Positions 1-64,000 of a DNA stretch of 64,000 bases are shown in pieces. Source of the stretch: Bradyrhizobium prioriisuperbiae (lineage in GTDB: Bacteria > Pseudomonadota > Alphaproteobacteria > Rhizobiales > Xanthobacteraceae); the NCBI RefSeq assembly GCF_032397745.1, contig NZ_CP135921.1, positions 1,736,001 through 1,800,000 on the forward strand. The letters run 5' to 3'. The stretch's first letter is position 1. Each line of letters starts with the position of its first letter. Below the pieces are notes generated by a model. It was given only the letters and a program-made list of their open reading frames with translations. It was not told the origin of the DNA and did no database searches. A program made the translations under genes and the position numbers.

Positions 1-116
1 CACTGTTTGCACAGGCCGGTGGCTTCGAAGTGGTCGACCGTGCGTTCGATTCCGGGTTAAGGGAAGTGCTTAAAGACCTGAACGCTGCCATCTGGGACGG
101 CGGCAGGGTCGCATAA
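1..116 (+). CDS. C-terminal end of an upstream protein, probably HsdR (partial)
   Basis: An open frame enters from the left edge and ends at a TAA at 114-116, giving about 37 C-terminal residues (…AGGFEVVDRAFDSG…LKDLNAAIWDGGRVA). It stops 10 bases before hsdM and reads in the same direction. Restriction subunits commonly precede hsdM-hsdS in type I loci, so this is probably the end of hsdR. That assignment rests on position only; the visible residues carry no diagnostic motif. Confidence 0.45.
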   Translation, partial: LFAQAGGFEVVDRAFDSGLREVLKDLNAAIWDGGRVA

Positions 117-126
117 CGAAAGAACC

Positions 127-1617
127 GTGATGAACCCGTCCGCTGATCTCGTGAACAAGCTCTGGCGTCTTTGCTCGCTGCTCCGCAAGGACGGGGTGAC
201 GTACCAGCAGTATGTCACCGAGCTCACCTACCTGCTATTCCTCAAAATGGCGTCCGAACAGAAGGACGAAAGCCGCATTCCGGAGCAGTACCGTTGGAGC
301 GCGCTGAAAGGCGCGAGCGAGACCGAGGTGCTGCAGCGCTACAAGCAGGGGCTGATCGACCTGGGTGACGGAACCAAGGTCGCTGATCGCTCGGTGGTGG
401 CGATTTTCCAGAATGCGGCGACGATCGTCCGCGAGCCGGCGAACCTGCGTAAGCTGATCGACGCCATCGATGGCCTGCACTGGTTCACCGAAGAGCGCGA
501 CGCGTTCGGCGACGCCTATGAGGGCCTGCTGCAGAAAATGGCCGAAGAGACCAAGCGCGGCGCTGGCCAATACTTCACGCCACGTGCCCTGATCCAGGTG
601 ATGGTTCGCCTGATGCAGCCCAAACCGGGTGAAGTGATCCAGGACCCGGCAGCCGGCACCGGCGGCTTCCTGATCGCAGCCAACAGCCTCATGAAGGTGG
701 CAACCGACGACTATTTCGAGCTCTCGCCTAAGAAGCAGACATTCCAGCTCCAACAGGCGCTTCGCGGAATCGAGAACGTGCCCGACACCTTTCGCCTGCT
801 GCTGATGAATCTGCACCTGCACGCGATTGACCCGGACAATCTTGATCTTGCCGACACGCTGAGCCCGGCGGGAGCGCGACCGCAGTTTAAAAACGCCGAC
901 CTGATCCTCACCAATCCGCCCTTTGGCCCCGCTGGCGGCCCGCCGACTCGCGACGATCTGACGATTGCCGACCGGGTCTCGTCCTATCAGCTTCCCTTCG
1001 TCGAGCACTGCATCCGTGCGCTGAAGCTTGGCGGACGCGCAGCAGTGATCGTGCCGGACAACGTGCTGTTCGACGACGGGCGCGGTAAGCTGCTTCGCCA
1101 GCGGCTGATGAGCTGGTGCAATCTCCACACCATCCTGCGCCTGCCGATCGGCCTATTTTATGCCCAAGGCGTGAAAACCAATGTGCTGTTCTTCACCCGT
1201 GCCAACGAAGAAGCGCCGGCGGAGGACACCACGAAGGAGGTGTGGATTTATGATGCCCGCTCGGGCGCGCCCCAGTATGGCAAGACAAACCCGTTCAAGG
1301 CCGCTGATCTCGACGACTTTGCCGCCGCTTACGGCGACGATCCGCGCGCCGCCGCTCCACGCATCGACCAGGGCGAGGAAGGCCGCTTCCGCCGCTTCAC
1401 GCGCGCAGAGATCGCTACACGCGGCGACAATCTCGATATTAGCTGGCTGAAAGACACCAGCGCTGAGGCCGAGGATGGCCTCGATACGCCGGAAGACATC
1501 GCAGCGGCAATCGAGGGGCATCTGAAGTTGGCGCTGGAGGAAATTGGCGCGCTAGTGAGTGAGCTGGAGAGCGAGAGCACTGGAGTGAGGGTGGAGACCG
1601 CGGAGGCGGCAGAGTGA
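127..1617 (+). CDS. hsdM: Type I restriction-modification system, DNA methyltransferase subunit HsdM
   Basis: This is the N6-adenine methyltransferase subunit of a type I restriction-modification complex; with HsdS it methylates the recognition site and protects host DNA. An N-terminal helical HsdM_N region (about residues 1-130) precedes the catalytic domain. The SAM-binding motif DPAAGTGG is at about 173-180 and the catalytic NPPF at about 263-266. At 496 residues it is normal for the family. The start can be GTG 127 or the adjacent ATG 130. Its TGA stop overlaps the hsdS ATG by one base (TGATG), which points to translational coupling. Nothing looks damaged, so methylation should be functional if HsdS is. 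Confidence 0.95.
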   Translation: MMNPSADLVNKLWRLCSLLRKDGVTYQQYVTELTYLLFLKMASEQKDESRIPEQYRWSALKGASETEVLQRYKQGLIDLGDGTKVADRSVVAIFQNAATIVREPANLRKLIDAIDGLHWFTEERDAFGDAYEGLLQKMAEETKRGAGQYFTPRALIQVMVRLMQPKPGEVIQDPAAGTGGFLIAANSLMKVATDDYFELSPKKQTFQLQQALRGIENVPDTFRLLLMNLHLHAIDPDNLDLADTLSPAGARPQFKNADLILTNPPFGPAGGPPTRDDLTIADRVSSYQLPFVEHCIRALKLGGRAAVIVPDNVLFDDGRGKLLRQRLMSWCNLHTILRLPIGLFYAQGVKTNVLFFTRANEEAPAEDTTKEVWIYDARSGAPQYGKTNPFKAADLDDFAAAYGDDPRAAAPRIDQGEEGRFRRFTRAEIATRGDNLDISWLKDTSAEAEDGLDTPEDIAAAIEGHLKLALEEIGALVSELESESTGVRVETAEAAE

Positions 1618-3098
1618 TGCTACCGAGCGGTTGGGTTCAAACTGCGCTAGGTGACCTTTTATATAAGGTCGAGGCCGGCAAAAACATGCGCTGCGAGGAA
1701 CGCCCGCCACGCGGGGGCGAGCTAGGAGTGGTGAAAGTGAGTGCCGTAACCTGGGGGCGCTTCGATGCTAGTCAATCGAAGACCTTGCCGCCAGAATACA
1801 GGCCACCAGAACAGGCAAGAATCCATGCGGGCGATCTCTTATTTTCCCGTGCCAATACGCTAGAACTTGTTGGCGCGGTGGTTTTGGTCGAAACCGAGCC
1901 TGACGGATTGTTTCTCAGCGACAAAATTCTTCGCCTCGTCGTGAACGAGGATACAAAGAAGTGGGTATTATTGGTTTTGCGATCCGCGGTCGCGCGGAAA
2001 CAAATCGAAGAACTGGCAACGGGCAACCAGTTTTCAATGCGCAACATCAGTCAGGATGCCCTGCGTCGTATTAAACATCCGCTCCCTCCTGCGGCCGAAC
2101 AGCGACGCATCGTCACCAAGCTGGACAAGCTGACCGCGCACATCGCTCGCGCTCGGACGGAGCTGGATTGGGTACCGATGTTGGCGGATCGCGAGCGGCT
2201 AACAATTTTGCGCGCTGGAGTTACAGGCGACCTGACGGACAAGTGGCGTGAACGTGCGCAAACAGAGTCGGTCGCTCATTTGCTCACACGAGTAGCTGCA
2301 CCCGAGCAAGGACGCGGCGGACGTGAAGCGACTGACAAGCTTATACCCGGCACCGCAGGACTGGCCGTGAATGATCCAGGCACCGTCCTCCCAGCGGGAT
2401 GGCAATGGGTTCCCCTCCTGCGACTGGCGAAGCAAGAGACTGGACACACCCCAAGCCGTTCACGTTCTGACTATTGGAATGGCGGCATTCCCTGGATTGG
2501 AATCCGCGATGCTGGTGCACATCATGGACGTTCTATTGGTGAGACAATGCAGACGATTTCAGACGCTGGACTCGCGAACTCATCGGCTCGGCTATTGCCG
2601 ACTGGCACCGTCTGCCTCTCTCGCACAGCATCCGTCGGCTATGTGACAATGATGTCGCGGCCGATGGCAACAAGCCAGGATTTCGCCACTTGGACCTGTA
2701 CAGAAGCATTGTTGCCGGAATATCTCATGTTCGCGCTGATGGCTGAAGGTGACAACATCCGAAAATTCGGCATGGGGTCGACGCACACCACGATCTACTT
2801 TCCAGAGGTACGTGCTTTCCACATCGCCTTGCCGCCGATGGAAGAGCAGCGAGAGATTGTTAAACGCATTAGATCGGCGCTCGCTCACGCCGACCGCCTT
2901 GAAGCCGAAGCCGCCCGCACCAGCGCGCTGCTCGACCGGCTAGAGTCCATCATCCTTGCCAAGGCGTTCCGGGGCGAGCTGGTGCCGCAGGATCCGAACG
3001 ACGAGCCCGCCAGCGTGCTGCTCGAGCGTATCCGCACCCCGCGCGCATCCGCACCTGCATCGAAGCGCGGCCACCGTACTGCTGCTGCCCAAGCATGA
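1617..3098 (+). CDS. hsdS: Type I restriction-modification system, specificity subunit HsdS
   Basis: This is the DNA-recognition subunit of the type I system and sets the bipartite target sequence. The 493-residue protein has two halves: target-recognition domain 1 (about 5-165), a conserved helical spacer (EQRRIVTKLDKLTAHIARAR, about 165-230), target-recognition domain 2 (about 245-400), and a second spacer (EEQREIVKRI…LLDRLESIILAKAFRGEL). This two-TRD architecture is standard. The codon use of the TRD portions (for example 1620-2000) is more AT-rich than hsdM, as is usual for TRDs exchanged by recombination. ATG 1617 overlaps the hsdM stop; GTG 1614 is an alternative start. Confidence 0.93.
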   Translation: MLPSGWVQTALGDLLYKVEAGKNMRCEERPPRGGELGVVKVSAVTWGRFDASQSKTLPPEYRPPEQARIHAGDLLFSRANTLELVGAVVLVETEPDGLFLSDKILRLVVNEDTKKWVLLVLRSAVARKQIEELATGNQFSMRNISQDALRRIKHPLPPAAEQRRIVTKLDKLTAHIARARTELDWVPMLADRERLTILRAGVTGDLTDKWRERAQTESVAHLLTRVAAPEQGRGGREATDKLIPGTAGLAVNDPGTVLPAGWQWVPLLRLAKQETGHTPSRSRSDYWNGGIPWIGIRDAGAHHGRSIGETMQTISDAGLANSSARLLPTGTVCLSRTASVGYVTMMSRPMATSQDFATWTCTEALLPEYLMFALMAEGDNIRKFGMGSTHTTIYFPEVRAFHIALPPMEEQREIVKRIRSALAHADRLEAEAARTSALLDRLESIILAKAFRGELVPQDPNDEPASVLLERIRTPRASAPASKRGHRTAAAQA

Positions 3099-3111
3099 TC
3101 CGGCTGACGGC

Positions 3112-4022
3112 ATGAGTATTCCCGATTATCAGGCGCTGATGCTCCCCGTGCTTCGCCTCGCCGCGGCGGGCGAGACACGGGTACCCGACGTAGCCGACGC
3201 GATCGCCGACCAGCTCGGCCTCAGCGACGCCGAGCGCGCGGAGATGCTGCCCAGCGGCTGCTGCACAACCGCGTCCATTGGGCCAAGTTCTATATGAGCA
3301 AGGCCGGTCTCATCGACAGCCCCTCGTGTGGGCGCTTCACGGCCAGCGATGCAGGTAAAGCACTCCTGCAGTCGAATCCGCCCGCAATCGATGTGGACGT
3401 GTTGATGCGTTACCCGGCCTTCGTCCAGTTCTACAAGGCAAACGGCGCCTCGTCGTCGGATCAGACCTCTGCTGCCAAAGCAAGCGCGGACAATCCGGCA
3501 ACCCCGGAAGAACAGATCGACGCGGCGCAAGCGATATTGCACGCCGCGCTCAAGACCGATCTGCTCCAGCGCATCCTGGCTCAGAGCCCCACTTTTTTCG
3601 AACGCGCGATCGTCGATCTCCTGATTGCCATGGGTTATGGCGGAAGCCACGAGGACGCCGCACGACGCCTTGGCCGCAGCGGCGATAACGGCGTGGACGG
3701 TGTGATCGACGAAGACCGCCTCGGCCTCGACCGCATCTATGTCCAGGCCAAGCGCTATGCGCCGCATGTCAGCGTCGGCCGGCCCGAAGTGCAGGGATTC
3801 GTCGGCAGCCTTGTCGGGCTCGGCGCCGGCAAAGGCGTGTTCGTTACCACTTCTATCTTCAGCGCGCCCGCGGCCGATTTCGTTCGGCACCTACCCCAGC
3901 GCATTATCCTAGTCGACGGTGATCGCCTGGCCGAGCTGATGATCGAGCACGGCGTCGGCGTGCGCGTGAGCCGCGCCGTAGAAGTGAAGCGAATCGACGA
4001 GGATTTCTTTGTCGAAGAATAA
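3112..4022 (+). pseudogene. mrr: Mrr-family restriction endonuclease, frameshifted
   Basis: Mrr is a type IV-like restriction enzyme that cuts modified DNA. The N-terminal winged-helix part starts at ATG 3112 (MSIPDYQALMLPVLRLAAAG) and runs in frame to about 3255 (…RAEMLPSG). The rest, from about 3256 (RLLHNRVHWAKFYMSKAGL), lies in another frame and runs to 4022. The catalytic half is intact by eye: the Mrr_cat core has FFERAIVDLLIAMGYGG, then DNGVDGVID and IYVQAKRY, giving the D…QAK active-site pattern. The frames meet at CCCAGCGGCTG, where family members read LPSGRQ-x-LLHNR, so a few bases seem to be missing. The distal frame could still be expressed from ATG 3294, which overlaps the upstream stop (ATGA), but would lack the DNA-binding N-terminus. 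Confidence 0.82.
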
Positions 4023-4182
4023 ATGTTGCGCACCGCAACTGAAGAAAACGCCATTACCCGCTCCGAACAGCGCGCGCACGGATAAAATATTTCGGTGAAT
4101 AACACGATACCGATGAGAAGCTGAAATATTCGAGGCGGAGCATCGAAGACGCACCATCCAGGTGCTCTCAAAGAGGTTCCTG

Positions 4183-5031
4183 ATGTTGAAACCACTCAAT
4201 GCGGAGCGCTTCTCCAAGCCATCATCAGAATTCGCTCCTGGCCCTGCTCCACAACTCAACTGGATCGACATCGACAAACTGGTGATCGATCACCAGTATC
4301 AACGTGGCATCAGTCGGCGCGGGGCAATCAATATCGCGCATATTGCCGATCAGTTCGACTGGTCAAAATTCGCCCCCGTTATCGTCGCACCGGTCGAGGG
4401 AGGACACTTCGCCGTCGTCGACGGCCAGCATCGAACAACCGCGGCCATGCTCCGCGGACTGTCCCAGGTGCCATGCCAGATCGTGCAGGCAGATCGCGCA
4501 AAGCAAGCCGCAGCTTATGCCGCGGTCAACGGCAACGTGACGAAAACGACTTATACGCAGCTCTTCCATGCCCGCTTGGCATCGGGCGAACAAAGAAGCC
4601 AGGCGATTGCCGAGGTTTGCGCCGCGGCTGACGTTGTTGTGCTGCGCACGAACACGACCCTGTCCAACATGAAAGTCGGTGAGACAAGCGCCGTGAATGC
4701 GCTGTTCAAATGCTACGAAGTCTACGGATATCAAACCCTGCTGTCCGCGCTGCGGTGCATTACACGAACGGCGGACGGCAATGCGGGCTATCTTCGGTCC
4801 ACGGTGATCGAGGCCATTTGTATCGTCCTGCACAAGCACCCCGAGTGGCAGGCCGATGAGGAGACTTTATTGAAGTATATGGGGAAGTTCAGCTTCCCCG
4901 ACGCATGGGGCGCAATCGTCGCCGGCCGAGATCAGATCTTCCCCAACACGGCCAAGTCCGACATGGCCGAGCGACTGGAGAAGCACCTTTCGCGCAGGTA
5001 TTCTCACAACAGCAAGGCCCAAGCGGCTTAG
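4183..5031 (+). CDS. Stand-alone ParB/Srx-like domain protein
   Basis: This 282-residue protein has a ParB-type N-terminal fold at about 25-115, with the signature VDGQHRTTAAML at about 79-90 (the D-G-Q-H-R box used for CTP/phosphoryl chemistry in ParB-like proteins). The remainder is helical and I do not recognise it. There is no ParA partner and no obvious helix-turn-helix, so it is unlikely to be a partition protein; stand-alone ParB-like proteins are common next to restriction and defence genes. ATG 4183 is preferred over GTG 4162 because AGAGG at 4172-4176 is well spaced. A weak inverted repeat (AATATTTC 4086-4093 / GAAATATT 4123-4130) lies upstream. Its role here is unknown. Confidence 0.75.
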   Translation: MLKPLNAERFSKPSSEFAPGPAPQLNWIDIDKLVIDHQYQRGISRRGAINIAHIADQFDWSKFAPVIVAPVEGGHFAVVDGQHRTTAAMLRGLSQVPCQIVQADRAKQAAAYAAVNGNVTKTTYTQLFHARLASGEQRSQAIAEVCAAADVVVLRTNTTLSNMKVGETSAVNALFKCYEVYGYQTLLSALRCITRTADGNAGYLRSTVIEAICIVLHKHPEWQADEETLLKYMGKFSFPDAWGAIVAGRDQIFPNTAKSDMAERLEKHLSRRYSHNSKAQAA

Positions 5032-5112
5032 GATTCGGGATGATGGCCCCTCCGCCGAGAGCGGCGGAGGGTTGGTCACGCTACCTACTGGATCGCGCCT
5101 TGTGTTCGCAAC

Positions 5113-5144
5113 ATAATCTTGCTTTTTAAGTTTTGCAAGATTAT
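5113..5144. promoter_or_regulatory. Perfect 10-bp inverted repeat, probable operator of the XRE-ImmA gene
   Basis: ATAATCTTGC at 5113-5122 and GCAAGATTAT at 5135-5144 are perfect inverted repeats with a 12-bp AT-rich spacer. They lie 22 bp before the ATG of the XRE-type regulator and just ahead of its Shine-Dalgarno (GGAGG, about 5156-5160). XRE proteins bind such palindromes as dimers, so autoregulation is a natural reading. This is inferred from position and symmetry. Confidence 0.7.
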
Positions 5145-5166
5145 ATCTATTCGACGGAGGCCTGCC

Positions 5167-6273
5167 ATGGCGAATTTCATCGGAGGGCGTATCAAGGCCC
5201 TGCGCGAGGAGCGAAGCCTCTCGCAGGACGATCTCGCGCGCCTGTTCGGTTTCAAGGACCGTCAAACAGTTTCGGCGATCGAAACTGGCGAACGGCGCGT
5301 GACCGCCGAGGAGCTGGTCATTGCCGTCCAGAAGCTCGGAGCTCCTCTCGACTATTTCACCGATCCGTTTCTGCTCGTCGACGAAGGGCGCTTCTCCTGG
5401 CGGCGCCAAGCCGATGTCGGGCCGCAGCACCTGAAAGCCTATGAGCGCAGCGCCGGACGCTGGATCGCGGCCTTTCGCGTCATCGCTCCCCAGGTCGGCC
5501 GAACGGCACCGTTGCTGCGCAAATCGCTCGCGATCACGCGTCACCAGCGCTTCGAGGACGTCATGGACGCCGGCGATCGATTTGCCGACGAGCTGAAACT
5601 CGGCGAGGTGCCGGCACGGCGCCTTGTCGAGGTGATGGAACAACACCTCAGCATCCTCGTGCTCATGGTGGACGCGGTGCAAGGAATTTCCGGCGCCGCG
5701 TGCCGCTTGCCGGAACTGGATGTCGTGCTGATCAATCGCCATGAAGTCATCGGGCGTCGCAATTTCGACCTGGCCCATGAGCTTTTTCATATCCTCACCT
5801 GGGATTCCATGCCGCCCGAACATGCGGAAGACGCGCTGGAAACCGGCGGCAACCGCGTCGAGCAGCTCGCCAACATCTTTGCATCAGCGGTCCTCATGCC
5901 AACGCCGGTACTCGATCGGTTCGGTGACTGGTCCGATCTCGCCGAGGACGACCTGATCGATCGATTGAACAGCGCTGCGCACGCGCTTCAGGTGACGTCC
6001 TCGGCGCTGAAATGGCGGCTTGTTGCTGTCGGCCGATTGAAGCCGACCATGGCAAAGGCCATTCCGGACGCGGCTCTGCGCAACAATGGACGCGACGCCG
6101 CCCCGACCACGCCGCCTCCCCTGTACTCCAAACCATTCATGCAGGTGATCGCCCTGGCGATCGAACAGGGACGCGTATCGGAGCGGCGGGCAGCGGGACT
6201 GCTCGACCTGACGATGGACGATCTTGCCGACCTGTTCGCGACCCACGGGGTGCCGTCCCCGCTCGCGCTGTGA
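5167..6273 (+). CDS. XRE-family regulator fused to ImmA/IrrE metallopeptidase domain
   Basis: This 368-residue protein has an N-terminal lambda-repressor-like helix-turn-helix (about 5-65: IKALREERSLSQDDLARLFG) and a C-terminal ImmA/IrrE-type gluzincin domain with HELFH at 204-208. The downstream EQLANIFASAVLMP (about 232-245) supplies the third metal ligand typical of the family. In characterised relatives this peptidase cleaves a repressor in response to stress or to excision of an element. The start at ATG 5167 is set by GGAGG just upstream; an upstream in-frame start at 5119 would lie inside the palindrome. The PIN gene begins 6 bases after the stop, so the two are co-transcribed. Together they resemble the predicted antitoxin (COG2856-like) plus PIN toxin pairs. 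Confidence 0.9.
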   Translation: MANFIGGRIKALREERSLSQDDLARLFGFKDRQTVSAIETGERRVTAEELVIAVQKLGAPLDYFTDPFLLVDEGRFSWRRQADVGPQHLKAYERSAGRWIAAFRVIAPQVGRTAPLLRKSLAITRHQRFEDVMDAGDRFADELKLGEVPARRLVEVMEQHLSILVLMVDAVQGISGAACRLPELDVVLINRHEVIGRRNFDLAHELFHILTWDSMPPEHAEDALETGGNRVEQLANIFASAVLMPTPVLDRFGDWSDLAEDDLIDRLNSAAHALQVTSSALKWRLVAVGRLKPTMAKAIPDAALRNNGRDAAPTTPPPLYSKPFMQVIALAIEQGRVSERRAAGLLDLTMDDLADLFATHGVPSPLAL

Positions 6274-6279
6274 GGCGTC

Positions 6280-6795
6280 ATGGCGCGGCACCGCGGTCCG
6301 GTCCTCGTCGATACCAACGCGATCCTGGAGTGCCACCGGGTTGGGGCGTGGCGCGCCCTGTCGAATGGCTACAGCCTCGAGACCGTCGAGGATTGCGTCA
6401 TCGAGACCCAGACGGGTTTCCAGCGGCGCCGGCCGGAATTGCAGATCGACGCCGGACAGCTTCGCGCCTCACTCAAGGCGGTCCACGCGATCAACGATGC
6501 GCAACGCGCCGTGGTGGCGGTGCAGGCACCCGATATTGCACTGGATCTGGGTGAACAATCGTTGTGGGCTCATGCCCTCACACGCAGCGACGCGTGGGTG
6601 TTGTGCGGTCCTGACAGAGCCAGCATGCGCTTCGGTGTCCGGCTTGGACTGAGGGGGCGATTGATCGCCCTGGAGACGCTGCTGAGCGGCGCCGGGCATC
6701 GGCCGAAAGATGCACTCAAGCCGGCCTACACGACGAAGTGGCTCAACAAAACTCTCGAAGAGCTGTTCCTTTCGGAAGGATTCGGCCGATCATAA
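6280..6795 (+). CDS. PIN-domain protein, probable ribonuclease toxin partner
   Basis: This 171-residue protein has PIN-nuclease features: VLVDTNAI with D11, IET with E42, DLGEQSLWAHAL at about 89-100 (the usual D-x-G-E segment), and SDAWVL with D104. These acidic residues would bind metal for RNA cleavage. The gene follows the XRE-ImmA gene by 6 bases and uses the GAGG that overlaps that gene's stop as its ribosome-binding site. The pairing suggests a toxin controlled by the upstream regulator, as predicted for other PIN/ImmA-IrrE gene pairs. It could instead be a regulated stress ribonuclease with no toxin role. Confidence 0.75.
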   Translation: MARHRGPVLVDTNAILECHRVGAWRALSNGYSLETVEDCVIETQTGFQRRRPELQIDAGQLRASLKAVHAINDAQRAVVAVQAPDIALDLGEQSLWAHALTRSDAWVLCGPDRASMRFGVRLGLRGRLIALETLLSGAGHRPKDALKPAYTTKWLNKTLEELFLSEGFGRS

Positions 6796-6872
6796 TATAA
6801 TCCTCGATATTCCTGCCCTTCCGACCGCCGTCGAACAGACCCGATCACAGATGCTACCCCCGCGAGCCTCCT

Positions 6873-8003
6873 TTGAGCGAATATCAGTATTACGAATTCC
6901 AGGCGGTCGACCGGCCGCTTACCGAGGCGGACCGCGCGGAGCTGAGGAAGCTGTCGAGCCGGGCGCGGATCACGGCCACGAGTTTCACCAACGACTATCA
7001 GTGGGGCGACTTCAAGGGCGATCCGGCCAAGCTCATGGCGCGCTGGTTCGACCTGCATCTGTACGTGGCGAACTGGGGCAGCCATCGGCTGATGATCCGC
7101 CTGCCGCTGCGGTTGGTCGACCGGCGGCATCTCGACGACCTGCTCCGCGGCGTCGACGGCGCCACGCTGACGGCGGCCGGCGAGCATCTGGTGCTCGACA
7201 TCATCCGCGAAGAGGTGGAGTCCGACGAGGAATGGGACGACGGCGCGGGCTGGCTTGCCGCGCTGGCGCCGCTGCGCACCGCGGTGCTCAGCGGGGACCT
7301 GCGGCTGTTCTATCTGCTGTGGCTGATGGCGGTGGAGGACGGCACGATTGCCGACGATGTGCCGGAGCCGCTGCCGGGGATCGGCCCGATGACCGGAGCG
7401 CTCGATGCGCTTGCGGACTTCCTCGGCATCGCCCAGGACCTGATCGACGTGGTGACCGAGGGCGGCGTCGGCCCGGCGGACGACGCAATGCCGCAAGCCT
7501 CCGTGCGAAAGCTGATCGCCGGCCTCTCCGACAACGACAAGACCAGCCTCCTTGCGCGCGTGTTCGCCGGCGAGCCGCATGTGGCGAGCGAACTGCGGGC
7601 CCTGCTCCGCAAACGACAAACGCCCCGCCCGCCCGCGGCGCGGGCGCGCACGGCCGGCGAGCTGCGGGCGGGCGCCGACGCCATGCACGAGGCGCGCGAG
7701 CAGCAGCGAAAGGAACAACGAGCGACCGAGGAGAGGCGGCAGGCCGCGGCGCAGGCCCGCGCCGAACGGACGCGGCTCGATGCCATCCGCACACGCGGCG
7801 AAGCAGCCTGGCACGAGGTGGAGACCGAGATCCAGCGCAGCAACGCCGGGGCTTATGCGCGGGCCGCAAACCTGCTGCGCGACCTCAAGGCGATCGCGGA
7901 GGCGGACGGCACGGCCACTGATTTCAGCCGGCGCCTGAGCGCGCTCCGCACGCGCCACGCACGCAAGGAGCGGTTCATCGCGCGATTGGCGGAGCTGGGA
8001 TAG
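6873..8003 (+). CDS. Conserved hypothetical protein, 376 aa
   Basis: I do not assign this protein to a named family. It starts at TTG (MSEYQYYEFQAVDRPLTEAD); no in-frame ATG or clear Shine-Dalgarno is nearby. The N-terminal two-thirds is globular and rich in W, Y and acidic residues. Residues from about 245 to 330 are rich in A, R and E (…KEQRATEERRQAAAQARAERTR) and look like a long charged helix or coiled coil. There is no signal peptide or membrane segment. It lies 77 bases after the PIN gene in the same direction, so it may belong to that operon. My impression that it is conserved in rhizobia is from memory and unchecked. Confidence 0.7.
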   Translation: MSEYQYYEFQAVDRPLTEADRAELRKLSSRARITATSFTNDYQWGDFKGDPAKLMARWFDLHLYVANWGSHRLMIRLPLRLVDRRHLDDLLRGVDGATLTAAGEHLVLDIIREEVESDEEWDDGAGWLAALAPLRTAVLSGDLRLFYLLWLMAVEDGTIADDVPEPLPGIGPMTGALDALADFLGIAQDLIDVVTEGGVGPADDAMPQASVRKLIAGLSDNDKTSLLARVFAGEPHVASELRALLRKRQTPRPPAARARTAGELRAGADAMHEAREQQRKEQRATEERRQAAAQARAERTRLDAIRTRGEAAWHEVETEIQRSNAGAYARAANLLRDLKAIAEADGTATDFSRRLSALRTRHARKERFIARLAELG

Positions 8004-8116
8004 CGTGACGGAGTCGATGGCTGGCTTGCTTCGCTGTTGCGCGCGAGAGCCGTCGGCGTGATGCTGCGTTATGATGGGGTATCGCTGACATCATCATCGC
8101 TGCGGAGGTTTCCATC

Positions 8117-8329
8117 ATGCAACGCCGAGATCTCGCCGAGGGCCCCACCTTCCTGGTCTGGGTGCGCGGGCTTACCGGCCCGCAGCCGCAGCTGTGGGGC
8201 GAGGATGCGTTTTACGGGCCGGTGGCGGAGCGCGAGCGGGTGGTGCTGGCGGTGCGGGCGCTGCGGCGGGAGGAAGCGGGGATGCCGCTGCGGGAGCTGG
8301 CGGCGAGGTATCCGGCGCCGGAGGGGTGA
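8117..8329 (+). CDS. Small hypothetical protein, 70 aa
   Basis: A 70-residue frame starts at ATG 8117 behind GGAGG at about 8104-8108, an unusually good ribosome-binding site for such a short gene. The product (MQRRDLAEGPTFLVWVRGL…) is soluble-looking, rich in R, E and P, and has no recognised domain. A compact first half with several aromatics (FLVWVRGL, DAFYGPV) suggests a real folded peptide. Function unknown. Confidence 0.6.
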   Translation: MQRRDLAEGPTFLVWVRGLTGPQPQLWGEDAFYGPVAERERVVLAVRALRREEAGMPLRELAARYPAPEG

Positions 8330-8373
8330 TGGGGGGTGGCGCTGAAAATGGCGAGGCGCCTCGCAACACTCTG

Positions 8374-8546
8374 CTGTCATCGCCCGGCCTCGACCGGGCG
8401 ATCCAGTACCCGGGGTGCGGATGGTGTGAGCGATGAGCTGGTGGCCACCGCGTCCGACGCTATCGTTCAACCACTGACCGCGCTGCCTACTGGGTCCAGC
8501 GACTCGGCTCCGCCGAGTCGCAGAGGTCGAGCCGGACGACGACACT
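8374..8546. repeat. Composite palindromic repeat (REP pair) with a nested second palindrome
   Basis: The left unit is TCATCGCCCGGCCTCGACCGGGCGATCC around 8378-8405 (stem ATCGCCCGG/CCGGGCGAT, 8379-8402). The right unit begins TACTGGGTCC (about 8488-8497) and ends GGACGACGACACTGAGAG (about 8532-8549), the inverted partner found at other sites here. The right unit is interrupted by a perfect 10-bp-arm hairpin, GCGACTCGGC (8499-8508), loop TCC, GCCGAGTCGC (8512-8521), a separate repeat family. This fills the 8330-8597 spacer; I see no gene in it. Confidence 0.75.
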
Positions 8547-8597
8547 GAGAGTATCGAAGCGCTTCGGCTCCCACTGGCGCCACACACGCCACTCCCC

Positions 8598-9383
8598 TCA
8601 ATGCTCTTCCGCCGCCAGCACGGCCTCCACACGAATCTCTTCGGTGAGCCGCGCTTTCAGCGCCGAGAATTCCGGCGAGGTCTTGATGGTGTAGTGGCGG
8701 GGGTGGCCGAGATCGACGCGGACATCGGCCTTGAAACGACCGGGGCGGGCGGACATGACGAGGACGCGCGACGCCAGGAAGATGGATTCCTCGATATCGT
8801 GGGTGACGAACAGCACGGTCTTGCGCTCGCGCTCCCAGATGCCGAGCAGCAGCTCCTGCATCAGCGCACGGGTCTGGTTGTCCAGCGCGCCGAAGGGTTC
8901 GTCCAGCAGCAGGATCGCCGGGGAATTGGCCAGTGCGCGAGCAATGGCGGTGCGCTGCTGCATACCGCCGGAGAGCTGTTTGGGATAATGGTTGGCGAAA
9001 CCTTTCAGGCCGACGCGCTCCAGCCATTGCGCCACGATGGCGTTGCGCTCGCCCGCAGGCACGCCCTTTTCGCGCAAGCCGAAGCCGATGTTTTCCGAGA
9101 TCGTGAGCCAGGGAAACAGCGTGTAGGACTGGAACACCATGCCGCGGTCGGCGCCGGGGCCGGTGACCTGCTGGCCGTCGAGCAGGATCCTGCCCGTGGT
9201 CGGCGTGTCCAGGCCCGCGATAATGCGCAGCAACGTGGACTTGCCGCAGCCGGAGGGGCCGAGCAGCGTGATGAAATCATTGTCGCCGACGGTGAGATTG
9301 GCCGGCAGCAGCGCCTGGGTCGGCTGGCCACCATGGACCGGCGGGAAGACGCGGGAGACGTTCTCGATGATCAATTTGCTCAT
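8598..9383 (-). CDS. ABC transporter ATP-binding protein (nitrate/sulfonate/taurine type)
   Basis: This 261-residue ATPase drives an importer of the TauB/SsuB/NrtD class. The Walker A motif is GPSGCGKST (42-50), the signature LSGGMQQR (137-144) and Walker B LLLDEPFGALD (158-168). The Q-loop MVFQSYTLFPWLT and H-loop VTHDIEES are also intact. Its start overlaps the permease stop (9380-9383, ATGA), so the two are translationally coupled. The matching binding protein is not adjacent but lies at 13557-14498 beyond two insertion sequences. The substrate cannot be decided from this subunit. Confidence 0.93.
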   Translation of the reverse strand: MSKLIIENVSRVFPPVHGGQPTQALLPANLTVGDNDFITLLGPSGCGKSTLLRIIAGLDTPTTGRILLDGQQVTGPGADRGMVFQSYTLFPWLTISENIGFGLREKGVPAGERNAIVAQWLERVGLKGFANHYPKQLSGGMQQRTAIARALANSPAILLLDEPFGALDNQTRALMQELLLGIWERERKTVLFVTHDIEESIFLASRVLVMSARPGRFKADVRVDLGHPRHYTIKTSPEFSALKARLTEEIRVEAVLAAEEH

Positions 9384-10153
9384 GCGAGGCTCCAGGGAAA
9401 GAGCTTGCGGTTGAGCGCCTTGAACAGGAAATCCGAAATCAGCCCGATGACGCCGATGATAATGATGCCGAAAATCATCTGTCCCGTCGCGAGCAGCGCC
9501 TGGCTGTCGATGATCATGTGGCCGATGCCGGAGGACGAGCCGATCAGTTCGGCGACGATCACATAAGTCCAGGCCCAGCCCAGCACCAGGCGCAGGATTT
9601 CGGCGATGTCAGGCGCGGCGGAGGGAATCATGACGCGGGCGAGGATGCCCTGGTTGCGGGCGCCGAGCGTCAGCGCGGCGTCGACCAGATCGCGGCGCAC
9701 GCTGCCGGTGGTGACCGCGACCATCAGGATCAGCTGGAACACCGAGCCGATGAAGATCACCATGAGCTTCTGCGTCTCGCCGATGCCGGCCCACAGGATC
9801 AAAAGCGGAATGAAGGCGGACGCCGGCAGGTAGCGCGCGAACGACACGAACGGCTCGAGGAAGGCTTCGATCGGCTTGAACGCGCCCATCAGGATGCCGA
9901 CGGGGACAGCGACGAGAGCCGCGAGAATGAAGCCGCCGAGCACCCGCCACACCGTCATGCCGATGTCGAACGCGAAGCCGTGCTTGGTGAGCAGCTCATA
10001 GCCGTCCCGCACCATGGTGACGGGATCGGCCAGGAAGGTTTTGGAGACGAAGCCGCCGAGGGTGGCGAGCGCCCAGGCGGCGAAGAACAGGACGAAGAAG
10101 AGAATGCCGAGCAGGACGCGGGCGGTGGGGGAGACGGGGGCGAGGGGTTTCAT
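9380..10153 (-). CDS. ABC transporter permease (nitrate/sulfonate/taurine type)
   Basis: This 257-residue membrane protein is of the TauC/SsuC type with about six hydrophobic segments. The EAA-loop region (DAALTLGARNQGILARVMIPSAAPDI) lies in the second half and contacts the ATPase. It forms a homodimeric channel with the downstream ATPase. The promoter that originally drove it was probably upstream of the binding-protein gene at 14.5 kb; the intervening IS4-type and IS481-type elements may now separate it from that promoter. No obvious substitute promoter is visible in 10154-10204. Confidence 0.92.
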   Translation of the reverse strand: MKPLAPVSPTARVLLGILFFVLFFAAWALATLGGFVSKTFLADPVTMVRDGYELLTKHGFAFDIGMTVWRVLGGFILAALVAVPVGILMGAFKPIEAFLEPFVSFARYLPASAFIPLLILWAGIGETQKLMVIFIGSVFQLILMVAVTTGSVRRDLVDAALTLGARNQGILARVMIPSAAPDIAEILRLVLGWAWTYVIVAELIGSSSGIGHMIIDSQALLATGQMIFGIIIIGVIGLISDFLFKALNRKLFPWSLA

Positions 10154-10204
10154 GGGGATTGATAGACGTTGTTGAAGATCGCGGACATTGGCGTTGGGTC
10201 TTTG

Positions 10205-10252
10205 CGGTACCCCCCTCCCTGACCCTCGCCCACAAGGGGGGAGGGAACGAGA
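10205..10252. repeat. Palindromic CCCCTCCC…GGGAGGG intergenic repeat
   Basis: The unit carries CCCTCGCCCACAAGGGGGGAGGG with a C-rich arm, a short ACAA-containing loop and a G-rich arm. The same unit, with similar flank (GAACGAGATGCT), recurs at 13483-13530; related copies are at 54192-54232 and 54297-54340. An interrupted copy flanks the IS4-type element (10396-10410 and 11700-11714). The spacer 10154-10410 holds no gene I can support. Confidence 0.8.
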
Positions 10253-10410
10253 TGCTCGGGCCGCCTTACAGACTCAACTCGCTTGCCGGCGTGGGTCATC
10301 GAAAAAGCGAATACGGAGATGCCTGCAGGATAGCGACGAACCGATCCGCAACCTCGCGTAACCGGATTGCTGCACCTCTCCGAACTCTGCCTGTTCCCTC
10401 CCCCCTTGTG

Positions 10411-11699
10411 GCAGGGCTGTCCCGGGAAAAATCACGCATAGGTGAACCCCAGCTGATCGGGAGAGAACCTGGGTTTTGGCCTGCTCGGATTGACGGGTGG
10501 CGGGGTGTCAATTTCTGCGATCGGTTTTCGCATGAACAGGCGTTGGCAAACGAGCTCAGCGAAACGTAGCTGCAGCATCGGCAAGGAATTCAGACGCCGC
10601 GCGAGGCGCAGGAGCAGATAGGCGATCATCGCGGCTATGATTTGCAGCCGAATGGCGTTGTCGTTCTTGCCCATGAACTTGTGGAGGTTGAGATGCTGCT
10701 TGATCCAGCGGAACAGGAGCTCGATCTGCCAGCGGCTCTTGTAGAGAGCCGCAATCTCGACTGCCGTGCGTTCGAGATCGTTGGTGATGAGAGTGATCAT
10801 TCCCCCTTTGTCACGCCTGACCTTGATGCGTCGCAATGGGATCGGCAGACTGGAATCGCCCTTGCTGGCGAGCGAGACATTGGCATCGGCGATGACTCTG
10901 AAGCCGTCGCCTATGGTCTTGCGCACGTACCGGGACTTTGTCATGCGCAAGCGCGTGTTCACCTTGACGCGGGTGACGAAGAAAGCCTTGGCAGCATTGA
11001 TCTTCTTCCACCAGCCAAAGTGATAATAGCCCTTGTCGAAAACGTAGGTCGCACCGGCTTCCAGCTCCGTTTGACGGCCGATCTCGACGTCATTGACGGT
11101 CGCCGGCGTAATCTCGACACAACGCGGGACATCGTTCCCTGGATGATAGACGACGTGCATCTTCAGGCCGCGGATACGGCCATTCCATTCGGCCCATTCG
11201 CACATCTTGCCCAACGGCACCGGGCTCGAGTCGATCAACCGAACCATCTCGGCCCCTTCCACCCGCGTGTGTCGATCGGCCTTCTTTGCCAGCATCGCGA
11301 AAGTTTCCGCGAAAATACTCACCGGACGACGTGCATTCGCACGCGAGAGTGTCGAGCGAGGGGTCTTGCCTACACCCAAATGATAATGCTGATGGGAGTT
11401 TGCCTTAGAGGTCGCTTCCACAGCGCGCAGGCTCGTGACCCCGCCCAATTGGGCGCCCACCATCGCCACAAGATGATCCCAGCTTTTGAACGTCTTGTCG
11501 TAGGCATTACCGTTATGTCGCTCGACGATTTCCCGAAATTGTCGTCGATCAATCGGTTTGAGGAGCTCCCCAAAGATGCTATTCACGTATTGCATGCCCG
11601 GCCCTTTTCTGTGTCTCGACAACCAGAAAGTATCCGGTTCACGCTGGAGTCGCCGGGCATGCGCTGCGGCATAGTGAATCATTCCCGGGACAGCCCTGC
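10411..11699 (-). mobile_element. IS4-type insertion sequence, 1289 bp
   Basis: The ends are perfect 18-bp inverted repeats, GCAGGGCTGTCCCGGGAA at 10411-10428 and its complement at 11682-11699. The element is flanked by a 7-bp direct repeat CCTTGTG (10404-10410 and 11700-11706). Removing the element and one repeat restores CCCTCCCC-CCTTGTG-GGGGAGGG, a symmetric hairpin whose loop is the duplicated target. One intact transposase gene fills it. The intact ends, intact transposase and perfect duplication suggest a recent insertion. Confidence 0.93.
10432..11595 (-). CDS. IS4-family transposase
   Basis: This 387-residue DDE transposase cuts and joins the ends of its element. Catalytic aspartates are in LIDSSPVPLG and VFDKGYYHFG, and the IS4 YREK signature is intact as YKSRWQIELLFRWIK (Y-x2-R-x3-E-x6-K). 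The start MQYVNSIFGELL at 11595 lies inside the element; a longer frame to 11751 would run out through the inverted repeat and is not used. The stop lies just inside the left inverted repeat. Confidence 0.93.
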   Translation of the reverse strand: MQYVNSIFGELLKPIDRRQFREIVERHNGNAYDKTFKSWDHLVAMVGAQLGGVTSLRAVEATSKANSHQHYHLGVGKTPRSTLSRANARRPVSIFAETFAMLAKKADRHTRVEGAEMVRLIDSSPVPLGKMCEWAEWNGRIRGLKMHVVYHPGNDVPRCVEITPATVNDVEIGRQTELEAGATYVFDKGYYHFGWWKKINAAKAFFVTRVKVNTRLRMTKSRYVRKTIGDGFRVIADANVSLASKGDSSLPIPLRRIKVRRDKGGMITLITNDLERTAVEIAALYKSRWQIELLFRWIKQHLNLHKFMGKNDNAIRLQIIAAMIAYLLLRLARRLNSLPMLQLRFAELVCQRLFMRKPIAEIDTPPPVNPSRPKPRFSPDQLGFTYA

Positions 11700-11740
11700 C
11701 CTTGTGGGGGAGGGTCAGGGAGGGGGGTGAGTGACGCTGT

Positions 11741-12124
11741 TCAGTCTTCATGATTTATCTGCACACGAGATCGAGCTGTCCGCCTGATAACATCGACGAC
11801 GCCTTCCAAATTCGACACCACCTGATCGTTGGTGAACCGTAGTGTTGCAAAGCCCTCGGACGCAAAGACGTCATCGCGATCTCGATCAGCCTTCTGTTGT
11901 TCGGCGAAGTCATGACTCTCGCCGTCCAGCTCGACGACCAGCTTTGCCGAAAGGCAGACGAAGTCCGCGATATAATTTCGAAACGGGACCTGCCTGCGAA
12001 AACCAAGTCCGTCAATCCGATGAGCCTTGAGATAGCGCCACAGCAGCGTTTCGGCAGGAGTCATCGTCTGCCGAAGTTGCCTCGCCCTGTCGCGCTGACG
12101 TTTGCGAACGGTGGCGTGAGGCAT
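11741..12124 (-). CDS. DUF559 domain protein (Vsr-like endonuclease fold)
   Basis: This 127-residue protein belongs to the DUF559 group related to very-short-patch-repair endonucleases. The core FRNYIADFVCLSAKLVVELD followed by GESH gives the D…ExD pattern of a PD-(D/E)XK nuclease, with R-rich N-terminus RKRQRDRARQLRQTMTPAE typical of the family. Such proteins are frequent in mobile DNA. It sits between the IS4-type and IS481-type elements, in the gap of the split ABC operon, and was probably carried in with them. The biological substrate of DUF559 proteins is not established. Confidence 0.85.
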   Translation of the reverse strand: MPHATVRKRQRDRARQLRQTMTPAETLLWRYLKAHRIDGLGFRRQVPFRNYIADFVCLSAKLVVELDGESHDFAEQQKADRDRDDVFASEGFATLRFTNDQVVSNLEGVVDVIRRTARSRVQINHED

Positions 12125-12143
12125 TCGGTCCGACCGGGTCGAT

Positions 12144-13455
12144 TCCTGACATTTTGGACCGGGCTGATGCCTGACAGTATTCGGTCATTGTTTTGCTGTC
12201 GCTGCCGTTTTCTGCTGAACACGGAACCGGGCGCGCGGGGGAGCAAAGCGGAGGAAACGGTGGTCACGATCGATCACCCCCAGATCCCGGTCGCAGAAGC
12301 GCAGGATGTGGCCGCCGGTGTCGCGTTCGGCGAGACCAACGAGTTCGCCTGCAAGCGCTTCACCGACGAACACGAGCTCGCCGCGCCATTTGATTTCGCC
12401 GGAGGAACGCACACGGCGGACCTCATGATAAGCATCGTACCAGGGGTCATGGAGATGGCTCGGCAGGGCGCGCGACGGCGACTGCCAGAGCTTGGCGGGC
12501 GGCGCTTGATCGAGAGCCTCGTGCGGCCGCTCCTGGTTGAAGTGGTGGCGGAAGACGTCGAACCGGCGCTGCTGCTCGGCAGCCGTTGCCGCCGGCGGTT
12601 TCGAGGTCTCAGCCTTCAGAGTGCGGTGCATGCGCTCGTGCCGGGCGTTGTCCTGCGGACTCGCCGGCGGGATGTAGTGCGGCTCGATGCCGAGCTTGAG
12701 CCACCACACCGAGAGTGCCGAAAGGCCGCCCGCCCCCGTGGATCCGAACGGTGTACCGTTATCGGAGCGGATCGCATCGGGAAGGCCAATGTCCGCGAAA
12801 ACGCGTTCCAGCGCGCCTTTAACGCCAGCCCAGGTCGGATCGACGATGCGGACCTCGACAAGAAAGCGGCTCGCAGCATCCGTGATGGTGAGCGGATCGC
12901 AGCGTGTCCCGTCGCGGGTTCGAAACCAGCCCTTAAAGTCGATCGACCATTCCTCATTGGGGACGCTTGCCGGCGCCACCACCTCGCCCTGTGCAATCGC
13001 TCGACGTCGGCGACGGCGTGTCTCGACCAAGCCTTCCCGCTTCAGGATGTCGCCGATCGTCGACGCCGCAGGCCAGTCGATCTCGGGCCGCCCGCGCTCA
13101 AGCCATGCCTTGACCTTCTTCGGGCCGAAATGCGGGAACCGTCGCCGTGTCGCGATGAGGCAGTCGGCCAGTTGGCTAGCCGTCGCATGCGGACAGCTCT
13201 CCACCGCGTGGCTTCTCTCCTCGAACCAGTGCGGCTCCCCGCTCGCGCGGCGGCGCTTCCACACGTAGAAGGTCTCCCGGCTGATGCCATACCGCGCGCA
13301 CAGCTCCGTCACCGAAAATGCTCCCGTCTCGTACTCCCGAAACAACGCGATACGCTCCTCCATAGGACTGCTCTCCCTGAAAGGCATCGCCTGATCCTCC
13401 ATCGAATCAGACGAAGCTTGCCTGTCAGGAATCAACCCGGGTCAAATTGTCAGGA
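12144..13455 (-). mobile_element. IS481-type insertion sequence, about 1.3 kb
   Basis: The ends are imperfect inverted repeats: TCCTGACATTTTGGACCGGG at 12144 onward, matched by the complement of 13422-13455 (TCCTGACAATTTGACCCGGG). Similarity seems to continue outward by about 18 bp on both sides (CCGGGTCGATTCCTGACA / CTGGGCTGAGTCCTGACA), so each end may hold two copies of a TIR-like unit and the exact boundary is uncertain. I find no clear target duplication. One transposase gene is present. Confidence 0.8.
12185..13387 (-). CDS. IS481-family transposase
   Basis: This 400-residue transposase has an N-terminal helix-turn-helix (about 10-55: SVTELCARYGISRETFYVWKR) and an rve-type DDE core. The catalytic residues are D in EWSIDFKGWF, D in RSDNGTPF and E in HERMHRTLKAE. 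The start at 13387 (MPFRESS) is chosen because GGAGG lies 8 bases upstream; 13435 is a longer alternative. It is distinct from the IS481-type transposase at 61063-62238, sharing only the family framework. Confidence 0.9.
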   Translation of the reverse strand: MPFRESSPMEERIALFREYETGAFSVTELCARYGISRETFYVWKRRRASGEPHWFEERSHAVESCPHATASQLADCLIATRRRFPHFGPKKVKAWLERGRPEIDWPAASTIGDILKREGLVETRRRRRRAIAQGEVVAPASVPNEEWSIDFKGWFRTRDGTRCDPLTITDAASRFLVEVRIVDPTWAGVKGALERVFADIGLPDAIRSDNGTPFGSTGAGGLSALSVWWLKLGIEPHYIPPASPQDNARHERMHRTLKAETSKPPAATAAEQQRRFDVFRHHFNQERPHEALDQAPPAKLWQSPSRALPSHLHDPWYDAYHEVRRVRSSGEIKWRGELVFVGEALAGELVGLAERDTGGHILRFCDRDLGVIDRDHRFLRFAPPRARFRVQQKTAATAKQ

Positions 13456-13482
13456 CTCAGCCCAGTTTGTACCTTCGTGGCT

Positions 13483-13530
13483 ACCCCCCTCCCTGCCCCT
13501 CCCCCACAAGGGGGGAGGGAACGAGATGCT
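13483..13530. repeat. Palindromic CCCCTCCC…GGGAGGG intergenic repeat, second copy
   Basis: This is nearly the same unit as 10205-10252, including the flanking GAACGAGATGCT(T/C)GGG. The two copies are in direct orientation and bracket the whole IS4/DUF559/IS481 block. That arrangement could reflect duplication of the original operon spacer or recombination between repeats. Confidence 0.8.
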
Positions 13531-13556
13531 TGGGCTGCCTCACGACGACACAAACG

Positions 13557-14498
13557 TCACTGCACAAACCTCGGATCAGCCAGCTTGCTCATATCCGGCA
13601 GCTGCTTGATGACGCCGACTTCCAGCAGCAGGTCCGCCGCTTCCTTGGAGAACGCCGCGTGTTCGCCGGTGAAGAACTTCTTGTTGGCCTCCTGGTCCTG
13701 CCAGCGGATGTATTTCGCCGAGTTGCCGAACGCCTCGCCGCTCTGCTTCACGTCGGCGCCCATGATCTCGTAGGACTTGGCTTCGTCCGACTTGATCATG
13801 GCGAGCGCCTCGAAATAGCTTTTGGTCAGCGCGCGCACGGCGGGTTCGTTTTCGGCGATGAACTTTGGCGTGCAGCCGAAGGTGTCCATGATCATCGGGT
13901 AATCCAGCGTGGTGGCAATGATCTTGCCGGCGTCGGGCTTGGCGCGCACCGCACTGAGATACGGCTCATAGGTCACCGCGGCGTCGTTCTGTCCGGCGAT
14001 GAAGGCTTGCGCGGCGGGGCCGGGCTCCATGTTCACGACCGTGACATCCTTCACGCTCAGCCCGTTTTTCTTCAGGAACCAGGCCAGGGTGAAATAGGGG
14101 GCGGTGCCGGGGGCGGAGGCGGCCACCGTCTTGCCCTTGAGGTCGGCGATCTTGTCGGTCGCGGCGCGCACCACCAGGCCATCGGCGCCGTAGGACTTGT
14201 CGAGCTGGAACAGCTGCGTGGTGGCGACGCCGTTGGCGTTCCACGTCACCCAGGTCTCGACGGTGGTGGCGGCGCACTGCACGTCACCCGATGCAATCGC
14301 CAGATGGCGGCTGGCCTGCGGGATCTTCTTCAGGGTGACGTCGAGGCCGTTCTTCGCAAAGATGCCGGCTTCCTTGGCCAGCGTCAGCGGGGCGAATCCG
14401 GTCCAGCCGGACAGGCCGATATTGACTTTGGTCTGGGCGTGGGCCGACCCGGCCACCATCAGCATGGCGGCTGCCGCAACAACTGAAATCTTTCTCAT
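13557..14498 (-). CDS. ABC transporter substrate-binding protein (NMT1/TauA/SsuA type)
   Basis: This 313-residue periplasmic protein captures substrate for the importer. A signal peptide is visible (MRKISVVAAAAMLMVAGSAHA, cleavage after AHA), followed by KVNIGLSGWTGFAPLTLAKE, the usual opening of the nitrate/sulfonate/taurine binding family. The second of two adjacent ATGs (14498) is preferred because its spacing to GGAGG is better. Permease and ATPase genes of the same family lie downstream at 10153-8598 in the same direction, but two insertion sequences and a DUF559 gene intervene. Substrate is uncertain: aliphatic sulfonate, taurine or a related compound. Confidence 0.92.
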   Translation of the reverse strand: MRKISVVAAAAMLMVAGSAHAQTKVNIGLSGWTGFAPLTLAKEAGIFAKNGLDVTLKKIPQASRHLAIASGDVQCAATTVETWVTWNANGVATTQLFQLDKSYGADGLVVRAATDKIADLKGKTVAASAPGTAPYFTLAWFLKKNGLSVKDVTVVNMEPGPAAQAFIAGQNDAAVTYEPYLSAVRAKPDAGKIIATTLDYPMIMDTFGCTPKFIAENEPAVRALTKSYFEALAMIKSDEAKSYEIMGADVKQSGEAFGNSAKYIRWQDQEANKKFFTGEHAAFSKEAADLLLEVGVIKQLPDMSKLADPRFVQ

Positions 14499-14636
14499 CA
14501 TCCCCTCCGGCCATTCGGCCGCTCCTCATTTGAGGGGCAATCGCAGCATGCGCGTTCCGGCAAGTCAACGCCGCGAATGTGGGCGCCCGCCGCCTTGTTG
14601 GGCGGCGAGCGGCGACCACGGTGCCATCCACCGCCC

Positions 14637-15989
14637 TCACGGCTTGCGCGACGGCCCCGGCAGCCGCACCATCTTGCGGCCGAATTCGATGTCCGCCTTC
14701 GGCATGTTGGTGCCGACGATCCTGACCGGCAGGGTGTTGCCCTGCGGCGGCAGCAGGCGCACCCATTTGGTGCCGGCGACGTTGAGGGTCTCGACGCCGG
14801 TGCCGGGCGGCACCTCGATGTCGATATAGGTGCCGGAGCCGGGCCGATTGGCCGGCCAGGCATAGACGCCTTCGCCGTAATGCGCATTGCCGCCGGTGGA
14901 GAGCCGCATCGAGCCCTCCATCTCGATCCGGGCGTAACTCATCTGCTGCGGGGAGGCGGTGAGCGTGTGGCGAAACGTCGCCGGCTTTGTCAGCACTTCC
15001 ACGGTGCGCACCGGATTCTTGTTCTGCAGATCTGTCGCCGTGGTCTTCAGCCGCTCCACCGCGGGCGGCAGCGTCGTCTTCGGCGGATTGCCCGGCGGCT
15101 CGAACGGGTCCTCGTTGCTGGCGCGCAGGATGCGGCCGACGATGGCGCGGATCACCAGGCCGCCGACAATGCCGATGGCGAGACCGACCATCTCGTTCTC
15201 GACATAGGTCGCATAGAGACGGCGCGCGCCGAAATAGGTGGCGATGATGCGCGGCGTGGTGGCCGGCGAGAACACGGTGGGCGCGATCACGGCGCCGCCC
15301 GCGCCGCGATAATAAGCGAAACGCGCGGGCCCGCCGGCGCGCTGCGGCGCGGCGCGGATCGCCGCCTGCGCCTGCTCGATCGAGTCATAGACCTTGCCGT
15401 CGATCGGCTCGGCCTTGGTGAGCGAGAGATCGACAAGGGTGTCGGGCACATACACCGGCAGCTCCAGGCCGCTGCACACCACATGGAAGCCGAACAGATA
15501 GATGTTGTAGCCGATGCCGGTCATCCGCCTGTCGATGTAGTCCGCGTCGTCCTTCGGCGTGGAGACATGGACGTTGATCAGGTTCGGATGCCTGGCGTCG
15601 TCGGGATCGATCTCGAACTCCATCGGGCCGGAGGCCTTCGGCAGGTTGATCACCGGCGGGCCGTCGTTCGAAAACGGCTTGATGATGAGCAGGAAGGCCG
15701 CGAGCACAAAACCCCTGTGGTCTTTGGCGTCGACCCGCAGATGACCGGGGTGCCTGCGGGTGAGGCGGAACCAGCGAATGCCGGCGCTTGAGGTGCCGAG
15801 GTCCTCGATCGTCAGCGCCGAGGGATCGGTGGCGACCACGGCCTTGACGTGGCCGCCGCTGTCGCCGCTGAGGCCGGCAAACATCACGCCGTTGTCCGGC
15901 ATGGTCTGGCGTGTCTGCGAGACAACCTTGGTGGGTCCGGCCAGCGAGCCATCGTCGCCGGACGGAAGTACGAAACTGATTACGGCCAT
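14637..15989 (-). CDS. Hypothetical protein with possible ADP-ribosyltransferase-like C-terminus
   Basis: This 450-residue protein has no recognised N-terminal domain. A glycine-rich hydrophobic stretch (VGLAIGIVGGLVIRAIVGRIL, about 270-290) could be one membrane-active helix. The C-terminal part has RIEMEGSMRLSTG followed by GNAHYGEGVYAWP, which resembles the S-T and G-x-G-x-Y segments of HYD1/PARP-like toxin ART domains. The resemblance is by eye only. It is transcribed divergently from an M91-like protease gene at 16333, and the 13-bp tandem repeats lie in the shared upstream region. A toxin or effector role is speculation. Confidence 0.55.
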   Translation of the reverse strand: MAVISFVLPSGDDGSLAGPTKVVSQTRQTMPDNGVMFAGLSGDSGGHVKAVVATDPSALTIEDLGTSSAGIRWFRLTRRHPGHLRVDAKDHRGFVLAAFLLIIKPFSNDGPPVINLPKASGPMEFEIDPDDARHPNLINVHVSTPKDDADYIDRRMTGIGYNIYLFGFHVVCSGLELPVYVPDTLVDLSLTKAEPIDGKVYDSIEQAQAAIRAAPQRAGGPARFAYYRGAGGAVIAPTVFSPATTPRIIATYFGARRLYATYVENEMVGLAIGIVGGLVIRAIVGRILRASNEDPFEPPGNPPKTTLPPAVERLKTTATDLQNKNPVRTVEVLTKPATFRHTLTASPQQMSYARIEMEGSMRLSTGGNAHYGEGVYAWPANRPGSGTYIDIEVPPGTGVETLNVAGTKWVRLLPPQGNTLPVRIVGTNMPKADIEFGRKMVRLPGPSRKP

Positions 15990-16070
15990 GACGCCAGTTC
16001 ACTCCCAAAACGACCCCTCCCCGGGCGTTGGTCGCAATCAGCGGAGAGTGCGTTCATGGCGCACACGGAT

Positions 16071-16122
16071 GACGTGTGCCGTTGACGTGTGTCTTGGACG
16101 TGTGTCTTGGACGTGCGCCCTG
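16071..16122. repeat. Four tandem 13-bp repeats in a divergent promoter region
   Basis: The units are 16071-16083 GACGTGTGCCGTT, 16084-16096 GACGTGTGTCTTG, 16097-16109 GACGTGTGTCTTG and 16110-16122 GACGTGCGCCCTG. The two middle copies are identical. They lie between the divergent genes at 15989 and 16333. They could be operator repeats or a slippage-prone tract; 13 bp is not a whole helical turn. Confidence 0.8.
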
Positions 16123-16332
16123 GCACGCACCGTCGACGCGGTCTCCCCGCTCATCTCTCGAACGGGAGAGCGCAGGCGGGTTAGCTTCGTGCCGCCAAAA
16201 TCTTCCGCCGATCGCATGAACCCGCCGCAACCGGCGCGCCACCAACACATGAGGATGCTGCCGCAAGATAGCTAAGGGGGGCGTCCGCGACGGCCCGGTC
16301 GCCGCCTGCTGTTTCAGCCAGTGGAGCGTGCC

Positions 16333-17088
16333 ATGATCAATTATCCCGACGATTCCTTAAACGCGCAGTTTCCGCCGATCCGGATTTCCGGCGGGCATCA
16401 TTTCGAGGCCGAGGTGCTGCGCATCGTGCGGCATCTGCATGTCGGCTCGCACTCGCGCATCGGCAACTACATCGTCAGCCAGATCCTGGTCAATGACGAC
16501 CTGCGCGAGGGCGTGCGGATCCGCAATCCGCATCACGCCATCCACAACGCCATCACCAATCCGCGCGGCGCGGTGCGCGATTCCGACCAGCCGAATTCGA
16601 CGCGGGCGGACCTGCTGGCCAATCCCGGCCGCGGCGCCGGCGCAACCATCGACTACTTCCCGTTCGAGTGGCCGCAGATCGGCGTCGGGCAACCGGGCCG
16701 TTCGCGCGACGAGATCCTGCTGCATGAACTGGTGCACGCCTTCATGATCCAGCGCGGCATCTCCAGTGTGCGCAAGCTGGATCGCGGCATCTATGCGCAC
16801 CGCGTGCGCCGCTTCGACATCGTGGACGATTTCTATGCGGTGATGATCACCAACGTCTATGCCTCGGAAACCAGCCGCGGCCGAAGGCAGGACCACCATG
16901 CGTTCTCGGCGCTGGGCCGCAACGCCATGAGCATCGCCTCCGATCCCCGGTTCCGCCCGTTCTTCACCGCGCTGGCCAGCCACGCGCCGGGGCTGGTCAC
17001 GGTGCTGCGGGGGATCGACACCCCGTTCAACCCCTGGCACCCGCGGATGGAACTGATCGACGCGACGTCGGTCTTCGATGACGCCTAA
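16333..17088 (+). CDS. M91-like zinc metallopeptidase, copy 1
   Basis: This 251-residue protein has the zinc-binding motif HELVH at 131-135 in the context LLHELVHAFMIQRGISS, similar to the M91 group (NleD/HopH1-type effectors and relatives). Upstream it has TRADLLANPGRGAGATIDYFPFEW, shared in outline with the paralogue at 41422-42165. No signal peptide is visible. ATG 16333 is preferred over GTG 16321 because GGAG at 16323-16326 is correctly spaced. Known M91 members are type III effectors that cleave host kinases, but many environmental relatives have no known target. No secretion genes are in this window. Confidence 0.7.
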   Translation: MINYPDDSLNAQFPPIRISGGHHFEAEVLRIVRHLHVGSHSRIGNYIVSQILVNDDLREGVRIRNPHHAIHNAITNPRGAVRDSDQPNSTRADLLANPGRGAGATIDYFPFEWPQIGVGQPGRSRDEILLHELVHAFMIQRGISSVRKLDRGIYAHRVRRFDIVDDFYAVMITNVYASETSRGRRQDHHAFSALGRNAMSIASDPRFRPFFTALASHAPGLVTVLRGIDTPFNPWHPRMELIDATSVFDDA

Positions 17089-17523
17089 GCGGGCTCTAGC
17101 CGGGCCACGCGCGAGGTGCTATAGAGCGGCCGTCGCAAGACGATGGCGCTGAATCTCGAAGCGGACTGCGGGCAGACCCGGGGGCAGTACCCGGCGCCTC
17201 CACCTTAGCAGCCGGATTTTGGCAGATCGGCTTTGGCAGCTTGAGCTTAAAAGTCTCATGTCGGTGACGAGACATCACCGGTGAGATTGATTTTGTCGAA
17301 AGGCAGAATTCCGGGCCGCCAAACTGAGTTGCCAAAACCTGAGCTGTTAAGGCGGGGGCGAAATAGGATCGATGGTCGCGAAGAAGTTTCGAAGTGTGCT
17401 CGGCATGATACCGCCGTTATCGGGTCAAAACACTAAATGCAAACGATAACGTTGCATTGAACGAAGTGCGCCTCGCGGCGTAACCTGTTCGGGGTTGAGA
17501 CACCTGGCAACAGAAGTCTTATT

Positions 17524-17558
17524 AGCCGCGTCGGCCTTCGGGCTGGCGCGGCTTTTAT
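17524..17558 (+). terminator. Strong rho-independent terminator, possible end of a small RNA
   Basis: AGCCGCG (17524-17530) pairs with CGCGGCT (17547-17553) around an inner CGGCC-TTCG-GGCTG hairpin, followed by TTTTATCTTT. No protein gene ends just before it on the + strand: the spacer 17089-17592 has no supported CDS. An AATGCAA/TTGCATT inverted repeat lies upstream at 17436-17458. A short transcript ending here is plausible but unproven. Confidence 0.7.
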
Positions 17559-17592
17559 CTTTGGGGCGAGCGCTATCTTTGGGGACAAGCCT

Positions 17593-18336
17593 TCAAGTCT
17601 CAGCGCGCCACGTGAAAGCCAGCCTTGTGTCTCCGGTGGGCGCGCCGGCGGCATCGTAGCGGCGCTCGCTGATGCTGCCGCGGCCTGCCGCATCGATGGT
17701 CACGACGGTGCTGCTGCGCGTGCCGTAAACCGGATGCCGCACGAAGATCGCGTTGCGCGGCCACTCGGCTGTCGGCGCGCCCGGATTCTCCTCCGGCTCT
17801 TCGCGCAGTTTTGCAAACAGCGGCTCGATATCTTTGTTGCCTGCCGTCATCCAGCCGGCTACGGCGGTCTCCAGCGCGACGATCTTGTCCCATTTGTCGT
17901 CCGGGCCGCCATTCGACAGGCCGTGCAGCCCCGCCGTCAGCGCGCGCCGCTCGACCTGCGGGCGGTTCACCCAGAGATCGGCAGCGTCCGGCGTCACCAC
18001 AAACAGATTGAGCGGATTGAGCGGCGCGAGATCGACCAGTTGTGGTGTCGCCAGTGCGCCGCGCCCTCGCACAAGGTCACGCACGGCGAGGCCGCGCGAC
18101 GGCGCGGTGACTGATGGTTCGCCGCAGCCCGCGCGGTTGGTGACGGCGGCGAACCGGCCCGTGGTCGAGACGCCCAGCCATGTGCCGCCCGACACCAGAT
18201 CCTGCCCCGCGATGATGTCGCCCTCGGGCCAGACCGCAAGCGGCGCACTCGCGCGATCGTGGCGCTCGTCGCGGTTGGCGATAGCTATCAGTTGCCAATC
18301 CGGATGGGCCTGCCAGGCGATCGCAAGAACACACAT
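17593..18336 (-). CDS. NRDE/TANGO2 family protein
   Basis: This 247-residue protein starts MCVLAIAWQAHPDW, with the family signature ANRDE shortly after (LIAIANRDERHDR). The start is fixed by AAGGAGG 7 bases upstream of ATG 18336. The N-terminal cysteine after Met recalls Ntn-hydrolase-like relatives. Eukaryotic TANGO2 is linked to Golgi organisation and heme or lipid handling; the bacterial function is not established. The length is normal. It has no operon partner here. Confidence 0.9.
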   Translation of the reverse strand: MCVLAIAWQAHPDWQLIAIANRDERHDRASAPLAVWPEGDIIAGQDLVSGGTWLGVSTTGRFAAVTNRAGCGEPSVTAPSRGLAVRDLVRGRGALATPQLVDLAPLNPLNLFVVTPDAADLWVNRPQVERRALTAGLHGLSNGGPDDKWDKIVALETAVAGWMTAGNKDIEPLFAKLREEPEENPGAPTAEWPRNAIFVRHPVYGTRSSTVVTIDAAGRGSISERRYDAAGAPTGDTRLAFTWRAET

Positions 18337-18541
18337 TCTGGCCTCCTTGTGCCGAGGGTTCCATAGCATGCCGCGCCGTGAGGCGATCTGCGGTTCATGC
18401 AGGGCTGGCAGCCGCTCGGCAAGCGCGACCGCGGTCGCTCCATGTTGTCCTGGATCCATGCTATCGCCATTGCTTCATAATCCTGGCTTCATAATCATGA
18501 ATCCAAAATTACGTCCGATCCTGCGTTGAGGCCTTGCCGGA

Positions 18542-19663
18542 ATGCCGCACCACTCTCGATTTCATCTGGGACTTGTTTTGACCGCCGCGTTGCTGCTGCA
18601 GACCATGGAAATCGATCCGGGCATCGCGCAGACGGCGCCTCCCGAGGCCAGCCAAACGCGCCCGACACCGCAGGACGACGCCTTGCGCCATATTCCGGAT
18701 TACGAGGTGCTGACCCTCGCTTTTCCGCCAAACCTGGCGCGACTGATGGTGACGGGGCGCGACGATTATTTCGCAGCGATCAGCCGCGATGCGCCGGCCC
18801 TGCAGCGCCTGCGCCTGCTGCTGGGCTTCGGCGAAAGCCTACATGACGGCACGACCGAAGGGCTGCATGCCTATTTCAGCAATCCCTCGGGCACGCTCGC
18901 GCCTGACCTGCTGATCGCGCTGCGCGAAGCGGGCCTGACAGAGCGCGCGGCCGTGGTCGCGGATGCGATCGCCGCGTTCGGGCCGACCTATCCCGTCGAC
19001 GACCGCAAGCGGTCGGACTTTTTCGCGCAGAGTTTTCTGCGCATCAAGGACGGCGTCGTGCCGGATCCCAAAAAGCCGCCTACCGCCGTGGACCTCAAGC
19101 TGCGGGAGCTGGGACGGCAGTTCGCCGACAAGACAAAGTTCCGCGCCGAGATCGAAGCCTATGTCCGTCGCGACGCTGGGCTGGCAGTGGCACTGACGCA
19201 GGCCCGCGCGCAATTGTCCGATACGCAGCGCCTGTCTTACCTGCAGGCGCAGCTTTTACCCGGCGTCTCCGGCTTTGGCGAGAGTTCAGCGATCCGGGAG
19301 CAGATCGAGCGCATGCCGCGCAATCATCGCACGGTGTTCGTGCTGACGCTGCTAACCGGCGAAGTGTTCAATGGCGGGCTGCATCAGTTCTTTTCCAACT
19401 CCAGCGGCGCCTTTGCCGAATACACGGCGCAAGCCTTGCGCGACATCGGGATGACGGGCCCGGCGGCCACCATCGACAAGGCACTGGCGATGTTTCCGAA
19501 ACCCTATCCGGTCTCCACCCAGGAGCGCCGTCGCGTCGCGTTCAAGCATGACTGGAACAAATGGGACGACCAGCTCGACGCCCTCACCGGCGCGATCGAC
19601 GGCGAAGACATCGACGGGGCGCTCGCGACCTACGCCCGGGAGCAGGATATTCTGCCGCGTTGA
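18542..19663 (+). CDS. Exported protein with two DUF4375 (DMP19-like) repeats
   Basis: This 373-residue protein begins with a probable signal peptide (FHLGLVLTAALLLQTMEIDPGIAQ, cleavage near 30). Two copies of the DUF4375 core follow: TEGLHAYFSNPSG at about 105-117 and NGGLHQFFSNSSG at about 277-289, each followed by a similar helical tail (ALREAGLTERAAVV… / ALRDIGMTGPAATI…). DUF4375 includes the neisserial DNA mimic DMP19, which is cytoplasmic. A duplicated, apparently exported version is unusual. The second copy keeps the NGG and NSSG better than the first. The cellular role is unknown. Confidence 0.8.
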   Translation: MPHHSRFHLGLVLTAALLLQTMEIDPGIAQTAPPEASQTRPTPQDDALRHIPDYEVLTLAFPPNLARLMVTGRDDYFAAISRDAPALQRLRLLLGFGESLHDGTTEGLHAYFSNPSGTLAPDLLIALREAGLTERAAVVADAIAAFGPTYPVDDRKRSDFFAQSFLRIKDGVVPDPKKPPTAVDLKLRELGRQFADKTKFRAEIEAYVRRDAGLAVALTQARAQLSDTQRLSYLQAQLLPGVSGFGESSAIREQIERMPRNHRTVFVLTLLTGEVFNGGLHQFFSNSSGAFAEYTAQALRDIGMTGPAATIDKALAMFPKPYPVSTQERRRVAFKHDWNKWDDQLDALTGAIDGEDIDGALATYAREQDILPR

Positions 19664-19778
19664 GGCGTAGCGTAATCGGCGAACGCCATTGCCCGCAACT
19701 GCTCGAGCGCTCAATGGCCTCGCGCCGAGATTTGTGCAAGACAGAGATCGTTCGAAAAACCGACCGGTGCAGGTTGCG

Positions 19779-20078
19779 ATGAGCCTCATTGAATCCAACG
19801 GATGTCCGCACCTATTTTGTCCCAAGTGCGCAACAGACGTGACGTGGCCAGCTTCCCTCTCCGCTGAGGACAAATCTGTCATCGCAGTCAAGGTACGAAG
19901 CGACACGTTGCCCGGCGTCATGTTTATTCACCGGACGTTCGGCCTCGATCTTGGAGAAGCCAAAGCGCTTGGGTTTCACATCACGCGCAAAAGCGGGGAG
20001 TGCCACCGCTGCCATCGGCCTTTGCAAGACGCGGTCTCAGTTTGCCCGCATTGCCGATCAGCGAATCTGGATTGGTAA
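19779..20078 (+). CDS. Small zinc-ribbon protein, 99 aa
   Basis: The product has two paired-cysteine knuckles: C-PHLF-CPKC near the N-terminus (about 9-16) and CHRCHRPL…CPHC near the C-terminus. The middle (GLDLGEAKALGFHIT) resembles the helix-turn of L7/L12-like or ClpS-like folds, but I cannot assign it. ATG 19779 (MSLIESNGCPHLFC) is preferred; the frame is open back to 19689. It probably binds one or two zinc ions. Function unknown. Confidence 0.65.
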   Translation: MSLIESNGCPHLFCPKCATDVTWPASLSAEDKSVIAVKVRSDTLPGVMFIHRTFGLDLGEAKALGFHITRKSGECHRCHRPLQDAVSVCPHCRSANLDW

Positions 20079-20182
20079 TCCAATCGCTCGAAGCGATCCC
20101 GCGCGGAAACAACATTCGATCGGGCACAAATCCCTTCCCTCGCGCGAAGCGCTCGCAAGCGCAGGCTCCGCAGAGCGTCCCT

Positions 20183-20303
20183 CGTCTCAACCGGCAAACA
20201 CCTCGTCGGTGTCCATGCGCACGCCGCGTATGATCCGGTTCTTGTCGTAGGCGCCCCGCAGGGGTGTGATGGCATAGCAGATCAGCAACGACGTCGAACG
20301 CCA
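20183..20303 (-). pseudogene. 3'-end fragment of a phytanoyl-CoA dioxygenase-like gene
   Basis: Read on the minus strand this encodes SLLICYAITPLRGAYDKNRI followed by [14 protein letters not shown] and a stop. It matches the C-terminus of the intact gene at 21067-21762, and a stop precedes the homologous part. Its bases align with 21063-21173 at an exact offset of 880 bp, with differences largely at third positions. The higBA cassette lies between the two copies. Confidence 0.88.
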
Positions 20304-20347
20304 TCAGCCCCCCACTCTCAAATCAGCGCGTCGCTGGGGTTTGCAAA

Positions 20348-20370
20348 ATGTACCAGAGGGTGGTACATTG
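20348..20370. promoter_or_regulatory. Perfect 8-bp inverted repeat, probable higBA operator
   Basis: AATGTACC (20348-20355) and GGTACATT (20363-20370) flank a 7-bp spacer, 20 bp before the higB start. HigA-type antitoxins bind palindromes at their own promoter, so this is the likely autoregulatory site. The assignment is from symmetry and position. Confidence 0.75.
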
Positions 20371-20390
20371 GCCCATCATGGAGCCGCGGC

Positions 20391-20687
20391 ATGATCGTGA
20401 GCTTTCGGGACGATTGGCTGCGCGATTTCTTTGTCACGGACGTCCGATCGAAGAGAATCCCACCAGATCTCGAAAGCCGCCTATTCCGCAAGATCCAGAT
20501 GATCGACGATGCAACCACCGATCAGGACTTGCGGGTGCCGCCCAGCAACCATTTCGAAAAGCTGCGAGGAAACCTGGAAGGCCTCCATTCGATCCGTGTC
20601 AACCAGCAATGGCGACTGGTGTTCCGGTGGGATGGCGGCCGGGGCGAAGCGGCAGGCGTCTATCTGGACGACCACAGTTACCGGTGA
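20391..20687 (+). CDS. higB: HigB-family toxin (RelE-type mRNA interferase)
   Basis: This 98-residue protein has the HigB/PemK-like RelE fold signature (MIVSFRDDWLRDFFV…LESRLFRKIQMIDDA…LHSIRVNQQWRLVFRW), a normal length for the family. HigB toxins cleave translated mRNA at the ribosome. The toxin gene precedes the antitoxin, the usual order for higBA, with 8 bases between them. The module is flanked by direct repeats of a phyH 3' end, suggesting arrival as a discrete cassette. Confidence 0.93.
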   Translation: MIVSFRDDWLRDFFVTDVRSKRIPPDLESRLFRKIQMIDDATTDQDLRVPPSNHFEKLRGNLEGLHSIRVNQQWRLVFRWDGGRGEAAGVYLDDHSYR

Positions 20688-20695
20688 GGTGAGCG

Positions 20696-21001
20696 ATGTT
20701 GACGACGAAACGCAAACCGGCCAGCGTTGGCGAAATTCTAATCGAAGAGTTCATGAAGCCAATGGCCCTGACCCAAGGCATGCTGGCCGAAGCGATGGGC
20801 GTGCAACGCAAGCACGTCAACGAGCTGTGCAACGATCGCCGCGGCGTCACGGCCGCGACAGCCCTTATTCTCGCGCGCGTGTTCGGCAACAGTCCCGATT
20901 TTTGGCTGAACGTGCAGCGGCGCAGCGATCTATGGGCCGCCATGCAGTCGCCCCGCGAACGAGAGCGGATCAAACGAGCCCGGCCGCTGACGGCCGCATG
21001 A
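20696..21001 (+). CDS. higA: HigA-family antitoxin
   Basis: This 101-residue XRE-type helix-turn-helix protein (VGEILIEEFMKPMALTQGML…GVQRKHVNELCNDRRGVTA…) matches HigA antitoxins. It neutralises HigB by direct binding and represses the operon, probably through the palindrome at 20348-20370. The ATG at 20696 follows a GAGGTGAG stretch. The FGNSPDFWLNVQ segment in the second half is the conserved HigA core. Confidence 0.94.
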   Translation: MLTTKRKPASVGEILIEEFMKPMALTQGMLAEAMGVQRKHVNELCNDRRGVTAATALILARVFGNSPDFWLNVQRRSDLWAAMQSPRERERIKRARPLTAA

Positions 21002-21066
21002 GCCAGAGACGAGTTTGCGGCAAGTGGACGGCAACGTTCGATGATGCGTGACGAATCGAATGTGTC

Positions 21067-21762
21067 TCAGCCGGCAAACACCTCGCCGGTGTCCATCCGC
21101 ACACCTCGTATGGCCCGGTTCTTGTCGTAGCTCTCGCGCAGGGACGTGAGGGCATAGCAGATCAGCAGGGATCGGCGCGGGGCGCCGCTGGTGTTGCAGG
21201 TGGCGCCGTGCAGCAAGGTGGAGCCGAACAGCAGGATATCGCCGGCCTGCCCCGTCATCACCTTTGCTTCCCGATGGAGTTGTCCCGCCGGCACATTCAG
21301 GCCATCGTCGCGATGCGTGCCGGCCACGACCTGCGTGCCGCCATTGTCCGGCCCGAACGGATCGAGATACACCAGCGCGGTCATCGTCTCCATCAGGTTC
21401 GAGCCTGGGCCGTCGCGATGCAGCAGTTGCGCGCCGCCGTCGAGGCGCGGCGCGCGCCCCTCGACCTGCGCCAGGAAAAACGGCGCGCGCAGCACATGAT
21501 GGGTGGCGGCCAGCAGCGCCGGCAGGCGGCAGACCCGCTGCACGATCGGATCGAGATCGAGCAGAGCATGGCGCCAGTCACGGCCCCGCGGCACCGGCCA
21601 TTTTTCGGAAGGAAGCTCGCCGGCCTCGAAGGCGGTGCGCAACGGCTCGCGCCAGTCCACAGGGACGGCGCCGCGGAGCAGGAGAAAGCCGTCATCGTCG
21701 AGACGTCGCGCGTTTTCAGCGTCGAGCCGGTTGACCGTCGTTGTCAGCAACACATCGCTCAT
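21067..21762 (-). CDS. Phytanoyl-CoA dioxygenase family protein
   Basis: This 231-residue Fe(II)/2-oxoglutarate oxygenase has H115-x-D117 in LLHRDGPG and H185 in [10 protein letters not shown], giving the 2-His-1-Asp iron triad. An arginine in [11 protein letters not shown] is placed to bind 2-oxoglutarate. The substrate is unknown; family members hydroxylate diverse small molecules. Its last ~110 bp exist in a diverged second copy at 20183-20303 beyond higBA, so the present 3' end may have been brought in by the cassette. Confidence 0.9.
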
Positions 21763-21865
21763 GGCTCAGTGTAAACGCGCGCGGGGCCGCGCTGCAACTG
21801 TCCGGCCCGAGCGCCTCAGAGCCTGACTGGAAATGTGGTTGGGACTTGCGCGGCGTATCATCCCC

Positions 21866-22000
21866 ACTCCGTCATTGCCGGGCTTATCCTCAGCGACTTG
21901 GCTGCGCCAAGTCGCGGTCACAATCCAGCTTTCTTCAATAAATCACCACGCGAGTTGAGCGCTTAAGCTGGATCACCGGGTCAAGCCCGGTGATGACGCT
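21866..22000. repeat. Palindromic repeat cluster
   Basis: The left part CATTGCCGGGCTTATCCTCA runs into GCGACTTGGC (21893-21902), TGC, GCCAAGTCGC (21906-21915), a perfect 10-bp hairpin of the same family as 8499-8521, 44131-44153, 50849-50873 and 50946-50968. The right part, AAGCTGGATCACCGGGTCAA GCCCGGTGATGACG, is a second palindrome (ATCACCGGG…CCCGGTGAT, about 21974-21996). The spacer 21763-22040 has no gene. Confidence 0.8.
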
Positions 22001-22040
22001 GAATGTGGTGAGCTGCTTTCGATCATTCTGAGTCAGACTC

Positions 22041-22979
22041 TCAGGATTGCGCCGGTTCACGCGGCCTGAATGCGGCGGCATGGCGCTTGACGAAGTCGCG
22101 CATGGTGGTCGGTGCCTGGCCGGTGAGCTTGAACATGGTGTCGGTCATGCGGTCGTAACGCCCCTGCCTGGTCAACTCGGTCATGGCCGAGAGATGGCGC
22201 ACCACGTGATCGGGAAAGCCCATTGTCCGCAGGCCTTCGCTCCACGCCTGGAGTGGAACGTCGCGATAGTGGATGGGCCTGCCGAGCGCGTCGGAGAACA
22301 CGTGGGCATAGTGATAGAGATCAGCGGAGTCCGGCCCGGTCAGATCGTAGATCTGTCCGATATGCGGCGCGGGATCGTCGAGGATCACGGCCACCGCACG
22401 CGCCACATCGACCGCCGAAATCGGCGACGTCCTGCCGGCGCCCATCGGCAGCGCCAACACGTCGGAGGCCCGCACGCCGGCGGCGGCGAGTGTGAGAAAA
22501 AAGCCCTCGAGGAACACCGTCGGCCGTATGGTGACAACCGGCAGTCCCGACCAGCACAGTGCCTGCTCCGCCAGCCAGTGCAGCTTGTGCTGCGGGCTGT
22601 CGGTCGTCTCCCGGATACTCATCTGCGAAACCGTCATCTGCGACATGTTCACGAATGCCTCGACACCGTGATGGCGCGCCACCGCGGCGGTGTTGATGGT
22701 GGCTTCCAGATAGGCGGCCGAGACCGACATTCCGAAATAGATGCGCCGGCAGCCTTCGATGGCGCGGTGCATCGACGCGAGGTCCGTGAGGTCGCCCACA
22801 ATGACCTCTGCGCCGAGCCGCCGCAGCGCTGCGGCACGCTCATCCTCGCGCCGAACCAAGGCGCGCACCTTGTGCCCCCTTGCCAGCAGGAATTCCGTCA
22901 GGTTGCGGCCGATGCCGCCCACGGCACCGGCGGCGCCGGTGACCAGGATCGGGGTGTCGTGGTGATGCCCGGTCGTCAT
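22041..22979 (-). CDS. NmrA-like/atypical SDR NAD(P)-binding protein
   Basis: This 312-residue protein opens with a Rossmann motif PILVTGAAGAVGGIGRNLTE (about 10-29), followed by RALVRR and VGDLTDLASM, typical of NmrA/NAD(P)H:quinone oxidoreductase-like SDRs. The residues expected for a canonical Tyr-x3-Lys pair are not obvious, so it may sense rather than reduce. It overlaps the upstream DUF2798 gene by 4 bases (ATGA) and is probably repressed with it by the divergent TetR protein. Related NmrA-TetR pairs respond to quinones or electrophiles, but the inducer here is unknown. Confidence 0.85.
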   Translation of the reverse strand: MTTGHHHDTPILVTGAAGAVGGIGRNLTEFLLARGHKVRALVRREDERAAALRRLGAEVIVGDLTDLASMHRAIEGCRRIYFGMSVSAAYLEATINTAAVARHHGVEAFVNMSQMTVSQMSIRETTDSPQHKLHWLAEQALCWSGLPVVTIRPTVFLEGFFLTLAAAGVRASDVLALPMGAGRTSPISAVDVARAVAVILDDPAPHIGQIYDLTGPDSADLYHYAHVFSDALGRPIHYRDVPLQAWSEGLRTMGFPDHVVRHLSAMTELTRQGRYDRMTDTMFKLTGQAPTTMRDFVKRHAAAFRPREPAQS

Positions 22980-23248
22980 GCCGCGGACCTCGGCTGAGGT
23001 TCGCGCGCCGGCAATCCCGCCTGCCGCATGACAAAGCGCTGGATCCGCGGGACGACGATCATCAGGATCGGCACCACCACGACATAACTCGTAACCGCGG
23101 CCTTCAGCCAGCGCGCCGCGAAATCCGGCTGGAAACCATAGTTCAAAGCGAGACCGACGAACGACATGCTGGTCGAGGTGATCAGGCCGGTGATCAGGGA
23201 GATCGCGGGTCCGATCAGTTTCGGGGGAAGAGCCATCTGCCTGCTCAT
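22976..23248 (-). CDS. DUF2798 small membrane protein
   Basis: This 90-residue protein has two hydrophobic helices (ISLITGLITSTSMSFVGLAL and AAVTSYVVVVPILMIVVPRI), matching DUF2798. The function is unknown. It is the first gene of a two-gene operon with the NmrA-like gene, with overlapping stop and start. The promoter lies in 23249-23334, shared with the divergent TetR gene and containing a GTATAA-C-TTATAC palindrome. Confidence 0.82.
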   Translation of the reverse strand: MSRQMALPPKLIGPAISLITGLITSTSMSFVGLALNYGFQPDFAARWLKAAVTSYVVVVPILMIVVPRIQRFVMRQAGLPAREPQPRSAA

Positions 23249-23300
23249 TTGCTTGCTCTCATTTGCTTGCTCCTGGGAACGGGGTTATTATTTAGACGAC

Positions 23301-23313
23301 GTATAACTTATAC
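23301..23313. promoter_or_regulatory. GTATAA-C-TTATAC operator between tetR-like and DUF2798 genes
   Basis: GTATAA (23301-23306) and TTATAC (23308-23313) are perfect inverted repeats with a 1-bp centre, 22 bp before the TetR start and 53 bp before the divergent gene. The half-sites also resemble -10 elements, so binding would occlude transcription in both directions. Inferred from symmetry and position. Confidence 0.72.
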
Positions 23314-23334
23314 AGCGTAAAAGCAATAGGACCG

Positions 23335-23886
23335 ATGCCGAGAACTGCCGATCCGGAGCTGCCTCACCGAATCTTGAAGGCCGCCGACGCCCTGTGGCAG
23401 TCGGGCGGCGAGGACGCCGTGACCATCCGCGGCGTGGCGGCGGAGGCCGGCACCACGACGCCGACGGTCTACAGCTATTATGCCGACCGGGAGGCGCTGC
23501 TGGCCGCGTTGCGCACGCTCGCCTTTCAACGCTTCTCAGGCTACCTCGCCAAATCGCGCGACTTCCAGGATGCCTGCGTGCGGCATCTCGAGTTCGGCAC
23601 CAGCCATCCGCGCGATTATGAATTGCTTTATGGACGCGGCTGGATGGAGCGCGTCTCAGCGGATGCGCAGGGGGCCGAGATCGAACGCTACACCGCCCAT
23701 CTGGTGCGCGCCGGTGTCGAACAAAGCCGGGCCACGCACATCGCCTATCCGATCATGATGATGCTGCACGGCGTGATCATGCATCGGCTCTTGAACAAGA
23801 AGCCGAGCGCCCTCGGCCGGACGATCGCCGCGGCCTGTCTCGAGGCCTGCAAAACGTTGCTGGAGAGCGCGCGGCGGAAGACATAG
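23335..23886 (+). CDS. TetR/AcrR family transcriptional regulator
   Basis: This 183-residue regulator has an N-terminal TetR helix-turn-helix (about 12-58: ILKAADALWQSGGEDAVTIR … TTTPTVYSYYADREALLAAL) and a variable C-terminal ligand domain. It is divergent from the DUF2798-nmrA-like operon and probably represses it and itself through the palindrome at 23301-23313. The ATG is close to the palindrome, so the leader is short. The inducer is unknown. Confidence 0.92.
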   Translation: MPRTADPELPHRILKAADALWQSGGEDAVTIRGVAAEAGTTTPTVYSYYADREALLAALRTLAFQRFSGYLAKSRDFQDACVRHLEFGTSHPRDYELLYGRGWMERVSADAQGAEIERYTAHLVRAGVEQSRATHIAYPIMMMLHGVIMHRLLNKKPSALGRTIAAACLEACKTLLESARRKT

Positions 23887-23978
23887 CGGCGGCCGCCGGA
23901 GCGGATGGCTTTGGCACCGTACGACCGGGTCGGTTTGGCCGTCCGATGCGGAGCTGTGTTGTCAATTTCAGGACACGA

Positions 23979-24500
23979 TCAACGCTGGCGCTTTTTGAGC
24001 ACGTCCAGCGCCCGGTCGGCGTGCACGGTCATTACCAACTCGCTGCTGATCACCTCGAGCACGGTCAGGTCGGTATCGATCACGAACGTGACGCGCTGCA
24101 GAGGCATCATCGGAATCCACCCCCTGACCCCGAACTGGCGTGCGACGACCTGATTGCTGTCCGATAACAGTGGATAGCCCAGTGAATGTTTCTCGGCAAA
24201 GTGCCGCTGCCGCTCCACCCTGTCGGCGCTGATGCCGACGGGCTGGGCCCCGACTGCCTTGAACTCGCCGATCAGATCGCGGAAGTGACAGCTCTCCACA
24301 GTGCAGCCAAGGCTCATGGCCGCGGGATAGAAGAACAGCACGACGGGACCATCGGCGAGGAGCCCGGACAGGCGACGCGGCGCACCGGTCTCATCGGGAA
24401 GCTCGAAATCAGTGACGACATCGCCTTTGCGCACGACAGGCCCCAATATGGAAACTGCGGGAATTCCTGGTGGCTCGATACCATATAGGAATTGGCGCAT
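23979..24500 (-). CDS. Peroxiredoxin (BCP/AhpC-TSA type)
   Basis: This thiol peroxidase has the peroxidatic cysteine in YPAAMSLGCTVESC (C66), with a second cysteine five residues on (C71), the pattern of 1-Cys/atypical 2-Cys BCP proteins. Position -2 is L instead of the usual P (family T-P-G-C). The family opening KGDVVTDFELPDETG begins at about residue 25. A GTG at 24434 is therefore a plausible start giving 151 residues; the ATG at 24500 gives 173. The ATG abuts the A-tract of a minus-strand terminator at 24501-24537, so the 5' region looks rearranged. It reduces peroxides in the cytoplasm. Confidence 0.85.
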   Translation of the reverse strand: MRQFLYGIEPPGIPAVSILGPVVRKGDVVTDFELPDETGAPRRLSGLLADGPVVLFFYPAAMSLGCTVESCHFRDLIGEFKAVGAQPVGISADRVERQRHFAEKHSLGYPLLSDSNQVVARQFGVRGWIPMMPLQRVTFVIDTDLTVLEVISSELVMTVHADRALDVLKKRQR

Positions 24501-24537
24501 AAAAAAAGCCCGCTAACACATTTGCGTTGCGGGCTTT
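24501..24537 (-). terminator. Rho-independent terminator, minus strand
   Basis: AAAGCCCGC (24505-24513) pairs with GCGGGCTTT (24529-24537); read on the minus strand the stem is followed by seven T (24507-24501). It lies directly downstream of the tRNA-fMet-like 3' remnant at 24544-24561, as expected if it was originally the tRNA terminator. Confidence 0.85.
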
Positions 24538-24543
24538 CCATCT

Positions 24544-24561
24544 TGGTTGCGGGGATAGGTG
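24544..24561 (-). pseudogene. 3'-terminal remnant of tRNA-fMet
   Basis: On the minus strand this reads CACCTATCCCCGCAACCA, the last T-stem bases, acceptor strand CCCCGCA and ACCA of an initiator tRNA. No anticodon or D arm follows upstream. The remnant plus terminator is the usual scar of integration or deletion at a tRNA 3' end. The match is from memory of alphaproteobacterial initiator tRNAs. Confidence 0.6.
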
Positions 24562-24673
24562 CCCCCCTTGCATCGTTCCGCGTGAGCCACGGCCATGCCT
24601 GGTGAGTGGCGAGTCAATTTCCGAGTTGGGTCAGTCGACCGCGCTGATCATTTTGACAAGAGCGCCTCACAAT

Positions 24674-25495
24674 TCAGAGCCCCATATTCCCCCGCACCAT
24701 CGCCAGATACTCGGGATCGTCCATGACCTTGCGCGCGGCGATGATCTGCACGGCGTCCTGCCCCGCGATATAGCGCAACCGGTCCGTGCCATCGGTGGCG
24801 GCCTGCCAGATCGCCTCCGCGACGACGACTGGATCGGAGTGCCGGCTTCCGGCCGCTCGCATGCCAGCCATTACCTTTTCGACAAACGGCCCGTATTCTG
24901 TTTGCGCCTGATCAACATCGAACATGGAGCCGACCGTCTCGGCGAAATTGGTGTTGATCATGCCGGGTTCGATCAGCTTTACCTTCACCCCGATGGCGGC
25001 CAGTTCGAAGGACAGCGCCTCGCTCATCCCTTCGACTGCGAACTTCGAGCCGTGGTAGAGAGTGCCAAGCGGGAAGGTGATTTTCCCGCCCATGGACGAG
25101 ATATTGATGATTGTCCCTTCGCCGCGGGAGCGCATATGGGGCAGAACAGCTTTGGTGCAGAGCAGCGGCCCGATGACGTTGACGTCGAACTGCATCCTGA
25201 TCTTGTGTTCAGGGGTCGCTTCGAGAATGCCGTAAGCGCCGTACCCCGCATTGTTCAACAGCACGTCGATCGCACCAAAGCGGTCGATACCGGCGGCGAC
25301 AGCGGCCTCGACAGTCTCCAGCCTGGTCACGTCCAGCGCCGACACCAGAACGTTGTCGAGCGCATTGAGTTCGGTGTCCGCTTCGGGGTTAGCCCGAACC
25401 GTTGCGATAACGTTCCAGCCCTTATTCTGGAAAAACTTCGCGGTCATGCGGCCAATGCCGCTGCTGCATCCGGTGATGAGGATTGTCTTGGTCAT
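24674..25495 (-). CDS. SDR family oxidoreductase
   Basis: This 273-residue classical short-chain dehydrogenase has TGCSSGIG at 8-15 (NAD(P) binding), NNAG in the middle and YHGSK as the Tyr-x3-Lys catalytic pair. R at about 35 (TVRAN) suggests NADP preference, which is inference. It sits downstream of a small frame that overlaps its start (ATGA) and of an aldehyde dehydrogenase gene on the same strand, so it may act in the same oxidation pathway. Substrate unknown. Confidence 0.92.
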   Translation of the reverse strand: MTKTILITGCSSGIGRMTAKFFQNKGWNVIATVRANPEADTELNALDNVLVSALDVTRLETVEAAVAAGIDRFGAIDVLLNNAGYGAYGILEATPEHKIRMQFDVNVIGPLLCTKAVLPHMRSRGEGTIINISSMGGKITFPLGTLYHGSKFAVEGMSEALSFELAAIGVKVKLIEPGMINTNFAETVGSMFDVDQAQTEYGPFVEKVMAGMRAAGSRHSDPVVVAEAIWQAATDGTDRLRYIAGQDAVQIIAARKVMDDPEYLAMVRGNMGL

Positions 25496-25680
25496 GATTG
25501 ATCTCCTTTCAGCTCAACGATTTGAACGCATCTTTCCACGGGCCGTCTGGCCTTTGCCATGTCATGGGCATTGGTGTTGATCTCGTCGCCATCTTTCAGG
25601 TCCGCAAATGACTTGGCCTTGATGACTTGGCCTTGAACGACTTGGCCTTGAATGACTTGGCCTTGAACGAGTCTTTCCAC
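25492..25680 (-). CDS. Possible small ORF containing 15-bp tandem repeats (doubtful)
   Basis: A 62-codon frame overlaps the SDR start (ATGA). Its first third is translated from tandem repeats at 25610-25668 (four copies of about 15 bp, GACTTGGCCTTGAAC/T), giving VQGQVIQGQVVQGQV. The rest (DLKDGDEINTNAHDMAKARR) has no recognised domain. Translational coupling favours a real leader-type gene; the repeat origin favours a chance frame. Confidence 0.35.
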   Translation of the reverse strand: MERLVQGQVIQGQVVQGQVIKAKSFADLKDGDEINTNAHDMAKARRPVERCVQIVELKGDQS

Positions 25681-25745
25681 TCAGATCCCTGGCAAGGTCT
25701 GACGGATCACACCAAGGGATGTCCTTCCGGTCATCCTGGTGCCCC

Positions 25746-25798
25746 GCATCCGAAGTTCGTGATCCATTGCAGCAGTCTCTGACACGAACTTCGGATGC
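25746..25798. repeat. Long hairpin, 16-bp perfect arms
   Basis: GCATCCGAAGTTCGTG (25746-25761) and CACGAACTTCGGATGC (25783-25798) are perfect inverted repeats, with further pairing outside (GTGCCCC / GGGGCAC). It lies between the small frame and the aldehyde dehydrogenase gene. The core GAAGTTC recurs in the next hairpin. Confidence 0.85.
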
Positions 25799-25840
25799 AT
25801 CAGGGGCACTAGCAACTTTATGATTCTAGTACCGCTTTTC

Positions 25841-25893
25841 GATCTGAAGTTCCTGGGATGAGTTTGCGGCAAGCGGTGCAGGAACTTCAGATC
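25841..25893. repeat. Long hairpin, 15-bp perfect arms
   Basis: GATCTGAAGTTCCTG (25841-25855) and CAGGAACTTCAGATC (25879-25893) are perfect inverted repeats just downstream of the aldehyde dehydrogenase stop (25901 on the minus strand). It could act as a transcription end or mRNA-stabilising hairpin. No T-tract follows. Confidence 0.85.
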
Positions 25894-25900
25894 GGCGGGA

Positions 25901-27496
25901 CTAGAAATCCTTGCCGCCAAACCCGTCGACCATCATCTGCCCGGCCAGCTTGGCGAACTGTCTCCAGCTTTGATCGACCGAGAATTTGGACGCATTGGTC
26001 ATCAGGTGGTCGATCTGCTTGCGGTTGGTCAGGGCGAAGGTCTGGGCGCCGAAGTCGTCGATGATGACCGACCTCACGATGTTCTCGAAGTTCAGCCCAT
26101 TGCCAAAGTTGCCGACGCCCGAGACGAAATTTTCGGTGGTCTCACCACAGCCGCCCCATGTCAGATAAGCGTTCAGCCAGATGTTGGGCGCGACGTTGTT
26201 CACCGCGATGCCGCCGTAGCGCAGCTCGCGGAGAGCCTGGTGCACGCGGTCCTTATTTTCTTTGAACGTGGCGTTGTCGACCAGGATCATGCAGCCGAGA
26301 GAGCCTAGAAGCCGGTCATTGCAGAATGCCGTGGCTTTTGTCAGGAAGTCGTCGGCATTGTTTTCGGACTCCAGCGGCAGTTCACTGAGAATCTGGCAAA
26401 ACGCCTCGTTGTGCACGGCAAAGTCATCCTCCCCAATGCCGGGAATGAACACGAAATCGCTCTTCGGATGCGCGCCGCCTTCGGGCTTCAGCACCTCAGC
26501 CGTGGGCTGGTTTTCAAGGAATTTCTCCTTGGTCTTGTCGGCACCTGGATAATAGGTCGCGGTGCCGAAAGTTTCCTCGGCGATGGCCGTGCGCAGGGCG
26601 GTGAGGAATTGTTCTCGCTGCGGCCAGTTCCTGGAGGTGATGATCGTCTGGGGGCGGCCACATATCGCACCACCATTGAGCTTGCCCACCGACGCAATCT
26701 GGATCGCCCAATGCTTCATGTCCTTGTCGGTCCATTCACCCGGCACGATGAGACAGGGATTGTTGCCGCCGCATTCCGACACCAAGGGCGCGGAGGCAGC
26801 GTCCTGAATGGCGTGCGCCACGCCGGTCGAACCGGTGAAGTAGATCGCGTGCAGCCCATCCAATGCCGACATCTCCCGCCCCTGATCGCTGTCGATGAAA
26901 GCCAGCGCTTTCCGCTCGATCAGCGGCGCGAAGATCCTGGCCCAGACCACGTCGCTGGCCTCGTTCAACTGGTGCGGCTTGTGGATGACAGCCTTGTTGT
27001 CCAGAAACAGCGCCATCGCCATCTCGATGGAGGAGCTATAGTTCCCGGCCCCCGAAATCGCGATCACGCCCGCCGGTTTATCCAGTGGGCTGATCTGTCT
27101 GGGTTCGCCTTCAACATGCAGCAGTCCCTTGGCCTTGCCGGCAAGCAGTTTGTCCTTCTTGTGGATCGGGAAGACGTCGACCTCGTAGAGGTTGTCGCCG
27201 ATCTTGCGGCTACCATTCGCCCTAGGCATGGCGCCGGCGACCAGAGACTCGTAAAGGTGCCGGATGCCCATCAGCGTATTGCCCATGGCACTGACGGTCG
27301 TGGCGATCCCTTCGGCCCGCGATACCGCGCCTTCGCCGGCGTGGCCGCATTTCATCTTCGCATCGACCGCGCCAAGCTCTTCGGCATATTTCAGCAAGTT
27401 GCCCTGAACTTCTTCGATCAGCGCTAACCGCTCAACCGCGCTGGTGGCGGCCCAGCCTTCAGCATCGAGGCTGTCCAAGGCTTCCTGTGCATCCAT
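25901..27496 (-). CDS. Aldehyde dehydrogenase family protein
   Basis: This 531-residue protein has the ALDH superfamily signatures: E241 in SECGGNNPC and the catalytic cysteine C279 in NGGAICGRP, with FTGST at about 220-224 for the cofactor. Sequence between motifs is far from the well-known ALDH subfamilies, and the C-terminus (FTLTNRK-like FALTNRKQIDHLMTNASKF) is unusual. It probably oxidises an aldehyde, or reduces an acyl thioester, with NAD(P). A divergent AraC-type gene at 27691 is its likely regulator and an SDR follows downstream. The substrate is unknown. Confidence 0.88.
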   Translation of the reverse strand: MDAQEALDSLDAEGWAATSAVERLALIEEVQGNLLKYAEELGAVDAKMKCGHAGEGAVSRAEGIATTVSAMGNTLMGIRHLYESLVAGAMPRANGSRKIGDNLYEVDVFPIHKKDKLLAGKAKGLLHVEGEPRQISPLDKPAGVIAISGAGNYSSSIEMAMALFLDNKAVIHKPHQLNEASDVVWARIFAPLIERKALAFIDSDQGREMSALDGLHAIYFTGSTGVAHAIQDAASAPLVSECGGNNPCLIVPGEWTDKDMKHWAIQIASVGKLNGGAICGRPQTIITSRNWPQREQFLTALRTAIAEETFGTATYYPGADKTKEKFLENQPTAEVLKPEGGAHPKSDFVFIPGIGEDDFAVHNEAFCQILSELPLESENNADDFLTKATAFCNDRLLGSLGCMILVDNATFKENKDRVHQALRELRYGGIAVNNVAPNIWLNAYLTWGGCGETTENFVSGVGNFGNGLNFENIVRSVIIDDFGAQTFALTNRKQIDHLMTNASKFSVDQSWRQFAKLAGQMMVDGFGGKDF

Positions 27497-27690
27497 TTTC
27501 TGATTCCTTCTGTCAGATATGCCGGGTCGCTAAAATGCGATGAGACCCCCCTCTTCGCCATCGCGATGCACGCCAAATGGATTGCATATGGCGCCAATCT
27601 ACTGCTTGATGACGCCAGCACCTGTCATGCAGATAGCCTGCGCAAAATCCGATCACTATTGCTGAGGAGGACTCGCTGCCGGAGAAACAG

Positions 27691-28683
27691 ATGTCCGAAA
27701 CCCCGCGTTACCGCGTCGACCAGTTGCTGCGACTGGCCTGCGGGATTCTGAAAATTTCCCCGGATATCGTGCTGCGCCGCGCGCGCCTGCCCGAGCGCTA
27801 TCTTTCTGCCGACGATAAGGGCGCGACGGCAGAGGAGTATTTTGCGCTCTGGTCCGCAACGGAGGCCTGTTATGGCTCTAACGATATGGCCGATAAGCTG
27901 GGGATAACCGTCGCCCATGGGCCGTTCGTCCCTGCGTTGTTCGCCTTTTCCTGCAGCCCCGACATTCGCACCGGTGTTGAAAGGCTCGCGGTGTTCAAAC
28001 CGTTGGTCGGACCTCTCAGCATCGTCACCGAGTTGCAGGCAGATCGCTTCATTCTGCAATTGCGTCCCACGCAACCTGCATTGCAGATGCCCCCGTCGCT
28101 GGCACATACGGAGATCCTGCTGTTTCTTGAGCTTTGCCGCACGCATACGGCAACAAAAATCATGCCTCTTGAAGTCGCCCTGCCGGAGCCTGCATCGGCC
28201 GACATAGCCTATTTGGGGTGCACACCGATCAGGAAGACATTCCCGAGCATCACCTTGTCGTTGGAAGACGCGCGGCGCCCCCTGGTCAGTGAAAACACCG
28301 AAATGTGGTCTGTGTTCGAGCCAGACCTACGTCGCCAACTGGCCGACAAGCTCGCCATCAGCGGAATTCGTGACCGGCTTCGCAATGCTCTGCTGGAAGC
28401 GATCCCCAGCGGCGATACCGACAGTGATCGATTGGCGTCGCGGCTGCATGTGAGCAAGCGAAGCCTGCAACGTCACCTGCGCAACGAAGGAACGAGCTTT
28501 CAACAGGTTCTTGACGAAACCCGCGCCGACCTTGCCCGGCACTACCTTGGTCAGACGACGACGTCGCTGGATGAGATGTCCTACCTTCTTGGATACACCA
28601 GCTCAGCCTCCTTCTTTCGTGCGTTCCAGTCGTGGTTCGGCACGACCCCGACCAGCTATCGCCGGGCGCAGCTTCCCACCTGA
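27691..28683 (+). CDS. AraC-family transcriptional regulator (arabinose-binding-like N-domain)
   Basis: This 330-residue regulator has a long N-terminal sensing domain (about 1-210, DUF/Arabinose_bd type) and a C-terminal AraC helix-turn-helix pair: DRLASRLHVSKRSLQRHLRN and MSYLLGYTSSASFFRAFQSW. It is transcribed divergently from the aldehyde dehydrogenase gene, so it probably activates that gene and the SDR behind it in response to a small molecule. The start ATG 27691 follows GGAG at about 27680. Its 3' end overlaps the GIY-YIG frame on the other strand by 81 bases. Confidence 0.92.
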   Translation: MSETPRYRVDQLLRLACGILKISPDIVLRRARLPERYLSADDKGATAEEYFALWSATEACYGSNDMADKLGITVAHGPFVPALFAFSCSPDIRTGVERLAVFKPLVGPLSIVTELQADRFILQLRPTQPALQMPPSLAHTEILLFLELCRTHTATKIMPLEVALPEPASADIAYLGCTPIRKTFPSITLSLEDARRPLVSENTEMWSVFEPDLRRQLADKLAISGIRDRLRNALLEAIPSGDTDSDRLASRLHVSKRSLQRHLRNEGTSFQQVLDETRADLARHYLGQTTTSLDEMSYLLGYTSSASFFRAFQSWFGTTPTSYRRAQLPT

Positions 28684-28974
28684 TGCGATCGGCAAGCTTC
28701 GATCTGTCGCGACCGCATGCAGATAGCCCTCGATTGGCCCGAGCAAACGCTTCATCGCGAACGCCTTGCCTGAGCCAGACTTGAAACATCGTTCCAGCTC
28801 GCGCGCGTGCGTTTCGTTTGCCACAGCCACGTACGACCGCAGAGCAACCGGCAGATGGCTCCTCGCAGACAGAACTTGTCCTTGCTGATGCGACCCAAAT
28901 CGGCGACGCAGATCGTTCGTCGATCCGACGTAAATGTCGCCATTCCTGAGTTCAAGGAAATAGACGTGCCACAA
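28603..28974 (-). CDS. GIY-YIG nuclease family protein
   Basis: This 123-residue protein starts MWHVYFLELRNGDIYVGSTN, the V-Y…I-Y-V-G-S nuclease motif, followed by LRRRFGSHQQG with the conserved Arg. Small GIY-YIG proteins of this group are normally about 80-95 residues. The extra C-terminal part after about 95 is read from DNA complementary to the end of the AraC gene and is probably run-on after loss of the original stop. A nuclease role is possible; none is established for the small single-domain forms. Confidence 0.8.
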   Translation of the reverse strand: MWHVYFLELRNGDIYVGSTNDLRRRFGSHQQGQVLSARSHLPVALRSYVAVANETHARELERCFKSGSGKAFAMKRLLGPIEGYLHAVATDRSLPIASGGKLRPAIAGRGRAEPRLERTKEGG

Positions 28975-29501
28975 GCACCGGTCTCCCTACGCTCCTGCGG
29001 AGCTTCGGGAGACACCCTTCGCCCGCTTCAGGGGCTTGAAGGCTGGCGGGCCACGCCCGATGAAGATGAGCACGTGATAGCTATCTGATAATTATGCGAA
29101 TATTCCTAATTGTGCGTAACGGGCACGTTTAGCGGGAAGATGGTGAAGCCGGATGGATGTGAGATCCGCGGCATGGGCAAGCCCTTCGACCTCTGGATGA
29201 TTACCAATACGCGCCGGGAGGCCGACCAACTCGTTGAGGAACGGGTGTTCTGGGTCACGTTGTCGATCGCCCAACAGATCGGGCTCGCCCAGTACCGAGC
29301 CACCGTCGCGCCGATGCGCGGTGGCATGTCTAATAGCTGCCGGGCGCTCAAGCGCCCGGTCAGCCTGATCAGAGATCGAGCGGTGGAAATTTTACGCTGG
29401 ATCATCGCTGTCGTTGCCGTTGTCACGGCATGCAGCGGCTTGATGGTCGATTGATTTGTGCCACTCCGCGCGAAGCAGCATCTCAAAACCTGTGGGGGCG
29501 C
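28975..29501. other. Gene-poor spacer with tRNA-flank-like repeat
   Basis: No gene is supported here. A frame on the + strand (29110-29454) encodes 114 residues with one hydrophobic segment (ILRWIIAVVAVVTACS) but no recognised family or good ribosome-binding site. The segment 28985-29073 resembles sequence found beside tRNA-Ser genes and contains a 33-bp repeat shared with 31996-32028. Confidence 0.4.
29041..29073 (+). repeat. 33-bp direct repeat, copy 1 (tRNA-Ser-flank-like)
   Basis: GGCTGGCGGGCCACGCCCGA… to …GATGAGCAC matches 31996-32028 in 32 of 33 positions. Its first nine bases, GGCTGGCGG, also match 34084-34092, which span the CCA end of the tRNA-Ser gene (minus strand). A possible recombination site. 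Confidence 0.75.
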
Positions 29502-29915
29502 TCACGCTTCCAAATGCTTTTTGAAACGCAGCGTGTCGAAATATTCCGTGAAATGCGTGATCAGGCCATCCTTGGCCTCGACGCGTACGATATAGATCTG
29601 ATCGAAGGGCTTGCCGCTGGCGCTCATTGTGCCAGTGGCGGAATACTCACCAACCACCGCATCCCGCCCGACGATGCCATGCACGGTCAGCTCGCCGTTC
29701 TTCAATCCGGTGAGTAGCGACATGAACCATGTCATTCCACCGAGAATGGCCTCGCGGCCTTCCCGGAGCGTCGGGGCGTCGAAACTACCGGCATACGGCA
29801 GCTCAAACACCGCATCGTCAGCAAACAAGGCTGCCCACGCGTAAAGGTCGACCGGGAGGAGTTCGAGTGAGCGTCGCAGCAAAGCTTCGGCATCAGGGGT
29901 ATGCGTATCGGTCAT
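29502..29915 (-). CDS. SnoaL-like/nuclear transport factor 2-fold protein
   Basis: This 137-residue alpha+beta barrel protein has the family pattern LYAWAALFADDAVFELPYAG … GREAILGGMTWF … VGEYSATGTMSASGKPFDQIYIVRVEAKDG. Members are small isomerases or ligand-binding proteins; the substrate is unknown. The start at 29915 follows AAGGA at about 29921-29926. A second member of the fold lies at 31085 on the other side of a LysR gene, suggesting related functions. Confidence 0.85.
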   Translation of the reverse strand: MTDTHTPDAEALLRRSLELLPVDLYAWAALFADDAVFELPYAGSFDAPTLREGREAILGGMTWFMSLLTGLKNGELTVHGIVGRDAVVGEYSATGTMSASGKPFDQIYIVRVEAKDGLITHFTEYFDTLRFKKHLEA

Positions 29916-30032
29916 GGAAGTATCCTTTTGCTTCTTCGACCGGAGATATAGCTCGCCAACTGCCACACATTCAGCCCGAAACGCTGGAAGAACTATCCAT
30001 ACGCATGCACAATTTCCCCCTGTAAGCGATGC

Positions 30033-30959
30033 TTATCCCTGAAGGTCGTTGGCCGCCTTGACGCCGATCCGGGTAAACACAGTCGCGACCCATTCGACGA
30101 AAACCCGCAGCTTCGCATTCAGGTGGCGATTGGGCGGATAGACGACGTACAGCGGATGATGATCCCGCCGCCAATCGTCCAGAACGGACACCAGCGTCCC
30201 TGCTTCGAGATGCGGTTTAGCTGCGAAGCGGAAAGTCTGCCCGATACCGAGCCCGGTCAGCAGCGCGCTCATATGTGCCGTGCTTTCGTTAACAGCCGCG
30301 CCAGTCCGCGCTGCGACCTCGATGCTCTCCCCGCCACGCCCGAAGTGCAGCGGGAACACCCGGCCGCTCAACGCCGAGAAATAGCTCAGAATGTGATGGT
30401 GCGCCTCAAGCTGGCTTGGGTTCGAAGGCAGCCCATGTCGGGCAAGATACGCCGGCGATGCACATGTTACATAGTCCAGTTCGCAAATCCGGCGGGCGAT
30501 CAGCGTGCTGTCGTTAAGCTTCCCCCCACGGATAACACAATCCACCCCGCCGCTGACCAGATCTACCGGACGATCACTGACGCCAAGGTAAAGCTCGATA
30601 TCGGGGTAAAGCTCCCGGAAATCGGGAAGAGCGGGAATGAGCACAAGATTTGCCAGCGATGAGCCAATATCGACGCGCAGCTTGCCTTGCGGCTGCGCCT
30701 TGGTTCGCCTGGCGGCCAGATCCATTGCCAGCAGGTCATCGAGCAGGTGACGAGCACGCTCATAATAGGCGGCGCCATCGGGCGTGACGGTCAAAGACCG
30801 TGTCGTACGCTGGATGAGCTTTGTATCCAGATGGCTCTCGAGATCCGCGATGAGCTTGCTCACAGTTGATCGCGGCAGGTTGAGGAGGTCCGCAGCTTTG
30901 GCGAAGGAGCCCGCATCGGCAACCCGAACGAATGTCCGCATCGCAAGGAGTTGATCCAT
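30033..30959 (-). CDS. LysR-family transcriptional regulator
   Basis: This 308-residue regulator has the N-terminal LysR helix-turn-helix (about 3-62: LLAMRTFVRVADAGSFAKAA … LPRSTVSKLIADLESHL) and a periplasmic-binding-like effector domain. It is divergent from the SnoaL-like gene at 31085 and is the natural candidate for its control. The intergenic region 30960-31084 is AT-rich and contains an ATTTCTTATCTTTATGC stretch likely to hold the promoter. Confidence 0.93.
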   Translation of the reverse strand: MDQLLAMRTFVRVADAGSFAKAADLLNLPRSTVSKLIADLESHLDTKLIQRTTRSLTVTPDGAAYYERARHLLDDLLAMDLAARRTKAQPQGKLRVDIGSSLANLVLIPALPDFRELYPDIELYLGVSDRPVDLVSGGVDCVIRGGKLNDSTLIARRICELDYVTCASPAYLARHGLPSNPSQLEAHHHILSYFSALSGRVFPLHFGRGGESIEVAARTGAAVNESTAHMSALLTGLGIGQTFRFAAKPHLEAGTLVSVLDDWRRDHHPLYVVYPPNRHLNAKLRVFVEWVATVFTRIGVKAANDLQG

Positions 30960-31084
30960 CGGGCCCGCCCTTCTTACAGCATTGAACGCAATGGTGGATT
31001 ATAAAAACAAATTTCTTATCTTTATGCAAAATTGGCGAAGAAGGACAGTCCGCCCAGCAGACACCGCAGCAAAGGAATTTGACG

Positions 31085-31465
31085 ATGAAAACCGCTCCTG
31101 AGCTTCTCGAAGCCTACCTCGCCACGATCCAGGACCCGGCTGCCGCAGCCCAACTTTTCGCCGATGACGGGATTCTGGAATTACCTACCGTCGATGCGCG
31201 AGCCCAGGGGCCCGAGGCAATTGAACGCTTTCTCACCGGCTTCCTGGCCAGAATGCCAGGCTTTGCGTTCAAGGATATCGATATCTCGATCAAAACCGAT
31301 GAGCAGGCTTTCGGAGAGTATGGGGTAGAAGTGTACGTGCCCGCGACGGGCAAGGTTTACAAGCAGACCTATGCGGGGCGGCTCGTGGCCAAGGACGGGA
31401 AAATCAAGCTCTTGCGCGAAGCCCTTGATACGCTTGCCGCATCACGCGCCTTCAGCAACGACTAG
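31085..31465 (+). CDS. SnoaL-like protein (ketosteroid isomerase-like fold)
   Basis: This 126-residue protein has the same fold as the product of 29502-29915, with LLEAYLATIQDPAAAAQLFA … DGILELPTVDARAQG … GPEAIERFLTGFLARMPGF … EYGVEVYVPATGKVYKQTYAG. ATG 31085 has AAGGA 8-9 bases upstream; TTG 31079 is a less likely start. The divergent LysR gene probably regulates it. The biochemical role is unknown. Confidence 0.85.
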   Translation: MKTAPELLEAYLATIQDPAAAAQLFADDGILELPTVDARAQGPEAIERFLTGFLARMPGFAFKDIDISIKTDEQAFGEYGVEVYVPATGKVYKQTYAGRLVAKDGKIKLLREALDTLAASRAFSND

Positions 31466-31549
31466 CTGGTATAAGCCACCTTGCCGGTCCTACGGGCTGC
31501 TAAACAGCTGGTTTGGAAGCTTGCGCGAATTACCAGAGCAGTCCCGGCC

Positions 31550-31740
31550 AAGGCGGCTTTCATGGCGAGGAACCTGCTCGCCGCCGGGCATCGGGTCACG
31601 GTGTGAGACCGGGACCGGAGCAAGGCCGATGCCTTCATACCGCGAGGCGCTACCATCGCGGATGACATCGGCGCGGCAGCGCATGTCGGCACCGTCATGA
31701 CGATGCTGGCGAACGACGAAGCAGACGATCCGCAATTAGG
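31550..31740 (+). pseudogene. Decayed NAD(P)-dependent dehydrogenase (6PGDH/hydroxyisobutyrate type)
   Basis: The frame around ATG 31562 reads MARNLLAAGHRVTV-stop-DRDRSKADAF followed by IPRGATIADDIGAAAHVGTV and MTMLANDEA. This is the N-terminal Rossmann part of a 6-phosphogluconate dehydrogenase-like protein. A TGA at 31604-31606 replaces the tryptophan usual after TV. The start (GxIGLGxMG) and everything after LANDEA are missing. The wider stretch 31466-32183 has no intact gene. Confidence 0.85.
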
Positions 31741-31964
31741 AGGCGCCGCTGGGCTCGGCAACGGCGATTATTGGGGCGTTGCTGACGGGCAGTTGCCAAG
31801 CCAGCAAATGACGGTTCCGGCGCAAGCCGACGATCACCATGGTGCGCCTGAACGGCGAGGATTGGTCGCGAACTGAAGCTCTCCCGATTTTCGCAAGCAA
31901 ATATCGGACAATAGAGTGGAAACGGCGGTTCGCTATACCGCATGGTGATGTGCGGTGATCGGCG

Positions 31965-32028
31965 GCAATATCGCGCCATGGCGTAGAATCGGCGAGGCTG
32001 GCGGGCCACGCCCGACGAAGATGAGCAC
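31965..32028 (+). repeat. Hybrid repeat joining tRNA-Ser flank and 33-bp direct repeat, copy 2
   Basis: 31965-32004 matches 34053-34092 (the region beside and overlapping the 3' end of tRNA-Ser) without gaps in about 33 of 40 positions. 31996-32028 matches 29041-29073 in 32 of 33 positions. The segment thus links the two repeats and marks a probable junction between separately acquired pieces. Confidence 0.78.
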
Positions 32029-32183
32029 TACGTCTACGCTATAGCACTCTAAAGCCGCACGGTTTGGTTCCGGGGCTGATTGGCTCAATCTATCAGAGGC
32101 TATTAGGCATTCTCCGAATGGCTGGGTCTGATGATTAAGGGACGGTCGGCTTCCAGGATGATGGGGTTGCAAGCCGCCGCTCC

Positions 32184-33110
32184 TCATGATCGGGCATGAG
32201 CTTTTGGAGGTGAGCCGAAGGCGAACCTGTAAGCGTGGCCGAATGCACTTTGCGACGTATAGCCAACCTTGCTCGCTATGCTGGCGACAGTCTCATCACC
32301 ACGCGCCAGCGCCGCGCGCGCGATGGTGAGACGCCACGCCCGCACGTAGCTCAGCGGCGGTTGTCCCACTCGCCGCGTGAACTCCGCAGAGAAGGCAGCG
32401 CGCGACATACCGGCCACGCCAGCGAGCTGGCCCACCGTCCACGGCTGCGCGATATCCCCATGAATGGCGCGAAGTACTCGACCGAGCCGAGGATCTGACA
32501 GAGCACCAAGCCACCCGATCTCGACCTGCTCAACGCTCTCCGCGTAGGCGCGGATCGCCTCCACCAGCAACACATCGGCGAGCCGGGCACTTACAATTTC
32601 GCTACCGATGATGTCCCGCTCGGCCTCGCCTTCCATCAACCCAAGGATCGTCGCCATCGCACCGGATGCGGCCGAGGATCGGGGAACGAACAGGAAATCC
32701 GGCAGCATGCCGAGCAGGAAATCCGCGTTCCCCGGATCGAACGAGACGGCTCCCCCGATCGCGACCGTCTCGTCACCCCCGAGACGCGCGGTATCGCAGT
32801 CGGCGCCGTAGAAGGTCTGGCCATCGAGGGGAGGCAGCTCTGGGGCGCTGGCCACCGCATAGGCCGTTGGTCCGAGCAGGCAGACATCGCCTGCGCTCAT
32901 GAGCTGGGGCGCGCGCCCGGGTATCATCATCCAGCAACTGCCCCGCAGCAGCGCCACGAACTTGAGCCGGTCGAGAGCCGGAAATGCGAGAGCCCATTGG
33001 CCTGCGGCTTCCAGCTGGGTGCGGCGGGTCACCCTTGCACCAAGAACGCTGAGGACATCCGATAGCGGGTCAGTCACAGCTTTAGACGATCTCGACAAAT
33101 CCATAGACAT
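32184..33110 (-). CDS. AraC-family transcriptional regulator (cupin N-domain)
   Basis: This 308-residue regulator has an AraC cupin_6-type N-terminal domain (about 15-190) and a C-terminal helix-turn-helix pair (WTVGQLAGVAGMSRAAFSAE and VASIASKVGYTSQSAFGHAY). Proteins of this layout usually sense small metabolites and control an adjacent oxidoreductase. It is divergent from the SDR gene at 33172, with a 61-bp shared promoter region. The AraC-SDR pair forms a two-gene unit between repeats at 31965 and 34053. Confidence 0.92.
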   Translation of the reverse strand: MSMDLSRSSKAVTDPLSDVLSVLGARVTRRTQLEAAGQWALAFPALDRLKFVALLRGSCWMMIPGRAPQLMSAGDVCLLGPTAYAVASAPELPPLDGQTFYGADCDTARLGGDETVAIGGAVSFDPGNADFLLGMLPDFLFVPRSSAASGAMATILGLMEGEAERDIIGSEIVSARLADVLLVEAIRAYAESVEQVEIGWLGALSDPRLGRVLRAIHGDIAQPWTVGQLAGVAGMSRAAFSAEFTRRVGQPPLSYVRAWRLTIARAALARGDETVASIASKVGYTSQSAFGHAYRFAFGSPPKAHARS

Positions 33111-33171
33111 CCTAGCGTAGATAATCTTAGCCTAAACGCACATCTTCTTCTTTCAATGAAGGAGAATCGCA

Positions 33172-33906
33172 GTGGGTATCGAAGGCAAGGTCGTCGCCAT
33201 CACGGGCGCAAGCAGCGGGATCGGCCGCGCGACGGCGAAACTGCTCGCAGAACGCGGGGCTTTTGTCGTGCTAGGGGCTCGCCGTGAAGAAGAGCTCGCG
33301 GCCATCGTGGACGAGATCACCGCAGCAGGCGGCAAGGCCGTGCATAAGGTGACCGATGTCCGCCACCGGAGCGATCTTGAAGCGCTTGTCGCATTGGCAA
33401 TCGAGCATGGCGGCAGGCTCGACGTCATTGTGAACAATGCCGGGATTGGGCCCATATCCCGTTTCGATGCGCTGCGCGTCGAGGATTGGGACGCCATGAT
33501 CGACGTTAATCTGCGTGGCACGCTCTACGGCATCGCTGCGGCGTTGCCCGTCTTCCAGCGTCAACAGTCGGGCCACGTCATCAACATCGTCTCGACCGCG
33601 GGCATCAAGATCCTCCCCACCATGGGTGTGTATGCCGCGACCAAGAACGCGGTGCGGACCATCAGCGAAGCCTTGAGGCAGGAAGCAGGACCGCATCTGA
33701 GGGTCACCGAGGTTTCGCCGGGGATGATCTCGACCGACTTTGCAAGCTCGATAACCGATCCCGCCATGAAGTCGGCGATTGGAGAACGCGTTTCCAATGT
33801 TGCCATCCCACCAGCTTCGATCGCTCGGGGCATCGCCTACGCGATCGAGCAGCCGGCTGATGTGGACGTCGGCAGTATTGTCATACGACCGACAGCCCAA
33901 GACTGA
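33172..33906 (+). CDS. SDR family oxidoreductase
   Basis: This 244-residue classical SDR has TGASSGIG at 11-18, NNAG in the middle, S in NIVSTAG and YAATK for the catalytic Tyr/Lys. GARR after strand 2 suggests NADP(H). GTG 33172 is chosen because AAGGAG lies 8 bases upstream. The divergent AraC gene is its likely regulator. Substrate unknown; it is not a close copy of the SDR at 24674-25495. Confidence 0.93.
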   Translation: MGIEGKVVAITGASSGIGRATAKLLAERGAFVVLGARREEELAAIVDEITAAGGKAVHKVTDVRHRSDLEALVALAIEHGGRLDVIVNNAGIGPISRFDALRVEDWDAMIDVNLRGTLYGIAAALPVFQRQQSGHVINIVSTAGIKILPTMGVYAATKNAVRTISEALRQEAGPHLRVTEVSPGMISTDFASSITDPAMKSAIGERVSNVAIPPASIARGIAYAIEQPADVDVGSIVIRPTAQD

Positions 33907-34052
33907 GCGTCTGATTTCGGGTGGCTCCTCGGGCTTGGTCAATAGCCGTCCATGGGTCGATTCCCACCGGTACGGAGCTGGCTGGACGTCGTGTTCGATA
34001 TCCGCGTACGTGGTCCGTGTGGCAATCGGCGGGGAATGAGTAGCCATCGCGC

Positions 34053-34092
34053 GCAATATCGCACCGTAGGGTGTAATCGGCGGGGCTGGCGG
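34053..34092. repeat. tRNA-Ser 3'-flank repeat
   Basis: These 40 bp run from the downstream flank of tRNA-Ser(CGA) into its CCA end and align without gaps to 31965-32004. With that copy they bracket the 2.1-kb AraC-SDR unit. Confidence 0.75.
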
Positions 34093-34176
34093 AGAGGGGG
34101 GGATTCGAACCCCCGATAGGCTTGCACCTATGCCGCATTTCGAGTGCGGTACAATCAACCACTCTGCCACCTCTCC
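34087..34176 (-). tRNA. tRNA-Ser(CGA)
   Basis: On the minus strand the gene begins GGAGAGGTGGCAGAGTGG and ends CCTCTCCGCCA, with a 7-bp acceptor stem, T-arm GGGGGTTCGAATCCCCC and a long variable arm. The anticodon loop in CCGCA-CTCGAAA-TGCGG gives CGA. The CCA is encoded. At 90 nt this is a class II serine tRNA. Its 3' flank resembles repeats inside the neighbouring accessory region. Confidence 0.97.
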
Positions 34177-34487
34177 GCGGGGCCGAAACGACGGGCCGAG
34201 GCCCGTCCGGTTGTGGGGGGTGTTCTATGCGAGGATTCCTGGAGAAACAAGGCGGCAGGGGCGGAGATTTTCCCTCCTTCGCGCTGCGCGCTTCGGAGGA
34301 CTGGCCCTCTGGGCCGGGATTGGGCCGGGGATCGGCTGAGAACGATGAATTTCCGGGCGGATTTCGGCCTCGGGCCTCGATCCCGCCGTGGCCCATCCCT
34401 TCGAGACTCGCCGCGACAAGCGGCTCGCGCCTCAGGGGTGACGTCGTGGGTGTGGTGAGACGGCTTGCCCGGCCGGGCCTCGTCGCC
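34177..34487. other. Intergenic region without supported gene
   Basis: A hairpin, ACGGGCC-GA-GGCCCGT (about 34191-34206), lies next to the 5' side of the tRNA gene. The rest is GC-rich with repeat-like fragments (for example CCCTTCGAGACTCGCC near 34397). Open frames here are long only because of GC content. Confidence 0.5.
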
Positions 34488-34769
34488 CTACCCCCTGACG
34501 CGGACGACCCGTCGGGTCTTTGGATCAACCATCACCGGGCCGCCGAGCTGCAGCTCCGCCTGCGGCACATGCAGCGCGATGAGCGGGGCCTTGACCTGGA
34601 ACAGGCCGGCATGATGCTGCGCCTTGCGCTCGATCTCCGCCTCGGTTTGCGGCTTCGCGCCGCCGACCGTGACCACGGTATGGACATGGCGGATGCGGCC
34701 GTCGGCGTCGAACAGCACGCAGGTTTTTTCCGAGCTTCGCAGATCGCGCGTGCTGGAGATCAGGGTCAC
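34488..34769 (-). CDS. Hypothetical protein, 93 aa
   Basis: The frame starts at GTG 34769 (MTLISSTRDLRSSEKTCVLF) behind GGAGG that overlaps the end of the upstream gene. It encodes a soluble protein with a beta-rich opening (VLFDADGRIRHVHTVVTVGG) and no recognised family. The gene follows the 120-residue hypothetical with about 4 bases between stop and start, so the two are coupled. Confidence 0.65.
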   Translation of the reverse strand: MTLISSTRDLRSSEKTCVLFDADGRIRHVHTVVTVGGAKPQTEAEIERKAQHHAGLFQVKAPLIALHVPQAELQLGGPVMVDPKTRRVVRVRG

Positions 34770-34773
34770 GGCG

Positions 34774-35136
34774 TCAGCCTCCAAAAAAATCCATCCGGAA
34801 CAGCGCGCGCCCGGATGTCAGGTGGATGGCTTGCTGGATGAAGAAGGTGATGGACTGGATGTCGTGATCGAACAGCGCCGGCCGCCAGGAGGTGCTCGAC
34901 GTCCCGTCATAGACCTGGTGGAAGGCGCCGTTACCGCTCGCATCCAGGGTGTAATAATCCATGATGCCGGCGACGATATTGATGAGCGGCGCACCGCCTT
35001 CGGCATGGGACACCGCGCGATACAGCGACGACGACAGCATCAGGTCGTAGCCTTGATCGAGCGTAATCTCGAGGGTGTGATTTCCGGCGGCATCAACTTC
35101 GCCGATCTTGTGCATGTCCGTGCGATAAATCGACAT
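34774..35136 (-). CDS. Hypothetical protein, 120 aa
   Basis: The product MSIYRTDMHKIGEVDAAGNH… is a soluble, beta-rich protein without a recognised domain. GGAG is placed 7-8 bases before the ATG. It is the first gene of a two-gene unit with the 93-residue protein. The repeated aromatic segments (DYYTLDASGNGAFHQVYDGT, FFIQQAIHLTSG) suggest a compact structural protein. Function unknown. Confidence 0.65.
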   Translation of the reverse strand: MSIYRTDMHKIGEVDAAGNHTLEITLDQGYDLMLSSSLYRAVSHAEGGAPLINIVAGIMDYYTLDASGNGAFHQVYDGTSSTSWRPALFDHDIQSITFFIQQAIHLTSGRALFRMDFFGG

Positions 35137-35320
35137 CAGGGCTCTCCGCGTTGGGTGCCTTTGCGCATGCGCGCGGCACCGGCCTGCGCGAGAGCCTGAA
35201 GAGGCCCGGCACGCTTGCCACTGCCGTGTCGCTTGCGATCACTCAATTGGTCCGCAGAGCGGGAGAACGGTTCAACGGAATGACTGAACGGTCGTCACCG
35301 GACGAGCTCCGCGCGCGGCC

Positions 35321-36442
35321 CTACTCCTTCTTGCCGTTCTTCTTCTCGGCCTTCTCGTCTTTCTTGTCCTTCTTCTCCGCCTTCTCCTTGTCCCTGCGGT
35401 TGGTGAAGCGGGCGTTGCCCAAACCCGTGCCGATGGTCAGCACGCCCCAGTGCTTGTGCTCCTGCATGAAGGGCACTTCGGAGAGGCCCTGCACCACGCC
35501 GTCATTGTGCATCAGCACCGCGGTGTCGTTGCCATCGATCTCGGGGATTGCAGACACGAGTTCGGCGGGCAGGTTGAAGCGGCTGCTTTCCCAGTTGCCC
35601 GGAAGATTCTGCGCGCCCTTTTCGATGGCGCCGTCGGCGTCGATCACGCCGGGGCAGGAGACGCCGATAAAGGGCGTGAGTTTCAAGCCCTCCTTCTCGG
35701 CCTCGCCGATCAGCTCCTTCAGCATCTTGACCAGTTTTTTCACCGCGCCCTCGCGGGTCGGCTCGTCGTCGGCATGACGCCACAGCTGTGATTTCCAGAC
35801 ACTGGCCTTGGAGAGATCCGGCGCCTTGTTCTGCCGGGTCTCCACCACGCCGCAGCGGATGTTGGAGCCGCCGATATCGATGGCCAGGATGCAATCGTGG
35901 CCCTGGAAGATCCATGAGGGCGCGAGATGCATGCAGCCGATCAGACCGGCTTCATCGGGATGATGGCGGATCGGCACCAGGTCCACCTTGTGGCCGTCGG
36001 CCTTGAGAATGATGTCGGCGCGCGCGATCACGAGCTCGCCGAGGCGGCTCTGGCGGAAACCGCCGCCGACCACAATGACCTCGGTCTTGTCCCAAGCCTT
36101 GGTTTTCAGAAATCGCTGGGTGACATGGGCAAGCTCGCGGGCGAACTCCTCGATGGCGCTGTGCACCAGGGCCGCGGCGGCGAGGTCGTCGCCGACCATG
36201 ATCTTGTCGAGGTCTTTTTTGGAGATCTTGTCGGTCGGCATGTCGCCGAACGGATCCTCGCCGGCCTTGCGCAGCGGCTTGCGCCAGTCCTCCAGGATGT
36301 CCATGAACGCGCCCTTGCTGGCGCGATCGCCCAGGAAGCCGTTCTCGTCCTTCAGTTCGATGTTGTAGCTATCGATATCGACCGACGGCAGCCGTTCCGC
36401 GCCGTGCCTGCCAATGCCGGCGGTCACCAGGTCCTCAGCCAT
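35321..36442 (-). CDS. ROK/actin-fold kinase-like protein with permuted motif order
   Basis: This 373-residue protein carries ROK/sugar-kinase motifs in a different order. The adenosine-type motif EVIVVGGGFRQSRLGE comes first (about 121-136), then phosphate-1 LAIDIGGSNIRCGVVE (about 186-201), then GVSCPGVID and phosphate-2 TIGTGLGNARF near 341-351. In standard ROK proteins DIGGT is N-terminal and the GGG motif C-terminal. The zinc motif C-x-C-G-x2-G-C-x-E is not seen. The tail is a lysine/glutamate run (KEKAEKKDKKDEKAEKKNGK). The start at 36442 is set by GAGGA. It may phosphorylate a sugar or act as a regulator; activity is uncertain. Confidence 0.8.
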   Translation of the reverse strand: MAEDLVTAGIGRHGAERLPSVDIDSYNIELKDENGFLGDRASKGAFMDILEDWRKPLRKAGEDPFGDMPTDKISKKDLDKIMVGDDLAAAALVHSAIEEFARELAHVTQRFLKTKAWDKTEVIVVGGGFRQSRLGELVIARADIILKADGHKVDLVPIRHHPDEAGLIGCMHLAPSWIFQGHDCILAIDIGGSNIRCGVVETRQNKAPDLSKASVWKSQLWRHADDEPTREGAVKKLVKMLKELIGEAEKEGLKLTPFIGVSCPGVIDADGAIEKGAQNLPGNWESSRFNLPAELVSAIPEIDGNDTAVLMHNDGVVQGLSEVPFMQEHKHWGVLTIGTGLGNARFTNRRDKEKAEKKDKKDEKAEKKNGKKE

Positions 36443-36572
36443 TGAAACTCCTCGGATCCCTCTTGAGCCGGGGTAACGGCTGTGGAACCCGTTGGTTTCA
36501 TGGGGACTTCGCAGAGGCAAGCCATTGTCAGAACAGCGAAAATAGCCGTTTAATGGGCAGCTCCTCATATTC

Positions 36573-36668
36573 AGTGTCATCCGCGGGCTTGACCCGCGGA
36601 TCCAGCTTTCTTCGCGAGAGGTGAAAGAAAGCTGGATTGCCGGGTCAAGCCCGGCAATGACGGAGTGG
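36573..36668. repeat. Composite palindromic repeat
   Basis: TCATCCGCGGGCTTGACCCG…GGATCCAGC and GCTGGATTGCCGGGTCAAGC…GGCAATGACGG face each other, with a longer outer pairing ATCCAGCTTTCTT / AAGAAAGCTGGAT (about 36599-36655). The spacer 36443-36730 has no gene. Confidence 0.8.
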
Positions 36669-36730
36669 GGATGCGGGGCCTAAACACCCAAAAACAGGCC
36701 CATTTTGGCCGGTTTTGGCGGCCGTTTGCC

Positions 36731-36758
36731 TTGACTCGTGCCCGTCACACTCTATAAA
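36731..36758 (+). promoter_or_regulatory. Probable promoter of rplU-rpmA
   Basis: TTGACT (36731-36736) and TATAAA (36753-36758) are separated by 16 bp, a good vegetative promoter match, 160 bp before rplU. Transcripts would include the hairpin at 36769-36790. Confidence 0.65.
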
Positions 36759-36768
36759 GCCAGCAACC

Positions 36769-36790
36769 CGGCGCGGGATTTCTCGCGCCG
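36769..36790 (+). promoter_or_regulatory. Leader hairpin upstream of rplU
   Basis: CGGCGCG (36769-36775) pairs with CGCGCCG (36784-36790) around an 8-nt loop, followed by TTTGTTTTGG. It lies just after the likely transcription start and could be an attenuator or a ribosomal-protein binding leader. Not matched to a named class. Confidence 0.5.
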
Positions 36791-36918
36791 TTTGTTTTGG
36801 CATGTCCCACAAGTTGTTTTTGTGAGCCGCCAAACATCACAAACCATAACGACTGACAAGAAGCCGGCCCCGGGGTTCGCTCCGAAGGCGCGGATCATGA
36901 ACACGAAGGATAACAACG

Positions 36919-37311
36919 ATGTTCGCAGTCATCAAAACCGGCGGCCGGCAGTACCGTGTCGTTCCGGATGATGTCTTGGAAATTGGCAAGATCGCCGGCG
37001 ATGTCGGCACGATCGTGCAGCTGGGTGAAGTGCTTGTCGTGGGCGGCGATACGCCGATCCTCGGCCTGCCGACGGTGGCCGGTGCCGCTGTTGCGGCCGA
37101 AGTTCTCGACCACAAGCGCGGCCCGAAGGTGATCGCTTTCAAGAAGCGCCGCCGCAAGAATTCACGCCGCAAGCGCGGCTATCGCGACGAAATCACGGTG
37201 ATCCGCATCACTGAGATCCTGACCGACGGCAAGGCCCCTAGCGTGGGACCGCGGCCGAAGCGGGAAAAGAAGGTGGTCGAGGCGCCGGTTGCCGGCGACA
37301 CGGCCGCTTAA
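36919..37311 (+). CDS. rplU: 50S ribosomal protein L21
   Basis: This 130-residue L21 opens MFAVIKTGGRQYRVVPDDVL and has the basic RNA-binding segment AFKKRRRKNSRRKRGYR. A proline/lysine tail (about 113-130) extends past the core, as in other alphaproteobacteria. It binds 23S rRNA in the large subunit. rpmA follows 151 bases downstream, the standard pairing. Confidence 0.98.
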   Translation: MFAVIKTGGRQYRVVPDDVLEIGKIAGDVGTIVQLGEVLVVGGDTPILGLPTVAGAAVAAEVLDHKRGPKVIAFKKRRRKNSRRKRGYRDEITVIRITEILTDGKAPSVGPRPKREKKVVEAPVAGDTAA

Positions 37312-37462
37312 CAGCGCCTGATCGAGAGCGTCTGATCGAAGAGGGTATCTTGGCGGCCGTGCGGCTGCCAAGAAGGCCTCTAAGGTCAGACGTTAGTGAC
37401 AAAACGTGAGATGATTCCGTCAAGGAATCGGGCTACACACAGAACGGCATCGGAGACGAGCA

Positions 37463-37735
37463 ATGGCTCATAAAAAAGCAGGCGGTTCATCCCGCAACGG
37501 CCGTGATTCCGCGGGCAAGCGCCTCGGCATCAAGGCCTTCGGTGGCGAGCACGTCATCCCCGGCAACATCATCGCGCGCCAGCGCGGCACCACGTGGCAT
37601 CCCGGCCAGAACGTCGGCATGGGCACCGATCATACCCTGTTCGCCAAAGTCGAAGGCCGCGTCGAGTTCCGTGCGAAAGCCAACGGCCGCACCTTCATTT
37701 CGGTACTTCCGATCACTGAAGCCGCGGCCGAATAA
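37463..37735 (+). CDS. rpmA: 50S ribosomal protein L27
   Basis: This 90-residue L27 ([22 protein letters not shown]) has the flexible basic N-terminus that reaches the peptidyl-transferase centre. It begins directly with MAHKK, so there is no N-terminal extension requiring cleavage. It is probably co-transcribed with rplU and ends before a strong terminator at 37796-37826. Confidence 0.98.
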
Positions 37736-37795
37736 ACGGTGGACACCATACGAGTCCGCCGGTCCTGCTGAACCGGTGGAGCTCGTGAAGCTCCT

Positions 37796-37826
37796 AAGGG
37801 AGGCGGGCAACCAGCCTCCCTTTTTC
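37796..37826 (+). terminator. Rho-independent terminator after rpmA
   Basis: AAGGGAGGC (37796-37804) pairs with GCCTCCCTT (37814-37822) around a short loop, followed by TTTTTC. It ends the rplU-rpmA transcript. Confidence 0.9.
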
Positions 37827-37907
37827 TATGCCGTGTCGTCTAAACGCAAAACCGGTACCCACTTTTGCTGACGACACGGGATTGTTGCGCGTTCTCTTCA
37901 CGCGTTT

Positions 37908-37928
37908 TTCGCAAAACGGTTTTGCGAA
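37908..37928. repeat. TTCGCAAAA-CGG-TTTTGCGAA palindrome
   Basis: Perfect 9-bp arms with a 3-bp centre, 30 bp before the GNAT start. Upstream, CGCAAAACCGG…TTTTGCTGACGACACG (37846-37878) is a related sequence that recurs in this kind of genome from memory. It could be an operator or a dispersed repeat. Confidence 0.7.
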
Positions 37929-37957
37929 CAGCGCGTCACCGCCCAAGGAGCATCACG

Positions 37958-38548
37958 ATGTTGCAGGAACTGCCAATCTCCACATTACGCGAAGGAAGTA
38001 CCCTCGTCCTCGAGACGGCCCGACTGGTGTTGCGCCAGCCGACCCTCGCGGACGTAAAAGCCATCGCGCGCCTGGTCAATGATCGCCGCGTGGCCGACAA
38101 CCTGCGCCGCGTCCCGCATCCGTATACGCGCGATGACGCCGTCGACTTCGTCAGCGCCGCGGCCACCGCAGAGCGCGACACCGTGTTCCTGATCGAGCAC
38201 AACCGCACCCCGATCGGCGTCGTCGGCCTCGACTGGCAGACATCGGACCAGCCCGAGCTCGGCTACTGGCTGGGCGTGGAGTCCTGGGGCCGTGGCTTCG
38301 CCACCGAGGCGGCACGCGCCGTGATCGACTATGCGTTTGAAGCCTACGCCGTCGAACGCCTGGTCTCCGGCGCCCGCGTCATCAATCCCGCGTCACGCCA
38401 CATCCTGGAGAAGTGCGGCTTCCAGTGGACCGGCGTCGAGCTGCATCGCTTTCTCGCGCTGGGGTCCTCCACGCCGGTGGATCGTTTCCGCCTGGACCGC
38501 AGCGTGTGGGCCTCGCTGAAGAGCTGGGGGGCGAGTACGCGAAGGTGA
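37958..38548 (+). CDS. GNAT family N-acetyltransferase (RimJ/RimL-like)
   Basis: This 196-residue acetyltransferase has TARLVLRQPTLADVKAIARL at the start and the acetyl-CoA site YWLGVESWGRGFATEAARAV, followed by NPASRHILEKCGF, all typical of RimJ/RimL. ATG 37958 has AAGGAG at 37945-37950; the frame is open further upstream but without a site. The gene sits after rpmA as in related genomes. The substrate could be a protein N-terminus or a small amine. Confidence 0.9.
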   Translation: MLQELPISTLREGSTLVLETARLVLRQPTLADVKAIARLVNDRRVADNLRRVPHPYTRDDAVDFVSAAATAERDTVFLIEHNRTPIGVVGLDWQTSDQPELGYWLGVESWGRGFATEAARAVIDYAFEAYAVERLVSGARVINPASRHILEKCGFQWTGVELHRFLALGSSTPVDRFRLDRSVWASLKSWGASTRR

Positions 38549-38602
38549 GTGTGTGATGCGTTTGTGCGCTTCGCTGTGAGGGCGAAACACCTCTCCATTT
38601 TC

Positions 38603-38755
38603 GGCGTCATCGCCCGGCCGAAGGACCGGGCGATCCAGTATCCCAGGGCAAGCTGATGACAAGGGCGAGCGCGACGCTCGCCGCTTCTATCTCAGCGTTT
38701 ATCCATCGGCCGTGTTGCCTACTGGGTCGCCCGGTCAAGCCGGGCGACGACAGCG
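38603..38755. repeat. Composite palindromic repeat (REP pair)
   Basis: Left unit TCATCGCCCGGCCGAAGGAC…GGGCGATCCAGTA (from 38605) and right unit TACTGGGTCGCCCGGTCAAG…CCGGGCGACGACA (38720-38753) are in inverted orientation around about 80 bp. The same pair occurs at 8374, 48557, 52086 and 58635. There is no gene in 38549-38800. Confidence 0.85.
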
Positions 38756-38800
38756 GAGGATGGCGAGACGCATCGCATCTCACTGCGTCCCACGACTTCA

Positions 38801-39721
38801 CTATCCCGGCGGGGCATCCACGACCTCGGCCCCACGCCCCAGCGCCTGCTCGCGCAGGAAGATGTAGAGGCCGGCGCCGATGATGATGGCGGCGCCGATC
38901 AGCGTGGGCATCGACGGCACGTCGTTGAACACCACATACCCGAAGATCACCGCCCAGATGATCATGGTGTATTGATACGGCACCACGATACTGGCGGGCG
39001 CGAGCTTGAGCGAGCGGTTCAGACAAAACAGCGCACTCACCGAAATCAATCCCGCGACCACGAACAATCCGAGATCCGGCAGCGACGGCGTCACCCAGCC
39101 GAACGGCGCCAGCACGGCGCCGACCGTAAACGTGCCGGCGAACTGGCTGGCCGCCAGCACCACGTCGGGGGTCTTGCGCAGCATGCGGGTGATCACCATC
39201 AGCACGGAGAATGAGAGGCTGCCGGTGAGCGCGATCAGCGACGGCCAGCCGATCGACTGCGACGAGGGCTGCAGCGCGATCAGCACGCCGCAGAAGCCCA
39301 CGGCCACCGCGCTCCAGCGCCGCCAGCCGACATGCTCGCCGAGGAAGATGGCTGAGGCCGCGGTGACGAAGATGGGGGCTGCGAGATAACAGGTGATGAT
39401 ATCGGCCAGCGGCAGGTACACCGCGGCAAGAAAAAACATGCCGACTTCGGCGGTGGAGAACACGATGCGCGCGATCTGCAAGGCCGGCCGCTCCAGCGCC
39501 GTGAACACGGTGCGCTGGCGCCACATCATCGGTGCGATGATCAGGAACGCGGCACAGGCGCGCAGCCACAGCAATTGCCCCACCGAATAGGTGGCGACAA
39601 TGTATTTGCCCAGCGCATCGCCGAACGAGAAGGTAAACACGGCCATCAGCATCAGGCCGATGCCGGCCAGCACCGCTGATTGAGCCTGCGCGCCACTGGG
39701 CGCGTCTGGAATCGTAGCCAT
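38801..39721 (-). CDS. EamA/DMT superfamily transporter
   Basis: This 306-residue inner-membrane protein has ten predicted hydrophobic helices in two EamA repeats (the second opens SLIALTGSLSFSVLMVITRM). Such proteins usually export amino acids or other metabolites. The start at 39721 (MATIPDAPSG) has GGGGAG about 12-17 bases upstream; longer frames to 40024 have no supporting site. No partner gene indicates the substrate. Confidence 0.9.
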   Translation of the reverse strand: MATIPDAPSGAQAQSAVLAGIGLMLMAVFTFSFGDALGKYIVATYSVGQLLWLRACAAFLIIAPMMWRQRTVFTALERPALQIARIVFSTAEVGMFFLAAVYLPLADIITCYLAAPIFVTAASAIFLGEHVGWRRWSAVAVGFCGVLIALQPSSQSIGWPSLIALTGSLSFSVLMVITRMLRKTPDVVLAASQFAGTFTVGAVLAPFGWVTPSLPDLGLFVVAGLISVSALFCLNRSLKLAPASIVVPYQYTMIIWAVIFGYVVFNDVPSMPTLIGAAIIIGAGLYIFLREQALGRGAEVVDAPPG

Positions 39722-39929
39722 TTGCGAGATCGAGCTCCCCGGCGAAAGACCGTCTTGCAGGTATCCCTGTCGATAGATCGCTCGGGGCTCGCAATCAACC
39801 CCCGCGGCTGCAGCGGCGGACCCGCAGCCATGCATCGTTTGTCGAAAGCCGCGCGGGAAAACGCAATTGACGCCGGCGGCAGTGATCCTGATCATCATCG
39901 GTATTGCGTGCGAACCATGGGAGCAGCTT

Positions 39930-41267
39930 ATGCGCCGCCTTGTCACACCCCTGCTGGCGTCCGCCGCCATCATCATTGCAGCCGCAGCACCCGCCCGCGC
40001 CGAACTCGACGTCGCCAAACTCAAGACCGCGATCGCGACCTCGCTGGAGGCCGACTATCCCGGGCTCGACGCGCTCTACAAGGACATCCATGCGCATCCG
40101 GAAATCGCCTTCCAGGAGGTGAAGACCGCGGCGAAACTCGCAAGCGAGATGCGCGCGCTCGGCTTCGAGGTGACGGAGGGCATCGGCAAGACCGGCCTGG
40201 TCGCCATCTACAAGAACGGCGACGGCCCGACCATCATGGTGCGCACCGAACTCGACGCGCTGCCGATGGAAGAGAAGACGGGACTTCCCTACGCCAGCCG
40301 CGACAAGACCATCTGGGACGGGCGCGAGACCTTCGTGATGCACAGCTGCGGCCATGACATCCACATGGCGAGCTGGGTCGGCACGGCAAAAACACTGATC
40401 GGCCTCAAGAGCCAGTGGCAGGGCACGCTGATGTTCATCGCCCAGCCCGCGGAAGAGACCGTGTCCGGCGCCAAGGCGATGCTGGCCGACGGCCTGTTCA
40501 CCCGTTTCAAGAAACCCGACTTCGGCTTTGCGCTGCATGACGGCCCGCTGGCCTATGGCCGCATCGGCTATCGCGTCGGCATCGGCTCGTCGAATTCGGA
40601 CTCGCTCTGGATCAGGTTCAGGGGCCGCGGCGGCCATGGCGCGGTGCCGCAGCGAACCATCGACCCGGTGATGATGGCGTCGCGCTTTGTGGTCGACGTG
40701 CAGAGCGTGATCAGCCGCGAGAAGGACCCGACCGAATTCGGCGTGGTCTCGATCGGCGCGATCAATGGCGGCACCGTCGGCAACATCATTCCCGACGACG
40801 TGGTGCTGGAAGGCACCATCCGCTCCTACCGGCCGGAGGTGCGCACCCGGATGATCGCCGGCATCGAGCGCACCGCCAAAGCCGTGGCGGCGATGGCGGA
40901 TGCCCCCGCGCCTGACATCAAGATCATCGAAGGCGCCAAGGCCGTCATCAACGATCCCGCCGTGGTCGGTACCGCGGAGAAGGTGCTGAAAGCCGCGTTC
41001 GGCGACAACTTCCGGGCGGGGCCCGGCGGCACCGCGAGTGAGGATTTTTCCGAATTCATCAATGCCGGCGTGCCGTCGATGTTCTTCAACATCGGGGTCT
41101 ACGAGCCCGAGCGCGTGACTGCTGCGCGCGAGGGAACCGGCCCGGAGCTGCCGGCCAATCACTCGCCGCTGTTCGCGCCGGTGCCGAAACCGACCATCGA
41201 GACCGGGGTGACGGCGATGACACTGGCGGTGCTGAGCGCGTTTGATGGGTACGGGCGGGGGAAGTGA
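39930..41267 (+). CDS. M20-family amidohydrolase, exported
   Basis: This 445-residue zinc-dependent amidohydrolase is of the hippurate/IAA-amino-acid hydrolase type. A signal peptide is clear (MRRLVTPLLASAAIIIAAAA PARA). Metal ligands lie in MHSCGHDIHMA, AQPAEET and near the C-terminus in GGTASEDFSEF. The dimerisation domain (RGRGGHGAVPQRTIDPVMMA) is intact. ATG 39930 is preferred over 39867 because GGGAG is correctly placed and the signal peptide follows. It would hydrolyse N-acyl amino acids in the periplasm; the substrate is unknown. Confidence 0.92.
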   Translation: MRRLVTPLLASAAIIIAAAAPARAELDVAKLKTAIATSLEADYPGLDALYKDIHAHPEIAFQEVKTAAKLASEMRALGFEVTEGIGKTGLVAIYKNGDGPTIMVRTELDALPMEEKTGLPYASRDKTIWDGRETFVMHSCGHDIHMASWVGTAKTLIGLKSQWQGTLMFIAQPAEETVSGAKAMLADGLFTRFKKPDFGFALHDGPLAYGRIGYRVGIGSSNSDSLWIRFRGRGGHGAVPQRTIDPVMMASRFVVDVQSVISREKDPTEFGVVSIGAINGGTVGNIIPDDVVLEGTIRSYRPEVRTRMIAGIERTAKAVAAMADAPAPDIKIIEGAKAVINDPAVVGTAEKVLKAAFGDNFRAGPGGTASEDFSEFINAGVPSMFFNIGVYEPERVTAAREGTGPELPANHSPLFAPVPKPTIETGVTAMTLAVLSAFDGYGRGK

Positions 41268-41421
41268 GACCCTCGGCGACAAAGCGGCGCGCCTTCCTCA
41301 TGCGAATATCGCGGCCGTGGCCATGAACCAGCTCGGCCATTCGGGGGACAGATAGCAGGGCGCCCGGCGCAAGTGCTGCGATGTATCACGGATTTCGGAT
41401 GCGGGGCACGAGGAGCACGCC

Positions 41422-42165
41422 ATGACCGACAGGTCCTACCCCGAGGTCTCGCACAACCCGGATTTTCCGGCGATCCTCATCAGCGGCAGCCCGGCCTACC
41501 AGACGGAGGTCGTGCGCATCCTGGATCATATCCGCGCCCATTCCCGTATCGGCGCCTTCATCATCGACAGCATCCTGCTCAACGCCGATCGCAACGAGGG
41601 CCTGCGCATCCACACCCGCCGCCATCGGCCGCATGATCAACGCACCGCGGCCACCACCTCGCGCATCACCGGCGCGCCGCGCGGCAACGCGGCCGACCCC
41701 ATGGCGCACCCACGCGGCGGCGCCGCGCCGACCATCGCTTTCGACCCGTTCGAATGGGAGGGACTCGGCGCCCGCCTACCCGACGCCCGCGACGAGGTGC
41801 TGATGCATGAGCTGGTGCACTGCTACATGGTGCAGCGAGGGATCTCGAGCGGCCAACGCCTCGCCGGATCGGGACCCCTGGGCTGGCTCGGCTCGTCCGA
41901 CGATGTGTACGCGGTGCTGGTGACGAATGTGTATCTCTCGGAATGCGGCCGATCCGGCCTAATCCACCAGCGGCGCGATCCGCGGCGCGCGCCGTTCGAC
42001 CGCCGCAACAGCCAGAGCATTGCCGTGGATCCGCAATTCCGCCCTTACTTCACCTCGCTTGCACGGCACGCTCCAGCGCTCGACCACGCGCTGCACCGGA
42101 TCAAGACCGAGTTCAATCCGTGGATTCTGCATCCGGAACAGCCGATCGATATCTATGATCTGTGA
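41422..42165 (+). CDS. M91-like zinc metallopeptidase, copy 2
   Basis: This 247-residue paralogue of the product of 16333-17088 has HELVH at 129-133 (LMHELVHCYMVQRGISS). Shared segments include HSRIG near 41, DPFEW near 108 and a common end (PRFRPFFTALASHAP / PQFRPYFTSLARHAP … FNPW). Overall the pair is clearly homologous but well diverged. There is no signal peptide. GAGGA precedes the ATG. It lies between an M20 gene and obgE, in otherwise core surroundings. The target is unknown. Confidence 0.7.
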   Translation: MTDRSYPEVSHNPDFPAILISGSPAYQTEVVRILDHIRAHSRIGAFIIDSILLNADRNEGLRIHTRRHRPHDQRTAATTSRITGAPRGNAADPMAHPRGGAAPTIAFDPFEWEGLGARLPDARDEVLMHELVHCYMVQRGISSGQRLAGSGPLGWLGSSDDVYAVLVTNVYLSECGRSGLIHQRRDPRRAPFDRRNSQSIAVDPQFRPYFTSLARHAPALDHALHRIKTEFNPWILHPEQPIDIYDL

Positions 42166-42236
42166 ACCTCCTTCGCCCGGCGCGTTTCGGAGGGCAGGCC
42201 CCTCCGGAGACCCCTTTTTCACGCCAGTAAACCTAG

Positions 42237-43319
<1,083 letters not shown>

Positions 43320-43331
43320 GCTTTTTCAAAG

Positions 43332-43393
43332 TAGCCCGCATGAGCGCAGCGACATGCGGGAAACCCGGGTGTCGCTTCGCTCACCCGGGCTAC
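43332..43393. repeat. GTAGCCCGCATGAGCG-type dispersed repeat
   Basis: GTAGCCCGCATGAGCGCAGC…GACATGCGGG followed by AAACCCGGGTGTCGCTTCGC…TCACCCGGGCTACG forms two facing hairpins. A similar unit is at 44014-44095 and a relative at 63547-63625. Confidence 0.85.
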
Positions 43394-43418
43394 GCTGTGT
43401 TCTCGCCGGTAAATTTCC

Positions 43419-43973
43419 TCACTCCGCAATCGAACGAATGACCCGCGCCGGATTTCCGCCGACAAGGGTGTTCGGTGGAACGTCTTTGGTAACAACTGCT
43501 CCCGCCGCGACAACCGAATTCTCGCCGACCGTAACGCCACCGATGATGGTCACACCTGCTGCGATCCAGACGTTTCGCTCGATCACGATGGGCGCGGCGG
43601 TGACGCCGGCGCGGCGCTGGGAGGGCTGCAGGGGATGGCCTGACGTGATGAGGCTCACATTCGGCCCGATCATCACATCGTCGGCAATGTCGAGACCGCC
43701 AAGGTCATAGAACGTGCAGTTCTGATTGATGAAGACATTGCGCCCGACACGGATATCGGGCCCACCGGTGGTGTAGAATGGCGGGATCAGCAGGAAGCTG
43801 TCGTCCACCGCCTTGCCGATCAGATCTCTGAACACGGCGCGGATGTCAGCCGCATCGTTGTATGTCAACCGGTTGAGCGTGGCTGTGAGCGCCATCGCCC
43901 GCTTGACGTTCGCCGTCATGGCCGCCGATTCCGGCGTTCGCCGGGGGATGAGCCGGGTGCGATCGTTGGCCAT
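43419..43973 (-). CDS. Sugar O-acetyltransferase (maltose/galactoside/nodulation LbH type)
   Basis: This 184-residue acetyltransferase has a left-handed beta-helix of hexapeptide repeats (NVFINQNCTFYDLGGLDIAD … IGPNVSLITSGHP … IERNVWIAAGVTIIGGVTVG), matching the Maa/LacA/NodL group. It transfers acetyl from acetyl-CoA to a sugar hydroxyl. The start at 43973 (MANDRTRLIPRRTPES) follows AAGGA. It has no operon partner. Confidence 0.92.
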   Translation of the reverse strand: MANDRTRLIPRRTPESAAMTANVKRAMALTATLNRLTYNDAADIRAVFRDLIGKAVDDSFLLIPPFYTTGGPDIRVGRNVFINQNCTFYDLGGLDIADDVMIGPNVSLITSGHPLQPSQRRAGVTAAPIVIERNVWIAAGVTIIGGVTVGENSVVAAGAVVTKDVPPNTLVGGNPARVIRSIAE

Positions 43974-44013
43974 TGGTGATTGTCCTTCGGGCGGGGATTC
44001 GCTGAATGTAGCA

Positions 44014-44153
44014 AGTAGCCCGCATGAGCGCAGCAATATGCGGGGGCGCCCTCACCTGAAACCCGGGTGTCGCTACGCTCACCCGGGCTACGTCGCTACG
44101 ACGAGCGCCGCAAAGACGTGGATGCTGACAGCGACTCGGCTGCGCCGAGTCGC
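44014..44153. repeat. Dispersed repeat plus GCGACT palindrome
   Basis: 44014-44095 repeats the 43332 unit (TAGCCCGCATGAGCGCAGCA … CACCCGGGCTACG). 44131-44140 GCGACTCGGC, TGC, 44144-44153 GCCGAGTCGC is a member of the small palindrome family. This occupies the 43974-44222 spacer. Confidence 0.85.
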
Positions 44154-44222
44154 TGAGCACAAGGCCGGGCATGACGGAGAAAATCAATAAACGCGGAACA
44201 CGTGGGACGCGAAGCAGCGCCC

Positions 44223-44978
44223 CTAATCCTTCACCCCGTACCGGTGCAAATCATTGCCGTGCGTATCCAGCCACTTCTTGGCGCGTTCGGTGGCCGGGCA
44301 GATGCGTTCGACCATGCGCCAGAAGCGCGCCGAGTGGTTCATCTCGACGAGATGCGCCACTTCATGGGCGGCGAGATAGTCCAGCACATAGGCCGGCGCC
44401 AGGATCAGCCGCCAGGAGAACGACAGCGCACCCGCGGAGGTGCAGGAGCCCCAGCGGCTCGACTGGTCGCGGATGGTGATGCGCTTGACCTTGACGCCGA
44501 GTTCCTCGGCATAGGCGAGCGACGCCTTTGCAAGATCCTTGCGCGCCTCGCGCTTGAGGAAATCGTGCACGCGGCGGTCGACGTGCGCGAGGCCGCCGGC
44601 AACGCAGAGAATCTTTTCGCCGCTGTCGCGCGTCTCGGCCCACACCGTGCCGCGTTCGCCGGCGCGATGTACGATGCGATGCGGATTGCTGCGCAAGGGA
44701 ACCGTCATGCCGGCGGAAAATGGAACCGCTTTGGGCAACCCGCCGAGACGCGCGGCGATCCAGGCGCCATGACGCTGCGCGAAGTCCTTGGCGTCGGCGA
44801 TATTGCCACGCGGCGGCATGGTGAGAATGGCTTCACGGTCGCTGGGATGAATACGCAACGTGTAGCGACGCGCGCGGCGATGACGCCGCAATCGCACCGA
44901 ATAGATTCCAGAGCCGAACCGCACCAGAATAGAGTGTGGCTCGGCCGGGCGCCGATAGAGAAGTGCACGAAAGGCCAT
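44223..44978 (-). CDS. YgjP-like metallopeptidase (DUF45)
   Basis: This 251-residue protein has the DUF45/YgjP signature RWGSCTSAGALSFSWRLILA and the zinc motif HEVAH at 205-209 with a third histidine at 215 (LVEMNHSARFW). It is related to SprT/WLM metallopeptidases; the YgjP group is uncharacterised. The start is uncertain: 44978 (MAFRALLYRR) gives the usual length, but no good ribosome-binding site is visible and the frame is open to 45095. Confidence 0.88.
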   Translation of the reverse strand: MAFRALLYRRPAEPHSILVRFGSGIYSVRLRRHRRARRYTLRIHPSDREAILTMPPRGNIADAKDFAQRHGAWIAARLGGLPKAVPFSAGMTVPLRSNPHRIVHRAGERGTVWAETRDSGEKILCVAGGLAHVDRRVHDFLKREARKDLAKASLAYAEELGVKVKRITIRDQSSRWGSCTSAGALSFSWRLILAPAYVLDYLAAHEVAHLVEMNHSARFWRMVERICPATERAKKWLDTHGNDLHRYGVKD

Positions 44979-45088
44979 GTCGGAGAGTCCCAGGTCGAGA
45001 TTTTCGACCTGACTCTGCCACATCCGCAGCCACGACAATTTCTCGGCACAGAAACAAACCATTTGCCCAACATATAGAAGAGCTTGTG

Positions 45089-45170
45089 GAGTCATCTCCC
45101 AGATCGAGGGTCTCGGAACCGGATTAAAGATTCATTACTAGGGTTCCGAGACCCCCCGATCGAATGACTC
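45089..45170. repeat. Large imperfect hairpin
   Basis: GGGTCTCGGAACC (45108-45120) and GGTTCCGAGACCC (45142-45154) are perfect 13-bp arms, extended by GATCG/CGATC (45102-45106 / 45157-45161) and GAGTCAT/ATGACTC (45089-45095 / 45164-45170). It lies between phaZ (ending at 45298) and the YgjP-like gene on the same strand. It could end the phaZ transcript, though no T-run follows. Confidence 0.85.
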
Positions 45171-45297
45171 TTGATTCATCCGATAGCCGCATTTGATATC
45201 ATGATTCTGGCAGCTGAATCAAAGGTTTATGGCGGATTGCGGTGGCGATCCACGTTCAGGGCCTATTTGCTGGAAAAATCGCGATTTCGGTAATCGG

Positions 45298-46632
45298 CTA
45301 CTCCGCAGCCGCTGCCGTCGGGGCAACCGCCGCCTTGCCGTGCGCCGAGGAAACCATGAAATCGGAGATGCGCGGCAGGATCTCCGAGCGGAAGCGCGAG
45401 CCGTTGAACACGCCGTAATGTCCGACGCCCTTTTGCACATAGTGCACCCGGCGATCCATCGGAATCGAACTGCAGAGACGATGCGTCGCCTCGGTCTGAC
45501 CCAGTCCGGAGATATCGTCGTGCTCGCCTTCCACCGTCATCAGCGCAATGCGCTCGACCTTGGAGGGATCGACCGTCTCGCCGCGGTGTTTCATCTCGCC
45601 CTTCGGCAGCAGATGACGCACGAACACGTAGTCGACGGTCTGCAGATAGAACTCGGCGGTGAGATCCATGACCGCGAGATACTCGTCATAGAACTGGACA
45701 TGCTTGTCGACGAGATCGCCGTCGCCCTTCACCAGATTGGCGAACAAATTCTTGTGCGCATCGACATGGCGGTCGAGGTTCATGCTGATGAAGCCGTTGA
45801 GCTGCAGGAAGCCCGGATAGACATCGCGCATGAAACCAGGATGCGGGAACGGCACCTTGGTGATGACATGGCCGCGGAACCAGTCCATGCCGCGCTCTTC
45901 CGCGAGCTTGTTCACCGCGGTTGGATTGCTGCGGGTGTCGATCGGACCGCCCATCAGTGTCATCGAAATCGGAACCAGCGGATCCTTGTTGGCTTCCATC
46001 ACCGAGGCCGCCACCAGCACCGGCACCGAGGGCTGGCAGACAGCGACGACGTGCACGTTGCCGAGCGCATGCAGCATCTCGATGACGTAATCGACATAGT
46101 CTTCCAAATCGAAACGGCCGGCGGACATCGGCACCATGCGCGCATCGGCCCAGTCGGTGATGTAGACGTCATGGCCCGGCAGGAAGCCTTCCACCGTGCC
46201 GCGCAGCAGTGTGGCGTAGTGGCCGGACATCGGCGCCACCAGCAGCACGCGCGGCTGCGGATAGCGCAGCGGCTTGGTCAGCTTGCGCTTGAAATGCAGC
46301 AGGCGGCAGAACGGTTTCTCCCACACCGTCTCGACTTCGACCGGCACGCGCATGCCATTGACTTCGGTGGTGTCGAGGCCCCACTCCGGCTTGCCGTAAC
46401 GACGCGTGGTGCGCTCGAACACTTCACAGGCGGCCGCGATCGACTTGCCGACCTGGGTGTGCGCCCACGGATTGAAGGGATTGGAGAACATCAGCTTGGT
46501 GGCGTCGAACATCGCGCGCGCTGGATTGAGCGAGGACTGCCCCATCTCGTACATCCAGTACATCGGCGTGGTCAGCGCAGGGCTGTCCTCGGCGGGAAGT
46601 TCCGGCGCGCCGCCAAATTCGCCAATCGGCAT
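45298..46632 (-). CDS. phaZ: Intracellular polyhydroxyalkanoate depolymerase
   Basis: This 444-residue enzyme mobilises stored poly-3-hydroxybutyrate. It matches the PhaZ1 type, in which a cysteine replaces serine as nucleophile: C199 in VVAVCQPSVPVL. The PHB_depo C-terminal region (MTVEGEHDDISGLGQTEATH) carries the other catalytic residues, and GVGHYGVFNGSRFR the likely histidine. The length and ends are normal. It is a single gene with a probable downstream hairpin at 45089-45170. Confidence 0.95.
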   Translation of the reverse strand: MPIGEFGGAPELPAEDSPALTTPMYWMYEMGQSSLNPARAMFDATKLMFSNPFNPWAHTQVGKSIAAACEVFERTTRRYGKPEWGLDTTEVNGMRVPVEVETVWEKPFCRLLHFKRKLTKPLRYPQPRVLLVAPMSGHYATLLRGTVEGFLPGHDVYITDWADARMVPMSAGRFDLEDYVDYVIEMLHALGNVHVVAVCQPSVPVLVAASVMEANKDPLVPISMTLMGGPIDTRSNPTAVNKLAEERGMDWFRGHVITKVPFPHPGFMRDVYPGFLQLNGFISMNLDRHVDAHKNLFANLVKGDGDLVDKHVQFYDEYLAVMDLTAEFYLQTVDYVFVRHLLPKGEMKHRGETVDPSKVERIALMTVEGEHDDISGLGQTEATHRLCSSIPMDRRVHYVQKGVGHYGVFNGSRFRSEILPRISDFMVSSAHGKAAVAPTAAAAE

Positions 46633-46813
46633 AGTGTCCCTCGAAATCCATTGTTGCGACGCGGAAAGTGTCTGTTGAATGACACCTCGTCAATGCCGAA
46701 TTCGAACTAAGGGCGGATATGGTGGAAATCTATGCTAACCGCGGCCCCTGCCTCAGCTTTGATCTTTCGGCACTTTTTGCGAAGGCGAGCCGGGTCCCGC
46801 CTCGCTGGAAGCG

Positions 46814-47638
46814 CTATTCCCCGGTCTGGACCAGCGAGCCATTGTCCCGGGCGCTGTTCAAAAGCAGCAAAAACGCCCCGATCGAGGCCGAAAACAGCGC
46901 CAGATTGATGATCAGGGCCTGAATCATCAGGTCGGCCCGGAATACGTGATCGATCAGCACCGCCCGCATGCCCTCGAATACGTAAGTGGGCGGCAGGCAC
47001 CAGGCGAGGACCTGCAGCCAGCCCGGCAACACCGCCACCGGATAATACACGCAGGTCAAAGGCAGCAGCACGAACATCAGCGTCCAGGCGAGGCCCTCGG
47101 CGCCCATGCCATTGCGCAGCACTAGGCCCGAGGCGATCAGGCCGAACGACCATGAGGTGAAGATCAGGTTGGCGAAGAACGCCACCAGCGCGATGCCGAG
47201 GCCATAGAAGTTGAAACCGAAAAAGCCGATCGCCATCAATGTCATCGGGATCACGCCGATGGCGAGGCGGATGATGCTCATGATCATCAGCGACAGCACG
47301 AACTCGCTGACCTTGAGCGGGCTCATCATCAGGTTGCCGAGATTGCGCGACCACATCTCTTCCAGGAACGACATCGAGAAGCCGAGCTGTCCCCGAAACA
47401 AAATGTCCCACAGGATCACCGCGCCGATGAAGGTGCCGCCGGCGACCGCGAAGAAGCCGGAGTTCTGCGAGATGTAGGCCTGCGAGAAGCCCCAGGTGAT
47501 CAGTGTCAGCGCCGGCCAGTAGATCAGTTCCAAGAGCCGCGGCCATGACGACGTCAGCAGATACCAGTGCCGCAGCAGCATCGCGCCAACGCGATGCGGG
47601 GCGATGCCGAACACAAGGGAACGTGGCACACGGCTCAT
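46814..47638 (-). CDS. ABC-2 type transporter permease
   Basis: This 274-residue membrane protein has about six helices and belongs to the ABC-2 exporter permeases (for example WSRNLGNLMMSPLKVSEFVL and GLASGLVLRNGMGAEG-like segments). The start at 47638 overlaps the ATPase stop by 4 bases (ATGA), so the two form an exporter. The longer frame to 47776 would overlap the ATPase heavily. The exported substrate is unknown. Confidence 0.9.
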   Translation of the reverse strand: MSRVPRSLVFGIAPHRVGAMLLRHWYLLTSSWPRLLELIYWPALTLITWGFSQAYISQNSGFFAVAGGTFIGAVILWDILFRGQLGFSMSFLEEMWSRNLGNLMMSPLKVSEFVLSLMIMSIIRLAIGVIPMTLMAIGFFGFNFYGLGIALVAFFANLIFTSWSFGLIASGLVLRNGMGAEGLAWTLMFVLLPLTCVYYPVAVLPGWLQVLAWCLPPTYVFEGMRAVLIDHVFRADLMIQALIINLALFSASIGAFLLLLNSARDNGSLVQTGE

Positions 47639-48426
47639 GACGCCGCCACTCCGCGTCCGCGCGCGACATCGAGGAAGACCTCTTCGAGATTGTCGCGGTT
47701 GTAGCGCGTCATGATCTTGGCCGGGCTGTCGTCGTCCTCGATGCGGCCCCGTTTCATGATGATGACGCGATCGCACAGGCGCTCCACCTCCAGCATGTTG
47801 TGCGACGCCAGCAGGATCGTCGCGCCGGCAGTTTTGCGATAATTTTCCAGATGGGCGCGAATCCAGTCGGCGGTGTCGGGATCGAGCGACGCGGTGGGCT
47901 CGTCCAGCAGCAGCAGTTCCGGGCGGTTGATCAGCGCCTTCGCCAGCGCCACGCGGGTTTTCTGCCCCGACGACAGCTTGCCGCTGGGACGATCGAGAAA
48001 ATCGGTGAGATCGAAATCCGACGCCAGTTCGGCGATCCGCGCGCGCAGATTGCCGACCGCATAGAGCCGGCCGAACACCGAGAGATTCTGCCGCACCGTC
48101 AGCCGCATCGGCATGTCCACATAAGGGCTTTCGAAATTCATCCGCCCCCGCACCTGGTCGCTGTGCTCGGGCATAGCGAGATCCAGCACCCGGACCCGCC
48201 CTGACGTCGGCCGCACCAGCCCCATGATCATGGCAATGGTGGTGGTCTTGCCGGCGCCGTTGCCGCCCAGGAGACCGGTGACCGAGCCGCGCGGAATTGT
48301 GAAGGATATGCCATCGACCGCGCGGGTGGCCTTGTAGACCTTGGCCAGCTCAACGACGTCGATCGCAGCGCCATCCGTGCGCGCGGCGGCCGGTGATGCG
48401 AGGGGGGCGGGCTGGTGGATGGTCAT
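47635..48426 (-). CDS. ABC transporter ATP-binding protein (exporter)
   Basis: The ATPase of the exporter with the adjacent ABC-2 permease. Walker A is GGNGAGKTT (about 54-62), the signature is LSSGQKTR and Walker B LLLLDEPTASLD; SHNM supplies the H-loop. The signature has S for the first G (LSSGQ), which occurs in exporters. The start is uncertain: ATG 48426 (MTIHQPAPLA) and ATG 48444 are both possible and neither has a strong ribosome-binding site. Confidence 0.92.
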   Translation of the reverse strand: MTIHQPAPLASPAAARTDGAAIDVVELAKVYKATRAVDGISFTIPRGSVTGLLGGNGAGKTTTIAMIMGLVRPTSGRVRVLDLAMPEHSDQVRGRMNFESPYVDMPMRLTVRQNLSVFGRLYAVGNLRARIAELASDFDLTDFLDRPSGKLSSGQKTRVALAKALINRPELLLLDEPTASLDPDTADWIRAHLENYRKTAGATILLASHNMLEVERLCDRVIIMKRGRIEDDDSPAKIMTRYNRDNLEEVFLDVARGRGVAAS

Positions 48427-48556
48427 GCCCGTTTCTTGAGCCATCGCGGAATGAATCGCAAGATTTGCGGCTGATTCAGCCGTGCAGAGCAGGTCGGACG
48501 GTGCGGCGCACAAAGGGGCCCGCATGAGCGATGGGAAATGATGCATCTCGTCACTC

Positions 48557-48721
48557 TCAGTGTCATCGCCCGGCTTGACCGGGCGATCCAGTAACCGGGG
48601 TATCCATGATGTGACGAGGAGCCAACAAAAACGCGACCAACACTTGCCCGTTTCGACTTCCTCGGTTCTCCCATCAGCCTCATCGCCTACTGGGTCCCCC
48701 GGTCAAGCCGGGGGACGACAC
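48557..48721. repeat. Composite palindromic repeat (REP pair)
   Basis: AGTGTCATCGCCCGGCTTGA…CCGGGCGATCCAGTA at 48559-48592 and TACTGGGTCCCCCGGTCAAG…CCGGGGGACGACAC at 48688-48722 are in inverted orientation. They occupy the 48427-48818 spacer ahead of the regB homologue; no gene is seen there. Confidence 0.85.
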
Positions 48722-48818
48722 GGAGTGTGGAGATGCACCTCAACACACCATGCCCCGACACATCCATGCGTCATCAGCGCAATTTGTCCTCCCTCCCCCG
48801 CATCGCTATGGTCCCCGC

Positions 48819-50144
48819 ATGACCGACACCACCGTTCCTGAATTCCGTTATCACCGCCGTTTCGTTCGTCTCGACACCATCCTGCGGCTGCGCTGGCTGG
48901 CCGTGCTGGGGCAGCTGGCCGCGATCTTCATCGTGGCGCAGGGGCTCGAGTTCGACGTGCCGATCATCCCCTGCGTGGCGGTGATCGCGTTCTCCGCCAT
49001 TCTCAATCTGTCGCTGCAGATCGCCTTCAATCCGCGGCAGCAGCTGCAGCCGATCTATGCGGCGGCGCTGCTGGCGCTCAACATTGCGGAACTGGCGGGG
49101 CTGCTGTTCCTCACCGGCGGCCTGCAGAACCCGTTCTCGTTCCTGTTCCTGGCGCCGGTGCTGATCTCGGCCACCGCCCTGACCACGCGGCTGACACTGG
49201 CGCTGGGACTTCTGGCCATCGCCTGCGCCACCGCACTGGGCTTTGTGCACATGCCGCTGCCGTGGAACAGCGACGAGCCGCTGGCGCTGCCACCGATCTA
49301 CATGACGGCGGTGTGGCTTTCGATCGTGCTGGCGATCGGCGTCACCAGCCTCTACACCTTCCAGGTCACCGATGAAGCGAGCAAGCTTTCCGACGCGCTG
49401 GCCGCCACCGAACTGGTGCTGGCGCGCGAGCAACATCTGACCCAGCTCGACGGCCTCGCCGCCGCCGCCGCGCACGAACTGGGAACGCCGCTCGCGACCA
49501 TTTTCCTGATCTCGCGGGAGCTGGAAAAAACCATCGATCCGACAAACCCGTTGGCCGGCGAACTGAAAACCCTCGGCGAGCAGGCCAAACGCTGCCGCGA
49601 CATCCTGGCCAAGCTGACGCAGCTGTCGTCCAGCGGCGCGCCGTTCGACCAGATGCGGCTCTCCACCCTAATCGAGGAATCGGTGGCACCGCATCGCGAC
49701 TTCGGCATCACCATCAAGGTGCGGATCGCGGTGGCCGGAACCACCGAGCCGGTGGGCAAGCGCAATCCGGCGATCCTCTACGGCGTCGGCAACATCCTGG
49801 AAAACGCCGTCGACTTCGCCAGGGAGACGGTGGAGGTGAATGCATGGTGGAACGCAGACACCGTGGAGATCGAAATTTCCGACGATGGCCCAGGCATTGC
49901 GCCTGACATGCTCAAGCGCATCGGCGAGCCTTATCTGTCGCGGCGGCCGACGCTGGAGGAGGAGCAGAAGCAGCATGGCGGGCTCGGGCTCGGCATCTTC
50001 ATCGCCCGGACGCTGCTGGAACGCACCGGCGCCAAGATCAAATTCAGCAACCGGCCGTTTCCCGATCACGGCGCGGTGGCGCATATTTCATGGCCGCGCG
50101 ATCGTTTTGAAACCTCGGAAACCCCAGAAAATGCAATAGCTTAG
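48819..50144 (+). CDS. regB: Redox-sensing histidine kinase, ActS/PrrB/RegB family
   Basis: This 441-residue membrane kinase reports respiratory redox state. Six hydrophobic helices occupy about 25-180, with the quinone-binding heptapeptide GGLQNPF at 100-106. The phosphorylated H219 is in AAAAHELGTPLATI. C259, in EQAKRCRDIL exactly 40 residues later, corresponds to the redox-active cysteine of Rhodobacter RegB. N, G1 (DDGPGI) and G2 (GGLGLGIFIA) boxes are intact. The response regulator follows at 50255. In Bradyrhizobium the pair is called RegSR and controls fixR-nifA and other redox genes. Confidence 0.95.
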   Translation: MTDTTVPEFRYHRRFVRLDTILRLRWLAVLGQLAAIFIVAQGLEFDVPIIPCVAVIAFSAILNLSLQIAFNPRQQLQPIYAAALLALNIAELAGLLFLTGGLQNPFSFLFLAPVLISATALTTRLTLALGLLAIACATALGFVHMPLPWNSDEPLALPPIYMTAVWLSIVLAIGVTSLYTFQVTDEASKLSDALAATELVLAREQHLTQLDGLAAAAAHELGTPLATIFLISRELEKTIDPTNPLAGELKTLGEQAKRCRDILAKLTQLSSSGAPFDQMRLSTLIEESVAPHRDFGITIKVRIAVAGTTEPVGKRNPAILYGVGNILENAVDFARETVEVNAWWNADTVEIEISDDGPGIAPDMLKRIGEPYLSRRPTLEEEQKQHGGLGLGIFIARTLLERTGAKIKFSNRPFPDHGAVAHISWPRDRFETSETPENAIA

Positions 50145-50254
50145 ACCTGCGGCGGTTATGCCGCAGGCGGTTCCACCTGACATCACCTTGGCAGCAGAGA
50201 CAGCACAAGCCATATCTTTGCAGTTGAGGTAGGATGGAAGAAGGAAATCACCAC

Positions 50255-50809
50255 GTGAATGCAATGGCCGCCGTCTCCGAACAGACCGATCGCTCCCTTC
50301 TTATTGTCGAGGACGACAAGGCCTTCAACGAGCGGCTATCGCGCGCCATGGAAGGCCGCGGCTTCACCGTGACCTCCGTTGAGACCGTGGCCGAGGGCCT
50401 TGCCCATATCGGCCAGACGGCGCCGGCATTCGCCGTGGTGGATCTGCGTCTCGGCGACGGCAACGGTCTCGACGTGGTGTCCGCCCTGAAGCGGCAGCGC
50501 CCGGACGCCCGCGCCATCGTGCTGACCGGCTATGGCAACATCGCCACCGCCGTTACCGCGGTGAAAATGGGCGCGGTGGATTATCTGTCGAAGCCGGCCG
50601 ATGCCGACGACGTGGTGGCCGCGCTCTTGGCCAGCAGCAGCGACAAGGTGGAGCCGCCGCAGAACCCGATGTCGGCCGACCGCGTGCGCTGGGAACACAT
50701 CCAGCGCATCTATGAAATGTGCAACCGCAACGTCTCCGAGACCGCACGCCGGCTCAACATGCACCGGCGCACGCTGCAGCGGATTCTGGCGAAACGCGCG
50801 CCGCGCTGA
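50255..50809 (+). CDS. regA: Redox response regulator, ActR/PrrA/RegA family
   Basis: This 184-residue regulator has a receiver domain with phosphoacceptor D63 (AVVDLRLGDGN), T/K switch residues (VLTGYGN, YLSKPA) and a Fis-type C-terminal helix-turn-helix (NVSETARRLNMHRRTLQRIL), which is highly conserved in the family. GTG 50255 is chosen: AAGGA lies 10 bases upstream and known homologues open M-N-A. ATG 50264 is an alternative. It lies 110 bp after the kinase gene in the same direction. Confidence 0.95.
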   Translation: MNAMAAVSEQTDRSLLIVEDDKAFNERLSRAMEGRGFTVTSVETVAEGLAHIGQTAPAFAVVDLRLGDGNGLDVVSALKRQRPDARAIVLTGYGNIATAVTAVKMGAVDYLSKPADADDVVAALLASSSDKVEPPQNPMSADRVRWEHIQRIYEMCNRNVSETARRLNMHRRTLQRILAKRAPR

Positions 50810-50821
50810 GGCGAACCACCT

Positions 50822-50995
50822 TCATTGTCGTTGCCGGGCTTGTCCTCAGCGACTTCGGCTGCGCCGAAGTCGCGGAAACAACCCCGAGCAGGGGCGCACT
50901 GCCTTTCTATTTTAGGGACGCACTGCGTCCCTAAGCGAGATCACGGCGACTTGGCGCAGCCAAGTCGCTGGGGACAAGCCCGGTGATGACAACTA
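50822..50995. repeat. Facing repeats each carrying a GCGACT palindrome
   Basis: GCGACTTCGGC-TGC-GCCGAAGTCGC (50849-50873, 11-bp arms) and GCGACTTGGC-GCA-GCCAAGTCGC (50946-50968) are embedded in facing TTGCCGGGCTTGTCC… / …GGGACAAGCCCGGTGATGAC arms. No gene is supported in 50810-51113. Confidence 0.85.
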
Positions 50996-51113
50996 TGGGG
51001 CGGATTTGCCTCCCACTCCTCACGCAGCCGTCAGTCGCGGCCCCTCCCCACACCCTGGAACTATCTGTTCCCTCCGCCGTTATCCTCCCGAACTCAAACG
51101 GGAACGGCGGACT

Positions 51114-51332
51114 ATGCGAAAAGCGCGACATCTCGATATCTCCACGCGGCTCGAGGCCACCAAGCGCCACGGGCTGGTGGAGGACTATCGGATCGAGTGG
51201 CAGCGCCAGTCGTTTCGGCCCCCTCACGTGACTGTGAAGGGTCGAACCTCCGTCCCCCCTCAAGTGACCAAGAATTATGTGTCCGCGCTGCTGGCGCCGT
51301 TCGTGACCAGCAGCCGGATCTTTGTGACTTAG
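51114..51332 (+). CDS. Small hypothetical protein, 72 aa
   Basis: The frame starts ATG 51114 (MRKARHLDISTRLEATKRHG…), basic in its first half and more hydrophobic at the end (YVSALLAPFVTSSRIFVT). No family is recognised. The ribosome-binding site is weak (GGAACGGCGG). It precedes the heme oxygenase gene by 60 bases on the same strand. Confidence 0.5.
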   Translation: MRKARHLDISTRLEATKRHGLVEDYRIEWQRQSFRPPHVTVKGRTSVPPQVTKNYVSALLAPFVTSSRIFVT

Positions 51333-51392
51333 ACAGGACGACATAACGCCGGCAGGGGCGTGATCCGGAGCCAACCGGAGACGAGGCGCACA

Positions 51393-52025
51393 ATGAACGT
51401 TTCGATCTCGAGTTCAGTGACAGGTCCGATCCAGAACGCCATTCGCGAGGCGACCAAACTCTCGCATCAGCGGCTCGACGCCGCGATGACCTGGGTGGAT
51501 CTGGGCCGCCTCAATCATTATTCCGGCTTCCTGCGCGGCCAGGCCGAAGCGCTGTTTCCGCTGGAGACCGCGCTGGAGCGCGCCGGCATCGACGACATTC
51601 TCACCGACTGGCCGCAGCGCGCCCGCACGCCGGCGCTGGAGCGTGATCTCTCGGCGCTGGACATCGCCTGCGATCCGCTGCCGGTGCCGCAATTCAACGG
51701 CGCGGCCGACATGCTCGGCGCGGTTTATGTGCTGGAAGGCACGCGGATGGCCAGCCGCGTGATCCTGCCTCGCCTCGCCGACCAGCCTGACACCTCCATC
51801 CTCGGCGCCACCGCCTATCTGCGCCACGGCTTCGGCAAGCGGTTCTGGCCGAGCTTCCTGGCCGCATTGGAAAACCATCCCGAAGCGCAGTTGCACCCGC
51901 AGCGCGCGATCGACGGCGCGCTGATCGCATTCGGCATGTTCGACAGCGCCCTGATCCCGGTGATGAGCCACGCCATCGACCGCTCCCGCAGCGCCATCCG
52001 GCTGGTGCATTCGGAGCGGGTGTAG
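51393..52025 (+). CDS. Biliverdin-producing heme oxygenase
   Basis: This 210-residue heme oxygenase opens heme to biliverdin, CO and iron. The proximal ligand is H25 in EATKLSHQRLDAAM, and the distal helix is GAVYVLEGTRMASRVIL (the G-S/T-R region near the heme edge). It resembles the BphO/HmuO-like group that supplies bacteriophytochromes or recovers iron; no phytochrome or heme-uptake gene is adjacent, so the role is open. ATG 51393 has GAGG 8 bases upstream. Confidence 0.88.
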   Translation: MNVSISSSVTGPIQNAIREATKLSHQRLDAAMTWVDLGRLNHYSGFLRGQAEALFPLETALERAGIDDILTDWPQRARTPALERDLSALDIACDPLPVPQFNGAADMLGAVYVLEGTRMASRVILPRLADQPDTSILGATAYLRHGFGKRFWPSFLAALENHPEAQLHPQRAIDGALIAFGMFDSALIPVMSHAIDRSRSAIRLVHSERV

Positions 52026-52085
52026 GGCGCATTCCACCGCCATTGTGTCTTGCGCTACATGCCGAGGCATCTCGACACTCTCAGT

Positions 52086-52217
52086 GTCATCGCCCGGTGC
52101 GAATGATAAAATGAACGAGTCCGCGACGAATTGCCCGCCGCTTTAATGTCATCATTCCAACCATTAGCCTTGCCGCCTACCGGGTCGCCCGATCAAGTCG
52201 GGCGACGACACAGAGTG
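52086..52217. repeat. Composite palindromic repeat (degenerate REP pair)
   Basis: AGTGTCATCGCCCGGTGCG (left unit, truncated after the first arm) and TACCGGGTCGCCCGATCAAG…TCGGGCGACGACAC (right unit). No gene in 52026-52233. Confidence 0.75.
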
Positions 52218-52233
52218 GGAGGAAACGCTTCTC

Positions 52234-52725
52234 CTACTCCCACATCTCCGCGTGCCCCTGCGGATCGGCCAGCCGGTTGAGCCGCTGCGCCGCCACCAGG
52301 GCGAAGCGCAGCAGCATCGTCTTGCGCGTCGCGGCGGGAAGGCGATGTTCCGGCGCCTCGCAATGCAGGTGGGCGCCGTAGGCGTCGGCGACGATCTGGC
52401 CGGTGTCGGGCGGAAAAATCTCGCAGGGCAGATCGCGGGTGAACGCGAAGAACAGCCGGTCGCAGTGCTGGCGGTAGTCCGCCCATTTCTGGTCGGCGCG
52501 CAGATCCTCCAGCGAGGATTTGATTTCCACGATCCAGATTTCGCCACGCTCATTGAGCGCGACCAGATCGGCGCGACGGCCTGACGGCAGCGGCACTTCG
52601 CTGACACAGCAAAACCCGAGCGAGCGCAACAGCCGCGCGGTGCCGCGCGCGATCGCCAGCGCCGTCTCGGATTGGCGGCCGTCGACCGGCAAGGCGGCGG
52701 CGACGGGAAGAAGATGAACGCTCAT
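52234..52725 (-). CDS. mmcB: MmcB-family DNA repair protein
   Basis: This 163-residue protein matches MmcB, a SOS/mitomycin-C-linked repair protein of alphaproteobacteria with a PD-(D/E)XK nuclease fold. The core LPSGRRADLVALNERGEI…WIVEIKSS gives D53 and E67-x-K69. The segment KWADYRQHCDRLFFAFT is typical. The start at 52725 (MSVHLLPVAA) gives the family length. No LexA box was identified upstream. Confidence 0.85.
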   Translation of the reverse strand: MSVHLLPVAAALPVDGRQSETALAIARGTARLLRSLGFCCVSEVPLPSGRRADLVALNERGEIWIVEIKSSLEDLRADQKWADYRQHCDRLFFAFTRDLPCEIFPPDTGQIVADAYGAHLHCEAPEHRLPAATRKTMLLRFALVAAQRLNRLADPQGHAEMWE

Positions 52726-52782
52726 GGGGCGAAAATTACCAGAGTCGGCCGGCGCGATCCAGAAAGGCGCCCACCTGTTTCC

Positions 52783-52896
52783 CGTCATCCTGAGGTGGCC
52801 ATGCGCAGCATGGCCCTCGAAGGGCGACGGCCCGAGCAGCAATTCCGGGGCCGTTCACCCTTCGAGGCGCGCAAGAGCGCGCACCTCAGGATGACG
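52783..52896. repeat. Inverted CGTCATCCTGAGGTG repeat pair
   Basis: CGTCATCCTGAGGTG (52783-52797) and CACCTCAGGATGACG (52882-52896) are perfect inverted repeats around GCGCAGCATGGCCCTCGAAG…CCCTTCGAGGCGCGCAAGAG, a known type of dispersed rhizobial repeat. It fills 52726-53043 together with the promoter of the VWA gene. Confidence 0.85.
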
Positions 52897-53043
52897 GATA
52901 ACCTTACCCCACAAGCCGCAAATTCGTGCTGACAGCGCCACAATTCCGGCCCGGCTTCGGCTTGGCGCCGTCGCGATGCAGGGGAACTCTGATGGATGTG
53001 GGACACGAACGGTTTTGAAACCCGAACATCCCTGGAGGGGGAA

Positions 53044-54159
53044 ATGTCTGTGCGCATCACGCTGCGAGCCCTCGCTCTCGCTGGCTTCGCCATGTCTGCC
53101 ACCATCACGGCGGCGGCCGCCAAGCCCACTGTCGACGTCGCCTTCGTGCTCGACACCACCGGCTCGATGAGCGGGCTGATCGAGGGCGCCAAACGCAAGA
53201 TCTGGTCGATCGCCACCGCGATCGTGGACGCCAATCCCGATGCCACCGTCCGCATGGGCCTTGTCGCCTATCGCGACATCGGCGACGACTATGTCACCAA
53301 GAGCTATGCCCTCACCACCGACATCCAGGACCTCTATGCCAACCTGCTGGAGTTGAAGGCGCGCGGCGGCGGCGACTGGCCCGAGAGCGTCAATGAGGCC
53401 CTCGATATCGCCGTCAACAAGATGGCATGGACCGAGGGCGCTGACACCACCCGCGTGGTGTTCCTGGTCGGCGACGCCCCGCCGCACATGGATTACCAGC
53501 AGGACAAGAAATATCCGGAGACACTCCAAGTCGCGCGGCAGAAGGACATCCTGGTCAACGCCGTGCTTGCCGGCGACGCCCGTGACACCGAGCGGGTGTG
53601 GCGCGACATCGCGCAGCGCGGCAACGGCCGCTTCATCCCGATCCCGCAGGACGGCGGCGAGCTGGTGGTGATCGAGACGCCCTATGACGACGAGATCATC
53701 ATCCTGCAGAAGGAGATCAACGGCACCGTGATCCCCTACGGGCCGAAGGCGCTGCAGAATCGCGTCGAACTGAAGAAACGACAGCTGTCCGAGGTCGCAG
53801 CCGCCGCACCCTCGTCGGCCAGCGATATGGCGAGCTACATCAACAAGCGCTCAAAAGTCTCGTCCGAGGCCGTGACCGGCGACGGCGACCTGGTCAGCGA
53901 CATCGCCAATGGCCGGCAGAAACTCTCTTCAGTGAAGGACGACGAACTGCCCGACGCCTTGCGCACCCTGGCGCCGGAACAGCGCGCCGCCGCCGTCGAG
54001 AAAAACACGGCGCAGCGCAAGCAGCTCAACGAGAAACTCGCAGCGCTGGTGATGAAGCGCGACAAATACGTCGCCGAACAGAAGAGCAAGACCCCGGCCA
54101 AGGCGTCGTCATTCGATCGGGTGGTGGAGGATACGCTGAAGGCCCAGATCAAGCGGTGA
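53044..54159 (+). CDS. Exported von Willebrand factor A domain protein
   Basis: This 371-residue protein has a signal peptide (RITLRALALAGFAMSATITA, to about 26) and a VWA domain at about 29-235 with the MIDAS start D37-T-T-G-S41-M-S43. The rest is a helical region with a charged, K/E-rich end (KRDKYVAEQKSKTPAKASSF). VWA proteins bind metal and ligands; the partner is unknown. ATG 53044 follows GGAGGGGG closely. The gene stands alone. Confidence 0.88.
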   Translation: MSVRITLRALALAGFAMSATITAAAAKPTVDVAFVLDTTGSMSGLIEGAKRKIWSIATAIVDANPDATVRMGLVAYRDIGDDYVTKSYALTTDIQDLYANLLELKARGGGDWPESVNEALDIAVNKMAWTEGADTTRVVFLVGDAPPHMDYQQDKKYPETLQVARQKDILVNAVLAGDARDTERVWRDIAQRGNGRFIPIPQDGGELVVIETPYDDEIIILQKEINGTVIPYGPKALQNRVELKKRQLSEVAAAAPSSASDMASYINKRSKVSSEAVTGDGDLVSDIANGRQKLSSVKDDELPDALRTLAPEQRAAAVEKNTAQRKQLNEKLAALVMKRDKYVAEQKSKTPAKASSFDRVVEDTLKAQIKR

Positions 54160-54191
54160 CTTTGTCCACGATGGAATGATGTTTCGCCCGG

Positions 54192-54340
54192 CTCCCTCCC
54201 CCCTTGTGGGGGAGGGCTGGGGAGGGGGGTGCGCTACGAATCTCGAACTGAGAGATGCGCAACGCAGCCCAACCTTTCGCCCTGCGGATCTGTCGTTACC
54301 CCCCTCCCTAACCCTCCCCCACAAGGGGGGAGGGAACGAC
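54192..54340. repeat. Two CCCTCCCC…GGGGAGGG palindromes in inverted orientation
   Basis: Copy 1 (54192-54232) contains CCCTCCCCCCCTTGTG and GGGGGAGGG; copy 2 (54297-54340) contains CCCTCCCCCACAAGG and GGGGAGGG on the opposite strand sense. These are uninterrupted examples of the target of the IS4-type element at 10411. The spacer 54160-54485 holds no gene. Confidence 0.85.
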
Positions 54341-54485
54341 TCGTTGCCAATGCACAGGCGATGAAGAAACCAACTTTCGCGCCATCAAAATCTAGTGGCC
54401 TTCACACCCTCGGATAGTTCCTCTGCACCCTTCCCCGCTACCAATTATCACTTGGCGGGCCCGCAAAAATCGGCAATGTGACCCC

Positions 54486-55145
54486 ATGAACGAGACAGCC
54501 CCCAAGGCCCGTGCCGCCATCATTCCCGTCACGCTGTTCGAGCAGAACTGCACGCTGCTGTGGTGCGAAACCACCAAGCGCGCGGTGGTGGTCGATCCCG
54601 GCGGCGACGTGCCGAAGATCCGGGACGCCATCGCGCAATCCGGTGTGACGGTGGAGAAGATCTGGCTCACCCATGGCCACATCGACCATGTCGGCGGCGC
54701 CGCCGAGCTGCGCGACGCCTTGAGCGTGCCGATCGAGGGCCCGCATATCGCCGACAAATACCTGCTCGACAATGTGGTTGGAAGCGGCGCCAATTTCGGC
54801 ATGACCGGCGTGCGCAATTTTACCCCCGATCGCTGGCTCGATGAAGGCGAAAACGTCAGTGTCGGCGAACTGACCTTCGACATCCTGCATTGCCCGGGGC
54901 ACTCGCCCGGCAGCGTGGTGTTTTTCAATCCGGCCATGCGTTTCGCGCTGATGGGCGACGTGCTGTTCAACGGCTCGGTCGGCCGCACTGACTTGCCCGG
55001 CGGCAGCCATGCGACGCTGATCAAGTCGATCACCGAAAAGATTCTGCCGCTCGGTGACGATGTCGGCTTCATCTGCGGCCACGGCCCGGGCTCCAGCATC
55101 GGCGACGAACGCCGCAGCAATCCGTTCCTGACCGGCGAAGCCTGA
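54486..55145 (+). CDS. MBL-fold metallo-hydrolase (glyoxalase II-like)
   Basis: This 219-residue metallo-beta-lactamase-fold hydrolase has the motif THGHIDHVGG (H63, H65, D67, H68), then HCPGHSPGS, MGDVLF and CGHGPGS for the remaining metal ligands. It resembles the YcbL/GloC group, which hydrolyses S-lactoylglutathione-like thioesters. The length is normal for that group. No neighbour indicates a specific pathway. Confidence 0.9.
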   Translation: MNETAPKARAAIIPVTLFEQNCTLLWCETTKRAVVVDPGGDVPKIRDAIAQSGVTVEKIWLTHGHIDHVGGAAELRDALSVPIEGPHIADKYLLDNVVGSGANFGMTGVRNFTPDRWLDEGENVSVGELTFDILHCPGHSPGSVVFFNPAMRFALMGDVLFNGSVGRTDLPGGSHATLIKSITEKILPLGDDVGFICGHGPGSSIGDERRSNPFLTGEA

Positions 55146-55211
55146 GGTCTCTGGCGCTGCTCCCCCGCGTGCAGTAGCATCCGCGCCTTTCCAGATCGCG
55201 GGACTTCACTC

Positions 55212-55535
55212 ATGCCAATTTCATCCGTTCATTCGTCACGCGTGCGGCTTCTGTCGGCAGCCGTTTTCGGCTTTCTCCTGGCCTTCGCCACAACGCCGGC
55301 CTCCGCGCAATGCGACCCATGGATCTGCTCGAATCCGTATGGACCCTGGCAGAACAGGCTTCCGCCTCAGGCCCAGGCAGAGCCGCTTTGCGTGCTCGAC
55401 CCGGTCGTCTGGGTCAATACGAAATCCCACGTCTATTATGCCGCCGGTTCGAGCGGGTACGGCCACGGCAGATCCGGCGCCTACATGTGCGAGGCCGATG
55501 CGAAATCGGCCGGCAACCGGGCAGCGCCACGCTGA
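55212..55535 (+). CDS. Small secreted protein, tandem copy 1
   Basis: This 107-residue protein has a signal peptide (FGFLLAFATTPASAQ) and a C-terminal conserved block (PVVWVNTKSHVYYAAGSSGY…GAYMCEADAKSAGNRA). Four cysteines could form two disulfides in the periplasm. It is followed 22 bases later by a homologue with the same layout. The function is unknown; the WVNTKSxxYH…MCE block is something I recall from other rhizobial small secreted proteins. Confidence 0.8.
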   Translation: MPISSVHSSRVRLLSAAVFGFLLAFATTPASAQCDPWICSNPYGPWQNRLPPQAQAEPLCVLDPVVWVNTKSHVYYAAGSSGYGHGRSGAYMCEADAKSAGNRAAPR

Positions 55536-55557
55536 TCACATCACAGGATTTTCAATC

Positions 55558-55875
55558 ATGCATAGGTCATTGATTCATTCCACGGCAGCAGCCGTCGGCG
55601 GCGTTTTTTTCGCTCTGGCCCCGATGCCGTCATCCGCGCAGGAGTGCGACCCGGACGTGTGCGCCAATCCGTGGGCTAATCAGGCGCTCATTATCAGGCT
55701 TCCACCCCAGGCGCGCGCGGAGCCGCTTTGCTTGTTCGAGCCGGTGGTTTGGGTCAACACCAAGTCGCACGCCTACCATGTCGCCGGATCGCGCAGTTAC
55801 GGCCACGGCAGATACGGCGTCTACATGTGCGAGGCCGAGGCAAAATCCGCCGGTTACCGGGCCGGATCGCGCTGA
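55558..55875 (+). CDS. Small secreted protein, tandem copy 2
   Basis: This 105-residue homologue of the preceding gene has a signal peptide (AVGGVFFALAPMPSSAQ) and the block PVVWVNTKSHAYHVAGSRSY…GVYMCEAEAKSAGYRA. The mature regions are clearly similar, including QxRLPPQAxAEPLCxxxPVVWV. The pair arose by tandem duplication. Function unknown. Confidence 0.8.
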   Translation: MHRSLIHSTAAAVGGVFFALAPMPSSAQECDPDVCANPWANQALIIRLPPQARAEPLCLFEPVVWVNTKSHAYHVAGSRSYGHGRYGVYMCEAEAKSAGYRAGSR

Positions 55876-55905
55876 ACGCAATCCGGTCCTGGCCGGCGAA
55901 ATGCT

Positions 55906-56895
55906 CTATGGTAAAGACGGCATGGCGAGGATCTCGATTTTGGTCCCGGCCGAGCCATCCGGATCGCCGTTGAAGGTCTCGAACGCCACCCACTTGCCGT
56001 CGCGCGACACCGAGGGCGCGCCGTCATAGGACGTGCGGGTGGCGCCGATGCGCGTCGGCGGGACGCTGCCGGGCGAGCCGGCGCTCGGGAAGGCCCACAA
56101 CCCCGAATGATCGAGTTTGCCGTTGTCATCGCCGGAATAGACGATGTAACGCCCATCCGGCGTGAAGCACGCGTCGGACGCCTCCCCCTTGCCGGAGTTG
56201 ACCACCGTTCGCAGTCCGCTGCCGTCGGGCGCGATGGTGTAGATATCCCACGACGACGAGCCAACGCTGCGTCGCGCCTGAAACACGATCAGGTCGCCGC
56301 GCGGCGACCAGTTGGGCTGGCGATCGTCACCGTTCAAGGTGAGTTGCTTCGATTCCTTGCCATCGGTCCTGATCTTCCAGATCGCTCCCGGCGAGCTCTC
56401 GGAGCCCCCGAGCGCGTGGGCTTCGAACACGATCCACTGGCCGTCCGGCGAGAACGACGGCTCCCAGCCGACCTTGTCCGTGAACTGGCTCACCTGCCGC
56501 ACGGCGCCGTTTGCGGTCGCGGTCACCACAAAGATCTGGTCACCGTCATCCGGGTCGGCGGTGAAGACGATCTGGTTGGTCGCCGCATCCCAGCACGACC
56601 CGGGCAGGTTCACATTCTGCGCGACCACCATGGAGAGCTTGGTCGGCGCGCCACCGGTCACGTTGACCATCATGATGTCCGAAGCGCCCTTGTTGTAGCC
56701 CGAGCGGAAACGGGTGAAGGCGATCTTGCTGCCGTCGGGAGAAAAGCAGGGGTTCTGCAGACTGCCCGTGGTCGAGATCGGAATCACGCCCGGCGCGATG
56801 GCGGCGCGCACATCGCCGATGGCGGAGCTTGTGAGACAATCACTCGCGAGCAGAAGAATAGCTGCGGCACTCCATGAAACTTTTACGCAATTCAT
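55906..56895 (-). CDS. TolB-like beta-propeller protein, exported
   Basis: This 329-residue protein has an N-terminal signal peptide (MNCVKVSWSAAAILLLASDC) and several PD40/WD40-like repeats with the motif FSPDGSKIAF, FSPDGQWIVF, WSPRGDLIVF, FTPDGRYIVY and VSRDGKWVAF, about one per 45-50 residues. It forms a beta-propeller resembling TolB but lacks the TolB N-terminal domain. The start at 56895 is set by GGGAGGG, which is contained in the palindrome 56904-56919. The ligand is unknown. Confidence 0.85.
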   Translation of the reverse strand: MNCVKVSWSAAAILLLASDCLTSSAIGDVRAAIAPGVIPISTTGSLQNPCFSPDGSKIAFTRFRSGYNKGASDIMMVNVTGGAPTKLSMVVAQNVNLPGSCWDAATNQIVFTADPDDGDQIFVVTATANGAVRQVSQFTDKVGWEPSFSPDGQWIVFEAHALGGSESSPGAIWKIRTDGKESKQLTLNGDDRQPNWSPRGDLIVFQARRSVGSSSWDIYTIAPDGSGLRTVVNSGKGEASDACFTPDGRYIVYSGDDNGKLDHSGLWAFPSAGSPGSVPPTRIGATRTSYDGAPSVSRDGKWVAFETFNGDPDGSAGTKIEILAMPSLP

Positions 56896-56903
56896 GCTTA
56901 AGC

Positions 56904-56919
56904 CCTCCCAATTGGGAGG
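56904..56919 (-). promoter_or_regulatory. Perfect palindrome covering the ribosome-binding site
   Basis: CCTCCCAATTGGGAGG is a perfect 16-bp palindrome, 8 bases before the start of the TolB-like gene. Its 3' half on the minus strand (GGGAGG) is the Shine-Dalgarno. In mRNA, CCUCCC would pair with GGGAGG around an AAUU loop and hide the site. Confidence 0.7.
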
Positions 56920-57069
56920 TCGCGCAAAAATTGTCGACGCCCCCTTGCGCGCACAATGATGACGGCAGGCGGTGGCGCTTTCAATCATGCGCGCCGCGTT
57001 AGTGATTTGCTCGTTCTGCACGAGTGACGGTCAGCGGCGGTCTCACCGCACTGGCGCAGCGAGCACGGC

Positions 57070-58497
57070 TTACGCAGACACCGCCGCGGCACGCATCCAG
57101 CGCAGACACATCGCGCTGACGCCGATCGACAGCGCGACACAGGCAAGCGCCGCGAACAGCGCGAGATGATCCGAGTCCGTCTGTCCTGATTCCTGGCCGT
57201 GCAAGGCAAAGAACACCGCGCCGATCACAGCGACGCCGGCCGCGTTGGCGATCTGGGTGGTGGTGCCGTAAAGGCCGGAGCCTGAGCCTGCGCTGGCCTT
57301 GCTGACGGTGGAGAGCACCGCGCTCGACAGCGGCGCCATCACCAGGCCCTGGGCATAGCCAAACACGGCCAGAGGCAGCATCATCACCCAGATACTGGGA
57401 TGAGCGACCAGCGCAACCGTCAGGGCGATGGCTGCAAGCCCGACAAGCTGCAAGGCGCAGCCTTCGATCAGCACCAGCGTGCCGCGATGCTTCGCCCGCG
57501 CGGCGCTGTGGCGCGAGGCGATCACGAAGGTCAGCGCCAATGGCACCATCGCGGCGCCGGATTGCAGCGGCGTGAAAAACAGCGCGGTCTGCATGAACAG
57601 CGTCATCACCAGATAGAACGAGAGGTTGGCGAAGAAGAAAAAGAACACCGCGCCGAGACCGCGCATGAAGGCCGGGTCGTCGAGCAAAGCGAGATCGATC
57701 AGCGGCATGCCGCCCCGCGCGGCCAGCCGGCGTTCGAACCGCAGGAAGCCGGCGATGACGACGACACCCGCCGCCATCACCAGCCAGACCCAGGGCGCCC
57801 AGTGCACATCGCGGCCGAACAGCAGCGGACCTATCACGCCGAGCAGGCCGAGAAACAGGATCATGGCCCCAGGAATATCGAGTTTCGTCCCGGCGCGGCG
57901 TGGCGCTGACGGCACCAGCCAGACGGCGGCGGCGATGATCGCAAGGCCGCAGGGCCCATTGACAAAGAACACCGCACGCCAGCCGAGACCGGCCAGATCG
58001 ATCGACACCAGCAGCCCGCCAAGCAGGAAACCGGCGGCGCCCGCAAGCCCGAGCGCGATGCCGTAAACCGCGAAGGCGCGGCCGCGCGCTTCATCCGAGA
58101 ACAGCACGTGGATGGTGGCCAGCACCTGCGGCACCATCAGCGCCGCGGTGGCGCCCTGCGCCAGCCGCGCCACGATCAATTCGGGCCCGGATTGCGCAAG
58201 GCCACACCACAACGATGTCAGCGTGAAGCCGAGTACGCCTGCGATGAAGGTCGGCTTGGTGCCGAAAATATCACCGAGCCGGCCGCCGGTGACGACGAGG
58301 CTGGCGTAACCAATCAGATAGATCGCAATGACGGCTTCGATCTGCGCGGCACTGGCCTTGAGCTCGGTGGCGATGGTCGGCAGCGCCACATTGACGATGA
58401 AAGCATCGACGCCGAACATGAACTGGGCCGCGACCACGGTCGCGAGCACCCACCAGCGGCGGGTCTGGTCGATGGCGGGGGACACGATCTGATGCAT
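57070..58497 (-). CDS. MFS transporter, DHA2/EmrB-type drug exporter
   Basis: This 475-residue membrane protein has 12-14 hydrophobic helices. The motif A-like GGRLGDIFGTKPTF follows helix 2 and motif C-like GLGWRAVFFVNGPCG lies further on, as in DHA2 proton antiporters. It probably exports drugs or metabolites. Upstream, an ATTACC-N5-GGTAAT palindrome (58568-58584) may be the operator of a local regulator, but no regulator gene is adjacent. Confidence 0.92.
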   Translation of the reverse strand: MHQIVSPAIDQTRRWWVLATVVAAQFMFGVDAFIVNVALPTIATELKASAAQIEAVIAIYLIGYASLVVTGGRLGDIFGTKPTFIAGVLGFTLTSLWCGLAQSGPELIVARLAQGATAALMVPQVLATIHVLFSDEARGRAFAVYGIALGLAGAAGFLLGGLLVSIDLAGLGWRAVFFVNGPCGLAIIAAAVWLVPSAPRRAGTKLDIPGAMILFLGLLGVIGPLLFGRDVHWAPWVWLVMAAGVVVIAGFLRFERRLAARGGMPLIDLALLDDPAFMRGLGAVFFFFFANLSFYLVMTLFMQTALFFTPLQSGAAMVPLALTFVIASRHSAARAKHRGTLVLIEGCALQLVGLAAIALTVALVAHPSIWVMMLPLAVFGYAQGLVMAPLSSAVLSTVSKASAGSGSGLYGTTTQIANAAGVAVIGAVFFALHGQESGQTDSDHLALFAALACVALSIGVSAMCLRWMRAAAVSA

Positions 58498-58567
58498 GCG
58501 GAGCCTCGGTCGCGCGCGGGTGGCGAGTGCGGTGAGACTGTGATCTCAGATCGGGGTCATGGGGTCG

Positions 58568-58584
58568 ATTACCCCGGAGGTAAT
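58568..58584. promoter_or_regulatory. ATTACC-N5-GGTAAT palindrome upstream of the MFS gene
   Basis: ATTACC (58568-58573) and GGTAAT (58579-58584) with spacer CCGGA lie about 71 bp before the MFS start, followed by 11 consecutive G (58585-58595). The symmetry suggests a regulator site such as for a MerR- or TetR-type protein. The spacer 58498-58896 otherwise holds repeats. Confidence 0.55.
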
Positions 58585-58634
58585 GGGGGGGGGGGCGCGA
58601 GCTCGTTATTGTTCGCGAGGCGCCTCAACATTTT

Positions 58635-58797
58635 CAGTGTCATCGTCCGGCTTTGACCGGACGATCCTGTAGGTGACGCCGGTCATGGCGAGAACGCCGG
58701 AGTCGGAAGCGGCGGGCTGTGTCCGCTCATTCTTCACACCAGCCGCGCTCCCGGTTACTGGATCGCCCGGTCGAGCCGGGCGAAGACACTGTGGGGA
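58635..58797. repeat. Composite palindromic repeat (REP pair)
   Basis: AGTGTCATCGTCCGGCTTTG…CCGGACGATCCTGTA (from 58636) faces TACTGGATCGCCCGGTCGAG…CCGGGCGAAGACACTG (to 58793). The same architecture as at 48557. No gene in 58498-58896. Confidence 0.85.
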
Positions 58798-58896
58798 TGA
58801 TTCGCTCCGCCAAAAACGCAAATGCCCGGCAAGAGCCGGGCATGTCGGAAGAACAATCTCGATGACGCGGTCGACATCAGATCTCAGTGCCGGATC

Positions 58897-59070
58897 TCAC
58901 TTCGCAGCCATCGCCAGCAGCATCGGGGACTGGGCGGGGGCGTCCGTGACGATCGGGGAGCCGGTGTAGGAGAACAGGCCGACGTGGGGCAGCTTGCTGT
59001 CGGAGGAGCCGGCCAGCGACACATTGCAGAGCAGGAAGGTGAAGGTGAGGATGAAACCGAGCGCCCGCAT
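58897..59070 (-). CDS. Small secreted peptide, 57 aa
   Basis: The frame MRALGFILTFTFLLCNVSLA… has a strong signal peptide followed by about 35 residues (SDSKLPHVGLFSYTGSPIVT…). GGAG is 7-10 bases upstream of ATG 59070; a 61-residue version starts at 59082. No family is recognised. The gene is single and could be an export-dependent small protein. Confidence 0.6.
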   Translation of the reverse strand: MRALGFILTFTFLLCNVSLAGSSDSKLPHVGLFSYTGSPIVTDAPAQSPMLLAMAAK

Positions 59071-59274
59071 GATGATCTCCATTGTCCTGTTATCTTGGCC
59101 GCGACGTTGTCCGCCGCCCTGTTGGGCATAGTTAATAGTCCTCACCGGTTTCCGGGTGTCTGCGCCCCAAACCCAAAATGGTTTCGTCGGCCCGGAGAAT
59201 TGTGTCGTCCGGCCGCCGGCGACGAAACATTCGCCGGCCGGGGCCGCATTCGGGCTGGCCCTGGTCAACTGGCC

Positions 59275-59298
59275 AAAATCGCCTTTCGCGGCGATTTT
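59275..59298. terminator. Bidirectional terminator-like hairpin
   Basis: AAAATCGCC (59275-59283) and GGCGATTTT (59290-59298) form a 9-bp stem with A- and T-rich outer ends and a TTTCGC loop. The spacer 59071-59519 has no other recognised element except a GC-rich stretch from 59420. Confidence 0.65.
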
Positions 59299-59519
59299 CG
59301 CTAGAATAGGCCCAGACAACGGCCTTGCATGGCAGGTTCGGCCCCGCCGGGACTGGTATCGGCCGGACGCCAGTCATAACTGCGAGTCGAGCCCCTGCCT
59401 GAAAGTGAGCGCCCCTTGATCAAGCCCCCCGGCACACTCGACCCCGCCCCCCGCCAATATCCCCCCCCGCGGTCACCCTGGTCCGCCGCTCCGCCCGGGG
59501 CCCGGCCGCCGCCCCCGCG

Positions 59520-60752
59520 GTGGTCTCCTTCGCCGATATCGAGCACTGGCTGCTGCACGAGGCGGCTGTCGAGCGGGACATGCTGCTGTTTTTCGAATCC
59601 TTCATCTGGCGGCTGGTGGCCGCCGGCGGCACGATCGCGCGCGTCAGCCTGCATATCGGCACGCTGCATCCGCAGCTGATCGGTTTCGGCTACAACTGGA
59701 ACATCAATGACGGCTTGTGCGACGAGGTCAAAGTCGCTGAAGCCGCCACCAAGTCGGACAGCTACAAGCTGAACCCGCTCTACCGCGTGTTCGAGCTGGG
59801 CGAGACGGTGCGGCGCCGGCCCAACACGCCCGAAGCACTGGCGGAATTTCCGATGATGGCGGAACTCGCCGCCGCCGGCATGACCGACTATGTCGCTATC
59901 CCGCTGAGCGGCGCCGGCCATCGCAACGCCATCACCATCGCGACCAAGCATCCCAATGGATTTTCCGAGGCCGGCGAGGCGCGCTTCCAGCACCTGCTCA
60001 GCCTGTTCGCCCTGCATGTGGAGCGCTACGGCGCGATGCGGATCTCGGGCAATGCGCTGAACGCCTATCTCGGCCAGAGCGCCTCAGCGAAGGTGCTGAG
60101 CGGCTCGATCAAGCGCGGCTCGGGGGAATCGATCCATGCGGTGATCTGGATCTCGGACCTGCGCGGCTTCACGGATCTGTCGGACCGGCTGTCGGGCTCC
60201 GACATGCTGACGCTCTTGAACGCCTATTTCGAGGCGATGGCCGGCGCGGTGCTGGCGCATGGCGGCGAGGTGCTGAAGTTCATCGGCGACGGCCTGCTGG
60301 CGGTGTTTCCGGTGCAGGGCGACGACGAGATCACGATCGCCGCAAAGGCTGCAATCTCGGCAGCGCGCCAGGCGATCGTCGGACTGGACGCGCTCAACGC
60401 CAATGCACCGGCGGAGTTCTCGGACCGGACCAACTGGGAGCAACTGCGCGTCGGCATCGCCCTGCACGAGGGCGAGGTGTTCTTCGGCAACATCGGCTCG
60501 CCCGACCGGCTCGATTTCACCGTGATCGGACCGGCGGTCAATGAAGCCAGCCGCGTCGAAGCGCTGCAGAAGGTGCTTGGCCGCAGCATCCTGGTGACCG
60601 AGGCGGTGGCCCGCCATCTCGACTGCAAGATGGACCATCTGGGCGAACACACGCTGCGCGGCGTGGCGACACCGATTTCGATCTACAGCCCCGCCGAGGG
60701 TCATTCGCCGCGAGAGCTGGGGCTTGCGGCGGCGGGTGCGCCGCGGGGGTAG
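59520..60752 (+). CDS. Class III adenylate/guanylate cyclase
   Basis: This 410-residue protein has an uncharacterised N-terminal domain (about 1-185) and a class III cyclase domain (about 205-380). Metal-binding D213 (VIWISDLRGFTDL) and D257 (FIGDGLLAVF) are present, and the later VNEASRVEAL matches the conserved substrate-handling segment. It makes cAMP or cGMP. The start is uncertain: GTG 59520 is the only usual start, but the frame is open and protein-like back to about 59409 (AVTLVRRSARGPAAAPAV). Confidence 0.9.
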   Translation: MVSFADIEHWLLHEAAVERDMLLFFESFIWRLVAAGGTIARVSLHIGTLHPQLIGFGYNWNINDGLCDEVKVAEAATKSDSYKLNPLYRVFELGETVRRRPNTPEALAEFPMMAELAAAGMTDYVAIPLSGAGHRNAITIATKHPNGFSEAGEARFQHLLSLFALHVERYGAMRISGNALNAYLGQSASAKVLSGSIKRGSGESIHAVIWISDLRGFTDLSDRLSGSDMLTLLNAYFEAMAGAVLAHGGEVLKFIGDGLLAVFPVQGDDEITIAAKAAISAARQAIVGLDALNANAPAEFSDRTNWEQLRVGIALHEGEVFFGNIGSPDRLDFTVIGPAVNEASRVEALQKVLGRSILVTEAVARHLDCKMDHLGEHTLRGVATPISIYSPAEGHSPRELGLAAAGAPRG

Positions 60753-60824
60753 TCCTGGGGTCGTAGCCCGGCTTGACCTGGCCATCACGCAGAGAAGGTC
60801 GAGGCGCTGCGGCATCCACAGCCG

Positions 60825-60912
60825 TCATGCCCGCGCTTGTCGCGGGCATCCACGACTTAACGGTGACTCAGCAAGGCGTGGATGCCGACACCAAGTGCGG
60901 GCATGACGGAGC
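60825..60912. repeat. Inverted dispersed repeat
   Basis: GTCATGCCCGCGCTTGTCGC…GGGCATCCACG and CGTGGATGCCGACACCAAGT…GCGGGCATGACGG face each other (60827-60912). Together with a REP half at 60950-60966 it fills the space between the cyclase and the IS481-type element. Confidence 0.75.
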
Positions 60913-60971
60913 GGAGAAGATACGCTTGCGCCCATCACGAGGGCCTCCGTTTACTGGATCGCCCGCTTTCC

Positions 60972-62241
60972 TGTTTAGCCCGGACAGATCACTGACAGGT
61001 GTTCGGAGACATAGCTAACACGTCAAAATGGCTGGATTGGTCCTGTTTGGGAGGCCCTTTCCATGCCCTGGCGCGAGGTGTCGGCGATGGATCAACGACG
61101 AGAGTTTGTGCTGCTTGCACAGCAAGAGGGAGTGAACCGGCGAGAACTCTGCCGGCAGTTCGGCATCAGTCCATACATCGGCTACAAATGGCTGGCTCGC
61201 TGGCAAACGGGCGATCAAGAGCTGGCCGATCGTTCCCGCCGACCGCATGCGATGCCCAAGCGCAGCGACGCTGCAATCGAGGCGCAGGTACTGGCTGTTC
61301 GTGACAAGCATCCGGCCTGGGGAGCACGCAAGATTGCCCATTGCCTGAAGCGGGGTGGGCAGACGGTGCCTGTACCGTCCACGGTGCATCAGATCCTGTG
61401 TCGGAACGGCCGGATCAAGCCGAGCGAGCATGCGCCGCCAAACCCGGGCCATCGCTTTGAGAAGGAAGCTCCCAATCTGTTGTGGCAGATGGACTTCAAG
61501 GGCGACATCTTGCTCACCAGTGGGAGGGAATGCCATCCGCTGACCGTCGTCGATGATCATTCGCGCTATGCTCTGTGCTTGAAGGCTTGCGCCAACGAGC
61601 AGCGTCTGACCGTGCAGGAACATCTGACAGCCACCTTTCGCCGTTATGGCCTGCCAGAGGCCTTCTACACCGACAACGGCTCACCCTGGGGCGACACGTC
61701 CGGCGTTCATTGGACCGGACTGAAGGTATGGCTGCTCAAGCTCGGCGTCAGGGTGGTGCATGCCAGACCGCGCCATCCGCAGGCCCGCGGCAAGAACGAA
61801 CGCTTCCATCGCACCCTGAAGGCGGAGGTGTTTGCCATGCGTCGCTTCCGCACCCTGCCGGAAGTCCAACGAGCCTTCGACGCCTGGCGGATGGTCTATA
61901 ATCTGGAGCGTCCTCATCAGGGGCTCGGCATGAACGTCCCTGCCGATCGCTTCCGGCCCAGTTCCCGCGCCATGCCGCCTCGACTTCCCGAAGTCCAATA
62001 CGACAGCGGCGACATCGTTCGTAAGGTCTCGTCGACGCGCAGCTACATCTCCTTCAAGGGGCGGATGTGGAAGGTTCCGCAGGCATTCTTTGGTGAGCGC
62101 CTCGCTATCAGGCCGCTGGACCGTGACGGGCACTATGGAATCTTCTTTGCCAGTTGGCAGGTCGCAACGTTTGACTTGACCAATGGCCAACCTGTTAGTG
62201 ATGTGTCCGAACAGGTGTTAGCTATGTCTCCGGGCTAAACA
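60972..62241 (+). mobile_element. IS481-type insertion sequence, 1270 bp
   Basis: The left end TGTTTAGCCCGGACAGATCA (60972 on) matches the complement of the right end (TGTTTAGCCCGGAGACATAG, ending at 62241) over about 41 bp with some mismatches. A 5-bp direct repeat TTTCC flanks it (60967-60971 and 62242-62246). Removing the element restores TCGCCCGC-TTTCC-GCGGGCGA, a REP hairpin whose loop is exactly the duplicated target. The transposase is intact, so the insertion looks recent. Confidence 0.92.
61063..62238 (+). CDS. IS481-family transposase
   Basis: This 391-residue DDE transposase opens MPWREVSAMDQRREFVLLAQ with a helix-turn-helix (REGVNRRELCRQFGIS-like). Catalytic residues are D in LLWQMDFKGD, D in YTDNGSPW and E in GKNERFHRTLKAE. 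Its TAA stop lies inside the right inverted repeat, as is common in compact insertion sequences. It is a different type from the transposase at 12185-13387. Confidence 0.94.
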   Translation: MPWREVSAMDQRREFVLLAQQEGVNRRELCRQFGISPYIGYKWLARWQTGDQELADRSRRPHAMPKRSDAAIEAQVLAVRDKHPAWGARKIAHCLKRGGQTVPVPSTVHQILCRNGRIKPSEHAPPNPGHRFEKEAPNLLWQMDFKGDILLTSGRECHPLTVVDDHSRYALCLKACANEQRLTVQEHLTATFRRYGLPEAFYTDNGSPWGDTSGVHWTGLKVWLLKLGVRVVHARPRHPQARGKNERFHRTLKAEVFAMRRFRTLPEVQRAFDAWRMVYNLERPHQGLGMNVPADRFRPSSRAMPPRLPEVQYDSGDIVRKVSSTRSYISFKGRMWKVPQAFFGERLAIRPLDRDGHYGIFFASWQVATFDLTNGQPVSDVSEQVLAMSPG

Positions 62242-62375
62242 TTTCCGCGGGCGATGACAGCTGAGAGTGGGATATCCGCATTTGCAGACCAGTCCTTCGC
62301 ATAGAACCACGCCGTTGACATCACCCGGCGGATGTTGATCCTGCGTCCACCCTAACATCATCGCGCGCGGCCCCC

Positions 62376-63536
62376 ATGACTCACCCGACACCGAATCTCG
62401 AAGCGCTGCTGCCGTCGGGCATTCGCTCGCGTTTGATTCCGGACATCAATGGCCTGACCATGCATGTGCTGGAGGCCGGCTTCGAGAGCGAGGGGCGGCC
62501 GGTGATCGTGCTGCTGCACGGCTTTCCGGAACTGGCCTTCAGCTGGCGGCGGGTGATGCCGGCGCTGGCGGCGGCGGGATTCCATGTGATTGCGCCGGAC
62601 CAGCGCGGTTATGGGCGCACCACCGGATCGGACAACCGCTACGATGTCGAGCTGCGCCCGTTCGGCGCCCTCAATCTGGTGCGCGACGTCCTGGGTCTGC
62701 TGGCGGCACTGGGCATCAAATCTGTTGCAACCGTGGTCGGCCATGATTTCGGCTCGATGGTCGCCGCCTACTGCGCACTGCTGCGGCCCGACGTGTTTCG
62801 ATCGGTGGTGCTGATGAGCGCGCCGTTCGGCGGCCCGCCCGCGCTGCCGTTCGATACGCTGCGCCAGGGACCTGCGGCTCCAGCGCCCGACATCAGCGCT
62901 GCACTGGGCGCGCTCGACCCGCCGCGCAAGCATTATCAAGTCTACTACTCGGGCCGGGAGGCCGACGGCGACATGCACGGCGCGCCGCAAGGCGTGCACG
63001 ATTTCCTGCGCGCCTACTATTATTTCAAGAGCGCCGACTGGCGCGGCAACACGCCCTATCGGCTGGAGTCCTGGACCGCCGGCGAACTGGCGAAACTGCC
63101 GACTTACTATGTGATGAATGCCGGCGAGGGCATGGCGGAGACCGTCGCCCATCACATGCCTTCGCGTGAGGAGATCGCCGCGTGCCGCTGGCTGCCCGAC
63201 ACGGAGCTTGCTGTTTACAGCGCGGAGTATCAGCGGACCGGTTTCCAGGGCGGCCTGAACTGGTATCGCTGCCGCTACGTGCCCGAGTTGAACAACGAAC
63301 TGCAGATCTTCTCCGGCCGCACCATCGACGTGCCGTCCTGCTTCATCGCCGGCGCCAGCGACTGGGGCATCCACCAGCGCCCGCATGATTTCGAACGCAT
63401 GCAGACCACGGCCTGCACGGCGATGCAGGCCTGCCATCTGATCAACGGCGCCGGGCACTGGGTGCAGCAGGAGCAATCGCAGGCGGTGGCGAAACTGCTG
63501 ACGGAATTTGCCGCGGCGAATTCGGGCAAGTCGTAG
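62376..63536 (+). CDS. Alpha/beta-fold hydrolase, epoxide hydrolase-like
   Basis: This 386-residue hydrolase has the oxyanion-region motif HGFPE (48-52) and the nucleophile elbow VGHDFGS (D124 as nucleophile), both typical of epoxide hydrolases and haloalkane dehalogenases. The catalytic histidine is in GAGHWVQQE near the C-terminus. The cap region (about 160-290) is long. An aspartate nucleophile favours epoxide hydrolysis through an ester intermediate. Substrate unknown. Confidence 0.88.
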   Translation: MTHPTPNLEALLPSGIRSRLIPDINGLTMHVLEAGFESEGRPVIVLLHGFPELAFSWRRVMPALAAAGFHVIAPDQRGYGRTTGSDNRYDVELRPFGALNLVRDVLGLLAALGIKSVATVVGHDFGSMVAAYCALLRPDVFRSVVLMSAPFGGPPALPFDTLRQGPAAPAPDISAALGALDPPRKHYQVYYSGREADGDMHGAPQGVHDFLRAYYYFKSADWRGNTPYRLESWTAGELAKLPTYYVMNAGEGMAETVAHHMPSREEIAACRWLPDTELAVYSAEYQRTGFQGGLNWYRCRYVPELNNELQIFSGRTIDVPSCFIAGASDWGIHQRPHDFERMQTTACTAMQACHLINGAGHWVQQEQSQAVAKLLTEFAAANSGKS

Positions 63537-63546
63537 CTGAATCGCA

Positions 63547-63625
63547 GGGTGGATGAGCGCAGCGATATTCGGGGCAGGCATCGCAAGTTCAATCCCGGAT
63601 GTCGCTTCGCTCATCCGGGCTACGG
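63547..63625. repeat. GTGGATGAGCGCAGCG-type dispersed repeat
   Basis: GGTGGATGAGCGCAGCGATA…TTCGGGG and CCCGGATGTCGCTTCGCTCA…TCCGGGCTACG form facing units related to 43332-43393. Its right half overlaps the last codons of the GH3 gene. Confidence 0.8.
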
Positions 63626-64000
63626 GCCTCGGCCACTGCCGGCGCATTGGATGACAACACCTTCAGCCGCGCATTGCTCTTCGACAGCATCGCTTCATCA
63701 AGCACGCCGCGCTTCGACGCTTCCAGCACACAATTGAAAATGCGGAAATACTGCGCGCCATCATATGCCACCAGCAGCCAGTCGACGCCGGCATTGAGCG
63801 AGGACACCGTCGACTTGCAGATGCCGTGCTGGTAGACGGCGCCCATCACCATGTCGTCGGTCATGATGGGGCCCTGATAGCCCCAGGTGCTGCGGATCAA
63901 ACCATCGACCAGGCGCTTGGAGTGCGACGCCGGTGTATTGGGATCGACGGCGGTGACAGCGGCGTGGCCGACCATCAGATGCGCGTTGCCGCCGGCCAGC
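63589..64000 (-). CDS. Glycoside hydrolase family 3 protein, C-terminal part (runs off the window)
   Basis: The frame is open to the right edge. It reads LAGGNAHLMVGHAAVTAVDP … SKRLVDGLIRSTWGYQGPIM then TDDMVMGA, with the GH3 nucleophile region TDD. This resembles NagZ-like beta-N-acetylhexosaminidases, in which the segment before it (GHAAV…DP) is also conserved. The last residues (ARSPDERSDIRD) are encoded by a dispersed repeat, so the original C-terminus seems to be replaced. The N-terminal part is outside the window. Confidence 0.8.
   Translation of the reverse strand, partial: LAGGNAHLMVGHAAVTAVDPNTPASHSKRLVDGLIRSTWGYQGPIMTDDMVMGAVYQHGICKSTVSSLNAGVDWLLVAYDGAQYFRIFNCVLEASKRGVLDEAMLSKSNARLKVLSSNAPAVAEARSPDERSDIRD

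What the first reader, a model, noticed from the sequence alone, without database searches (positions are those of the whole stretch)
60967..62246. IS481-type element also inserted exactly in a hairpin loop
The 5-bp duplication TTTCC equals the loop between TCGCCCGC and GCGGGCGA of a REP-type unit. The transposase is unrelated to that of the IS4-type element at 10411, yet the geometry is the same. Two independent cases in 64 kb hint that extruded palindromes are general landing sites here.
Basis: partly seen in the sequence, partly recalled or inferred. Interest (0 to 1): 0.72.

Follow-up and report, generated by a model that had tools for sequence, protein, structure and literature searches.

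The report
Jumping gene targeting hairpin-repeat centres
A bacterial jumping gene of the IS481 family lands in the middle of short palindromic repeats, and the few bases it duplicates are 4 or 5 long to match the centre of the particular palindrome; landing in such repeats is known, the matching of duplication length is the unusual part.

Summary
An IS481-family element (window 60972-62241) splits a REP palindrome and duplicates its loop, TTTCC. All 4 copies found in this genome sit exactly on a palindrome axis (chance about 0.0005 per copy). Among related elements (transposase at least 57% identical), 24 of 28 distinct targets with an exact duplication are centred. The duplication is 5 bp when the axis lies on a base and 4 bp when it lies between bases, and identical copies make both (5, 4, 5 here). 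Of 48 copies in 11 element groups whose ends I could set in this genome (17 more were unresolved), 16 are palindrome-centred (0.17 expected): 15 of 17 in five groups, 1 of 31 in the other six. So palindromes are preferred by some families, not generally, and the IS481 copies use one repeat class (CGTC-type REPs), not any hairpin. REP targeting is known for several families and was reported for an IS481 element in Pseudomonas in 2024. I did not find in print that duplication length follows the palindrome axis. Extrusion is not shown; sites with unpaired inner arms favour recognition of two symmetric half-sites in duplex DNA.

The parts
60958..60966 (.). Left arm of the split REP palindrome (ATCGCCCGC)
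   Evidence: 9-bp stem with 62247-62255; (L003) score 9 at offset 0
60967..60971 (.). Left copy of the 5-bp target duplication TTTCC = loop of the palindrome
60972..62241 (+). IS481-family insertion sequence, 1270 bp, ends TGTTTAGCCCGG / CCGGGCTAAACA
   Evidence: 4 copies found in the genome (three at 100%, one at 70%)
61063..62238 (+). Transposase ORF, 391 aa, HTH domains and rve integrase core
62242..62246 (.). Right copy of the target duplication TTTCC
62247..62255 (.). Right arm of the split REP palindrome (GCGGGCGAT)
60827..60849 (.). Intact CGTC-type REP nearby, ATGCCCGCG[CTTGT]CGCGGGCAT: an unoccupied unit of the same class
   Evidence: zero-based start 60826 there
10412..11698 (-). Comparison element: IS4-family insertion sequence with 9-bp duplication (10403-10411, 11699-11707) centred on CCCTCCC...GGGAGGG

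Best explanation
This is an IS481-family element whose transposase uses REP palindromes (CGTC class) as its target. Shown: all four copies found in the genome and most near relatives sit exactly on the palindrome axis; the duplication is 4 or 5 bp according to whether the axis falls between or on bases; identical copies make both lengths. Inferred: recent activity (three identical copies); and that the two transposase active sites are each positioned by one arm of the palindrome and cut just inside it, about 9 bp from the outer end of the arm, so the stagger between the cuts stretches from 4 to 5 bp with the spacer instead of being fixed by the enzyme. I think recognition of the two arms as half-sites in duplex (possibly bent) DNA is more likely than recognition of an extruded hairpin.
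For: Own genome 4 of 4 at offset 0, score 9. Relatives at least 57% identical: 24 of 28 distinct targets with an exact duplication have a palindrome (score 5 or more) at offset exactly 0; parity table 12 odd/odd, 11 even/even, 1 discordant, Fisher 9.6e-6 (this is the centring seen at half-base resolution, not an independent test). Same-genome copies make both lengths: L001/L002/L003 5/4/5 (100% identical), L006/L081 5/4 (no mismatch over 1270 bases), L007/L082 4/5 (99.7% over 1285 aligned bases including some flank; L082's palindrome is weak). IS4-type elements in the same genome keep 9 bp (5/5) or 10 bp (4/4; one of these four is not on a palindrome) and are 0.5 bp off the axis in L132, L134, L180 and L183. 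Half-site reading: in L025 and L026 (ATTGC GAGC[GMAG]YGAR GCAAT) the inner four bases do not pair, yet the duplication is centred, 4 bp from ATTGC/GCAAT as in the fully paired sites. Arm positions 4, 5 and 8 carry sequence information (1.47, 1.49, 1.37 bits); positions 1-3 and 6-7 vary (0.55-0.91 bits) but stay paired in 20-25 of 27. An intact unit with the L002 target sequence exists in a relative (L274).
Against: The conserved arm bases may only reflect the REP family consensus. Purifying selection removes insertions in genes, which inflates the share in intergenic REPs (it does not explain base-exact centring). Three near-clade targets do not fit (L012, non-palindromic; L086, off by 2.5 bp; L091), and L082 is centred but weak (score 4). 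In more distant relatives only 2 of 8 pass the local null, and some sit 0.5-2 bp off the axis (L054, L063, L066, L075) or, by eye, 2-3 bp off (L245, L248, L260). 14 of 50 distinct targets showed no exact duplication (three of these had doubtful ends). Against the half-site reading: duplication equals loop in most centred sites, which extrusion also predicts.
Confidence: 0.6

Rival explanations
1. The transposase recognises the extruded hairpin or cruciform: each 3' end of the element attacks the 5' edge of a single-stranded loop, so exactly the loop is duplicated. This was drawn as a hypothetical 'pathway c' in the IS1272 paper (PMC5678879).
For: Duplication equals the innermost loop in 18 of 24 centred sites of the first count (10 of type 5/5, 8 of type 4/4); different stem sequences are used, including CCCTC-class palindromes and, in Paraburkholderia relatives, CTTTG/CAAAG stems.
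Against: In L008, L025 and L026 the paired stem ends 2-4 bases away from the duplication, and in L223, L057 and L059 the duplication includes paired bases. The four copies of this genome all use one class of hairpin out of several.
Confidence: 0.27
2. Selection only: insertions happen anywhere, and those in intergenic REPs survive.
For: REPs are mostly extragenic (PMC1525189, Discussion read); groups with no palindrome preference also exist here.
Against: Selection cannot place insertions on the axis to the half base; DDE_e, with 8 copies in the same genome under the same selection, has 0 of 8 centred.
Confidence: 0.03
3. The REP halves are carried by the element rather than being a target.
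For: All four own copies are flanked by REP arms.
Against: Arms differ between identical copies (ATTGCCGGG, ATCGCCCGC), and intact units without the element exist (L274).
Confidence: 0.02
4. The transposase makes 4- or 5-bp staggers at random and only appears to match the palindrome.
For: Some insertion sequences have slightly variable duplications (recalled).
Against: A random choice would put about half the insertions 0.5 bp off the axis; among near-clade sites with a palindrome of score 5 or more within 3 bp, 24 of 25 are at 0 and none at 0.5.
Confidence: 0.05

Closest known systems
IS481-family element of Pseudomonas fluorescens SBW25 (PMC11708052, mBio 2024; section 8 and passages read)
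   Same: Same family; [quoted passage not shown] four established copies show a putative 4-bp duplication.
   Different: The REPs are Pseudomonas ones. The authors conclude that in the new insertion the 4 bp were copied with the element and that it has no duplication. In what I read there is no statement on the palindrome axis or on duplication length following the loop; its sequences were not compared here.
REP-recogniser insertion sequences (Tobes and Pareja 2006, PMC1525189; Results and Discussion read): ISPsy8, ISRm22, ISPpu9/10, ISPa11, ISRm19
   Same: All copies of an element in REPs at one position; ISPsy8 and ISRm22 insert at the palindrome axis.
   Different: Families named are IS3, IS110, IS4, IS256 and IS5; IS481 does not occur in the text. 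One duplication length is given per element (3 bp for ISPsy8, 6 bp for ISRm22, 2 bp for ISPpu9/10).
ISRm20 (Sinorhizobium meliloti, IS481 family)
   Same: An annotated ISRm20-family relative is 68.3% identical in DNA over the full length (H4).
   Different: Its insertion sites were not examined; the S. meliloti loci held (L041-L043) end at contig ends and were dropped.
IS1272 (IS1182 family; PMC5678879; abstract and passages read)
   Same: Targets inverted repeats of different sequence.
   Different: It removes the stem-loop and leaves no duplication; here the stem is kept and the loop duplicated.
IS1397 and ISKpn1 (IS3 family)
   Same: Insert specifically into REP sequences of enterobacteria, as stated in PMC1525189.
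   Different: Different family; their duplications were not looked up.

Membership tests
IS481 family | Transposase passes the family model | tested here: met
   NF033577 269.8 bits, cut-off 224; rve core, HTH domains and LZ_Tnp_IS481
IS481 family | Terminal inverted repeats beginning TGT and short duplication | tested here: met
   TGTTTAGCCCGG/CCGGGCTAAACA, 5 bp; that this is usual for the family is recalled
IS481 family | Catalytic DDE triad individually identified | not tested
   only the domain match was made
[quoted passage not shown]
   4 of 4 copies found
CGTC-tagged REP (target; PMC3733652) | CGTC/TGTC tag, stem 8-9 bp starting AT, loop 4-5, tail CCA | tested here: met
   On the minus strand the split unit reads TGTC ATCGCCCGC GGAAA GCGGGCGAT CCAG; definitions from passages, the figure consensus was not seen
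IS1272-type stem-loop replacement | Target stem-loop lost, no duplication | tested here: not met
   both arms kept and 4-5 bp duplicated
Cruciform-directed transposition | Requires the extruded structure | not testable with these tools
   needs supercoiling or arm-mismatch experiments; indirect sequence evidence is mixed

The most novel reading that the evidence does not exclude
A DDE transposase that reads the two hairpin tips of an extruded REP and duplicates exactly the single-stranded loop, so that duplication length is set by DNA structure and not by the enzyme: the 'pathway c' that was only drawn as a possibility in the IS1272 paper.
Probability: 0.22. Interest if true: 0.8.

Novelty: new variant of a known kind. 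Interest (0 to 1): 0.52.

Why it matters
The stagger of a DDE transposase is usually treated as a near-fixed property of the enzyme (general knowledge, not looked up). Here the same element gives 4 or 5 bp according to the palindrome, next to IS4-type elements in the same genome that keep 9 or 10 bp on similar targets. That is a natural comparison for how transposases measure their target. It also suggests that one genome offers separate palindromic repeat classes to separate element families, which would keep insertions out of genes.

Tried and rejected
Considered and rejected: REP arms as part of the element; selection alone; random 4/5-bp stagger (see rivals). 'Any hairpin will do' rejected for the genome's own copies because all four use the CGTC class, a minority of background hairpins. 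Looked for an orthologous empty site with the joined flanks in 391 genomes of the family (two candidates scored per genome, match list cut): none seen; only an intact repeat elsewhere (L274). The pattern TCGCCCGC-N5-GCGGGCGA has no intact copy in the genome. Family PF00872 (IS256-type): no match in the genome.

Limits of the genome survey: only PF00665, PF01609, PF02371 and PF00872 were searched, so other transposase families are not covered. The 66 places found (15, 43 and 8) are 65 copies, since one broken IS4 copy gives two places; 48 were resolved. Unresolved 17: IS110 type 8 (L201-L208), L161, L163, L169, L170, L175, L185, L200, L209, L221. Of the 48, 11 had no duplication found and were tested at the bare junction.

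Other drops: three loci with wrong or doubtful ends (L068, L069, L071) left out. The class and phylum searches gave mostly distant relatives whose ends could often not be set; only L223 was added to a count. Partial matches were not analysed; some (G390:C9, G348:C31) end at or next to contig ends, so I did not read them as miniature elements.

Full report
What is there. Window 60972-62241 is a complete 1270-bp insertion sequence with ends TGTTTAGCCCGG and CCGGGCTAAACA and one transposase ORF of 391 aa that passes NCBIfam's IS481 model. It is flanked by TTTCC on both sides. Without the element the site reads ATCGCCCGC-TTTCC-GCGGGCGAT, a 9-bp stem with a 5-base loop, and the duplicated bases are exactly the loop. 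On the minus strand the unit has the tag TGTC, AT at the outer stem end and the tail CCAG. This matches the CGTC-tagged REP families described by PMC3733652 (passages read), which have loops of 4 or 5 and stems of 8 or 9.

The same element elsewhere in the genome. The genome (one contig of 9.08 Mb) holds four copies by DNA search, three identical and one 70% identical. All four split a palindrome exactly at the axis: CTTGA in ATTGCCGGG/CCCGGCAAT, GAAA in ATCGCCCGC/GCGGGCGAT, TTTCC in the same stem, and TCAAG in ATCACCGGG/CCCGGTGAT. The second copy has a 4-base loop and a 4-bp duplication although the element is identical to two others. An intact unit of that target sequence, with loop TTTC on the other strand, lies in a relative (L274).

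Relatives. A search of 391 sampled genomes of the family found matches in 83 (two candidates were scored per genome, so copy numbers are lower bounds), and a scan of genome contigs gave 46 loci. Among loci then held with a near-complete transposase match, 75 had both ends by rule and four had none. After dropping 8 at contig ends and 17 with identical target sequence (some the same locus from two collections), 50 distinct targets remained: 36 with an exact duplication of 3 bp or more and 14 without, three of the latter with doubtful ends. Of the 36, 24 had a palindrome of score 5 or more centred exactly. Restricting to transposases at least 57% identical and duplications of 4 or more, and adding L223 from a later search, gives 28 targets: 24 centred exactly with score 5 or more, one centred but weak (L082), and three that do not fit (L012, L086, L091). 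Against all other axes in their own flanks, 22 of 28 lie in the top 0.1%. Among more distant relatives 2 of 8 do, and several sit off the axis by 0.5-3 bp. Exact centring is thus a property of the near clade and of some Burkholderiaceae elements (L057, L059), not of the whole IS481 family.

Duplication length. In the near clade, duplications of 5 go with an axis on a base (12) and duplications of 4 with an axis between bases (11), with one exception, L086. Same-genome copies make both lengths: L001/L002/L003, L006/L081 and, with a weak palindrome in one, L007/L082. IS4-type elements in the same genome behave differently. One keeps 9 bp in 5 of 5 and another 10 bp in 4 of 4; where the parity of the palindrome disagrees they are half a base off (L132, L134, L180, L183), and one 10-bp copy (L182) is not on a palindrome. 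So in the IS481 element the stagger adapts, and in the IS4-type elements it does not.

Structure or sequence. Loop and duplication coincide in 18 of the 24 centred sites, as expected for cuts at the edge of an extruded loop. But in L025 and L026 the four bases on each side of the duplication do not pair, in L008 two do not, and in L223, L057 and L059 the duplication reaches into paired bases. In L025 and L026 what stays constant is the distance of 4 bp between the duplication and the outer arm (ATTGC/GCAAT). Arm positions 4, 5 and 8 carry most sequence information, while positions 1-3 and 6-7 vary in sequence but mostly stay paired (27 sites). I read this as two half-sites, each placing one cut, with a spacer of 4 or 5. 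The caution is that REP units are a family, so their consensus alone could give part of this pattern.

Is it general in this genome? I set ends for 48 copies in 11 groups, out of 65 copies found by three transposase domain searches; 17 stayed unresolved, and families outside the four domains searched were not covered. Eleven of the 48 had no duplication and were tested at the bare junction. Sixteen are centred on a palindrome (score 7 or more within 0.5 bp), against 0.17 expected from 40,000 random positions: IS481 4/4, IS4_a 5/5, IS4_c 3/4, DDE_i 2/2, DDE_g 1/2, DDE_b 1/4, and none in DDE_h 0/7, DDE_e 0/8, rve_cd 0/5, DDE_d 0/5, rve_a 0/2. DDE_h is in a palindromic repeat in 6 of 7 but 5-6 bp off the axis, at TTAG. 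The centred IS4-type copies and DDE_i use CCCTCCCC or CCTCTCCCC palindromes; the IS481 copies and L210 use CGTC-type REPs. Groups with two copies (DDE_i, DDE_g) carry little weight. Group names other than IS481 and IS4_a are my labels; their families were not tested beyond the domain match.

Compared with what is known. REPs as targets were established by PMC1525189 for five families, with ISPsy8 and ISRm22 at the axis. An IS481 element in P. fluorescens SBW25 was reported in REPs, with a putative 4-bp duplication in four copies and none in the new one (PMC11708052). Structure-dependent targeting with loss of the stem-loop was proposed for IS1272, where duplication of only the loop was drawn as a hypothetical branch (PMC5678879). 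In ten paper searches I saw no report that duplication length follows the palindrome axis; beyond the papers named here and PMC5082802 (passages) I saw only listings, and the library lacks most subscription journals. I therefore call this a new variant of a known kind.

Noticed in passing
L212-L218 (seven copies, own genome): A 1.5-kb element (DDE_h) duplicates TTAG inside GGCGGGTTA..TAACCCGCC-type palindromic repeats in 6 of 7 copies, 5-6 bp from the axis: REP targeting without centring.
   Followed up: partly
L164-L168 (own genome): A 1.35-kb rve-type element (duplication 3 bp in three copies, 2 bp in one, none in one) sits, by eye, beside and not in CCCCCTCCC-type repeats in all five copies.
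   Followed up: partly
L219, L220 (own genome): A DDE_Tnp_1 element with ends CGGCTCTC..GAGAGCCG duplicates CAGG/CCTG, exactly the 4-base loop of CCTCTCCCCG/CGGGGAGAGG, in both resolved copies.
   Followed up: partly
L011, L055, L064: The two loop copies flanking the IS481 element are reverse complements instead of direct repeats, perhaps from recombination between oppositely oriented copies.
   Followed up: no
L017 (G089): A second copy of the element's right end, 71 bp further on, with the same REP half behind each.
   Followed up: no
L057, L059-L061, L070 (Paraburkholderia): Related elements duplicate 6 bp at the centre of CTTTTCTTTG/CAAAGAAAAG palindromes, a quite different repeat class.
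   Followed up: partly
L012/L038: One near-clade element lies in a non-palindromic site with an exact 4-bp duplication, so the palindrome is not absolutely required.
   Followed up: no
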